Positions 1-42,557 of a DNA stretch of 42,557 nt are shown in pieces. Below the pieces are notes generated by a model. That model searched no databases. It was not told the DNA's origin and saw only the letters and a list, made by a program, of their open reading frames with translations. The number at the start of each line of letters is the position of its first letter. The stretch's first letter is position 1. The stretch is from Gammaproteobacteria bacterium (lineage in GTDB: Bacteria > Pseudomonadota > Gammaproteobacteria > Steroidobacterales > UBA11654): the NCBI GenBank assembly GCA_002691465.1, contig NZHP01000017.1, positions 1 through 42,557 on the forward strand. Direction: 5' to 3'. The position numbers were made by a program, and so were the translations under genes.

Positions 1-32
1 AAAAGTAATAAAAAAAACTTGAGATAATTGGA

Positions 33-38
33 TATAAT
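33..38 (+). promoter_or_regulatory. Possible -10 box upstream of the small secreted protein
   Basis: A perfect TATAAT hexamer lies about 40 bases before the ATG at 80 in a very AT-rich stretch. No good -35 sits at 16-18 bases (TTGAGA at 19-24 is only 8 bases away). In DNA this AT-rich a hexamer can arise by chance, so this is a weak call. Confidence 0.3.
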
Positions 39-79
39 CACTATTTCTTATAAAACATTATAGTAAATTGGAAAAAATC

Positions 80-421
80 ATGAATTTTAAAAAAATATTT
101 TTATTAACTTCTCTTCTTGCTTTCACTTCAATTTCTTATGCTGAGTGCACATATCCAAAGAAAAAGTTTGATATACCTTCAGGAAAAAAAGCGACTGAAG
201 CTGAAATGGTTGAAACAATGGGTAAAATCAAAACATTTCAAGAAGATATAGCTGAATATCGCGTTTGTCTTGATGAAGAGCTAGCAAAAGTATCTGAAGA
301 TGTTGAAAGTTACGATGAAATAAAACTTATGCAAGTACAAAAGTACAATGCCTCTGTCGAAGATGAAACTAAACTCGCAGAAGAATGGAGCGAAGCTGTC
401 AGAGCCTTTAAATCAAAATAA
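80..421 (+). CDS. Small secreted protein of unknown function
   Basis: This encodes 113 residues from the ATG at 80. An in-frame TTG at 68 would only add MEKI in front of a clean signal peptide, so I prefer the ATG. Residues 1-21 form a signal peptide: a short Lys-containing start, a hydrophobic core ([10 protein letters not shown]) and a cleavage-like SYA before Glu-Cys. The mature part is acidic, Lys/Glu-rich and probably helical, with two cysteines (ECTYP and YRVCLDEE) that could form a disulfide in the periplasm. The Cys at mature position 2 does not follow a proper lipobox, so a lipoprotein is less likely. The stop is 10 bases before the malate dehydrogenase start, so the two are probably co-transcribed. 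I do not recognise the family. Confidence 0.75.
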
Positions 422-431
422 GGGAAACAAA

Positions 432-1403
432 ATGCCAAAAACTGTAACCATAACAGGTGCAGCTGGACAGATTGGATATCAGCTTGCATTTAGGATTGCT
501 TCCGGACAACTTTTGGGAGCAAACAAAAAAATTAATCTAAACCTTTTGGAGATAACTCCGGCTCTAGATGCGCTGAGAGGCGTAGCGATGGAGTTGGAAG
601 ATTGTGCATTCGAAACTCTGGGTCAAATAAATATTTCTGATGACCCAAATATAGCATTCATGGATAGTGATTATGGGTTCTTGGTTGGGGCTAAGCCTCG
701 AGGCCCAGGCATGGAGAGAAGTGACTTACTTCAGGAAAATGCAAAAATCTTTTCGGCACAAGGGAAAGCAATCAATGAAAATGCCTCGAGAGATATCAAA
801 GTCCTTGTAGTTGGCAATCCTGCGAATACCAATGCCCTAATTGCAATGTCAAATGCGCCGGACATTGATAAGAATGCATTTACAGCAATGATGAGACTCG
901 ACCATAATAGAGCTCTTGCTCAACTTGCTTCTCACTTAAATTGTCATTCAAGTGAACTCTCAAATATGGCAATTTGGGGTAATCACTCAACTACTCAATA
1001 TCCTGATGTAAGTAATTTAAAGCTTAATGGTGAAAATATAACTTCATTGCTTGATAGCGCATGGGTCAGAGATAATTTTATTCCGGGTGTTCAAAATAGG
1101 GGCGCAGAAATCATAAAAGCAAGAGGTTTATCAAGCGCGGCATCAGCAGCTTCAGCTGCTATCGATCATATGAGAGATTGGACTTTAGATACCAAAGTAA
1201 ATGATTGGGTAAGCATGGCTATTCCGAGTGATGGATCATATGGTGTCAGCGAAGGTATAATCTATTCTTTCCCGGTAATTTGTAAGAATGGATCTTACTC
1301 CATAATTCAGAACCTAGAGATTGATGATTTCAGCATGGCCTCAATGAAATTAACAGAGGAAGAGCTACTCGAGGAAAGAGCAGCAATTCAACAGTTGCTG
1401 TAA
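432..1403 (+). CDS. mdh: Malate dehydrogenase
   Basis: NAD-dependent malate dehydrogenase (323 aa) interconverting malate and oxaloacetate in the TCA cycle, in the cytoplasm. The start is the ATG at 432, preceded by AGGGA at 421-425; the frame stays open further upstream but that overlaps the previous gene and lacks homology. Visible motifs are the dinucleotide-binding loop GAAGQIG (residues 9-15), the mobile substrate loop [11 protein letters not shown] (from residue 89), LDH at 156-158 and catalytic WGNHS with His185. The sequence resembles the cytoplasmic-type (MDH type 2) family rather than E. coli Mdh. Length is normal for that group (about 325). It sits between a small secreted protein and fadE, all on the plus strand. 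Confidence 0.96.
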
Positions 1404-1490
1404 ATTTAGACAAGATCAAATTTAATCTGTAAAATCCATAATCCGAAATAAATCGAAATTTTTTAATAGTAGAAAGTTTAATAGGACTAA

Positions 1491-3911
1491 ATGATATTTT
1501 TTATAGCCACAATCTTGCTCTTCGCATGGGTAACCTATACAGCAATGGAGCTAAGAAAGGCAACCCTGGTAGCGGGTTTGTTTATTGTTGCTTACATGCT
1601 GGTTGGTAACCCAAGTACCATCTATATTTCTATACTTTGGATTCTATTCGGTCTTCTCGTTTCGCTAAACATTCCAGAAATAAGAAGAAATTACATCACA
1701 AAAAAAATACTTGATGTTTACAAAGCATTACTGCCAAAAATCTCTAAAACAGAACAAGAGGCAATCGAGGCAGGGAATGTATGGTGGGATGCGGAATTAT
1801 TTACTGGTAATCCAAATTGGGATGTCCTTAGATCTAACCCTAAGGCAATGCTGCCTCCAGAAGAGCAAGCTTTCTTAGATGGTCCTGTAAACGAGTTATG
1901 TGAAATGATTGATGATTGGCAAGTTTCACATAGGGACTACGACCTTCCAGAAGAGGTATACAATTTTATTAAAGAAAAAGGATTCTTTTCTTTTATTATT
2001 CCTAAAAAATACGGTGGTCTTGAGTTTTCTCCGCTTGGGCTTATCTACGTCATGGCGAAACTTGGTTCACGAAGTGGAACAGCGGCCTCCATGGTTGGTG
2101 TGCCTAACTCACTGGGGCCAGCTGAGCTGCTCATGCACTATGGGACAGATGAACAAAAAGAAGAGTTGCTTCCTAAACTTGCGTCTGGTGAACATGTTCC
2201 CTGTTTTGCTCTTACTGGGCCTTATGCTGGATCTGATGCGACGTCTATGCCAGATACAGGCATTGTTTGTAAGGGTGAATTTGAAGGAGAAGAAATTATT
2301 GGCATCAAACTTAATTTTAGTAAGAGATACATCACCCTGGCACCAATAGCGACCCTGATTGGTCTCGCCTTCAAAATGCATGATCCAGATCATTTAATTG
2401 GAGAAGTCGACGACTACGGAATTACATGTGCTTTACTTCCCAAAGGACTAAAAGGACTTGAAACTGGCAGAAGGCATATACCTATTGGAAATCCTTTCAT
2501 GAATGGCACCATCACCGGCGATGATGTTTTTATACCCCTTGAATATATTATTGGGGGGGTTGAGCAAGCAGGTCAGGGATGGAAAATGCTTACAGATTGT
2601 CTGTCTGCAGGAAGAGCTATTGTTCTTCCGTCGGGAGCTATGAGTGGAGCAAAATCAGCTGTAGCTGTAACAGGATCTTATGCTAGAGCAAGAGAACAGT
2701 TTGGAATGCCTATAGCAGAATTTGAAGGCATTCTTGAACCTCTTGGTAGAATGGCAGGAAGATCCTATATTATCTCTTCTACTCTATCTACGACTGCTAT
2801 GGCTATTGGTGCTGGAGAAAAGCCTTCTGTTATTTCAGCAATTCTAAAATATCACACTACAGAACTTGCTCGGCAGATAGGAATAGATGCCATGGATATC
2901 CATGGAGGCAAAGCTGTAATGCTCGGGCCTAAAAATTATATGGCCGGTGGATATCAAAGTACACCTGTAGGTATAACCGTTGAAGGTGCAAATATAATGA
3001 CAAGAAGCCTGATAATTTTTGGACAGGGTGCGTTTAGATGTCATCCATATGTACTAAAAGAAATTGAAGCAGTAAATATAGAAGATGAAAATGAATCTCT
3101 TGAGCAATTTGACCTCCACCTTTTCGGGCATATTGGCCATTCAATATCAAATGCTGTCAGATCCCTAGTAAGGGGATTAACTGATAGGTTCACATCAAGT
3201 CCTGTTGAAGGTGAAACGGCAATTTACTATAAGCAAATTAATAGACTTAGCGCTGGATTTTCTTTCTTGACAGACGTATCTATGCTTGTGATGGGCGGAG
3301 AATTAAAAAGAAGAGAAACAATCTCAGCTAGGTTGGGAGATGTCTTAAGCTCACTTTATCTTGCAAGTACTTCACTAAAGCACTTTGAAGACACTCCTGA
3401 GAAAGATCTGGATCTTGAACTATTAGCATGGAGCCAGAAAACCTTATTAAATGAAGCGCAGGAAAAACTCAGCCAGACATTAGATAACTTTCCAAATAAG
3501 TATGTTGCGATGATGGCAAGGTTTCTTATTTTCCCAACAGGTAAGAATTTCAAGGCTCCTAGCATTAAAGAAACTTTGAAACTTGGTAAATTGGTATCTA
3601 GAAATACGAAAACAAGAGACAAGCTTATCTATGGAATCTATCAAATTAATGAGCCATCTAATCATTTTGCTCAAATGAATAAACTTTTGGAGCTGTATGA
3701 ATCATCTTACAAAGATAGATCAGTTATTTTAAAGGCTAAGAAAAAGGGGTTGATAAATGGTTCTACCTTTGAAGAACTTCTTAGAAATGCGGCTGATGAA
3801 GGAATAATTAGTGTTGATAAAATCGAAGAACTCAAAGAATATAATGATCTTGCTGACGATATCATCAATGTAGACGATTTTTCTCAAGAGGAAGTTGATC
3901 AACTAAGATAG
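1491..3911 (+). CDS. fadE: FadE-type acyl-CoA dehydrogenase
   Basis: Long acyl-CoA dehydrogenase (806 aa; E. coli FadE is 814) catalysing the first, FAD-dependent oxidation of fatty-acid beta-oxidation. Residues 1-60 contain hydrophobic segments that anchor the enzyme to the inner membrane, as in FadE. The acyl-CoA dehydrogenase core follows (about 90-520), with PNSLGPAELL, ALTGPYAGSDA and a C-terminal core segment containing DIHGGKAVMLGP. The last ~270 residues are the extra domain typical of FadE. The ATG at 1491 begins the hydrophobic N-terminus. The 87-base gap after mdh shows no clear terminator. The stop lies 5 bases from the convergent GHMP kinase stop. Confidence 0.95.
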   Translation: MIFFIATILLFAWVTYTAMELRKATLVAGLFIVAYMLVGNPSTIYISILWILFGLLVSLNIPEIRRNYITKKILDVYKALLPKISKTEQEAIEAGNVWWDAELFTGNPNWDVLRSNPKAMLPPEEQAFLDGPVNELCEMIDDWQVSHRDYDLPEEVYNFIKEKGFFSFIIPKKYGGLEFSPLGLIYVMAKLGSRSGTAASMVGVPNSLGPAELLMHYGTDEQKEELLPKLASGEHVPCFALTGPYAGSDATSMPDTGIVCKGEFEGEEIIGIKLNFSKRYITLAPIATLIGLAFKMHDPDHLIGEVDDYGITCALLPKGLKGLETGRRHIPIGNPFMNGTITGDDVFIPLEYIIGGVEQAGQGWKMLTDCLSAGRAIVLPSGAMSGAKSAVAVTGSYARAREQFGMPIAEFEGILEPLGRMAGRSYIISSTLSTTAMAIGAGEKPSVISAILKYHTTELARQIGIDAMDIHGGKAVMLGPKNYMAGGYQSTPVGITVEGANIMTRSLIIFGQGAFRCHPYVLKEIEAVNIEDENESLEQFDLHLFGHIGHSISNAVRSLVRGLTDRFTSSPVEGETAIYYKQINRLSAGFSFLTDVSMLVMGGELKRRETISARLGDVLSSLYLASTSLKHFEDTPEKDLDLELLAWSQKTLLNEAQEKLSQTLDNFPNKYVAMMARFLIFPTGKNFKAPSIKETLKLGKLVSRNTKTRDKLIYGIYQINEPSNHFAQMNKLLELYESSYKDRSVILKAKKKGLINGSTFEELLRNAADEGIISVDKIEELKEYNDLADDIINVDDFSQEEVDQLR

Positions 3912-3916
3912 TTATT

Positions 3917-4900
3917 TTATACCTGAAAGTAATTCAAACCTCTTGAATCTAGAATTTCACACACTTCTTCTATTCTGAGGCTTTCGTTGCTAATCAAAAG
4001 TCCTAAATCTCCTCCACCAGATCCAGATGGTTTATAAAAAATCCCTTCGCTCTCCGCAAACCTAATCATTTCATTATGATTATCAAAAATTCCAATATTA
4101 AGCTTTCTATCTAAATCTAATAATAAATCGTTGTATGCCCTAAGATGATTGAGTATTAAGTTACTGTCTTTTTTAGAGATGAAAGAATGAATATAATCCA
4201 ATTCCATCTTCATCTTTTCGGCTTGCTTTAAAAAATAAGATGGATACTCTTCTTTTCCGGCTTGATACCTGTCAATCATTCTTGATGTCTCTATGGATGT
4301 ATCATTTAAAACTGCAATCACAATCAAATCATCCGGAATATTAACTTGTTCATATTCAAGTTTCTTATTATTTGTGAGCCTGCAAGACAAAGCTCTTACT
4401 TCTTCATAAGATGCAACAACATCAAAGCCACTCCCTTTTGAATTTTGAGCATTTCTATGGGTTTCAATTGAATAATCAATAATTTTTTGAGGAGTAAGCC
4501 TCATCTCATAAAATTTATTGAAAGCCTTTGTAATCGCTACAGAAATTGCTGCGCTCGAGCCGATACCAATCTTCTTTTTCTCAAAGAAAAATTCATTTGT
4601 GTCAATGCTTATAGTTTTTCCTGTAAAGGTTTTTTTAAATTTTCTTATCGACTGCTGTAAAATGCTTCCCAGTTCCTCAGGATCCTCTTTGAGCCAGTTA
4701 ATATTTAAATCATCATTTAGCATAAAAGGATATGAGTTATTACTTAAAGACGAATTGAATAAATTGTGTGGCTTATTATTGTCACTTAATGAAACTCTTG
4801 CCTCTTGAGGAGTAGAAAGAATTATGGATTTCCCGCCTTCAAGAGCCATGTATTCGCCGGTAAAAAATACTTTACCTGATGCTTTAGTATCAATTTTCAT
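3917..4900 (-). CDS. GHMP-family kinase, probable phosphomevalonate kinase
   Basis: This 327-residue GHMP-superfamily kinase probably phosphorylates phosphomevalonate to diphosphomevalonate in isoprenoid synthesis. The N-terminal GKVFFTGEYMALEGG, the ATP loop KKIGIGSSAAIS, the motif KGSGFDVVAS and the C-terminal PSGSGGGDLG match the phosphomevalonate kinase pattern (GSSAA, GSGFD, GAGGGD) better than mevalonate kinase. The gene overlaps the end of mvaD by 11 bases, so translation is likely coupled and a role just before the decarboxylase is strongly suggested. It could instead be a mevalonate kinase of unusual type, because no other mevalonate-pathway kinase is in the window. The symbol is left blank because the exact substrate is inferred. 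Confidence 0.8.
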   Translation of the reverse strand: MKIDTKASGKVFFTGEYMALEGGKSIILSTPQEARVSLSDNNKPHNLFNSSLSNNSYPFMLNDDLNINWLKEDPEELGSILQQSIRKFKKTFTGKTISIDTNEFFFEKKKIGIGSSAAISVAITKAFNKFYEMRLTPQKIIDYSIETHRNAQNSKGSGFDVVASYEEVRALSCRLTNNKKLEYEQVNIPDDLIVIAVLNDTSIETSRMIDRYQAGKEEYPSYFLKQAEKMKMELDYIHSFISKKDSNLILNHLRAYNDLLLDLDRKLNIGIFDNHNEMIRFAESEGIFYKPSGSGGGDLGLLISNESLRIEEVCEILDSRGLNYFQV

Positions 4901-5855
4901 TAACTACTCTTGGTGACCCTCCAATTCCTGCATGAATAATTTCAATTACGTCTGTTTTTTCTATAATCTTTTCTTTAATGGCATTAGATGAACTGGGATC
5001 ACAAATAATTTTAACCTGGGGGCCGGCATCAATAGTGTAAAAGAGCTTGTGCCCTAAAACTCTTAAATTCTCTACCTCAGTGACACAACTTCTGGTCACG
5101 TCAGTCTTATATACAATCGAAGGACTTGAGGTTTTCATCACCTCATGCATGAGTTCACAATTTTTTTCAGTTACTCTCTCTAACTTTAAGATATTTTTCT
5201 CTCTAATAGCCTCCAATGCCTCATTGATATGCTCTTGATTAATATCAAGCCAATGATTATAAATAGTTGATGTTTTCCGAGAAATTTCCATGCCTTCTCT
5301 TGAGCTGATTTTTTTTGATTCAGTTGAAGCGATACAAATTAATACATCAAGGGGCCAATCTGATTTACCTAGGATTTGTGAGCATCTATAGCTGCGATTT
5401 TGATCCATTAAAACAAATCCTCCTAAGAGGGATCGAGGGGCTGAGCCTGAACCTAACATGCATGCTTTTACTCTGTCACTCATTTTCAATTCGATGTCAT
5501 AATGTGCTTCATAAGCGGTTACAAGAGATGCTATCCCAGATGCTGATGAAGCAAGTCCAGATGAGGTGGGGAAATTATTTTCTGATTTTATAACTAGAAA
5601 ATCATTAGACTTCGAGATTTTTGATAGATATTGCAAGGACGGAATAATTTTTGATATGTCCTGCTCTTCTTCTCCATTTATAAATAACCTATGTTGCTTA
5701 GATGATAAATTTTTATATATTTTTGTTTTTGAGTGCATTGAGTCAACAGTTATAGAAATAGAGCTCATTGCAGGCATGTTTTGATCAATATCTTTCTTTC
5801 CCCAATACTTCACTAAGGCAAAATTTGGATGTGCAATGGCTGTTGTTTGTGTCAA
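4890..5855 (-). CDS. mvaD: Diphosphomevalonate decarboxylase
   Basis: ATP-dependent decarboxylation of mevalonate diphosphate to isopentenyl diphosphate (321 aa, normal length). Visible signatures are HPNFALVKYWGKKD near the N-terminus, PAMSSISITVD, the ATP/substrate loop NFPTSSGLASSASG, LGSGSAPRSLLGGFV, and TIDAGPQVKII carrying the catalytic Asp region. The start is a TTG at 5853-5855, because no ATG lies before the conserved N-terminal motif; a GAGAG purine run precedes it. It heads a two-gene minus-strand operon with the GHMP kinase and diverges from ispA, which uses the product. Together they indicate a mevalonate route, whereas most gammaproteobacteria use the MEP route. Confidence 0.93.
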   Translation of the reverse strand: MTQTTAIAHPNFALVKYWGKKDIDQNMPAMSSISITVDSMHSKTKIYKNLSSKQHRLFINGEEEQDISKIIPSLQYLSKISKSNDFLVIKSENNFPTSSGLASSASGIASLVTAYEAHYDIELKMSDRVKACMLGSGSAPRSLLGGFVLMDQNRSYRCSQILGKSDWPLDVLICIASTESKKISSREGMEISRKTSTIYNHWLDINQEHINEALEAIREKNILKLERVTEKNCELMHEVMKTSSPSIVYKTDVTRSCVTEVENLRVLGHKLFYTIDAGPQVKIICDPSSSNAIKEKIIEKTDVIEIIHAGIGGSPRVVNEN

Positions 5856-5889
5856 AATTTCTCTCTTATCCAGATAATTTTAGGCTTTT

Positions 5890-5904
5890 AAAGTAGTATA
5901 CTTT
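5890..5904. promoter_or_regulatory. Palindrome in the mvaD/ispA divergent promoter region
   Basis: The 83-base gap between mvaD and ispA contains an inverted repeat, AAAGTA-GTA-TACTTT. The same bases hold TATACT-like -10 hexamers on both strands. Good -35 boxes are not evident at the right distance on either side. It could be a shared operator or overlapping promoters for the isoprenoid genes, but a chance AT-rich palindrome is possible. Confidence 0.35.
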
Positions 5905-5938
5905 ACCACTGCATATTGTAGAAAATTCAGTTTAATTT

Positions 5939-6826
5939 ATGGCTTCATTCAAAACAAAAATCCCAGAGTATAAGAAATTGGTCGATGATTTTTTAGATAA
6001 TAGTCTCCCAAACCCAAATCAATCACCCCAAAAACTCACTCAAGCAATGTTCTATTCTGTGATGAATGGTGGAAAAAGAATTAGGCCTTTGATGATGTTT
6101 GCCTCAGCAGAGACATTGGATATAAATTTTCATGATGTCCTTCCCTATGCTGCATCAATTGAACTGCTTCATTCATTCTCTCTTATTCATGATGACTTAC
6201 CATGCATGGATGATGATTCTATGAGAAGAGGACAACCAACCACTCATATTGAATTTGGCGAAGCCACAGCAACATTAGCGGCAGATGCATTGCAATCTTT
6301 AGCATTTCAAAACATGGCTCTAGCAAAACTTCCCGAATCAAAAACTTCTCATCTTAAACTTATTTCTATGATCGCAGAGTCAATTGGCTCTTCTGGAATG
6401 GCGGGGGGGCAATCCCTAGACTTAGACTCTGAAAATAAAAAATTAAACACTAAGAGTGTTGAAAATATCTATATGCTCAAAACTGGAAGATTGCTTCAAG
6501 CGTCAATTTTAACTCCTACATATTTCAAAGAATTAAGCGAAGAAAAGATTACGGCACTCAATGGTTTTTCTAAAGCAATCGGTATCGCCTTCCAAATACA
6601 GGATGACATAATCGAAGCCGAAGGAGATTTTGAGACGATTGGTAAATCAGTTGAGTCTGATAAAAATAAAAACAAGGCAGCTTATCCAATACTTTTTGGC
6701 ATAAATCAGTCAAAAAAAAGGGTGGAAGAGCTTTATCAAAAAGCGTGTGATTCGCTTTCAATATTCAGAGGTAACTCAAGCTCTCTTGAGGAGATGGCAA
6801 AAATTATCATCAATCGAAAATTATAG
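5939..6826 (+). CDS. ispA: Farnesyl diphosphate synthase
   Basis: Short-chain trans-prenyltransferase (295 aa) condensing IPP with DMAPP and GPP to farnesyl diphosphate. The GGKRIRP motif, the first Asp-rich motif DDLPCMDDDSMRRG and the helix GEATATLAADAL identify the IspA family. The second Asp-rich motif reads QDDIIEAEGD, so its fifth position is Glu rather than the usual Asp (DDxxE). It is divergent from mvaD and therefore lies beside the genes making its substrate. Its TAG stop abuts the stop of the convergent yadH-like gene with no base between them. Confidence 0.94.
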   Translation: MASFKTKIPEYKKLVDDFLDNSLPNPNQSPQKLTQAMFYSVMNGGKRIRPLMMFASAETLDINFHDVLPYAASIELLHSFSLIHDDLPCMDDDSMRRGQPTTHIEFGEATATLAADALQSLAFQNMALAKLPESKTSHLKLISMIAESIGSSGMAGGQSLDLDSENKKLNTKSVENIYMLKTGRLLQASILTPTYFKELSEEKITALNGFSKAIGIAFQIQDDIIEAEGDFETIGKSVESDKNKNKAAYPILFGINQSKKRVEELYQKACDSLSIFRGNSSSLEEMAKIIINRKL

Positions 6827-7594
6827 TTACTGCCTAGTGCCTATGCCTTTTTTTAGTAAAATTACAGCAGAAAAAAATAAGATAATAAAAAAAATAATAA
6901 TCATCATTAAAGCATTCTGAATTGAGACATCAGAAATTCCAATGACGCTGTATCTCATTGAATTGATCATATAAAGGATTGGGTTGAATTTTGAAACAGT
7001 TTGCCAAAATTCAGGAAGCAAATTAACTGTGTAAAAAACTCCGCCCAAATATGTCAAAGGAGCCAAAACGAATGATGGGATCACAGCAATATCGTCAAAT
7101 TTTTTCGCAAAAATTGCATTTATTAATCCTGCCAAGGAAAAGACTCCTGCTGTCATAATGATCACAAACAAAGTCATTATGGGATACTTGATATTTATTT
7201 GAGTAAAAAATAATGCGATAAAGGTCACAACCACTGCAACAGATAACCCCCTTATTATTCCGCCAGCAAGATATCCAATTACTATTGATACTTCACTCAA
7301 GGGAGAAACCAACAGCTCCTCAATATGGCCCTGGATCTTTGCGTTAAAAAAACTGCCAACGACATTTCCATAGGAATTCGTTATAACGGACATCATGACA
7401 AGTCCAGGCGCTATGTATTCCATATATGGATATCCCTCCATTTCACCTATTCTTTTCCCAATTAATGTTCCAAATATTATGAAATACAATGACATAGTGA
7501 TGCCTGGTGGGATGAGAGTCTGAACCCAGATTCTTAAAACACGAGTGGTTTCTTTTCTCACGAGTGACATCATTCCAACAATTTGTGTTCTCAT
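6827..7594 (-). CDS. yadH: ABC-2 type exporter permease (YadH-like)
   Basis: Inner-membrane permease subunit (255 aa) of an ABC-2 exporter. It has about six hydrophobic segments and the family features YMEYIAPGLVMM, IQGHIEELLVSPLS and PLTYLGGVFY, as in E. coli YadH. It starts with an ATG that overlaps the stop of the ATPase gene by four bases (ATGA), so the two subunits are translationally coupled. The exported substrate is unknown for this family. The stop abuts that of ispA directly. Confidence 0.9.
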   Translation of the reverse strand: MRTQIVGMMSLVRKETTRVLRIWVQTLIPPGITMSLYFIIFGTLIGKRIGEMEGYPYMEYIAPGLVMMSVITNSYGNVVGSFFNAKIQGHIEELLVSPLSEVSIVIGYLAGGIIRGLSVAVVVTFIALFFTQINIKYPIMTLFVIIMTAGVFSLAGLINAIFAKKFDDIAVIPSFVLAPLTYLGGVFYTVNLLPEFWQTVSKFNPILYMINSMRYSVIGISDVSIQNALMMIIIFFIILFFSAVILLKKGIGTRQ

Positions 7595-8517
7595 GAACGA
7601 TCTCCTGTTTGTCCCTGTGTAAGATCAAGAAAAAGTTCTTCGAGTCTACTATTTTTGTTTCGTAGGCTTAGTACTTTAACTCCCTGCTTTTCTAAAGAAA
7701 TAAATGCGCTGTTTATGCCCTGATCTTGAGTCACTGTAATTTCAATTTCATGAGGAGAATTTAAATCTGTTGAATAACCTTCGATGATTGGTTTTTCATT
7801 AAGTGGTTTTTCAATATTGAGAATAAAGACTTCTGTCTTAAGTTTTTTTAATACATTTTGCATTGAATCATTTTCTATAATTTCACCCTCGTCAATAATC
7901 GCGACCTTATTACATAACTGCTCTGCCTCTTCAAGGTAGTGGGTCGTTAAAATAATTGTTGTTCCACTTTGATTCAATTCCCTAAGAAAATTCCACATCA
8001 TTCTTCTGGTTTCAATATCTACTCCAGCAGTTGGTTCATCTAAGAGCAGCAACTTTGGACGGTTGACGAGCGCTCGAGCAACCATCAGTCTTCTTTTCAT
8101 TCCTCCCGATAAACTTCTTGCATCGGTTTTTCTTTTATCCCATAGCTGCATCTTTTTAAGATACTGTTCCGCTCTTTTCTTGCCTTCATTTCTGGTGATT
8201 CCATAAAATCCAGCTTGATTAACAAGAATATTGAAGTTGTAATCAAAAAGATTCAAATTAACCTCTTGAGGTACAACCCCTATACATGACTTTGCCTTGG
8301 CTAATTCTTTATCTATGTCATAACCAAAAACCTCTATTGATCCTGAAGATTTATTTACAAGAGATGTAATAATTCCTATAGCTGTTGTCTTACCTGCACC
8401 ATTCGGCCCAAGTAGAGCAAAAAAGTCTCCTTTCTGAACATCAAAACTGACAGATTTTAGGGCTTGCACTCCACTTTTATATTTTTTTGAAAGATTTTTT
8501 ATTGATAAAGCATGCAT
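7591..8517 (-). CDS. yadG: ABC exporter ATP-binding protein (YadG-like)
   Basis: ATPase subunit (308 aa, the same length as E. coli YadG) that energises the adjacent permease. It has Walker A GPNGAGKTT (residues 37-45), the signature LSGGMKRRL, Walker B LLLLDEPTAGVD and an H-loop in LTTHYLEEAE, followed by a C-terminal regulatory extension. The frame stays open to 8637, but that extension is Cys/Phe-rich, lacks homology and overlaps the divergent thioesterase. The ATG at 8515-8517 (MHALSIKNL) is therefore the start. It forms a two-gene operon with yadH. Confidence 0.92.
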   Translation of the reverse strand: MHALSIKNLSKKYKSGVQALKSVSFDVQKGDFFALLGPNGAGKTTAIGIITSLVNKSSGSIEVFGYDIDKELAKAKSCIGVVPQEVNLNLFDYNFNILVNQAGFYGITRNEGKKRAEQYLKKMQLWDKRKTDARSLSGGMKRRLMVARALVNRPKLLLLDEPTAGVDIETRRMMWNFLRELNQSGTTIILTTHYLEEAEQLCNKVAIIDEGEIIENDSMQNVLKKLKTEVFILNIEKPLNEKPIIEGYSTDLNSPHEIEITVTQDQGINSAFISLEKQGVKVLSLRNKNSRLEELFLDLTQGQTGDRS

Positions 8518-8590
8518 ACAAAATGCATTTTGCACCTTAATGAAAATAAAGCAATAATGTTGCCTTAAATTAATACTATTTAGTAAGCAA

Positions 8591-9046
8591 ATGACACAAA
8601 TTTGGCATAAAACAGAATTAGATAGGAAAGCTATCATTGAAAAAGCTCATGAGAACACGCTTGTTGAAACATTGGACATAAAAATAACAGAAATTGGTGA
8701 TGACTATATCAAGGGTACAATGCCAGTAGACTCGAGAACAAAACAGCCGGCTGGGCTGCTTCACGGTGGGGCTTCAATGGCACTTGCAGAAACGCTTGCG
8801 AGTACTGGCGCATATCTTTGTGTAGATCCTGAAAAATATAGAGTAGTTGGGCAGGAAATTAATGCCAATCATGTCAGGCCAGTAATATCAGGACATGTAA
8901 CAGGCATTGCTAAACCAGTTTTTCTTGGCAAAAGAAGTCAAGTTTGGGAAATTAGAATTTATAAATCTATGGAAGAATTCAGTGATAAAACACTTTGTTG
9001 CATTTCCAGAATGACTGCTCAAAGGATTGACGGGGTTCAATCATAA
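8591..9046 (+). CDS. Hotdog-fold thioesterase (PaaI/MenI-like)
   Basis: Cytoplasmic acyl-CoA thioesterase (151 aa) of the PaaI/YdiI group. The motif PAGLLHGGASMALAETLAS is the conserved HGG segment with the catalytic acidic residue on the following helix, and GQEINANHVRP is the matching strand. The substrate cannot be read from sequence; YdiI/MenI act on DHNA-CoA, while related enzymes act on phenylacetyl- or medium-chain acyl-CoAs. Its TAA stop overlaps the probable AUA start of the downstream permease. It diverges from yadG across a 73-base gap. Confidence 0.87.
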   Translation: MTQIWHKTELDRKAIIEKAHENTLVETLDIKITEIGDDYIKGTMPVDSRTKQPAGLLHGGASMALAETLASTGAYLCVDPEKYRVVGQEINANHVRPVISGHVTGIAKPVFLGKRSQVWEIRIYKSMEEFSDKTLCCISRMTAQRIDGVQS

Positions 9047-9783
9047 CCACTCTTTTATTTTTCATAACTGCACTCCTTTATGCAACTGTCGGCTTTGGTG
9101 GTGGGTCTACATATAATGCGCTTCTGATACTCGCAGATTATGACATCAAACTTATCCCAATAATTGCGCTCTCATGCAATATAATCGTTGTTCTCGGAAA
9201 CTCTTTAAGATACTGGAAAAATAACCTTATTCCCTGGAAATTTTCAATTCCATTAATTACTGTTTCTGTACCAGCGTCATTCATTGGAGGATCAATTCAT
9301 ATTAGTGAAATGGTCTTTATCCTATTGCTAGGAATAAGTCTTATTTCCTCTGGATTTTTAATGTGGATCAAACCAAATGAATATCATCCAAATGAAAAAG
9401 ATATAAAGTATCAAGACTCTCTGAACATTTTTATAAGCCTTCTACTTGGACTCTTGGCAGGTATAATTGGCATTGGTGGCGGCATATTCTTCGCGCCAAT
9501 CCTTCATCTTCAGAATCATCTGCCCTCGAAAAAAATCTCAGCTTTCTCCAGTTTGTTTATTTTGTTAAATTCTATTTCTGGTTTACTGGGTCAAATTTTT
9601 AAAAATATAAATACAAACATCAGTTTTGATCTGAATGAGTATATTTTTCTGATTGCAGCAGTCTTTATTGGAGGGCAAATTGGAAATTATTTTGGAGTAA
9701 GAATTTTTTCTGGATCAATTGTTCGAAGATTAACATCTCTATTGGTAATATACGTTGGAATAAGATTAATCTTAAGCATTTGA
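9043..9783 (+). CDS. TSUP (TauE/SafE) permease with apparent AUA start
   Basis: Predicted inner-membrane permease of the TauE/SafE (sulfite exporter) family, 246 aa, with about eight hydrophobic segments arranged as two repeats. The first repeat carries YATVGFGGGS and the second GIIGIGGGIFFAPIL, the two Gly-rich family signatures. No ATG, GTG or TTG exists in frame upstream of the first repeat, and an in-frame TGA lies at 9028-9030. The only places that give a full first membrane segment are ATC at 9040 or ATA at 9043. ATA overlaps the previous stop as ATAA, the equivalent of the usual ATGA junction, so I place the start there. The first canonical start (ATG, 9310) would delete the first repeat. 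Substrate is unknown; sulfite or another small organosulfur anion is typical. moaD follows after 10 bases. Confidence 0.78.
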   Translation: MTTLLFFITALLYATVGFGGGSTYNALLILADYDIKLIPIIALSCNIIVVLGNSLRYWKNNLIPWKFSIPLITVSVPASFIGGSIHISEMVFILLLGISLISSGFLMWIKPNEYHPNEKDIKYQDSLNIFISLLLGLLAGIIGIGGGIFFAPILHLQNHLPSKKISAFSSLFILLNSISGLLGQIFKNINTNISFDLNEYIFLIAAVFIGGQIGNYFGVRIFSGSIVRRLTSLLVIYVGIRLILSI

Positions 9784-9793
9784 TAGGGTACTC

Positions 9794-10045
9794 ATGGCAG
9801 ATTTATTAAAAATACAAGTTATTTATTTTGCAAAAATCAGAGAATTGACAGGATTAACTCAAGAAACTTTTATAATAAAAAAAGGGTTTACGCCAAGCAA
9901 TGTGCTCGGGTTAATCGAAGAAAAACATTGTATTGTCCTTGGAGTGAATTTTAAAATTGCAATCAATGATGAATTCTCAGACTGGGATTTCGAGTTAAGA
10001 AATGGAGACAATCTGGTATTCATCCCGCCAGTAACAGGTGGATGA
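9794..10045 (+). CDS. moaD: Molybdopterin synthase small subunit MoaD
   Basis: Ubiquitin-like sulfur carrier (83 aa) of molybdopterin synthase. It ends in FIPPVTGG; the terminal Gly-Gly is the residue pair that is adenylated and thiocarboxylated. Length and the beta-grasp pattern (IQVIYFAKIRELTG) are typical. The ATGA overlap with moaE couples synthesis of the two subunits. No other molybdenum-cofactor gene is in the window. Confidence 0.93.
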   Translation: MADLLKIQVIYFAKIRELTGLTQETFIIKKGFTPSNVLGLIEEKHCIVLGVNFKIAINDEFSDWDFELRNGDNLVFIPPVTGG

Positions 10046-10461
10046 ATAAATTTAAAATCACATCCGATATCATTGAAATTGAGACAAATAAATCTATTGG
10101 TCGGGGCAAGGCTATAGGAGCACGAGCATTATTTGAAGGTATTGTGAGAAATAGTAATGAAGGACAGGAGGTCATAAAGCTTGAATATGAATGCTATGAA
10201 TCTCTCGCTATTAAAGAAGGTAATCTAATATTAGATGAGGCTACAAAACAATATGCCTTGAATGATGCTTTTTGTGTTCACAGAATCGGTTCGTTAGAAA
10301 TTGGTGAGACTGCAGTCATAGTTATCACTGCTAGTAAACACAGAGATGAGGCCTTCAGAGCTTGCCGCTATATAATTGATGAAGTTAAGATCAGGGTTCC
10401 AATATGGAAGAAGGAACATTACATTGATGGAGAAAGTGGCTGGCTAAAAGGAGCAGGTTAA
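10042..10461 (+). CDS. moaE: Molybdopterin synthase catalytic subunit MoaE
   Basis: Large subunit (139 aa) that converts cyclic pyranopterin monophosphate to molybdopterin with sulfur delivered by MoaD. Characteristic stretches are LEYECYESLA, HRIGSLEIGE, ASKHRDEAFRACRYIIDE and KIRVPIWKKE, the last holding the active-site lysines. It overlaps moaD by four bases and its stop overlaps the convergent ugd stop by four. Confidence 0.94.
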   Translation: MNKFKITSDIIEIETNKSIGRGKAIGARALFEGIVRNSNEGQEVIKLEYECYESLAIKEGNLILDEATKQYALNDAFCVHRIGSLEIGETAVIVITASKHRDEAFRACRYIIDEVKIRVPIWKKEHYIDGESGWLKGAG

Positions 10462-11774
10462 AAGTTATGTCCCCTTCCTATGCAATAATAATCAAATCCA
10501 GCATTATTCATTTCATTTGGCTCATACACATTTCTTAAATCAAGAAATATTTTGCCTTTCATTTTATTTTTCAATAGCTGAAGATCGAGGTCTTTATATT
10601 GATTCCATTCCGTCATGAGGATAACTGCATCAGCTCCATCTGCCGCTTCAAAAATATCTGGGAAGTACTCGATTGCTTTTGGTAATAAAGTTTGCGCTTG
10701 TTCAATACCTTCTGGATCATGGGCTCTAACTATAGCGCCAGCTTCAACTAGAGGCGGCAATATTGTCAAGCTTGGTGCATCCCTCATGTCATCTGTTTCA
10801 GGCTTAAAAGTTAATCCAAAAACTGCAATGACTTTTCCTGATTCATCACCGCCTAAACTATTTCTAATTTTTTTGATCATGCTTTCTTTTTGCATTGAGT
10901 TAATTTCAACAACTGATTTAATGATCTTGTTATCAAGCTCAAAATCTTCGAATGTTTGAATTAGGGCTAAAGTATCTTTAGGAAAGCATGAGCCCCCATA
11001 TCCTGGACCAACTTGTAAAAATTTTGCTCCAATACGATTATCTAATCCCATTCCTTCAGCGACTGAGTGTATATCTGCTCCTGTTTTTTCAGAAAGCATT
11101 GAGAGCTCATTTATAAAACTAATTTTTGTTGCTAAAAAAGCATTAGAGGCATACTTTATCAACTCAGCACTCTCTAAGTTTGTGAAGAAAATAGGCGTCT
11201 TTATCAAGCTTGGAGTTTGATATAACGACTTCATTATTTCCTTTGCCTTCTTTGATTCAACACCAATTACGACCCTATCAGGCCTCATAAAGTCTTCTAT
11301 TGCAGAACCCTCTCTAAGAAACTCGGGGTTAGAAGCAACATCAAAATCTGCATTTGGATTGGATTTTTCAATTATATCTTTAACTTTCTGTGCAGTTCCA
11401 ACAGGCACAGTTGATTTATTAACAATAACAGTATATTTGCTAATACTATTTGCAATCTCTTCAGCTGCAGCAAACACATATTTCAAGTCAGCATGGCCAT
11501 CGCCTCTCCTCGATGGTGTGCCAACTGCAATAAATATAAGATCGGCCTTTTCAGCAGCAGATTTAAGATCTGTTGAAAATTCAAGATGTCCGGACTTAAG
11601 ATTTTTCTCAACAATCTCATCTAATCCTGGTTCATAAATTGGAATCTTCCCCTCTTTTAGTGCTTTGATCTTTTTGTCGTCTTTATCGACACATATGACC
11701 TCAGCACCAAACTCTGAAAAACAAGCGCCTGATACTAAACCCACATAACCAGTTCCAACCATGACAACTTTCAT
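10458..11774 (-). CDS. ugd: UDP-glucose 6-dehydrogenase
   Basis: NAD-dependent oxidation of UDP-glucose to UDP-glucuronate (438 aa), a precursor for surface polysaccharides. It has an N-terminal Rossmann motif (VGTGYVGLVSG), the catalytic cysteine in GYGGSCFPKDT, and a C-terminal domain starting near FGLTFKPETDDMRDAP. AGGAT precedes the ATG at a normal distance. The related GDP-mannose dehydrogenase family is possible, but length and motif wording fit UDP-glucose dehydrogenase. No other polysaccharide gene flanks it. Confidence 0.92.
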   Translation of the reverse strand: MKVVMVGTGYVGLVSGACFSEFGAEVICVDKDDKKIKALKEGKIPIYEPGLDEIVEKNLKSGHLEFSTDLKSAAEKADLIFIAVGTPSRRGDGHADLKYVFAAAEEIANSISKYTVIVNKSTVPVGTAQKVKDIIEKSNPNADFDVASNPEFLREGSAIEDFMRPDRVVIGVESKKAKEIMKSLYQTPSLIKTPIFFTNLESAELIKYASNAFLATKISFINELSMLSEKTGADIHSVAEGMGLDNRIGAKFLQVGPGYGGSCFPKDTLALIQTFEDFELDNKIIKSVVEINSMQKESMIKKIRNSLGGDESGKVIAVFGLTFKPETDDMRDAPSLTILPPLVEAGAIVRAHDPEGIEQAQTLLPKAIEYFPDIFEAADGADAVILMTEWNQYKDLDLQLLKNKMKGKIFLDLRNVYEPNEMNNAGFDYYCIGRGHNF

Positions 11775-11803
11775 CTTTTTATCCTAATAGAGAGAGCAAA
11801 TAA

Positions 11804-12454
11804 TTACTTTGATAAGAATTCTCTCTCAGCTAATTCTTTTGAAACAGCTATCATATCCTCAAATGTTCTTGTGCTAGGTCCGTTGGCTATATATTTTCCG
11901 TTTATAATCATACTTGGTGTGGATCTTATTTTATATTTTCTGGTTAATCTTTGAGCGCGGTTGATCTTGCTTTCAACAGTGAATGACTTAAAACGACTTT
12001 GAAATTCTTGTTCAGATACTCCATGTTTTTTAAATAATGCATAAATCTCATCTTCATCCATTAACATTTTCCGATCAAGATGAATTGCACGATAAACTTC
12101 TGTATGCATTACATCTAAATTACCCAATGATTCAGCAGTGTAATATATTCTTGCGTGCATTTTGTAAGCGTCATTAAAGATGACTGGCATTTTCACAACA
12201 TCGATATAATCTGCCTTTGAAAGATCAAACTGATCAAGATAAGGCTCAAAATTAAAGCAGTGATTGCAAGAGTAAGCAAAGACCTCTAGAACCTCTACTC
12301 TATTATCTTCAGCAACAACCTTTTCAGCCAGGCCAAGCTTTTTATAATGACGACCTTCTTCATAGATTGAGTGATTGTCAGCATAGCCAATTGTGAAAAA
12401 TAGTGCCGAGACTAAAATAATATGGCTCTTTGCTTTTTTAAAGTAGTCAATCAT
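11804..12454 (-). CDS. dsbA: Periplasmic thiol:disulfide oxidoreductase DsbA
   Basis: Disulfide-forming oxidoreductase (216 aa) exported by an N-terminal signal (about residues 1-25). The thioredoxin-fold active site is C63-N-H-C66 in FAYSCNHCFNFE; E. coli has CPHC, so the dipeptide differs but the CxHC pattern is kept. The cis-proline loop is STPSMIING. It starts three bases after the cytochrome c4 stop, and the c4-dsbA pair divergent from engB recalls the pseudomonad arrangement. The final electron acceptor (DsbB) is not in the window. Confidence 0.93.
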   Translation of the reverse strand: MIDYFKKAKSHIILVSALFFTIGYADNHSIYEEGRHYKKLGLAEKVVAEDNRVEVLEVFAYSCNHCFNFEPYLDQFDLSKADYIDVVKMPVIFNDAYKMHARIYYTAESLGNLDVMHTEVYRAIHLDRKMLMDEDEIYALFKKHGVSEQEFQSRFKSFTVESKINRAQRLTRKYKIRSTPSMIINGKYIANGPSTRTFEDMIAVSKELAEREFLSK

Positions 12455-12457
12455 AGA

Positions 12458-13081
12458 TTATCGTCCCAATGCTTGAATATACTCTGCGACCGCATTCATT
12501 TCTCTCTCTGTCATTCTAGGCGCTATTGATTGCATCATATTATTGATTCCAGCTTCTCGATTCCCATTTGCATATTCGTTAAGAGCAATGATTGTATATG
12601 ATGCATGCTGACCAGCAAGTACCGGATATCCTGCACCTGGATTCCCCTTACCATTGGGTCCATGACAAGCTATGCAGGCTGCAACACCGTTCTGAGTTCC
12701 ACCCCTGTATATGCTTTCGCCTTCTTTCGCTAACTCTTCATCATAGGTGAGAGGAGCAGCTTTTTGAGAATGATAATAGGCTGCTAGATCCTCAATATCT
12801 TGTTCACTCAGACTCATCGCCAGAGGATACATAATTGCATTTTTCCTCATCTGATTTTTATATGATGTGATTGATTGAATGAGATATTTCTCATGTTGTC
12901 CAGCCAAGCTTGGCCAATCAGGATTAATGCTATTACCATCTTGTCCATGGCATGCAGCACACACTACTGATTTTGCTTTGCCAGCCTCAGGATCGCCATT
13001 TGCCATGCCTGAAGGTGGATTTACCAAAATAACTAGCATGAAACAAAAAATTGATGAAAATTTAGTCACGCTTTCTTTCAT
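12458..13081 (-). CDS. Diheme cytochrome c4
   Basis: Periplasmic two-heme electron carrier (207 aa). It has two c-type heme sites, CAACH and CIACH, in tandem homologous halves, each followed by a candidate axial Met segment (MYPLAMSLS and MMQSIAPRM). I start at the ATG at 13079-13081, preceded by a GAGAGGG ribosome site; an upstream in-frame ATG at 13108 would add nine residues to the signal peptide. The signal peptide ends near SGMA before NGDPEAG. It donates electrons to terminal oxidases in relatives and is co-transcribed with dsbA. Confidence 0.92.
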   Translation of the reverse strand: MKESVTKFSSIFCFMLVILVNPPSGMANGDPEAGKAKSVVCAACHGQDGNSINPDWPSLAGQHEKYLIQSITSYKNQMRKNAIMYPLAMSLSEQDIEDLAAYYHSQKAAPLTYDEELAKEGESIYRGGTQNGVAACIACHGPNGKGNPGAGYPVLAGQHASYTIIALNEYANGNREAGINNMMQSIAPRMTEREMNAVAEYIQALGR

Positions 13082-13183
13082 TTCCCTCTCTAAAACTCTA
13101 GTATTCATAACTGACGGCCATTATCCCTTTTAAATCTTGTAATTGAAAGTTTGAATTATATAAATAATGTGAATTTATTCGAA

Positions 13184-13765
13184 ATGAATTTTAATAAAAC
13201 AAAATTTATGAAAAGCGCTTCCAATATCTCTGAATCTCCAGAAGATATTGGGGCTGAAGTTGCCTTTGTTGGTCGATCTAATTCAGGTAAATCCTCAGCA
13301 ATCAATGTCATAACAAATCAAAAGAATTTAGCTCGGATAAGTAAAACGCCTGGAAGAACTCAACTTATTAATTTTTTTGAAATTGAAGAAAAAAAACGTC
13401 TAGTGGATCTGCCTGGATATGGATATGCAAAAACCTCAAAAAAACAACAGAAGGAATGGGGATTTATGATCAGTGAATATGTCAAATATCGACATACCCT
13501 GAGGGGTATTATTCTTATCATTGATATCCGACGTGGAATTATGGAATTGGATCATGCTTTCCTGAATTTCTACCTTCCTCTAAATAAGCCGCTTCATATT
13601 CTCTTAACAAAGTCAGACAAACTCAAAAAACAAGCCTGTAGGAAATCGTTTGATTCCGTTCGATCCATTGTTGATTCAGTTGCGAGTGTTCAGTTGTTTT
13701 CGTCATTGAAGAAATCAGGCACAGAGGAGGCAAAGGCCAAGATTCTTGAATTACTAAAATCTTGA
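13184..13765 (+). CDS. engB: Ribosome-biogenesis GTPase EngB (YsxC/YihA)
   Basis: Essential GTPase (193 aa) for 50S subunit assembly. It has a P-loop in GRSNSGKSSA, switch region SKTPGRTQLINFF, G3 DLPGYGYA and G4 TKSD. An in-frame TTG at 13151 would add 11 residues, but E. coli EngB aligns from MNFNKTKFMKSA, so I choose the ATG at 13184 even though neither start has a strong ribosome site. It is divergent from cytochrome c4 and its stop lies one base from the polA stop. Confidence 0.93.
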   Translation: MNFNKTKFMKSASNISESPEDIGAEVAFVGRSNSGKSSAINVITNQKNLARISKTPGRTQLINFFEIEEKKRLVDLPGYGYAKTSKKQQKEWGFMISEYVKYRHTLRGIILIIDIRRGIMELDHAFLNFYLPLNKPLHILLTKSDKLKKQACRKSFDSVRSIVDSVASVQLFSSLKKSGTEEAKAKILELLKS

Positions 13766-13766
13766 A

Positions 13767-16451
13767 TCAGTGGGCTTCATCCCAATTATTTCCAATATCG
13801 GCATCGACCTTTAAATCAACATCAAGCTTAAAGATTTCTGACATAATGCTTGTAGTAAGGTCAGACAACTCATCCGATTGGGCCTCATTAACCTCGATCA
13901 CTAGCTCATCGTGAACCTGCATGATGATTTTTGCATCAAACGACTCTTCTTTGATTTTTCCATGTAAATCAATCATAGCCATTTTTATCAAATCTGCCGC
14001 TGTACCCTGCATGGGCGCATTAATCGCACTCCTCTCTGCATACTGTCTCCTTTGGTAATTAGATGATTCTATGTCAGCCAAATAGAGTCTCCTTCCAAAT
14101 ACTGTTTCTACATAACCCATTTTCTTAGCGCTCAGTTTTGTTTCGTCCATGTATTTTTTAACCTGCGGATACCGATCAAAATATTGTTCAATGTAATTTT
14201 GTGCTTCTGCTCTTGTAATCTGCAATTGCTTCGATAGACCAAATGCAGACATACCATATATTAGGCCAAAGTTTATCGCTTTCGCTGAACGCCTCTGATT
14301 AGCTGTCACTTCGTCAATATTTGCGGAAAATATTTCTGCCGCTGTGGCCTGATGGATGTCTTGACCTTTTGCAAAAGCATCCATTAATCCTTTGTCTTTT
14401 GAGAGATGAGCCATGATCCTGAGCTCAATCTGTGAATAGTCTGCAGCCAAAATTTTATAGCCATCTGGTGCAATGAATGCTTCTCTTATTCTTCGACCTT
14501 CTTCCGATCTTATAGGAATATTTTGAAGGTTGGGATCGGAAGACGACAATCTTCCAGTTGCAGTCACTGCTTGGTGATATGAAGTATGCACTCTACCTGT
14601 TTTGGAATTGACCATTTTGGGTAATTTATCGGTATAAGTGGATTTTAGCTTTGATATGGCACGATAACTTAGAATGTCCTGAACAATTGGGAAATCCATT
14701 GAAAGCTCCTGAAGCACAGACTCAGCGGTTGAAGGTTGACCCTTTGGCGTTTTTTTAATTACTGGCAAACCGAGTTTCTCGTAGAGGATTTCTTGCAGTT
14801 GTTTTGGTGAGCCTAAATTAAAATCCTCGCCTGCATTTTTTTGAACTTTTTTCTCAAGTTTGAAAATCTTGGCCTCAAGCTCTTTGCTTTGTTGATTCAA
14901 TTTTTCTGAATCAATCAAAACGCCGTTTCTCTCAATATCGCCCAGTGTGTATATGAGTGGGCCCTCGATCTCAGAATAGAGCTTTTCAAGCTTTGTTTCT
15001 TTTTGTACCAACGGCTCAATGTGCTCATAAAGCTTAAGAGAAATGTCAGCATCTTCAGATGCATAATCTGATGCTACCTCTATTGGTACCTCTGAGAATG
15101 GTACTTGCTTAGCGCCCTTGCCAGCAACATCTTCGTAAGAAGTTGGGTTAATATTCAGGTATCTCTTTGAAACAGCATCCAAATTATGTCTCGTGATGGT
15201 GCTGTTATTCACATAAGAAAATAGCATTGTGTCCAAAAGCTTTCCTCTCAAATCAATGCCTAGATTCTGCAAGATGTGTCTGTCATATTTCAGGTTATGC
15301 CCAATTTTTGGAATTTCACCTGACTCTAAAAAAGGCTTTAAAGTTTCTAAGACAAGATGCTCCTCTAGTTGTTTTTCTGCGCCTTCGTACTTGTGGTTTA
15401 TTGGAATGTAAAAAGCTTCATTTGGCTTCAATGCAATTGAAACACCAACCAATTCAGCATGCATATAATCTAAGCTTGTCGTTTCTGTATCAAATGAAAT
15501 ATAAGGAGCCTTTCTCATAACCTCTATAAGTTCATCTAGCTCATTCTTTGTCCTTATTGTTTGATAATTGCTTTCGACAACTGATTTCTTTTCGGGTAAT
15601 TGGATATCAAATTGCTTGATCAGTCCATGCAAGCCTAAATCACTGAGTTGATCGTATAAAAGCTCCTCATTCGACTCTCCTATGACTAAATCAGAGACAT
15701 TAGAATCCGTTTGAACATCGCATTTTATAGTGACCAAAGTCTTGAATAAATCCAACTGATCCAAGGCTGCAATGAGATTCTCCCCTATCTTACCTTTGAT
15801 TAGATCAGCATTTTGAATCACGCCGTCTAAAGACCCATACTGATTGATCCACTTGATGGCTGTCTTTGGACCAACTTTTTCTACGCCTGGAATATTATCA
15901 GATGTATCGCCGGCCAAAGTTAAGTAATCAATAAATCGCTCTGGCAAAATTCCAAATTTCTCCAAAACCTCTGCTGGACCCATTCTTTTGTCCTTCATTG
16001 TGTCAATGAGGTGGATATTATCTGTGACCAACTGCGCCATATCCTTATCACCAGTTGCGATCAATGTTCTGATGTTTTTTTTCTCAGCCTCCATGGCAAG
16101 GGTTCCAATCACATCATCAGCCTCTACTCCATCGATTGCAATAAGTGGAAGTCCAAGATTGATTATGGCCTGATGAAGAGGTTCAATCTGTGCAATTAAA
16201 TCCTCGGGAGTTTTCTGTCTGTTAGCTTTGTATTCAGGAAAAATATCATGTCTAAAGGTTTTGACCGGTGTATCAAAAATAACCGAAAGATAATCTGGTC
16301 TCTCAGATTTAATGAGTTTTTGAAGCATGTTCAGAACACCGTAGATCGCACCCGTCGGTCTTCCATCTGATGATCTCAAATCAGGCAATGCATGGAATGC
16401 TCTATACAAATAAGAGGAACCATCGACCAGTAATAGCTTCTCTTTACTCAT
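13767..16451 (-). CDS. polA: DNA polymerase I
   Basis: Replication/repair polymerase (894 aa; E. coli 928). It has an N-terminal 5'-3' exonuclease (LLVDGSSYLYRAFHA, ATGDKDMAQLV), a 3'-5' proofreading domain that looks active (FDTETTSLD, HNLKYDRHIL, SEDADISL) and a C-terminal polymerase domain with motif A (ADYSQIELRIMAHLS), motif B (RRSAKAINFGLIYGMSA, with Phe in the O-helix) and motif C (QVHDELVIEV). The ATG overlaps the last eight bases of a small lipoprotein gene, suggesting translational coupling. It converges with engB. Confidence 0.97.
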   Translation of the reverse strand: MSKEKLLLVDGSSYLYRAFHALPDLRSSDGRPTGAIYGVLNMLQKLIKSERPDYLSVIFDTPVKTFRHDIFPEYKANRQKTPEDLIAQIEPLHQAIINLGLPLIAIDGVEADDVIGTLAMEAEKKNIRTLIATGDKDMAQLVTDNIHLIDTMKDKRMGPAEVLEKFGILPERFIDYLTLAGDTSDNIPGVEKVGPKTAIKWINQYGSLDGVIQNADLIKGKIGENLIAALDQLDLFKTLVTIKCDVQTDSNVSDLVIGESNEELLYDQLSDLGLHGLIKQFDIQLPEKKSVVESNYQTIRTKNELDELIEVMRKAPYISFDTETTSLDYMHAELVGVSIALKPNEAFYIPINHKYEGAEKQLEEHLVLETLKPFLESGEIPKIGHNLKYDRHILQNLGIDLRGKLLDTMLFSYVNNSTITRHNLDAVSKRYLNINPTSYEDVAGKGAKQVPFSEVPIEVASDYASEDADISLKLYEHIEPLVQKETKLEKLYSEIEGPLIYTLGDIERNGVLIDSEKLNQQSKELEAKIFKLEKKVQKNAGEDFNLGSPKQLQEILYEKLGLPVIKKTPKGQPSTAESVLQELSMDFPIVQDILSYRAISKLKSTYTDKLPKMVNSKTGRVHTSYHQAVTATGRLSSSDPNLQNIPIRSEEGRRIREAFIAPDGYKILAADYSQIELRIMAHLSKDKGLMDAFAKGQDIHQATAAEIFSANIDEVTANQRRSAKAINFGLIYGMSAFGLSKQLQITRAEAQNYIEQYFDRYPQVKKYMDETKLSAKKMGYVETVFGRRLYLADIESSNYQRRQYAERSAINAPMQGTAADLIKMAMIDLHGKIKEESFDAKIIMQVHDELVIEVNEAQSDELSDLTTSIMSEIFKLDVDLKVDADIGNNWDEAH

Positions 16452-16596
16452 TCGGAATCAGTGAGTTTTCTGTAATATCAATTCTGAGGTCTTTCTTCTG
16501 ATCTGGCAAATAAAGCTCTCCTGTTTGTCCACATGAGATGAGGGAGACAACCAGTGTAAAAATAAAAATTTTGGAAAGTAGATTCTTCCTTTGCAT
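16444..16596 (-). CDS. LptM/YifL-like small lipoprotein overlapping polA
   Basis: A 50-codon gene read directly from the minus strand. It encodes a short basic N-terminus (MQRKNLLSK), a hydrophobic stretch and a lipobox-like LISC, followed at once by GQTGELYLPDQ. The Cys-Gly-x-x-Gly-x-Leu-Tyr-x-Pro pattern is the hallmark of LptM (YifL), the lipoprotein that assists assembly of the LptDE lipopolysaccharide translocon. GAGG lies three bases before the ATG. The stop overlaps the polA start by eight bases. In enterobacteria yifL sits near cyaY-dapF, so this position is different. Short length limits certainty; the lipobox and motif together make it convincing. Confidence 0.78.
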   Translation of the reverse strand: MQRKNLLSKIFIFTLVVSLISCGQTGELYLPDQKKDLRIDITENSLIPNE

Positions 16597-16642
16597 ATTC
16601 CTCAATCATACAGTCTAATTGGTTTGATAGAAAGGTGTGAAA

Positions 16643-18100
16643 ATGGCGATAAAAGAATTTACTTGGGAAAACTCAAAAGCTGAATTTGAGTCAAAAAATC
16701 TTATTGGTTTAGATCTTGAAACAACCGGGATAAATCGAAATATTGAATACGAAAGACCCACATCAGCAGCCATTTTAGAGACAAATCTAACATTTGAGTC
16801 GCCCGATATCATCATTGATGACAAATGTCGTCTGCCACATCATATTCTTCCAGATGCAGGGGCGTTGAATGTGACAAATATCAATCCATTGGAACTAATG
16901 GATGAGCCCTTGTCCCTATTTGATCTCATTAAAAAAATTGCTCGCTATTTAGAGAAAAGCTATGAGAAGGCTTTGGTAACCTACAACGGAGCTGCCTATG
17001 ATTTAATAATCCTAAGACACTCCTTTTTTGCACATCTTTTTGATCCGTATTTATTGGTTAAAGCAGCAGAAGACCGACTGCACATTGATCTTTATTCTCT
17101 TGTTCAAACCACTTTTTGCTTTTTTCCAAATAGAATTGCTTTCCACAAAAATCAAGATGGAAAAGTTATTTTAAAACAAGAAGTGATGGCCACAACAAAT
17201 GGCATAGATCCTGGCGATGCTCATGCCGCTGTGGATGATGTCAAAACACTTTTAAAGCTTGCTGAGCTCATAGAAGAGAAAGTACCCGAAGTATTTTATT
17301 CATCCTTGGCATCTGGCAATAAAAAAAGGGTGATTGAGTTGATGTCAGAAAATCTCTTCTTGAATTATGGAGAAGTGAAATACAAGGAGCGAATTCCGGT
17401 AAAGAGAACTCCCACCTTTATTTGCCAAGATCCATCTTACGCCAATAATCTTATTCTCTTTGATCTATCATTTAATCCTGACGATTATCTTTATATGACG
17501 CCAGAGGAAATTGCTTCAATATTGAATAAAAAAGGATCTCCATTTTTCAACATAAAAGCCAATGGAAGCCCTGTTCTGTTGCCAGGAAATTTATGTGAAC
17601 TGAACGGATTATCATTTGATGAAGCGAGATCAAGAGCCAACAAAATCCAAGAAAATATTGGTTTCAAAGAGTCCGTGGTCATTGCGTGCGATATCAATGC
17701 AAAAAAAAGAACGCCTTGGGAAAAACCGGATTATTCTGAATCCCAAATTTATTCAAAATTCATCGATTCACATGACAAACTTCTCAGTAAGGCATTTTTA
17801 GAATCAGAGTCTAATGAAGACAGAGTCAACATTATTCATCAAATGAATGATGGACGTTTAATTGACTTCGCAAAACGTTTATTGGCATCTGAGGATCAAA
17901 ACTGCGATCCAGTGATCAAAATGAACTACCAAGAATTTGAAGCAAAAAGGCTTTTGAGCGATGATGATGTCCCATGGAGAACTCTCAATGATGCAAGGAA
18001 ATCCATGGAAAATGTTGCAAAACGGATGACGGTGAATGAAACCATTATGAGCGCGACAAAGACATACTACGATATAGTGGAAAAGGAACTAAGGAGATAA
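16643..18100 (+). CDS. sbcB: Exonuclease I-like DEDDh 3'-5' exonuclease
   Basis: Predicted single-strand DNA 3'-5' exonuclease of the ExoI family (485 aa; E. coli SbcB 475). The three exonuclease motifs are visible: LDLETTG (Exo I), [13 protein letters not shown] (Exo II) and DAHAAVDDV (Exo III with the His and Asp). The remaining ~280 residues correspond in length to ExoI's SH3-like and C-terminal domains, but I recognise them only loosely. The ATG at 16643 has AAGG seven bases upstream; the in-frame GTG at 16637 is too close to it. It is divergent from the LptM-like gene and leads a five-gene plus-strand run. Similarity to E. coli ExoI is modest, so the symbol is provisional. Confidence 0.78.
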
Positions 18101-18102
18101 AT

Positions 18103-19332
18103 ATGAACTTCGATTATTCAGAAAAAGTTTTGGATCTCATGAGTAAATTAAATGCCTTTATGGATGAAAATATTTATCCCAATGAAGCAGCTTATGCTGA
18201 ACACTTCAAAACAACAGAGGACAAATGGAAAGCAGCGCCAATCATGTCTGAACTCAAATGCAAAGCCAGAGATGCAGGACTTTGGAATCTTTTTCTTCCA
18301 GACTCAGAAAATGGTGCTGGACTAAATAACCTAGAATATGCGCCGCTTGCAGAAATCATGGGACGTGCACCATGGTGTTCGGAAGCTTTCAACTGCAGCG
18401 CACCAGACACTGGGAATATGGAAGTACTGGATCGGTACGGCACTGATGAGCATAAAAATGAATGGTTAAGTCCTCTCCTGAATGGTGAAATCAGATCGGT
18501 CTTCTGTATGACAGAGCCTGCTGTGGCTTCATCAGATGCAACAAATATTGAGTCGCCAATTGTAAGAGACGGTGACCATTATGTGATCAATGGAAGAAAA
18601 TGGTGGAGCTCAGGTGCAATGAATGAAGATTGCAAGCTCATCATATTCATGGGTAAAACTGATCCGGATAATCCAAGCAGACATAAACAACAATCGATGA
18701 TTCTTATACCAATGGATACGCCTGGCGTGAATGTAATTAGACCGCTTTCAGTATTTGGCGGATATGACTATCCACATGGGCATGCAGAAGTTGAATTTAA
18801 AGATGTGAAAGTTCCAGTTGAGAACATGCTTTTAGGAGAAGGAAGAGGCTTTGAAATCGCTCAAGGCAGGCTTGGCCCAGGAAGAATTCATCATTGCATG
18901 AGGCTAATTGGCATGGCGAGCAGAGCTCTCGAAATGATGTGTATAAGAGCAGAAAAGAGGATTGCTTTCGGTAAGCCCTTGAGCGCACAAGGCTCAGTGA
19001 GAGAGTCGATTGCAGTTTCTGCGAGCGAAATCGAGCAGTCAAGGTTACTCACGCTTAAGGCTGCTGACAAGATGGATAAGTATGGAAACAAAGAGGCAAG
19101 CGATCTAATCAGTATGATTAAAGTTGTGGGGCCAAGAATGGCGTGTAATGTCATTGACAGAGCTATACAAGTTCATGGTGGTGGTGGTGTCTCGGATGAC
19201 TTTTTCTTGGCAGAAGCTTATGCCCATGCAAGAACCCTGAGATTGGCTGATGGCCCAGATGAGGTGCATTTGGCGTCCCTTGCAAAAAAAGTGCTCAAAC
19301 AGGAAGCGATGATTGACGCAGGAAGGGCCTAA
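18103..19332 (+). CDS. Acyl-CoA dehydrogenase, LvaC/ACAD11-like
   Basis: Flavin-dependent acyl-CoA dehydrogenase-fold enzyme (409 aa). Evidence includes [37 protein letters not shown] and [13 protein letters not shown]. Near the C-terminus, where ordinary family members read YEGT, it has LADGPDEVH (residues 381-389), the wording I associate with ACAD10/ACAD11 and bacterial LvaC. In Pseudomonas putida levulinate catabolism LvaC acts with the kinase LvaA to turn 4-hydroxyacyl-CoA into a 2-enoyl- or 3-hydroxyacyl-CoA. The next gene is an LvaA-like kinase, which supports this reading. AAGGAG at 18091-18096 gives a strong ribosome site inside the end of the exonuclease gene. Confidence 0.88.
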
Positions 19333-19337
19333 TAATC

Positions 19338-20369
19338 TTGGATAAAAATTCTGTTCATTCGCTTGATCATCAGAAGCTTTCTGAGTTTCTAACTAACAAT
19401 CTTCCTCAAACAGGTGAGTTAAAAGAAATTAGTAAGTTTGGAACTGGCCAATCAAATCCAACTTATCTCTTGATAACTTCGAATGGGAAATACGTCTTAA
19501 GAAAAAAGCCGCCAGGAAAGTTGTTGCCTTCTGCTCATGCAGTTGACAGAGAGTACAGGATCATAAAAGCTCTGGAAAAAACATCGGTTCCAGTTCCAAA
19601 AACTCTGATGCTTTGCGATGACGAAGAAGTGATCGGAACCATCTTTTATCTCATGGATCATGTTGACGGAAAAATTCACTGGGATCCAACATTGCCAGAA
19701 TTAGATTCAAGTGACCGAAAAGAAATCTATCAACAAACAGTCGATGTATTGGCAGCGCTTCACTCTATCGATGTTGAGAAAGAGAGACTGATGGATTTTG
19801 GAAAACCAGGAAATTATTTTCAGCGTCAAGTTGGTCGATGGATAAAGCAGTATCGTGCAGCAGAGACTGAGACATACTCTGAGATTGAATCATTGATTTC
19901 TTGGCTTGAAAAAAATATGCCTGACGATGATGGCATGATTTCCATCGTTCATGGTGATTATCGTCTGTACAATATGATCTTCAGTCACTCTGAGAACAAG
20001 ATTCTGGCTGTTTTAGATTGGGAACTATCAACAATCGGTCATCCTTACGCTGACCTGGCTTATCAGTGCATGAACTGGTATATCCCAAAAATAGGCATTA
20101 CCCCGGGATTATATGGACTTTCTTTAGATGGAACAGGTATTCCAACCGAAAAAGAATATGTTGATTCATACTGCAAAAAAATGGGAATTGATCACATTCC
20201 AAACTGGCCATTTTATCTTGCTTTTGGGTTCTTTCGATTGGCTGGCATTGCGCAGGGTGTCTATAAGAGGTCTATTATGGGAAATGCTTCAGCAAAAAAT
20301 GCAGGTGAACTTGGTGCTGCAGTTCCAATACTTGGAAAAATTGCAAATGGTATAATTCAAACAAAATGA
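19338..20369 (+). CDS. APH-fold phosphotransferase, LvaA/ACAD10-11 kinase-like
   Basis: Aminoglycoside-phosphotransferase-fold kinase (343 aa). It has a nucleotide-loop segment GTGQSNPTYLL, the Lys-containing strand KYVLRKKPPG, a catalytic loop HGDYRLYN (D207, N212) and a metal-binding Asp in LDWE (D227). Not an antibiotic-resistance gene: in ACAD10/ACAD11 this domain is fused to the dehydrogenase, and bacterial LvaA phosphorylates the 4-hydroxyl of 4-hydroxyacyl-CoA. Here the two are separate neighbours five bases apart. The start is a TTG at 19338 with AGGAAGGG upstream; no ATG precedes the conserved region. The physiological substrate is inferred. Confidence 0.87.
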   Translation: MDKNSVHSLDHQKLSEFLTNNLPQTGELKEISKFGTGQSNPTYLLITSNGKYVLRKKPPGKLLPSAHAVDREYRIIKALEKTSVPVPKTLMLCDDEEVIGTIFYLMDHVDGKIHWDPTLPELDSSDRKEIYQQTVDVLAALHSIDVEKERLMDFGKPGNYFQRQVGRWIKQYRAAETETYSEIESLISWLEKNMPDDDGMISIVHGDYRLYNMIFSHSENKILAVLDWELSTIGHPYADLAYQCMNWYIPKIGITPGLYGLSLDGTGIPTEKEYVDSYCKKMGIDHIPNWPFYLAFGFFRLAGIAQGVYKRSIMGNASAKNAGELGAAVPILGKIANGIIQTK

Positions 20370-21607
20370 GCAAAGAAAGATATTCTCTAAAAGAAGCTTC
20401 GCGAATCAGAAAAGCACTGAGGGCAATCTCCAGTTTGAATGCTCTTGTTTATAAAGTTAGCAATGGCAAGATTTGGGGCAAATGGGGTGGAAAGTATCCG
20501 ATCATGATATTGTCTGTTTTTGGCTCTAAAACAGGAAAGGTCAGAAAGGTGCCACTTATCAAAGTCATGAATGATAATAAGCCTATCCTAGTAGCATCAA
20601 TGGGTGGAATGCCGATGCATCCAAACTGGTACTTCAATGTCATGGCAAATCCGAGAATTGCTGTTCAAATTGGCTCAGAAAAAAAATATTACCTCGCAAA
20701 AAAATTAACGGATGATGAAAAAAATAAGATCTGGCCAACCGTCTGCTCTTTCTATCCCGACTATGATAAATACAAAAAGAATACACAGAGAAACATTGGC
20801 GTTTTTTCCTGCGAAGAAAAAGCAATGTCTAAAGAATGGAGAAAATGGATATCTGAGAATATTGATCGAGGTTGCGATAAAAATGAACTTTACTCAATAC
20901 TTTATCATGAAGGATTTCATCCTGAGCTTATAGCTGCTGAACTGCATATACGTGTAGGAGATTTTAAATTACAGCCAGAAAAGAAAAAGTCAACGAAAGA
21001 GGAAAATATACAAAACATGGTCCATGCATTCAAAAATGCACACAAAGAAATTCCGATCTATACCGATGTTGGATTCAAAAAAGATAAATTGAATAAAGGC
21101 CTTCACCAAAAAATCCTCAAGTTTTACGAAGAGAACAGCGCATCACTGCAAGTTGAGAATGTTGCAGGTGGATATATAGAAACAGATGGAAAAGGCTCTG
21201 CGAGTCACACTATCGAAATGCCAAATGACCTCAGAGATGAAGTTCATCAATCATTATTGAGTAAGGCCGAAGATTGGTCTGGAATTAGATTATTGCCAAC
21301 CTATGTTTATGGAGTAAGAATCTATAATCGAGGAGCAATACTGAAGCCACATCGTGACAGAGAGGAAACCCATATCATAGGCGTGATTATCAACATCGAA
21401 CAAAAGGTAGATATACCTTGGGCTCTAGAAATTCAAGATCATCAAAAAAATAATCATGAAATTTTTCTATTGCCTGGTGAAGTAATATTTTATGAAAGCG
21501 CTACACTTGACCACGGAAGACCGGCTCCACTCGAAGGAGAAAAATTTGTCAATGTCTTTTGTCATTACATGCCTTATTTAAAAGAAGAGAACAACGATGA
21601 AATTTGA
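20366..21607 (+). CDS. Nitroreductase-like (DUF385) + 2OG-Fe(II) oxygenase fusion
   Basis: A 413-residue protein with two recognisable halves. Residues ~30-150 resemble the deazaflavin-dependent nitroreductase (Ddn/DUF385) fold: GSKTGKVRKVPLI, SMGGMPMHPNWYFNVMANP. Residues ~155-200 form a helical segment (IDRGCDKNELYSIL, EGFHPELIAAEL) I cannot assign. Residues ~300-405 are a 2-oxoglutarate/Fe(II) oxygenase: YGVRIYNRGAILKPHRD with His329 and Asp331, distal His383 in LDHGRP, and Lys393 ten residues on as probable 2OG ligand, as in prolyl hydroxylases. The metal triad is intact. It overlaps the kinase gene by four bases (ATGA) and the next gene by 11. Substrate unknown. No F420 gene is seen here, so the first domain may bind another flavin or none. 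Confidence 0.75.
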   Translation: MSKERYSLKEASRIRKALRAISSLNALVYKVSNGKIWGKWGGKYPIMILSVFGSKTGKVRKVPLIKVMNDNKPILVASMGGMPMHPNWYFNVMANPRIAVQIGSEKKYYLAKKLTDDEKNKIWPTVCSFYPDYDKYKKNTQRNIGVFSCEEKAMSKEWRKWISENIDRGCDKNELYSILYHEGFHPELIAAELHIRVGDFKLQPEKKKSTKEENIQNMVHAFKNAHKEIPIYTDVGFKKDKLNKGLHQKILKFYEENSASLQVENVAGGYIETDGKGSASHTIEMPNDLRDEVHQSLLSKAEDWSGIRLLPTYVYGVRIYNRGAILKPHRDREETHIIGVIINIEQKVDIPWALEIQDHQKNNHEIFLLPGEVIFYESATLDHGRPAPLEGEKFVNVFCHYMPYLKEENNDEI

Positions 21608-22352
21608 TGGCGCAATAGTTATCAGCGGAGGATTTGATCCCATTCACATTGGTCACCTTCGTATGATTAAGGATGCTTCGAAGCTTGGTACAAAATTAAT
21701 TGTCATTGCAAATTGTGATCGCTTCTTAGTGGATAAGAAAGGCTATGTGTTTATGCCAATTGAAGAACGGCTAGAAATCCTTGAAAGCTTTGATGGTGTT
21801 GATAGGGCTGTGGAGTCTATTGACGATGATATGACGGTTTGTAAGACAATTGAGTGGCTCGCAAAAGATGAAGATATTGCATGTTTTGCAAATGGAGGTG
21901 ATCGAAGAAATGAAGATGACATACCTGAATCTTTTGTTTGTGAAAAATATGGGATAGAAATGGAATTCAATGTCGGTGGAGGGAAAATACAATCAAGCTC
22001 TAGCCTTGTCGGAGGTGAAGTTAAAAAACCATGGGGTTCATACAAAACCTTTGAAAAGGGCAATGGTTATTTACTGAAAAGAATGACCATCAACCAAGGA
22101 GAAATACTCTCTCTTCAATCCCATGAAAACCGGTCAGAATTTTGGTATGTTTCAGAAGGCGTAGCCACCGTAGAGTGTGATGATAATACCTTCGATCTAA
22201 AGAAACATGAATCAACAAATATCCCTCAAAAATCAAAACACAGGCTCAGTAATAACTCGAATGGAATATTAAAAGTTATTGAAGTTCAGATTGGTGATCT
22301 TTTGAGTGAAGACGATATCACTCGATACGAAGATCGTTATGCCCGTGACTGA
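21597..22352 (+). CDS. Nucleotidyltransferase + phosphomannose-isomerase-type cupin fusion
   Basis: A 251-residue two-domain protein. Residues ~1-135 are a cytidylyltransferase-like domain: GGFDPIHIGHLRMI carries the HxGH motif, followed by MPIEERLEIL, ANGGDRR and KIQSSSSLV near the usual C-terminal signature. Residues ~142-250 are a cupin like the C-terminus of type II mannose-6-phosphate isomerase/ManC: KPWGSYKTFEKGNGYLLKR, LQSHENRSEFWYVSEG and PQKSKHRL, with metal-ligand-type His and Glu. It lacks the mannose-1-phosphate guanylyltransferase domain of ManC. A role in activating a phosphorylated sugar or polyol for surface glycans is a guess. It is last in the five-gene run; its end overlaps the convergent unknown gene by 16 bases. 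Confidence 0.75.
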   Translation: MKFDGAIVISGGFDPIHIGHLRMIKDASKLGTKLIVIANCDRFLVDKKGYVFMPIEERLEILESFDGVDRAVESIDDDMTVCKTIEWLAKDEDIACFANGGDRRNEDDIPESFVCEKYGIEMEFNVGGGKIQSSSSLVGGEVKKPWGSYKTFEKGNGYLLKRMTINQGEILSLQSHENRSEFWYVSEGVATVECDDNTFDLKKHESTNIPQKSKHRLSNNSNGILKVIEVQIGDLLSEDDITRYEDRYARD

Positions 22353-22726
22353 AGGTCAGAGATTTGCTTGAAAAAGTATTTGATTGAATTATCTGCGTTT
22401 TTAAATATCTTTCTGTTAATGCCACTGTCTGGCGGTGTTTCACAACCTTCTTCCAAACTAAAAGTATTGATCTGCCATGAAATCACTTCATAAGGTTCTT
22501 GATTGATGCATTCGCCAGTGACTGGATGCTCCTTCACATTTGCTGAAATATTTATCCTAAATCTGCCTGAAATGAATTCTGCTGCTTCTGGCTTGTCCGT
22601 CAGTGGATTGATTCTAAATGTTATATTAGAAGTTTCTTCTCTAAATAATTCAGATTCTTTTATTGATTTGTGAATACTTTCAAAAGAAAGACACTTATCT
22701 ACTGCTGCCTTTTTTAACGGATCCAC
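22337..22726 (-). CDS. Unknown 129-residue protein
   Basis: Not recognised. No signal peptide or membrane segment is visible. It has three cysteines (DKCLSF, GECINQ, EGCETPP) and alternating strand-like stretches (GRFRINISANV, YEVISWQINTF). The start is a GTG at 22726 whose G is also the last base of the upstream 50-codon gene's TAG stop (TAGTG), so translation is probably by re-initiation; there is no separate ribosome site. The 3' end overlaps the convergent nucleotidyltransferase-cupin gene by 16 bases. The open frame and tight coupling argue that it is real. Confidence 0.6.
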   Translation of the reverse strand: MDPLKKAAVDKCLSFESIHKSIKESELFREETSNITFRINPLTDKPEAAEFISGRFRINISANVKEHPVTGECINQEPYEVISWQINTFSLEEGCETPPDSGINRKIFKNADNSIKYFFKQISDLQSRA

Positions 22727-22878
22727 TAATCTTTTAAATAGGTTTTTGCATCATGCGGCTTTGGTGAAATGGCATTTCCGTAAAGTGCTTTTTTCTCGTG
22801 CTCTTGGTACACAGAAATCAGTGTTAGGAATAGACAGATGACCAGGATCATCAATGGAACTTTCTTATTAAATTTCAT
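22726..22878 (-). CDS. 50-residue single-span membrane protein, unknown
   Basis: Read from the sequence directly: 50 codons starting MKFNKKVPLMILVICLFLTL and ending KTYLKD. Residues 8-23 make one membrane segment preceded by three lysines, so the C-terminal ~27 residues probably face the periplasm unless the segment is cleaved as a signal. It begins 20 bases after the lipid-kinase stop and its TAG overlaps the next GTG start by one base. No strong ribosome site is visible. The membrane segment and coupling support a real gene, but there is no family match I can name. Confidence 0.55.
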   Translation of the reverse strand: MKFNKKVPLMILVICLFLTLISVYQEHEKKALYGNAISPKPHDAKTYLKD

Positions 22879-22898
22879 ATTGATGTCGATATTCTAAA

Positions 22899-23798
22899 TC
22901 ATTTGATCAAAGTTATGCATTTTTTGATCACCCTTACATCGATTGGGGTATGACCTTGATTTTCTCCATCGATATTCAGGTCATCACCCTCACTTTCCAA
23001 GCTAAAACTATTCACTTGCTTATACGTCACTCTAGGATCAAAAATATGTTTTCCAGAGAATAGCTTTAAGAAAATACTAACCACTTGTAACTTTGTGGCA
23101 CTCTTGAACATGATGATATCAATCAGTCCATCACTGAAATCAGCATCGGGTGCCATTTTCATGCCCTTGCCAGTGTATACAGTATTGAGCGCAAGAAATA
23201 GGAGAGCGTCTTCATTAATGACTTTGTCGCCCATTCTCAATACCAGCCTCTTTTTCTTCATTGCGGCAATTCCAATTAATGATGCAATGTTGTACCTGAT
23301 TCCACCCAACATTCTAAGTTGATCTGAAATTTGATTGACTCTGGATGCCATTCCCCAGCCAATTATATTGACTGCATATGAAAGCTTAGGGCCTTGTTTG
23401 ATTTCCATGGCATCAATTTTTAGTCTTTCTCCTTCAAGGATTTTCCGAATTGCCTTTTTTGGCTTTAGTTCTCCTAGAGTCTGCGCGAAAGCATTGCCAG
23501 TACCAGAAGGAATAACTGAGAAAGCTAAATCACTAGCCTTTCCAGACTGCATAAGACCGTCTGCCGTTTCATGAATAGTTCCATCTCCGCCCATTGCACA
23601 GATGACATCGCATTCGGGTATCTCATTGGACATGACGTGATTGAAAATGTCATTTCTTCCTTGGCTCTTAAATATGGTGTATTTCACATTATTCAATATG
23701 AGCTCTTCTTCTATCTCTTGGAAAATTTTTAAGGGGCTACCATTACCTGCATTAGGGTTTAAAACGAAGTGTATTTTTTCAATTTTTGAGAACGACAT
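22899..23798 (-). CDS. Diacylglycerol/sphingosine kinase-family lipid kinase
   Basis: Lipid kinase of the DAGK catalytic family (299 aa; YegS/DgkB-like). An N-terminal LNPNAGNG, the nucleotide motif GGDGTIHE and PSGTGNAFAQ are clear, and MAPDADFSDGLIDI matches the second-domain signature. It would phosphorylate a lipid such as diacylglycerol at the inner face of the membrane. The frame opens at a TTG (23804), but the ATG at 23796-23798 is the better start. It heads a minus-strand run with the 50-residue membrane protein and the 129-residue unknown, and diverges from azurin over a 119-base AT-rich gap with no clear promoter that I can defend. Confidence 0.9.
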   Translation of the reverse strand: MSFSKIEKIHFVLNPNAGNGSPLKIFQEIEEELILNNVKYTIFKSQGRNDIFNHVMSNEIPECDVICAMGGDGTIHETADGLMQSGKASDLAFSVIPSGTGNAFAQTLGELKPKKAIRKILEGERLKIDAMEIKQGPKLSYAVNIIGWGMASRVNQISDQLRMLGGIRYNIASLIGIAAMKKKRLVLRMGDKVINEDALLFLALNTVYTGKGMKMAPDADFSDGLIDIIMFKSATKLQVVSIFLKLFSGKHIFDPRVTYKQVNSFSLESEGDDLNIDGENQGHTPIDVRVIKKCITLIK

Positions 23799-23917
23799 AT
23801 ACAAAAAATATAGCTTTATCCTCTTTATTACAAAAACATTTGGTTTTATACTTCACACCGAATAAGAAATGATGTCTGCATTGCGATAATCGATGTGGAC
23901 AGTAATAAGGAGTTTGT

Positions 23918-24574
23918 GTGAGCGATTCAGGTTTAGGATTTTCAGTCAAAAGATTCATAATTTTCATTGTTGGTTGTGCAGTTGCAATACTTATTTTTGA
24001 GGGCATGGGTGAAGTTGGCGGAAGCATGATCAAAGGTCAGGTTTCAAAAACCACTAGCAAATATCATCCAGAAAGAAATGTAGATGATAGGATCAAGCCT
24101 GAATTTGTACTCGAAGACAAAGTAGCAGTTGCAAATGCTGCTAATTCTTCAGTTTCTTCGTCGGCTGATGAATGGAATGCAGAAGACTCTTGTGAACAGG
24201 TCATTGAAGGCAATGACATGCTCCAATTCAATCTCAAAGAAATGAAAGTCAGTGCTGCTTGTGCCAATGTAACAGTGATCTTGAAGCATACAGGAGTTAT
24301 GGCTGCAGAGATCATGGGGCATAACTGGGTACTCTCTAGTGACGCAGATTTTATGCCTGTTGCGACTGCAGCAGCTGGAGCTGGCTTAAAAAACAACTAT
24401 GTTCCGGTCGATGACAATCGCGTCCTTGCCGCGACTAGTATCATTGGAGGTGGTGAAAAAACCTCGGTTACTTTTTCAATTGAGAGCCTTTCAGCTGGAG
24501 ATGCATATACTTTCTTTTGCTCTTTCCCAGGCCACTACGCGATCATGAAAGGAGCTTTCAAAGTTATTGCTTAA
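23918..24574 (+). CDS. Membrane-anchored azurin (type 1 copper protein)
   Basis: Azurin-family electron carrier (218 aa, against ~128 for a mature azurin). An uncleaved-looking membrane segment (FIIFIVGCAVAILIF, ~13-27) and a Ser/Ala-rich linker (to ~90) precede the cupredoxin domain. Copper ligands are visible: His135 in GHNWVLS, Cys201, His206 and Met210 in FFCSFPGHYAIMKGAF, with azurin spacing C-x4-H-x3-M. The two disulfide cysteines (DSCEQV and SAACANV) are also kept. It starts at a GTG with AAGGAG five bases upstream. It would tether a blue copper site to the inner membrane, perhaps as acceptor from cytochromes. Confidence 0.91.
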   Translation: MSDSGLGFSVKRFIIFIVGCAVAILIFEGMGEVGGSMIKGQVSKTTSKYHPERNVDDRIKPEFVLEDKVAVANAANSSVSSSADEWNAEDSCEQVIEGNDMLQFNLKEMKVSAACANVTVILKHTGVMAAEIMGHNWVLSSDADFMPVATAAAGAGLKNNYVPVDDNRVLAATSIIGGGEKTSVTFSIESLSAGDAYTFFCSFPGHYAIMKGAFKVIA

Positions 24575-24576
24575 AT

Positions 24577-24987
24577 ATGCCAACATCAACCGCCACATAT
24601 TCTGGAGATCTCAGAACACAAAGTGTTCATACCCAATCTGGTGAGACATATATCACTGATGCCCCTGTAGACAACGAAGGTAAAGGAGCTGGTTTTTCTC
24701 CTACCGATATCGTCGCAACCGCTCTGGCTAACTGCATGCTAACAATCATGGGGATCGTTTCTAACAGAAAAGGTCTGGAGATTGAAGGGACTGAGGCCAA
24801 GATTGATAAATCCATGGGAATTGAGCCAAGAAGAATCACTGAAATCAAAATTGATTTTTATTTTCCCGTGAATTTCTCAAATGATGAAAGAAAGCTGCTT
24901 GAAAAAGCAGCTATCAATTGCCCTGTAGCTAAAAGCCTCTCATCTGATCTGAAACAGAACATACAATTCCATTACCCTTCTTCCTGA
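24577..24987 (+). CDS. OsmC/Ohr-family protein
   Basis: OsmC-superfamily protein (136 aa), probably a cysteine-based peroxidase or an uncharacterised YhfA-type member. It has the two family cysteines: ATALANCMLTIMG and INCPVAKSL. FSPTDIVATALANCM is the typical central helix. I place the start at the ATG at 24577, two bases after the azurin stop; the open frame extends upstream inside azurin without support. Co-transcription with azurin is likely. The exact subfamily is not resolved. Confidence 0.87.
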   Translation: MPTSTATYSGDLRTQSVHTQSGETYITDAPVDNEGKGAGFSPTDIVATALANCMLTIMGIVSNRKGLEIEGTEAKIDKSMGIEPRRITEIKIDFYFPVNFSNDERKLLEKAAINCPVAKSLSSDLKQNIQFHYPSS

Positions 24988-25101
24988 TATTTAATCAATC
25001 CTAAGGTATCCATCAGTTTGTTGATCTTGTGCAACAAGTCATCGATTCACTAAGAAAACTTGGTTATCATCACTAGGGAGTAATATCTGAACTGATTTTG
25101 C
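24988..25101 (+). other. Intergenic stretch before hemX with a 23-codon open remnant
   Basis: This 114-base gap has no complete gene. One plus-strand frame is open from 25005 to a TAG at 25074-25076 and reads like a protein C-terminus (LVQQVIDSLRKLGYHH). It lacks a start codon near its beginning. It may be a decayed tail of a lost neighbour or chance. A purine run (AGGGAG) at 25075-25080 is too far from the hemX ATG to serve it. Confidence 0.3.
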
Positions 25102-26070
25102 ATGAGTAATACAGAAAATAAACAGAGACCACCAATGACGGTAATCATTCTTGCGGTGATTATAGTTCTTCTCGCATCAATATCTGGATGGAATTACTAT
25201 CAAACAAATAAAAAAATATCTTCTCTATTGATTAATAACTCAACACTGCAAAGTAATTATCGAGTTGAAATTTCAACCTTAGAAGGAATTACAAAGCAAG
25301 CTCAAACTGAGCTTCTGGAGCAAAGAAAATTAATTAGTGAGATTCAGTCAAAAATTGGGTCGATTGAAGATATTGACAGACAAGACAGGGATTATTGGCT
25401 CATTTTACAAATTGAATACTTTTTAAATTTAGCTGATTCGGAACTGTTTTTGGGTCGAAATAATCAACGCGCTAACGATTTGATCAAGCAGGCGAGAATC
25501 TCTGCATTAGGCTTGTCCAAAAAAAATGAGAGTTTCTTGCTCGAGATGGATTCACTGATTGAATCAATTGACCTCTTCATCAAAAAAAATAAAGAGGATG
25601 ACATAAGATTGATCCTTGATCAGGTTGAAGACTTGATAATTGATAATTCAGAAACTTCTGCTTTATCAATAACGGAAACAATGCCCTCTTTTACAGTTGA
25701 TGGGTTGAGAGTATGGACTGAGAGTAAATTGGAAAGTTTCAAAAAAAACTGGTCTAGTATTATTCTTATTAAATCAAAATCAAACCTTGATATCACAAAA
25801 CTCTCAAGCGAAGAACAGCGTGTCATTCAATCTCTTATTATTCTTAATATTGATCTTATAAGACTTACTCTTGAATCTGGAAATGAAACAAGATATTTGA
25901 GTGCCGTTCTTGCTCTGGAAGATAAATTGGATCGTTATTATCAGAGCAAACTTAATGACAGGCCGATCCTTATTGAGAACTTAACTGCATTAAAGTCACA
26001 TCGCATGAATCCAAAAGATGTTGGCATCAAAGATTTGCTAAAAATAGTAGAGGAGATCAAGGATCAATGA
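25102..26070 (+). CDS. hemX: HemX-family membrane protein
   Basis: Single-span membrane protein (322 aa) with one N-terminal segment (VIILAVIIVLLASISGW, ~14-30), a coiled-coil region and a conserved helical domain containing DYWLILQIEYFLNLAD, as in HemX. In enterobacteria hemX lies in the hemCDXY operon, but hemC and hemD are not adjacent here. Despite the name, the enterobacterial protein is no longer accepted as a uroporphyrinogen methyltransferase and its exact role is unsettled. It overlaps hemY by four bases. Confidence 0.85.
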   Translation: MSNTENKQRPPMTVIILAVIIVLLASISGWNYYQTNKKISSLLINNSTLQSNYRVEISTLEGITKQAQTELLEQRKLISEIQSKIGSIEDIDRQDRDYWLILQIEYFLNLADSELFLGRNNQRANDLIKQARISALGLSKKNESFLLEMDSLIESIDLFIKKNKEDDIRLILDQVEDLIIDNSETSALSITETMPSFTVDGLRVWTESKLESFKKNWSSIILIKSKSNLDITKLSSEEQRVIQSLIILNIDLIRLTLESGNETRYLSAVLALEDKLDRYYQSKLNDRPILIENLTALKSHRMNPKDVGIKDLLKIVEEIKDQ

Positions 26071-27218
26071 AGTCTTTCTTAATTTTTATTCTTCTTGGAC
26101 TCTTGGTGTTTATTGGATGGCAATATCTTATTGTAGACAATGGATATGTTTTGATTGAGTTCCTTAATTACTCCATTGAAACATCCGTTCCAATTTTTGT
26201 GAGTTTTTTGATTATTTTATATTTTGTCTTTCGCATATTCGGAGTTGTGTGGAGATCACCGAAAATGATTCGTGAAAAAATGGAGATGAGAGGCAAGGAG
26301 CGTTCTGTTAAATTGCATCATGAAGCTCAAGCTCTGATCGGCCAAGGCTTAAATGCAAAAGCTGCAAAAAAACTTGATTCTTCTATTTCGTCTGACGGAA
26401 AAAATATCAATGCAGTCGTTGATCGAATGAACCTAGCTGCCAAAGAGAATGACTTTAAATCCATCTCTGAAATAGCTGAAAAATTGATTGTTGAAGAGCC
26501 CAAACATAAAACCTATATATTTTCTCATGCATGCAAACTGCTTATTGGTCTTGATGAATATTCTTTGGCTCAGAAATTTGCAGATAATCTCATCGAGGAC
26601 TCCTCAAAAAATTCTGAAGCAAGAAATCTTTTATTCATGATTAAAAGTGCTGTCGGAGATCCATCGATCATAGGTCAATTGCCAAAATATGCAAAAACCA
26701 TAGATGGGAAAATATTATCGAAAACTATCCTTAAGTTATCAAGAAAACTAAAAGGTCAAAAAACTGTGGAAGATCTATTTGGTGGTCTGCCGAGATCACT
26801 GGATAAGCAGCCTGACTTTATCACTGCAAAATGCGAATTATGGATGGCAAAAGAAGACCACATTAAAGCAGAAAATGAGCTAAAAAAAGCAATTCCATCC
26901 TACTGGAATGAAAACCATATTTCTCTCTACTCAAAGCTCCTAATATCAAATATAGAAGGACTCTCATCGCAACTTGAGATTTGGCTGAAAGAAAGGCCGA
27001 GAGACTCAAATCTATGGCTTGCAGCAAGTCGTCTTGCACGAAGAGAAGGCTTATGGAGCAAGGCAAAGCAATGTCTAGAGCGATCTATTGAACTTAAAAA
27101 TGACTCTCAGAAACAAACGGAGCTGGCATTGATCCTCGCTCAACTTGGAGAAAAAGATGAAGCTTTTGATGTGCTGAATAATACTTCAGAAATAGATGGT
27201 CCTACTTCCTCTAAATGA
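26067..27218 (+). CDS. hemY: HemY-family TPR membrane protein
   Basis: Inner-membrane protein (383 aa) with two N-terminal membrane segments (ILLGLLVFIGWQYL and VPIFVSFLIILYFVF) and a long helical part of TPR-like repeats (for example AKQCLERSIELKNDSQ, LALILAQLGEKDEAF). This matches the proteobacterial HemY_N/TPR family, not the unrelated protoporphyrinogen oxidase also called HemY in Bacillus. It may scaffold haem-synthesis enzymes. It overlaps hemX and xerC by four bases on each side. Confidence 0.87.
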   Translation: MKSFLIFILLGLLVFIGWQYLIVDNGYVLIEFLNYSIETSVPIFVSFLIILYFVFRIFGVVWRSPKMIREKMEMRGKERSVKLHHEAQALIGQGLNAKAAKKLDSSISSDGKNINAVVDRMNLAAKENDFKSISEIAEKLIVEEPKHKTYIFSHACKLLIGLDEYSLAQKFADNLIEDSSKNSEARNLLFMIKSAVGDPSIIGQLPKYAKTIDGKILSKTILKLSRKLKGQKTVEDLFGGLPRSLDKQPDFITAKCELWMAKEDHIKAENELKKAIPSYWNENHISLYSKLLISNIEGLSSQLEIWLKERPRDSNLWLAASRLARREGLWSKAKQCLERSIELKNDSQKQTELALILAQLGEKDEAFDVLNNTSEIDGPTSSK

Positions 27219-28114
27219 AGAAAGAAGCTTTAGCACTATCTAATGCATTCTTTAGGTACCTGGAGACTGAGCGTAGATATTCTCAAAACACAATAAAAAA
27301 CTATCAAAGAGATTTGAAACATTTCTCTGATCACCTTCAAGTTAAGAAATTGTCTCTTTGGGCAGAAGTAAAACCTCATCATATAAGAACATATGCATCT
27401 CAGATCTTCGTTGAAGGATTGGGCGCAAAAAGCATTCAAAGACGTCTTTCTGCCATCAGAAGCTTCATGAATTATCTTCTGAGAGAAGGCATGATCAAGA
27501 ATAATCCTGCCGAAGGTGTAAAAACACCAAAAGCGCCAAAGAAACTTCCTGGGATTTTAGATATAGAGCAAATTAATCAACTCTTGAATATTCAAGAAAC
27601 AGACCCGGTAAGCCTTCGAGATAAAGCAATAATGGAGCTCATTTATTCTTCAGGATTAAGACTCTCTGAGATAGTTGGCTTGAATCCGATAGACCTGAAT
27701 TTATCGGACAAAAGCCTAACTGTCACAGGGAAAGGAGATAAAACAAGGATGCTCCCGATGGGAAATGAGGCGATAAAGTCATTGAAAGGTTGGCTGTCTT
27801 GCAGAAATGAATTAGCGGACCCAGCAGAGGAAGCGCTTTTTGTTGGTTCTAGAGGAAACCGTCTGAGCAGAAGATCGATTCAAAGTCGAATCAGGCACTG
27901 GGCTAAAAAAAATGGAATTCAACAAGATGTTTATCCGCACTTACTGAGACATAGTTTTGCGACTCATATGCTAGAGGCAAGTGGAGACTTAAGGGCAGTA
28001 CAAGAATTACTGGGGCATAAGGACATTTCAACCACTCAGGTATATACTCATCTAGATTTCGAACATCTTTCGAAAACCTATGACAAGGCACATCCAAGAT
28101 CCGGAAAGAAATGA
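27215..28114 (+). CDS. xerC: Tyrosine recombinase XerC
   Basis: Site-specific tyrosine recombinase (299 aa) resolving chromosome dimers at dif with XerD. It has an N-terminal SAM-like domain ([13 protein letters not shown]) and a catalytic domain with Arg in [12 protein letters not shown], Lys in [23 protein letters not shown], His in [11 protein letters not shown], and the nucleophile Tyr in VYTHLDF. All six catalytic positions appear present. It is embedded in a housekeeping operon, so it is a chromosomal XerC and not a mobile-element integrase. Confidence 0.94.
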
Positions 28115-28866
28115 ATAAAAAAGAAAGCAATAAAACAACGTCCTTTGGATACGAAACAGTTACAGAGGAACAAAAAACTGAAAAGGTAAAAGAAGTTTTT
28201 GACTCTGTTGCAACCAACTACGATCTAATGAACGACATGATGTCAATCGGTGTGCACAGGCTATGGAAGAGATTCATGCTTACTAAAACAGGTCTAAAGC
28301 TTGGCATGAAAGCCCTTGATGTTGCGGGAGGCACAGGGGATGTTGCTGCACTATTAAGAGAACAAGTGGGTGAATCAGGATTGGTGGTTATGACAGACAT
28401 CAATGAATCCATGCTTGAAGAAGGCAGATCCAGACTTTTGGACAGGGGGAAGCTCAAAAATATACAAATCATGCAAGCAGATGCAGAAAACTTACCCTTT
28501 GATGATAATCATTTTGATTGTGTCACGATTGCATTTGGTCTAAGGAATGTGACTGTAAAAGAAAATGCACTCAAATCAATGCATCGTGTACTCAAACCGG
28601 GTGGAAAGATGCTGATACTAGAATTTTCGAAGCCAAATGAGATGCTCTCTCCAATCTATGATCTTTATTCATTTAATATTCTTCCAACACTTGGCGAGTG
28701 GGTCGCGAATGATCGAGAAAGCTACCAATATCTGGCAGAATCTATTCGAGTACATCCGGATCAAAAGAAGTTGAAACAGATGATTTTAAGTGTCGGATTT
28801 GATCGTGCAGAATATCAGAATTTAACGGGTGGAATCGTGGCACTTCATATTGGTTATAAGGACTGA
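28111..28866 (+). CDS. ubiE: Ubiquinone/menaquinone C-methyltransferase UbiE
   Basis: SAM-dependent C-methyltransferase (251 aa) of ubiquinone biosynthesis. Signature regions include [17 protein letters not shown], the SAM loop [29 protein letters not shown] and [15 protein letters not shown]. It overlaps xerC by four bases and is followed after two bases by ubiB. In E. coli ubiJ sits between ubiE and ubiB; there is no room for it here. Confidence 0.96.
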
Positions 28867-28868
28867 AG

Positions 28869-30473
28869 TTGGCAACCATAAGAGCACTGAGAAGATTTTC
28901 ATCCGTCCTGAATGTTTTTATAAAATTTCATTTGGATGAGCTCATTGAGGAAATGGGGTCAAAAAATCACCTCAAAATATTTCTATTTCTATCGCCCAAA
29001 CGTTGGTTAAGAGGCAAAACAAATCAGCCCAGGGGAGAAAGAATCAGGCTTGCGTTTGAAGAATTAGGCCCTCTTTATATCAAGTTTGGTCAATCTTTAT
29101 CTACCAGGCCTGACCTATTACCTGAAGATATTGCAAAAGAGCTTTCAAAGCTCCAAGATGATGTCCCTCCATTCTCTGAAGAACTTGCTTTAGAGGTCAT
29201 GAATGCATCATACCCAGATGGAATCAGTCAGATCTTCTCAGAATTTGATGCAAAGGCTTTGGCTTCAGCCTCTGTTGCTCAGGCTCACGCAGCTAAACTC
29301 AAAAGTGGCGAGGAAGTCATTGTTAAGATCATAAGACCAAATATTTGGGATCTGATAAAAGAAGATATGAACATCCTTTTTTTGATGGCAGATCTTTTAG
29401 ATAAATTCTCTCTGACAAAAAAACTTAAACCGATCGAAGTGGTTGAAGGCTATCAAAAAACGGTTTTACATGAGCTTGACTTGATGAGAGAAGCGGCAAA
29501 CTGTGCACAAATAGGTAGAAACTGGGAAGGTTCAGATATTATAAAAGTTCCAAAAATCCATTGGGACTTTTGTAGAAAAAATATCCTTGTTCAAGAAAGA
29601 ATTCGTGGTATCCCCATAGACAATATAGAAAAGCTCAAAGAATTTGGTGTTGACTTTGAGCGGCTGGCAAAAAACGGGGTCAGGATATTCTTTACTCAAG
29701 TCTTTCATCACAATCTTTTTCATGCAGATATGCATCCAGGAAATGTTTTTGTCGATATCAATGACCCAAAAAATCCAAAATATGCTGCGGTAGATTTTGG
29801 AATCGTGGGTAGTCTTGATGAAAAAGATAGAGAATATCTTGCCAAAAGCTTCAATGCGTTCTTTGAAAAAGATTATGGACAAATCGCAAATAATTTTATT
29901 TCTGCTGGCTGGGTTCCAGAAGAAACCAAGGCTAATGAATTTGAATCTGCAATCAGAACTGTGTGTGATCCCATTGCAGATAAACCGCTTGAAGAAATAT
30001 CCTTTGGTCAGTTGCTTTTTAGACTCTTTGAGACAGCGAGAGACTTCAATATGGTTAATCAACCTCAGCTGATACAGTTGGAAAAGACTCTTCTAAACAT
30101 CGAAGGCTTGGGAAGGCAACTTTATCCAAAACTGGATTTGGTCTCAAGTGCAAAACCTGTTATGGAAGAATGGAGAATGGAGCAACTCAGCATTACAAAT
30201 ACATTTAAAAAGATTCATAAGGATCTGCCTGAGATCAAAAAGACCATTGAATCAATACCACCTCTTATGAGAAAAATCCTAGAGGACGAAGAGAATAAAC
30301 AAAATATACCTCAAGTAGATATCACGTATTTTGTAAGACAACTATACATGGGAATTATTGGGATAGGTTTTTTGATTGTAGGGGCAATATTGCTTGGATT
30401 AAATCAATTGGCTGCATTTTCAATTATCGCCATTGGGCTTGTCGTTCTGCTAATATCTAAGCCAAAGCAGTAA
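28869..30473 (+). CDS. ubiB: UbiB, atypical kinase/ATPase of ubiquinone synthesis
   Basis: ADCK/UbiB-family protein (534 aa; E. coli 546) required for aerobic ubiquinone synthesis. The family KxGQ motif appears in YIKFGQSLSTRPDLLP, with VIVKIIRPN, HADMHPGNVFV and AVDFGIVG as ATP- and metal-site segments. Two C-terminal membrane helices end the protein (MGIIGIGFLIVGAILLG, FSIIAIGLVVLLI). The start is a TTG at 28869 with AAGGA six bases upstream, within the end of ubiE. Confidence 0.95.
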   Translation: MATIRALRRFSSVLNVFIKFHLDELIEEMGSKNHLKIFLFLSPKRWLRGKTNQPRGERIRLAFEELGPLYIKFGQSLSTRPDLLPEDIAKELSKLQDDVPPFSEELALEVMNASYPDGISQIFSEFDAKALASASVAQAHAAKLKSGEEVIVKIIRPNIWDLIKEDMNILFLMADLLDKFSLTKKLKPIEVVEGYQKTVLHELDLMREAANCAQIGRNWEGSDIIKVPKIHWDFCRKNILVQERIRGIPIDNIEKLKEFGVDFERLAKNGVRIFFTQVFHHNLFHADMHPGNVFVDINDPKNPKYAAVDFGIVGSLDEKDREYLAKSFNAFFEKDYGQIANNFISAGWVPEETKANEFESAIRTVCDPIADKPLEEISFGQLLFRLFETARDFNMVNQPQLIQLEKTLLNIEGLGRQLYPKLDLVSSAKPVMEEWRMEQLSITNTFKKIHKDLPEIKKTIESIPPLMRKILEDEENKQNIPQVDITYFVRQLYMGIIGIGFLIVGAILLGLNQLAAFSIIAIGLVVLLISKPKQ

Positions 30474-30486
30474 TACTCGGGTTGTT

Positions 30487-31590
30487 TTGCAAAATTTAGA
30501 AAAATTAGCCATCGATGCTGATCTTCTCACTATAGATCCAAGCATTCAAAGCACATTGGATATTTTGATCAGCGATTATCAAAATCATTCAAGACTGAAT
30601 GACTTGGGGAAATTCCTAGTACATAAAGGTCTTTCAAAGAGGCTTGGTATCAGATTATCCATGGAAATGATGAGTAAAAACATCCCTCCTTTTGATCAGG
30701 ATGGTCCAATTTTCATCACGGGGTTGCCTCGATCAGGAACAAGTTTCTTATTTGACTTATTGCATGCTCATTCATACTTGAGGAGTCCATTTACTTGGGA
30801 AATATTTCAAGCAAACTCAATTGCAAAAAACAAACTTCAAATCTTAATAAAGAAAATAAGAACTCAAATTGAGCTTATAAGTATCAATCGCCTAGTGCCT
30901 CAACTGGCAAAGATACATCCAATGCATCAGTCATATCCGGAGGAGTGTCAGCTGATCATGGCATACGATCTTAAAAGTATTAGCTTTGTTTATTCAGCAA
31001 ACTTGCCTAACTACCTTAAGTTTATCTCAGGTTCTTCATTTGAATCTTCATTTAGAGTTCACAAAAATTTTCTGAATGCATTGTCCACAAAAGAGGATGA
31101 AATCATGTGGCTTTTAAAAGATCCATGCCATATAGATCACATAGAAGAAATTCTAAACTCTTATCCGAAAGCGCGATTTATTTTCATACACCGGAATCCT
31201 AAATTCAGCATGCCGTCAATCAGTAATCTTGCTTATAATCTCAGGCTTGGCTATTCAGATCACGTCGATCCGCTTCTGGTGGGTAAGCAAATGCTTTCAT
31301 ACTGGCAACAAGCAAGTGAGAAACTTTTAAATAGTCGTGAATTGATTCCAGAAGATCAAATGATCGACATAAAATTTGATCAACTGATTGATGATCCAAT
31401 TAAAACTGTCCATTGCATATTTGAAAAACTCTCAATAAAAGAAGATGAGAGGCTTGAAGAGAAAATGGCAACACGGATCGAAAGTAAAAAATTAAAAGTC
31501 GACCATTCTTATTCCTATAAAAGTTTCTTTAAGACTTCTGGAGAGGTAGAAAATAGATTTGAGAATTATATTTCCCATTTCGACCTTTAG
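30487..31590 (+). CDS. Sulfotransferase-family protein
   Basis: PAPS-dependent sulfotransferase-fold protein (367 aa). The 5'-phosphosulfate loop is TGLPRSGTSFLFDLL (Gly79-Thr85 is GLPRSGT) and the 3'-phosphate segment is ARFIFIHRNP, as in the Sulfotransfer_3 group. The acceptor is unknown. It starts at a TTG 13 bases after ubiB, with no good ribosome site and no ATG before the conserved loop. It is the last gene of the hemX run and its stop overlaps that of trpA. Co-location with ubiquinone genes may be incidental. Confidence 0.83.
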   Translation: MQNLEKLAIDADLLTIDPSIQSTLDILISDYQNHSRLNDLGKFLVHKGLSKRLGIRLSMEMMSKNIPPFDQDGPIFITGLPRSGTSFLFDLLHAHSYLRSPFTWEIFQANSIAKNKLQILIKKIRTQIELISINRLVPQLAKIHPMHQSYPEECQLIMAYDLKSISFVYSANLPNYLKFISGSSFESSFRVHKNFLNALSTKEDEIMWLLKDPCHIDHIEEILNSYPKARFIFIHRNPKFSMPSISNLAYNLRLGYSDHVDPLLVGKQMLSYWQQASEKLLNSRELIPEDQMIDIKFDQLIDDPIKTVHCIFEKLSIKEDERLEEKMATRIESKKLKVDHSYSYKSFFKTSGEVENRFENYISHFDL

Positions 31591-32360
31591 TTTTTAAGCT
31601 GATCTAAAAATTTCGTTGGGCTATTGCCCTGTTCAATTGTTTCTACAATTGCAGACCCAACAATGACGCCATCGACATAGTCAGCAATCATTTCTACATC
31701 AGACTTTTCTCTGATGCCAAATCCAGCACAAACAGGTATTCTCGAGATCTCATGTACCTGCTGTAGGTAGTCTGTTACATCTGCAGATAAAGCATCTTCT
31801 CCACCTGTAACTCCCTTGACAGTAACAGCATATACAAATCCTCTGCTTTGATCAGAGATCAATTCGATTCTGTCCAATGGTGTCGCTGGCGTAACCAATT
31901 GAATCAAAGCAAGGTCAGCATCAATCAGTTGGTTATTGAGTTCTTTGCTTTCCTCAATTGGCAAGTCTGGAACAATAAAACCATCCACGCCAGAAGCGAT
32001 TGAAGCTTCAACAAGATCTTCCATGCCAAATACATAAAGTGGGTTTAAATAGCTCATCAAAACAATTGGGATATCTAACTGAATTTCTTTTAGCTGATTG
32101 AAGATCCATTTAAGTGTAACTCCATTCTCTATGGCCAGATGGCTTGATCTCTGGATTGTAACCCCGTCTGCCATGGGATCAGAAAATGGAACGCCAATTT
32201 CAATCACATCGGCTTTTTTTGCGATTTCGTGGAGCGTTTGCTTGAAGTCCCCAGTATTTGGATACCCTGCTGTTATGAATGGGATAATCGCAGGTCCCGC
32301 TGCCTTTGGGGTCCTTATTTTTTCCTCAATATGTTTACCGCCTATCATTTGATCACTCAT
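31587..32360 (-). CDS. trpA: Tryptophan synthase alpha chain
   Basis: TIM-barrel subunit (257 aa) that cleaves indole-3-glycerol phosphate to indole, passed to TrpB. Catalytic acids are in DVIEIGVPFSDPMADG (Glu and Asp of the usual pair). The phosphate loops GFGIRE and GVIVGSAIV are present. It overlaps trpB by eight bases, and its stop overlaps the convergent sulfotransferase stop by four bases. It is last in the trp operon. Confidence 0.97.
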   Translation of the reverse strand: MSDQMIGGKHIEEKIRTPKAAGPAIIPFITAGYPNTGDFKQTLHEIAKKADVIEIGVPFSDPMADGVTIQRSSHLAIENGVTLKWIFNQLKEIQLDIPIVLMSYLNPLYVFGMEDLVEASIASGVDGFIVPDLPIEESKELNNQLIDADLALIQLVTPATPLDRIELISDQSRGFVYAVTVKGVTGGEDALSADVTDYLQQVHEISRIPVCAGFGIREKSDVEMIADYVDGVIVGSAIVETIEQGNSPTKFLDQLKN

Positions 32361-33573
32361 TCATTAATTTGCTGAGGGTGGGCATGTCCTTGTCACCTCG
32401 TCCAGAGAGTCCAATTAAAATTCGCTTTCCCTGATTTTCTTTGGCCCATTTTCTTGCCTCAACAAAAGCATGAGAACTTTCAATAGCAGGCAATATTCCT
32501 TCGTATTCACAAACCTCTCTCAATAACTCCAAGGCTTCATCATCTCTTGCCGATGTATATTTTACTCGGCTTATCGATTGCAAAAAAGCATGCTCAGGAC
32601 CAACACCAGGATAGTCAAGGCCGGCTGAAACTGAATGTGTCTCTTGAATCAACCCATCATCATCGTGCAATAACATGGAATAAGTTCCATGAAGGATCCC
32701 TGGCTTTCCTGAAGCAAGTGTTGCAGCATTCTCTCCCAAATCATCGCTTGTTCCCCCTGCCTCTATTCCAAATAGCTCTACTTCGGTATCGCCTAAAAAA
32801 GCATGAAACAAACCGATTGCATTTGACCCACCGCCAACACAAGCAAACACTGCATCGGGAAGGTTTTCTCCAAAATCTAACATTTGTTGTCTTGCCTCCT
32901 TGCCTATGATGGACTGCATTTCCCTTACCAAGTAAGGGAATGGATGAGGTCCCACAACGGAACCAATTATGTAATGTGTATTTTCGGGGTCAGATACCCA
33001 GTCCCTGAATGCTTCATCGATGGCTGCTCTCAAGGTTTGATCTCCGCTCATTACAGAAATGACTTCGGTACCCAATTGCTTCATGCGATCTACATTTGGA
33101 GATTGTCGCTCAATATCTATTGCTCCCATATAGACTGTGCATGGAAGACCCAGTCTTGCGCAAGCTGCGGCTGAAGCTACTCCATGTTGACCAGCACCAG
33201 TTTCTGCAACAATCCTTTTCACGCCCAACTTCTTTGCAAGCATGGCTTGGCCAAGTGCATTATTGATTTTATGTGCGCCTGTGTGAGTCAAGTCCTCTCT
33301 TTTAAGAAAAACTTCAACTCCCCATCTTTTACTCAATTGGCTTGCATAAGTAAGCGCGGTAGGTCGACCTGCCCAACTGTTAAGCTCATTCATGAACTCT
33401 TCTTGAAATGTCTCGTCATTCAAAAAAATCTTGATGTTTTTTTCTAGCTTTTTTAAAGCCGGCATTAGGGTTTCAGGTGCATATTGGCCTCCAAAACTGC
33501 CAAACCTTCCTGATTCATCAGGAAGCTCGCCATTGAGTAATGCCTTTAAGAGGTTTTGATCTTCATTTTTCAT
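32353..33573 (-). CDS. trpB: Tryptophan synthase beta chain
   Basis: PLP enzyme (406 aa) condensing indole with serine. The PLP lysine is in THTGAHKINNALGQ, and GGGSNAIG is the cofactor phosphate loop. AETGAGQHGVA contains the catalytic Glu-Thr-Gly-Ala-Gly stretch. It overlaps trpA and trpF by eight and four bases, respectively, fitting coordinated synthesis of the two synthase subunits. Confidence 0.98.
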   Translation of the reverse strand: MKNEDQNLLKALLNGELPDESGRFGSFGGQYAPETLMPALKKLEKNIKIFLNDETFQEEFMNELNSWAGRPTALTYASQLSKRWGVEVFLKREDLTHTGAHKINNALGQAMLAKKLGVKRIVAETGAGQHGVASAAACARLGLPCTVYMGAIDIERQSPNVDRMKQLGTEVISVMSGDQTLRAAIDEAFRDWVSDPENTHYIIGSVVGPHPFPYLVREMQSIIGKEARQQMLDFGENLPDAVFACVGGGSNAIGLFHAFLGDTEVELFGIEAGGTSDDLGENAATLASGKPGILHGTYSMLLHDDDGLIQETHSVSAGLDYPGVGPEHAFLQSISRVKYTSARDDEALELLREVCEYEGILPAIESSHAFVEARKWAKENQGKRILIGLSGRGDKDMPTLSKLMNE

Positions 33574-34181
33574 TGCTTTGACTCATCAAATGTAGTGACA
33601 ATTTTATTAAATTGAATAATTTTTTCCTTACTTTTATTTCCCCTGCTGCTTTCAACTCCGCTGCTGACATCTACACCATATGGTTTAACTTCTTTCAAGA
33701 TACTCTGGATATTTTCAGGAGAGAGTCCTCCAGCGATCAGAAGTCTTTTTCTTTTGCATGCTTTCTTCAAAAATTCTTTACTAACCATTTGTCCTGAACC
33801 ACTGATTGGGCCCTCCATAAGCGCCAGTGATTCATCATCGATACTTGATAAATCAAAGCCCTGTTCTTCACGATAAACCCTTATTTTTTTAATGTCATTT
33901 GGCAAATCAAGTGATGAAAAATCATCGGCATCAGTTTGAATATATGTGGGCTTAAAAGCTTCTAGTATAGAATCTAGGTTGGCTTGTGTTGCATGCTGCA
34001 TAACTGCAACTGTTTTTATCTTTTCAGATACAGATTGCAATAAGCTGGTTACAGACCTTGGTTCGATATACCTAGGAGAAGACTTTACAAAAACAAACCC
34101 TATCAAGTCTGCTCCATGCTGAATTGCGCACTCCAAGTCATCCAATCTTTTGATGCCGCATATTTTGATCAAAGTTTTCAT
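33570..34181 (-). CDS. trpF: Phosphoribosylanthranilate isomerase
   Basis: Single-domain TrpF (203 aa) isomerising phosphoribosylanthranilate to CdRP. KICGIKR at the N-terminus holds the catalytic Cys, and Asp lies in IQTDADDF. GLSPENI and GVDVSSGVESSRGNKSKEKI are the C-terminal phosphate-binding signatures. It is separate from trpC, unlike the trpCF fusion of E. coli, and abuts the trpC stop with no gap. Confidence 0.95.
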   Translation of the reverse strand: MKTLIKICGIKRLDDLECAIQHGADLIGFVFVKSSPRYIEPRSVTSLLQSVSEKIKTVAVMQHATQANLDSILEAFKPTYIQTDADDFSSLDLPNDIKKIRVYREEQGFDLSSIDDESLALMEGPISGSGQMVSKEFLKKACKRKRLLIAGGLSPENIQSILKEVKPYGVDVSSGVESSRGNKSKEKIIQFNKIVTTFDESKQ

Positions 34182-35009
34182 TTATTTTTCCGACGATGCT
34201 GCCATCATCTCCTTCAATAATTGATCCGGTGTTTCTGATTGCATCAATGCCGTTCCAATCAGTGCGCCCGAGTAGCCTAGCTTTGATATAAATTCAATTT
34301 CAGAAGGCCTAGTGATTCCGCTTTCGGCAATGCAAATAACATCCTCTGGAATTAAGCTAGAAAGATTCTCAAATCTTGAGAAGTTGATATTCAATGTTCT
34401 TAGATCCCTGCAGTTGACGCCAAGCAGAATGTTTAAGCTGTAAGGGCTAAATTCTGAAATAATGGTTTTGGCAAGCTGAATATCCTCTTCATCAAAAGCC
34501 TCTAAAAGAACAAACATTTCATGCTTTATTGCACGCTCAATCATCATTCTAAGCATGCTACCAGTAAGCATTGCTAATATTAAAAGAACACCCCCTGCCC
34601 CATTTACAAAAGCTTCCGAAACTTGATAGGGCTCAACCAGAAAATCTTTTCTCATAGTAGGAGTTCCTGAAAAAGTTTTTGAAATATCATTTAAATCTTG
34701 CAAGGAACCTGAGAACTTCGATGGTTCGGTGAGTACAGAAATCACATTTGAACCATTGTTGACATAAGTCTCAGCTTGCTCAAAAAGATTAAATTCTGGT
34801 TTCGATATCTCGCCCAAAGATGGTGATGTTTTTTTTATCTCTGTGATGAAAATAAATCCCGATTGAAATTCTAATGGAGGCTTCCTCTTGATTCCTTCAC
34901 AAATCCTTAGGAGATCCTCTTCTGATTTATTGGCTTTATTTTTCACGAGTCTTTTCATACTTGAAAGAGCCATTTCTTGGAGAAAATTATTTTTTTGTTC
35001 ACGCATCAT
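34182..35009 (-). CDS. trpC: Indole-3-glycerol-phosphate synthase
   Basis: Monofunctional IGPS (275 aa) closing the indole ring from CdRP. Motifs include FITEIKKTSPSLGEI (catalytic Lys), RKDFLVEPYQV, LLGVNCRDL, and CIAESGITRPSEI. The start is one of two adjacent ATGs overlapping the trpD TGA. No fused isomerase domain follows. Confidence 0.95.
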   Translation of the reverse strand: MMREQKNNFLQEMALSSMKRLVKNKANKSEEDLLRICEGIKRKPPLEFQSGFIFITEIKKTSPSLGEISKPEFNLFEQAETYVNNGSNVISVLTEPSKFSGSLQDLNDISKTFSGTPTMRKDFLVEPYQVSEAFVNGAGGVLLILAMLTGSMLRMMIERAIKHEMFVLLEAFDEEDIQLAKTIISEFSPYSLNILLGVNCRDLRTLNINFSRFENLSSLIPEDVICIAESGITRPSEIEFISKLGYSGALIGTALMQSETPDQLLKEMMAASSEK

Positions 35010-36019
35010 TTCGTCAAACTTGAAAGAAAGCTTTTTGCTTTACCGCTCTTGATTGTTTCTTTTGCAATTTCTATGCCATCGCTCAGCTCTTTTACTTCAC
35101 CTGAAACTTGAAGCGATAGACCGGCATTTAAAACCAATGCATCTTTATGAGCACCTTTGTCTTTGCACTCAAAAACTTTTAAAAGTGCCTTGGCATTCAC
35201 CTCGGATGCTCCTCCCTTCAGATCCTTCTCCTTGCATTTCTTAATTCCGTGTTCAGACGGATCAATGATTTTATGAGAAATTGAGTTCTCACTCACATCG
35301 AATAGTTCAAAGCTAGAAGCAGGTGTTGGTTCATCCCAACCATTTAATCCGTGAACTACAAATGCACGCTTCATGTCCATTCCACTCAAACTAGATGCCA
35401 TCAGTGATGCCATTTCAGAACTAAATGCACCGAGCAGATAAAATGACGGTCTGGCTGGGTTTGTAAGTGGGCCAAGGATATTGAAAACGGTTCTTATTTT
35501 CAAAGCTTGCCTGATAGGTGCAATATTTTTCATTGCCGGATGAAAGTTTGGTGCAAATAAAAAGCTAAAACCATTTTCCTTTATTTGTATTTTGACGCCA
35601 TCGGCATCTGTTGGAAAACGATAGCCAAGAAACTCCAATAAATCAGCACTTCCAGATTTACTTGAGACTGACCTATTCCCATGTTTTGCAACTTTAAGAC
35701 CGCAAGCAGCACTCAGCAATGCTGCGCCTGTAGATATATTAAAGCTGTGCGAGTCATCTCCACCTGTCCCCACAATATCGATAAGCTCTGATGAATTTTC
35801 TAGGTCAACCTCTTTTGCCGCCTTACGCATCCCATTGGCAAAACCTCTTACTTCCTCAGCTGACTCGCCTTTCATTCTTAAAGAGACCAATAAAGCTCCT
35901 GCCAATGCTGGCTCAACAGAGCCCTCTGCTAAAGCTAACATTAATTCTTCAGATTGGTCTTCTGTTAGGCCTTCTCCGTTGAGAAGCTGAGCCAAAAAGT
36001 CTTTTAAATCATGATTCAT
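35006..36019 (-). CDS. trpD: Anthranilate phosphoribosyltransferase
   Basis: TrpD (337 aa) transfers phosphoribose from PRPP to anthranilate. The PRPP/Mg motif is IVGTGGDDSHSFNIST; KHGNRSVSSKSGSADLLE and RTVFNILGPLTNPA are the other family hallmarks. It is separate from trpG, which it overlaps by 11 bases; E. coli has these domains fused. Confidence 0.96.
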   Translation of the reverse strand: MNHDLKDFLAQLLNGEGLTEDQSEELMLALAEGSVEPALAGALLVSLRMKGESAEEVRGFANGMRKAAKEVDLENSSELIDIVGTGGDDSHSFNISTGAALLSAACGLKVAKHGNRSVSSKSGSADLLEFLGYRFPTDADGVKIQIKENGFSFLFAPNFHPAMKNIAPIRQALKIRTVFNILGPLTNPARPSFYLLGAFSSEMASLMASSLSGMDMKRAFVVHGLNGWDEPTPASSFELFDVSENSISHKIIDPSEHGIKKCKEKDLKGGASEVNAKALLKVFECKDKGAHKDALVLNAGLSLQVSGEVKELSDGIEIAKETIKSGKAKSFLSSLTK

Positions 36020-36599
36020 ATCGTCCCTCCTTTATATTCAAAAAGTTCTCCATCAAATGCATTCCTTCAAATGTCATTATGCTTTCAGGATGAAACTGAA
36101 CTCCTTCGGTTTTGTAATCGACGTGTCTCACTGCCATTATTTCTCCAGATTCGGTCTTTGCGCTGACCAAAAGCTCTTCTGGCAAATGCTCTTCATTTGC
36201 AGATAGGGAATGGTATCGGCCTGCAATCATTGGTGTTTTGATGTTTTCAAAAATGGTTTGTTCATCATGTATTATTTCCGATGTTTTTCCATGCATGAGT
36301 TCCTCTGCATATGTGATCTTTCCTCCAAAAACTTCAACAATGCATTGGTGACCCAAACATACTCCTAGAGTTGGGATAGAGGACGCAAATGCTTCGATCA
36401 TTTCCATAGAAATACCAGCATCTTTTGGTCTGCCAGGTCCTGGAGATACAACAAGATAATCTGGAGCCAAAGCTTTTGCCTCATCGATGGTGATGGCATT
36501 GTTTCTGTAAACTGCAACCTCAACACCAAGAGAGGCAAACCCCTGAACCAAGTTGTAAGTAAAAGAATCAAAGTTATCAATCATCAGAACTTTTCTCAT
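36009..36599 (-). CDS. trpG: Anthranilate synthase glutamine amidotransferase subunit
   Basis: Class I glutaminase subunit (196 aa) delivering ammonia to TrpE. It has the catalytic Cys in LGVCLGHQ and the His-Glu pair in VQFHPESIMT, plus NFDSFTYNLVQ and SPGPGRPKDAG. It might also serve p-aminobenzoate synthesis as PabA; no other candidate is in the window. It overlaps trpE by four bases. Confidence 0.95.
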   Translation of the reverse strand: MRKVLMIDNFDSFTYNLVQGFASLGVEVAVYRNNAITIDEAKALAPDYLVVSPGPGRPKDAGISMEMIEAFASSIPTLGVCLGHQCIVEVFGGKITYAEELMHGKTSEIIHDEQTIFENIKTPMIAGRYHSLSANEEHLPEELLVSAKTESGEIMAVRHVDYKTEGVQFHPESIMTFEGMHLMENFLNIKEGRYES

Positions 36600-37990
36600 A
36601 ACTCTCCCTCTTTCACCATTTTTAATGCTGTTCTCAGAATCTGACTTTTTGCCAAGACTTCTTTATATTCATTCTCAGGCAAACTGTCAGCCACGATTCC
36701 GGCTCCTGCCTGAAAACAATATTTTTCATCAGAAAAAACAATTGTTCGAATTGCGATTGCTTGATCCATGTCTCCATTCTTAGAAAAATAGCCCACCGTG
36801 CCTCCGTAAATGCCTCTGAGTTGAGGCTCAATTTCATCGATCAATTCCATTGCCCTGACCTTTGGAGCCCCAACCAATGTTCCTGCAGGAAAGGCGGCGG
36901 CAAATAAATCAAAGGCATCTTTTTCCTCTTCTAAACTGCCTTGCACACCACTGACTATATGCATTACATGGCTATAGTATTCGATCGACTGATATGGCTT
37001 AACCTCAATTGATCCATGCTTTGCAACCCGTCCAAGATCATTGCGTGCAAGGTCCACAAGCATAATATGCTCTGCAATCTCTTTTTCATCATCCAGCAGT
37101 GATTCTTTATGCGACTGGTCTTCTTCTGAATCCTTGCCTCTTGGCCTGGTTCCTGCGATTGGTCTGAGAGATGCTTTATTGCCGCCCAATCTAACGAGAG
37201 CTTCAGGAGAAGATCCTGCAATCTTCAGTCCATCTGACTCACAATAGAACATATAAGGAGACGGATTAATTAAACGCATTGCTCGATAAACATTAAATGG
37301 ATCAAGATCATAACTACCGGAAAATGCAATGGATAAAACGATTTGGAAGATGTCCCCCTCAAAGATATGATGTTTTGCTTTTTCGACAGCGTCGTAAAAG
37401 ATTTCTTTATTGATGTTTGCTATTGGTTCTGAGTAAATCTTCTTTTTTTGACTTTGGCTGATCTCCTTGCTGAGCATTTTTAGGATTTCATCCCTTAAAT
37501 TTATCCTCTCCTGATCATTGCCGGAATGTAGCAGTGCCATCTTATTTTCCTCATGATCAAAGATTAGCAATGATGTTGGTGCAATATATGAGCAATCTGG
37601 AGGGCTTAAAATGCCCTGCTTCCCCTTGGGTACTGGTAATTTTTCAAAATGGCGAATCATATCAAATGAACTGAAACCAACCATTCCTCCCGAAAATGGG
37701 ATGTCATCGATTGAAGGTTTTAAATCGGGAATCTCTCTGAGTGTCTTTCTGAACAAATTCATCATTTCATTGTGCGTACCTGGCTTGCTTACTTCTTCCC
37801 CATTTAAAATATAAGTTCCGTCTCTGACTTGAATGGATTGAGACGCGCCTATTCCTAAAAATGAGTACCTTGATTGGTCTACGCCTCTTTCAATACTTTC
37901 CAACAAAAAAGTTGGTGAAATATCACGCAGTTTCATAAACACCGATGCAGGTGTTTCGTCATTCAATTCAATGTCAAAATATTTATTCAT
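36596..37990 (-). CDS. trpE: Anthranilate synthase component I
   Basis: Chorismate-using subunit (464 aa) of anthranilate synthase. The N-terminal LLESIERG with SRYSFLG matches the tryptophan feedback site (LLES). The catalytic domain has SPEALVRL, RPIAGTRPRG, DLARNDLGRVAKHG and GGTVGYFSKNGDMDQAIAIRT. It is first in trpEGDCFBA. The ATG follows the attenuator U-tract by only three bases and has no Shine-Dalgarno sequence, which is odd. Confidence 0.97.
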   Translation of the reverse strand: MNKYFDIELNDETPASVFMKLRDISPTFLLESIERGVDQSRYSFLGIGASQSIQVRDGTYILNGEEVSKPGTHNEMMNLFRKTLREIPDLKPSIDDIPFSGGMVGFSSFDMIRHFEKLPVPKGKQGILSPPDCSYIAPTSLLIFDHEENKMALLHSGNDQERINLRDEILKMLSKEISQSQKKKIYSEPIANINKEIFYDAVEKAKHHIFEGDIFQIVLSIAFSGSYDLDPFNVYRAMRLINPSPYMFYCESDGLKIAGSSPEALVRLGGNKASLRPIAGTRPRGKDSEEDQSHKESLLDDEKEIAEHIMLVDLARNDLGRVAKHGSIEVKPYQSIEYYSHVMHIVSGVQGSLEEEKDAFDLFAAAFPAGTLVGAPKVRAMELIDEIEPQLRGIYGGTVGYFSKNGDMDQAIAIRTIVFSDEKYCFQAGAGIVADSLPENEYKEVLAKSQILRTALKMVKEGEL

Positions 37991-37993
37991 TTC

Positions 37994-38027
37994 AAAAAAA
38001 AACCCATCGCCTAAATAGGAGATGGGT
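37994..38027 (-). terminator. trp attenuator: Rho-independent terminator before trpE
   Basis: Minus-strand ACCCATC pairs perfectly with GATGGGT; an inner CCT/AGG pair closes a four-base loop (ATTT). Nine T residues follow (38002-37994). This is the 3:4 terminator of a classical attenuator and ends three bases before the trpE ATG. Confidence 0.9.
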
Positions 38028-38081
38028 AAACCTTGATTTCAAATAGATACAGGTTGCCCTCTCCTAGGAGAGACGCCACCA
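38017..38081 (-). promoter_or_regulatory. trp attenuator 1:2 and 2:3 pairing segments
   Basis: Segment 1 (CTCTCCT, 38072-38066) and segment 2 (AGGAGAGGG, 38065-38057) form CTCTC-CTAG-GAGAG, and the GGTGG of the Trp codons can extend the stem with CAACC (38056-38052) with a bulge and a mismatch. Segment 2 can instead pair with segment 3 (CCCATCTCCT, inside 38027-38017) as AGGAGA/TCTCCT and GGG/CCC with one bulged A, which sequesters the 5' half of the terminator. Ribosome stalling at the tandem Trp codons (38081-38076) would favour the 2:3 antiterminator. Confidence 0.88.
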
Positions 38082-38111
38082 GCTAGTGTTATTCAAAATC
38101 CTTGTATTCAT
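38064..38111 (-). CDS. trpL: trp operon leader peptide with tandem Trp codons
   Basis: Fifteen codons: MNTRILNNTSWWRLS, then TAG. The two adjacent TGG codons are positions 11 and 12, as in E. coli TrpL (positions 10-11). The stop codon lies inside the 1:2 hairpin, which is the normal geometry. No Shine-Dalgarno sequence precedes the ATG, and the candidate promoters put the transcript start within about 4-12 bases, so the leader may be translated as a leaderless or nearly leaderless message. The peptide itself need not have a function. Confidence 0.9.
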   Translation of the reverse strand: MNTRILNNTSWWRLS

Positions 38112-38121
38112 AACTGAAAGA

Positions 38122-38158
38122 AGTATGTCTCTATATTACTGAATCGTCAAGATGACAA
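38122..38158 (-). promoter_or_regulatory. Promoter of the trp operon, two overlapping candidates
   Basis: On the minus strand TTGACG (38150-38145), a 17-base spacer and CATACT (38127-38122) form one candidate. TTGTCA (38158-38153), 17 bases and TATAGA (38135-38130) form another. Both lie between the permease stop and trpL. I see no TrpR-type operator across them. Confidence 0.6.
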
Positions 38159-38160
38159 TT

Positions 38161-39981
38161 TTAAAAATATAGAATTGGAAGCGTGATCGATAGCACGACC
38201 CACATGATAAATGCCAGCGGCAAGCCCAATTTTACAAAATCATTGAATGTATAGCCGCCTGCACCCATGATCAACAAATTGGTTTTATATCCAATCGGTG
38301 TAACAAAACTCATGTTTGCACCAAACAATACAGATAGAACAAAAGGCTCAATAGGAGCGCCCAATTGAATGGCGATATTAATCGCAACGGGTGTTCCCAA
38401 AACTGCTGCAGCATTGTTTGATACCATATTGGTCAAAAGCGCCATTAGCAACATCAGAACACTGAGTATCACTGGCATCGGAAATGAGGCCGTTAAATAA
38501 ACAAACCAGTTTGCAATGAAATCAGAGCCGCCAGTGATTTCAAGTGCAGTTCCTAAACTTAGACTGGCAACAATAAGCATGATGACAGGAATATTCATTG
38601 AGTTTCCAACATCACTCCACCTCAAAGTGCCTGCAAGCAACATGATGAGGAGCCCAATCATGGCTGCCACAGAAATTGGCATAATGCTGGTTGCCGCCAT
38701 CAACGTAACGCCTAGCATCATATACAATGGGAAAAAAGATCGCTTAGCTGCAAGATCGAGAGTGTCTTTTTCTATCACAAGCATGTTGCTGTTGCTTTTT
38801 AAGTTACCTATCGCCTCGGATGTGCCCTGAACCAAAACAACATCGCCCGGGTTTAGAGTAGTTGAGCTGATGTTTCCAGTCAGTCTTGCTCCTGTTGTGC
38901 CGGAGTGGACGCCCAAAGGAATCAGGTTAAATCGAGTTGTAAAATGTTGTGAGTTTAGTGACATGTGATCCAACAAAGATCCGCCTGTTATGACCACTTC
39001 TGCAAGCCTGTTATCTTCATCTTGGTCTGTGTCTACGTCATGTCCTTGCTCGTCTTCAAAAAGGCTCAGATCAAGCAATTCTTGATAATTCTGAAGGTTC
39101 TCGAGGGAGTCTTTTATATAAATACGATCTCCTGCCTCAAAAATCACCGACGGAATCTTGGCTACAAACAAAGACTCTGAGCGCTTAACCTTATCTATAT
39201 TGAATCCATCGCCCGCCTTTTCTTGGATCTCCGCAAGCGTTTTTCCATCAGAAAATCCTCCTTCATTGACATAGAGTGATGCCTCAAAAACTCGATTTTC
39301 TTTTTTCTCAGTTCTAGGGTTTCTATCTGGAAGCATATTGGGTGCAATCAACCATAAAAATAAAATTCCAAAAAACCCTGCGATGAGTGCTGGCAAAACA
39401 AAATCAAAAAGCTGTATTGTTTCAAGTCCCATATCATTTGCTATTCCAACCACAAGCAAATTAGTCGATGTTCCTATTGTTGTTGCCATGCCACCAATGA
39501 TCGTAGCCATTCCCATTGGCATAAGCACTCTTGAAGAACTGATCTTTGCATTCTCACTCACGGCAATCAATGCAGGTATCAACATCACAACAATAGGGGT
39601 GTTATTGATGAATGCACTGAAAAAAGCGCCGAATAGGAGCACACCAAGAAGTGATAGCTTTGGGTGATTAACCCATGATTTTGATAAGAACCCAACTAGT
39701 GGCTCAAGTGATCGATTAATCTCGATTGCCTTCCCTATCGCTAGAAGCAGGCAAATTGTAATGAGCGCTTCGTTTCCAAAATTTGTCAGAAATAATTCGA
39801 TTGGATTAATTAAATTGCCATTGAACGAATAGGGAAAAAGATAAAACGATGCAACCAATATTGCCAAGATAGTCAGGCTTGAGGATTCGATAGAAATCCA
39901 ATCTCTTGAAAACAAATAGATTCCAAAAGCAGTAAGCGCCATTACAAAGATGGCATGTATTTCAGGCAATTCTGGCATCAT
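38161..39981 (-). CDS. SLC13-type permease with paired RCK_C/TrkA-C domains
   Basis: Inner-membrane anion permease (606 aa) of the SLC13/DASS (ArsB-NhaD superfamily) type. The N-terminal membrane half carries FINNTPIVVMLIP and GTSTNLLVVG; the C-terminal half carries NMVSNNAAAVLGTPVAI and SFVTPIGYKTNLLIMG, the repeated Asn-rich signatures that bind the substrate and Na+. Between them (about 230-420) lie two soluble TrkA-C-like domains (EAGDRIYI, NPGDVVLVQG). The substrate could be sulfate, dicarboxylate or another anion. Two adjacent ATGs are possible starts. It is divergent from the D-2-hydroxyacid dehydrogenase. Confidence 0.88.
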   Translation of the reverse strand: MMPELPEIHAIFVMALTAFGIYLFSRDWISIESSSLTILAILVASFYLFPYSFNGNLINPIELFLTNFGNEALITICLLLAIGKAIEINRSLEPLVGFLSKSWVNHPKLSLLGVLLFGAFFSAFINNTPIVVMLIPALIAVSENAKISSSRVLMPMGMATIIGGMATTIGTSTNLLVVGIANDMGLETIQLFDFVLPALIAGFFGILFLWLIAPNMLPDRNPRTEKKENRVFEASLYVNEGGFSDGKTLAEIQEKAGDGFNIDKVKRSESLFVAKIPSVIFEAGDRIYIKDSLENLQNYQELLDLSLFEDEQGHDVDTDQDEDNRLAEVVITGGSLLDHMSLNSQHFTTRFNLIPLGVHSGTTGARLTGNISSTTLNPGDVVLVQGTSEAIGNLKSNSNMLVIEKDTLDLAAKRSFFPLYMMLGVTLMAATSIMPISVAAMIGLLIMLLAGTLRWSDVGNSMNIPVIMLIVASLSLGTALEITGGSDFIANWFVYLTASFPMPVILSVLMLLMALLTNMVSNNAAAVLGTPVAINIAIQLGAPIEPFVLSVLFGANMSFVTPIGYKTNLLIMGAGGYTFNDFVKLGLPLAFIMWVVLSITLPILYF

Positions 39982-40021
39982 TAAACTTGTATTAATTAAT
40001 CTTATGTTCTAGAAATTATAC

Positions 40022-40999
40022 ATGCATGCTGTTTTTTTAGACTACAAAACTGTGGATGCGGGCGATTTGGACCTGGGATCGATTAAAGCTATTTTGCCTG
40101 GAATCGAAGTTTACCCTTATTCTAGTGAAGCTGAAGTGCTTAATAGAATTAAAGACACTCAAGTTGCCATTGCAAACAAAATTGAATTTGATTCAAAGGT
40201 TTTTGCTCATGCAAAAAACCTTGAACTGGTTTGTGTCACAGCGACTGGAACAAATAACATTGATCTCAGCTCTGCAGAGAAGTCTGGTGTAACGGTCTGT
40301 AATATTAGAGACTACTGCACAGAGTCAGTAATGCAGCATGTTCTTCTTTCAATTCTTTCTCTCTCTCATTCATATTCTAATTATATGAACTCAATTCAAA
40401 GAGGCGAATGGCAAGACGGTAGTGGCTTTAGTCTGCTTGATCATCCCATTAAGGAACTTTCAGGAAAAAAACTTGGAATAGTCGGCTTTGGTGTCTTAGG
40501 CAAAGGTGTGGCCAAAGCTGCTTCAGCGCTTGGTATGGATATTTTGGTTTCTGAAAGCTTTGACCCTGATAAAGAATCAAAGGATTCAATGAAGAGAGTA
40601 GGATTTGATGAACTGCTTAGTGCATCGGATGTAATCAGCCTTCATTGCCCACTGACAAAAGAAACAGCCGGTATTTTTAATGACGATACTTTTGATAAAA
40701 TGAAGTCATCTGCAATCCTAATCAATACAGCAAGAGGTGGCTTGATAAATGATCAAGCCCTCATCAAGGCCATTAAAAACAAATCAATCGCAGGAGCGGC
40801 CATTGATGTGCTTGACCAAGAACCACCCGGTTCAGATCATCCCTTGATGCAAAAAGAATATAAAAACTTAATCATCACGCCCCATATTGCTTGGGCTGCG
40901 AGAGAGGCAAGGCAAAGGGCTCTTGATCGGATTGCTGATAATGTTGAGGCATTCCTAAAAGGAAAGCCAATCAATGTTGTAAAGCCAAGAGCGCTCTAG
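40022..40999 (+). CDS. D-2-hydroxyacid dehydrogenase (glycerate/hydroxypyruvate-type)
   Basis: NAD(P)-dependent D-2-hydroxyacid dehydrogenase (325 aa), most like HprA-type glycerate dehydrogenase. It has an NAD loop GIVGFGVLGKGVAKAA, and catalytic Arg, Glu and His in INTARGG, VLDQEPPG and TPHIAW. ATGTNNIDL is the substrate-side segment. Substrate assignment within this family is uncertain. Its TAG stop shares a base with the GTG of the next gene (TAGTG). Confidence 0.88.
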   Translation: MHAVFLDYKTVDAGDLDLGSIKAILPGIEVYPYSSEAEVLNRIKDTQVAIANKIEFDSKVFAHAKNLELVCVTATGTNNIDLSSAEKSGVTVCNIRDYCTESVMQHVLLSILSLSHSYSNYMNSIQRGEWQDGSGFSLLDHPIKELSGKKLGIVGFGVLGKGVAKAASALGMDILVSESFDPDKESKDSMKRVGFDELLSASDVISLHCPLTKETAGIFNDDTFDKMKSSAILINTARGGLINDQALIKAIKNKSIAGAAIDVLDQEPPGSDHPLMQKEYKNLIITPHIAWAAREARQRALDRIADNVEAFLKGKPINVVKPRAL

Positions 41000-41805
41000 T
41001 GGAAACCAGTTTCACTTTTAAGGTTTTATTTTTCTATGGCTTTATTTTGATGATTTTAATATCCAGTGTTGTCGCATTCATTCAACGATGCAGAATATCT
41101 GCCAAAAGAGGTGAGATGTTTTTCTTCCTTGAGTTTAAAGAAACCTATGATGAAAAGGGAAGGTTAGATCTGGTGCCCATTGATTCAAATAATGAAGGCA
41201 CAGAAGGTTATGAGAGAATTTATGAAGCTTATGGTTTTTGCTTTGGTATGTTTGTTCTTTTCATTTTTTTTACCATGATCTCACTCTCATGGGAAGGAGC
41301 TGTAGGCTATCAACTCCCAACATTTATTCCATTCAGCCTTATGTTTGCAACTGGGCTTTGGATTACTCCAATTTTTGCGTTACTTATTTTAGAGCTCAAT
41401 GAAAACGATGTATTGAGAATCTTCATACTGACAATAATGGGTTCATTCCTATGTGTTTCTAGTGGCATATTATTATCAGGAAGCATCTATATGGAAATTC
41501 TGGGATTGTTATTGCCTCTATTTTTCTTGCCTTTGCTAATCTATCACTTACAGAGCTTGATATTTTGGGGCATTGCCGTTGGCACACCCTGGAATGTTAG
41601 ACCAAACGTGAGAAAAGTAATGGCCTGGTATGGAATGGTTTGGTTTCCATTGTTGCTTACATATCAAGGCAGTCTCATAACTGGCCTTGGCTTAAACGAA
41701 TATAAAGGCACATGGGCAAATGCTATTGAAGTAGCGATGTTGCTATTCATTACCACCGTTGAAATTGTATTCAGGATGCTTGAGGTCCTTGGGTCTGGAG
41801 CATAA
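40999..41805 (+). CDS. Multi-span membrane protein of unknown function
   Basis: Not recognised. The 268-residue protein has about six hydrophobic segments (for example VLFFYGFILMILISSVVAF, FCFGMFVLFIFFTMI, IFILTIMGSFLCVSSGILL) and a soluble loop near 35-72 rich in Glu and Lys. The start is a GTG overlapping the previous TAG, so it is probably translated by re-initiation. The next in-frame Met (MILISS) would cut the first membrane segment. A 65-base AT-rich gap follows. Confidence 0.75.
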   Translation: METSFTFKVLFFYGFILMILISSVVAFIQRCRISAKRGEMFFFLEFKETYDEKGRLDLVPIDSNNEGTEGYERIYEAYGFCFGMFVLFIFFTMISLSWEGAVGYQLPTFIPFSLMFATGLWITPIFALLILELNENDVLRIFILTIMGSFLCVSSGILLSGSIYMEILGLLLPLFFLPLLIYHLQSLIFWGIAVGTPWNVRPNVRKVMAWYGMVWFPLLLTYQGSLITGLGLNEYKGTWANAIEVAMLLFITTVEIVFRMLEVLGSGA

Positions 41806-41870
41806 GAAATATAAATATAAAAGTTTTAAAACTGCAATTACCAAACTAGATATAAGAAAGGAGAATAAAA

Positions 41871-42254
41871 ATGGTCACAATAATAATCATGGCGCTTGCA
41901 TTGGCATTGTTTCAAATTTGGATCATTCCAATGACCGGTGCATTGGTAATCAATATTAAAAGCATGTCTTACTTGTTGTCGAATAGAGATAGGGAGATAA
42001 CAATTGATCCAACTTCGGTTTCTGCAAGAATTCTTAGGGCCTCAATAAACCTTCAAGAAAGCTTGCCTGCATTTCTCGCACTCGCAACTCTTTCAATCAT
42101 TACAGATGTTGACAATACAATGTATGCGATGACTTGGGTTTTTCTGAGGTTTCTTTATCTCTTAGTCTACGCAGCCGGAATCCTATACATCCGCACAGTG
42201 GTGTGGCTAGGCTCTATTGTTTGTCTAATTTTAATGGGTCTTGCTTTGATTTAG
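41871..42254 (+). CDS. MAPEG-family membrane protein
   Basis: Four-helix membrane protein (127 aa) of the MAPEG family (membrane-associated eicosanoid/glutathione metabolism). The core ARILRASINLQESLPAFLAL matches the family R-x-x-R/H-x-N-x-x-E pattern for glutathione binding. Bacterial members may be glutathione transferases, but many are uncharacterised. AAAGGAG seven bases before the ATG is a strong ribosome site. Its stop lies three bases from the convergent permease stop. Confidence 0.85.
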   Translation: MVTIIIMALALALFQIWIIPMTGALVINIKSMSYLLSNRDREITIDPTSVSARILRASINLQESLPAFLALATLSIITDVDNTMYAMTWVFLRFLYLLVYAAGILYIRTVVWLGSIVCLILMGLALI

Positions 42255-42257
42255 TGC

Positions 42258-42557
42258 TTAACTTCTGAGTGTTTTAACAGCTGGTACAGACAGGGCTCTA
42301 TAAACGACAAACATTCCTGTAAGGAGGATGAGCAAAAAGCCCGTTATTAAGCCTGATGCGATTATTGTGGCATTGGGCGTGTAGCTTGTTTCAAAAATCT
42401 GCGTAGATACATATGCAGAAAACCCTATTGCAACAAAAAGTGATGTGATCGATGCAACCAAGCCCAATGCTCCAAATTCTGCCAATGCAATTTGAAGAAT
42501 ATCTCTCTGTTTGGCTCCCATTGCCTTCATGACAGCATTTTCTTTGTTCCGCTCCTC
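42258..42557 (-). CDS. FtsX-family ABC permease, C-terminal part (cut by window edge)
   Basis: The last 99 residues of a permease that runs off the window's 3' edge; the frame stays open through EERNKENAVMKAMGAKQ, so the internal Met is not the start. The E-R-x-K-E-x-A-x-M-K-x-M-G-A-K segment followed by three hydrophobic spans and PAVKTLRS is typical of the C-terminus of FtsX/MacB-type permeases, and resembles YbbP more than MacB. Partner ATPase and substrate lie outside the window. Confidence 0.85.
   Translation of the reverse strand, partial: EERNKENAVMKAMGAKQRDILQIALAEFGALGLVASITSLFVAIGFSAYVSTQIFETSYTPNATIIASGLITGFLLILLTGMFVVYRALSVPAVKTLRS

Follow-up and report, generated by a model that had tools for sequence, protein, structure and literature searches.

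The DNA analyzed here, a 42,557-nucleotide contig of a gammaproteobacterial draft genome (GCA_002691465.1, contig NZHP01000017.1; hereafter the window), carries an open reading frame in which a Ddn-type, F420H2-dependent reductase domain is joined through a helical segment to a 2-oxoglutarate (2OG)/Fe(II)-oxygenase domain, termed D2. We hold it reasonably probable that this frame encodes a true bifunctional enzyme, an F420 reductase and an Fe/2OG oxygenase in one chain, with a single origin and, by preference, an acyl operon setting. Both domains are likely to be catalytically active. The two domains had been recognized in a preliminary description of the sequence, and a PF04075 match and the predicted fold now support both assignments; its statement that no characterized enzyme has this architecture agrees with the literature searched, in which none was found.

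The fused frame and its F420-type domain

The frame has exactly the coordinates first assigned to it (Table 1). At its 5' end it overlaps the kinase gene upstream by four bases (ATGA, start and stop combined), and its 3' end shares 11 bases with the downstream gene. Full-length fusions are present in six genomes of the genus, the window's own (G000) and G008, G002, G003, G009 and G006, the latter five encoding orthologues 68–85% identical to the window's protein; three of the full-length fusions were also found independently as public records (AG-447-O13, AG-365-L08 and MED656). Pairwise dN/dS values of 0.07–0.16 for the Ddn domain and 0.04–0.11 for D2 indicate that both catalytic domains are under purifying selection.

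Table 1. Positions in the window of the fusion gene, its domains and motifs, and its neighbors
Feature	Position	Strand	Evidence or remark
ACAD11-like acyl-CoA dehydrogenase, same operon	18103..19332	+	best PDB match ACAD11 8v3u, E=2e-136
ACAD11-kinase-like APH-fold kinase	19338..20369	+	8v3v (ACAD11 kinase region), E=2e-85; PF01636, E=1e-51
Fusion CDS (Ddn + helical segment + D2 oxygenase), 413 aa	20366..21607	+	5 other genomes encode full-length orthologues
FDOR-A domain of the Ddn / F420H2-dependent quinone reductase type, residues 27-150	20444..20815	+	PF04075, PDB sequence matches, Foldseek
Three-helix RGC..GF segment, residues ~153-200	20822..20965	+	common to tandem 2OG oxygenases and phage helical+D2 proteins
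D2 of the phrog_2954 family, predicted 2OG/Fe(II)-oxygenase (DSBH) domain, residues ~228-403	21047..21574	+	fold, alignment
H329-x-D331, first two iron ligands	21350..21358	+	conserved in 43/44 aligned rows
H383-G-R385, containing the distal iron ligand and the candidate 2OG anchor, an invariant Arg	21512..21520	+	H383 in 43/44, R385 in 44/44 rows
Cytidylyltransferase-like + mannose-6-P isomerase-type cupin protein, next gene	21597..22352	+	PF01467, E=1e-12; PF01050, E=1e-30

Residues 27–150 match PF04075 (E=1.9e-33; 115.8 bits against a cut-off of 22), so that the flavin-split-barrel assignment stands, and TIGR00026 (E=6e-25; 88.1 bits against 46.35). The best solved relatives in a PDB sequence search are F420-bound proteins, namely Rv1558 (7kl8), Nocardia 3r5z/3r5y and Mycobacterium tuberculosis (Mtb) Ddn (3r5r), and Foldseek with the N-terminal part of the predicted structure also retrieved F420-bound FDOR-A structures (7kl8 at E=2.5e-10; 3r5r with a TMt of 0.84), the model's pLDDT in this region being ~60–80, which makes its relative domain orientation unreliable. 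Mtb Ddn contacts F420 through the side chains of R54, T56, R60, K79, W88, N91 and Y133 (PMC3267046). The corresponding positions of the fusion are S54, T56, R60, M79, W88, N91 and Y133, five of the seven being kept, and at the two replaced contacts, 54 and 79, F420-bound Rv1558 has Ala and Leu. Equal numbering of the two proteins was inferred from the 3r5r match, which spans residues 4–111 of both, with the agreement at W88, N91 and Y133 as a check. The domain thus has the split barrel of the FDOR-A family (Mtb Ddn, Rv1558, MSMEG_2027), its T56, R60, W88 and N91 and its Y130/Y133/Y136 set, but Ser and Met in place of R54 and K79; and whereas each solved member found consists of this domain alone, in this gammaproteobacterium it makes up the first third of a fused protein. 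FDOR-A enzymes are reported to reduce quinones, enones and enals (PMC8498797). A second, free-standing Ddn paralogue is encoded in the same genome (L001:1345-1890; PF04075, E=3e-36).

The cofactor of such a domain in a gammaproteobacterium had aptly been singled out as the key question. Contig C39 of the same genome carries npdG, cofE, cofD, cofC and fbiC side by side (L050:4050-9503), each over its curated cut-off (TIGR01915, TIGR01916, TIGR01819 and TIGR03552 for the first four; NF006687 and TIGR03550/03551 for the bifunctional fbiC). The complete set of pathway genes and the five retained contacts largely answer the question in favor of F420, as far as sequence can tell. Each of the ten genus genomes searched has cofD, cofE and cofH/fbiC, and cofD scored over cut-off in 13 of 321 sampled gammaproteobacterial genomes, indicating that the F420 trait is uncommon in the class, yet not unique to these organisms. 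A 2021 review of F420 names Alpha- and Betaproteobacteria, and the word Gammaproteobacteria is absent from it (PMC8498797). Contig C39 also encodes an F420-type LLM oxidoreductase (L050:14225-15271, minus strand).

The predicted oxygenase domain

The AlphaFold2 model used was computed from a 47-row alignment (mean pLDDT 84; a model from a six-row alignment, with a pLDDT of 63, was set aside). In it, the RGC..GF segment forms helices at residues 156–167, 172–181 and 186–193, and pLDDT is mostly 91–98 over residues ~231–400. The segment, first described as unassigned, is instead the N-terminal module of bacterial tandem 2OG oxygenases and of phage proteins composed of a helical segment and D2. 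Foldseek matched the C-terminal part of the model to the Pseudomonas putida P4H:EF-Tu structure (4iw3, E=1.3e-6), PHD2 and ALKBH7, and the best viral-model match was a 2OG oxygenase of cyanophage S-SCSM1. The Pfam search, including the 2OG-FeII_Oxy/P4H profiles suggested for it earlier, gave no match of the C-terminal part at E<1; PF13640 and PF13661 gave sub-threshold matches to D2-type sequences and none to the fusion protein; and a D2 profile searched against PDB sequences returned chance-level matches only (PiuC at E=1.8–2.1). D2 is accordingly assigned to its superfamily by fold and iron triad and not by a Pfam profile; judged by model and alignment, it is a double-stranded beta-helix (DSBH) 2OG/Fe(II)-oxygenase domain with an intact triad.

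Residues R318, Y320, H329, D331, H383, R385 and H400 are invariant or nearly so among the 47 aligned rows, and the triad His329-Asp331-His383, which had been read as intact, is kept in all but one of 44 aligned rows. In P4H and PHD2, a conserved Lys or Arg ~10 residues past the distal His anchors 2OG through its C5 carboxylate. Lys393 had been noted alongside the triad, but position 393 is Lys in only 6 of 45 rows and elsewhere mostly Tyr, Phe, Ser or Glu (Ser in two fusions), and K393 was rejected as the anchor of the family. Since K393 is variable while R385 is invariant, R385 is the better candidate for the 2OG anchor. Lacking a conserved Lys or Arg ~10 residues after the distal His, D2 is predicted to bind its co-substrate in an unusual way. 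D2 therefore shares with prolyl hydroxylases (4IW3, PHD2) and with the PKHD protein PiuC the DSBH fold and the HxD...H triad, but differs from them in having no conserved Lys/Arg at 9–10 residues after the distal His, in its invariant R385 (H+2) and H400, and in that no Pfam profile reaches its cut-off on D2. Of the original label "prolyl-hydroxylase-like", the P4H/PHD2 fold survives; D2 is no canonical prolyl-4-hydroxylase, and the canonical P4H-type domain (D1) of the tandem oxygenases, in which a Lys is present ~10 residues after the distal His, is missing from the fusion.

Origin, neighborhood and proposed function

The window's gene order is exonuclease, acyl-CoA dehydrogenase, kinase, fusion, cytidylyltransferase-cupin, YegS-like kinase and cupredoxin. 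At the same locus of G005, exonuclease, acyl-CoA dehydrogenase and APH kinase are followed by two metallo-beta-lactamase-fold proteins, a free Ddn, a tandem oxygenase made up of the helical segment, the P4H domain D1 and D2, a protein O-mannosyltransferase (PMT), a DPM1/GtrA transferase, and then cytidylyltransferase-cupin, YegS-like kinase and cupredoxin. G006 still has the two metallo-beta-lactamase-fold genes between kinase and fusion; G001 has a split fusion, then PMT and the transferase; and G009 (bin contamination 4%) has, besides a contig with the fusion, a different one with an unfused Ddn, tandem and PMT. Tandem oxygenases of ~470–505 aa (G005, G009, G047, G360, G487 and G1108) have the helical segment and D2 of the fusion, and their D2s group with it in the tree, but, unlike it, they have no Ddn and retain D1, which scored over the PF13640 cut-off in the three proteins scanned. 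In the D2 tree, fused D2s form one clade (100/99) whose nearest tandem is that of G487 (92/89, below the threshold for starring) rather than the tandems of the same genus. In the Ddn tree, fused Ddn domains group with the unfused neighbors of the tandem (99/99), apart from paralogues, a single clade of fused Ddn being weakly supported (65/41).

These layouts suggest that the G005 arrangement, a separate Ddn followed by a tandem, is likely the ancestral state, and that the fusion would have arisen once, by shrinkage of the gene cluster, with loss of D1 and in-frame joining of Ddn to the helical segment; it is from the locus layouts of relatives that we infer this deletion. That a phage supplied the complete fusion by horizontal transfer is not supported, as the viral ORFs examined gave no Ddn match and fused D2 groups with bacterial tandem D2, although helical+D2 phage proteins do exist. 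The two ORFs of G001, in overlapping frames (L029:2484-2536, minus strand), suggest one frameshift in an ancestral fusion, either a real mutation or a sequencing error.

The fusion overlaps the ACAD11-like kinase gene, which follows its dehydrogenase partner, and for this reason an acyl setting is favored. The products of both upstream genes are closely related to the dehydrogenase and kinase domains of ACAD11, and resemble ACAD10/ACAD11 and LvaA/LvaC; the genes adjoin the fusion and are not part of it, a functional link being a proposal. In ACAD10/11, 4-hydroxyacyl-CoA is phosphorylated and the phosphate then eliminated, like in bacterial LvaA/LvaC (PMC11342911). As separate adjacent genes (18103-20369), the window's dehydrogenase and kinase probably serve the entry of 4-hydroxyacyl-CoA into beta-oxidation. 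In the proposed mechanism, Fno (npdG) would reduce F420 with NADPH, the Ddn domain would use F420H2 as hydride donor to a quinone or an alpha,beta-unsaturated carbonyl, D2 would hydroxylate a C-H bond with Fe(II), O2 and 2-oxoglutarate, and the fusion would process hydroxylated or unsaturated acyl compounds together with its operon partners. Taken by itself, this acyl or hydroxyacyl setting is a tentative proposal drawn from the neighborhood. Further upstream (3917-5855), next to farnesyl diphosphate synthase, the window encodes a mevalonate route, probably unusual for Gammaproteobacteria: a diphosphomevalonate decarboxylase scored over the TIGR01240 cut-off, and a gene resembling phosphomevalonate/mevalonate kinases stayed below its cut-off.

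The PMT and DPM1-like genes of the precursor locus point away from acyl chemistry, toward modification of a protein or glycoconjugate. It is accordingly possible, if doubtful, that D2 is a protein (prolyl-type) hydroxylase descended from a cluster for hydroxylation and O-mannosylation, with Ddn redox chemistry unrelated or supporting and the fusion a by-product of genome shrinkage whose domains act independently. Among solved structures, the folds nearest to the oxygenase part are indeed those of hydroxylases acting on prolyl residues of proteins (PHD2, and P. putida P4H with EF-Tu); the oxygenase gene precedes PMT and then the DPM1/GtrA-type transferase in both G005 (L177:9619-12106; PMT matching PF02366 and PF16192) and G001 (L178:7499-10053); PMT was found within the genus in G005, G009 and G001 only; and in cyanophage S-SCSM1 a protein O-fucosyltransferase gene lies directly between a D1-type gene and a D2 gene. 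However, PMT was undetected in the five genomes having only an intact fusion (drafts 64–92% complete), which suggests that D2 there works without PMT, and the tandems of G487 and G360 lie beside neither PMT nor Ddn.

A stronger version of the bifunctional reading, close to the preliminary idea of two domains acting sequentially on one substrate, is a tethered two-cofactor enzyme in which F420H2 reduction and Fe/2OG hydroxylation would follow one another on the same molecule, with D2 using a previously undescribed R385/H400 arrangement for 2OG binding shared with its phage relatives. We regard this as unlikely, and the evidence does not require sequential action. Somewhat more improbable still is a D2 that is a non-catalytic or altered DSBH domain, a scaffold or sensor, leaving Ddn as the sole enzyme: the family does lack a conserved basic residue at the usual anchor position, but the His-x-Asp...His triad persists even among free-standing proteins and distant phage forms, R385 and H400 do not vary, and dN/dS is low. 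That the fusion is an artefact of assembly or binning, as a draft genome of 41 contigs and 84% completeness and the overlapping half-frames of G001 might suggest, is scarcely conceivable given six genomes with full-length copies and conserved synteny, separately deposited records among them, and an assembly join of two genes is thereby ruled out; the frame first read as one genuine fusion is one.

Phage relatives of D2 and the ferrochelatase label

Outside the fusion, relatives of D2 occur as D1+D2 proteins in many marine phage contigs, as helical+D2 proteins in three phage loci and as free-standing bacterial proteins. Among sampled genomes, 5 of 369 from the class, 21 of 396 from the order and 5 of 399 from the phylum had a D2, the window's own genome being counted in each. 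An architecture search, as proposed at the outset, finds the Ddn fusion in the six genus genomes, with none recognized outside the genus among the D2 matches listed, the Ddn scan having covered part of the ORFs. The helical+D2-only phage proteins lie at L086:1200-1979, L087:2288-3199 and L089:4800-5582 (the last ORF being the same as in L088), the first two upstream of a terminase-like ORF. Members of the phage family phrog_2954 have a D2 with HxD...HGR or HWR, and their ~260-aa form has the helical+D2 layout of the fusion; they differ from it in that no viral locus tested contained Ddn and that many are D1+D2 proteins.

PHROG 2954, which matches the fusion protein at E=7.5e-20, is named ferrochelatase. 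It is exceedingly improbable that D2 is one: no ferrochelatase Pfam match at E<1 was obtained for the fusion protein or for two phage proteins so annotated (these had no Pfam match at all), the predicted fold is a DSBH matching P4H and PHD2, and HxD...H is conserved. The two phage "ferrochelatases", L166:2354-2974 (HTVC023P gp67) and L167:2432-3022 (S-RIM32), carry D2's HxD...HWR signature. On profile and fold, the label is probably a misnomer and the family oxygenase-like. Two studies rely on the label: an oxygenase has been reported to adjoin whenever a phage encodes ferrochelatase (PMC9599517), and phrog61 and phrog2954 are both enriched in seasonal viruses (PMC11561400); an oxygenase nature of phrog_2954 would account for the pairing with 2OG oxygenases. 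If the family is mislabeled, there would be consequences for both of these studies and for arguments about iron and heme metabolism in marine phages.

For the bacteria themselves, the analysis shows that F420 genes and reductases of the F420 type are present in streamlined marine members of the Gammaproteobacteria, a class absent from the main review of F420 distribution. With the fusion, F420 and 2OG chemistry may be tested jointly on one compact protein, and its locus provides a comparative system in which the origin of a fusion can be traced across close relatives.
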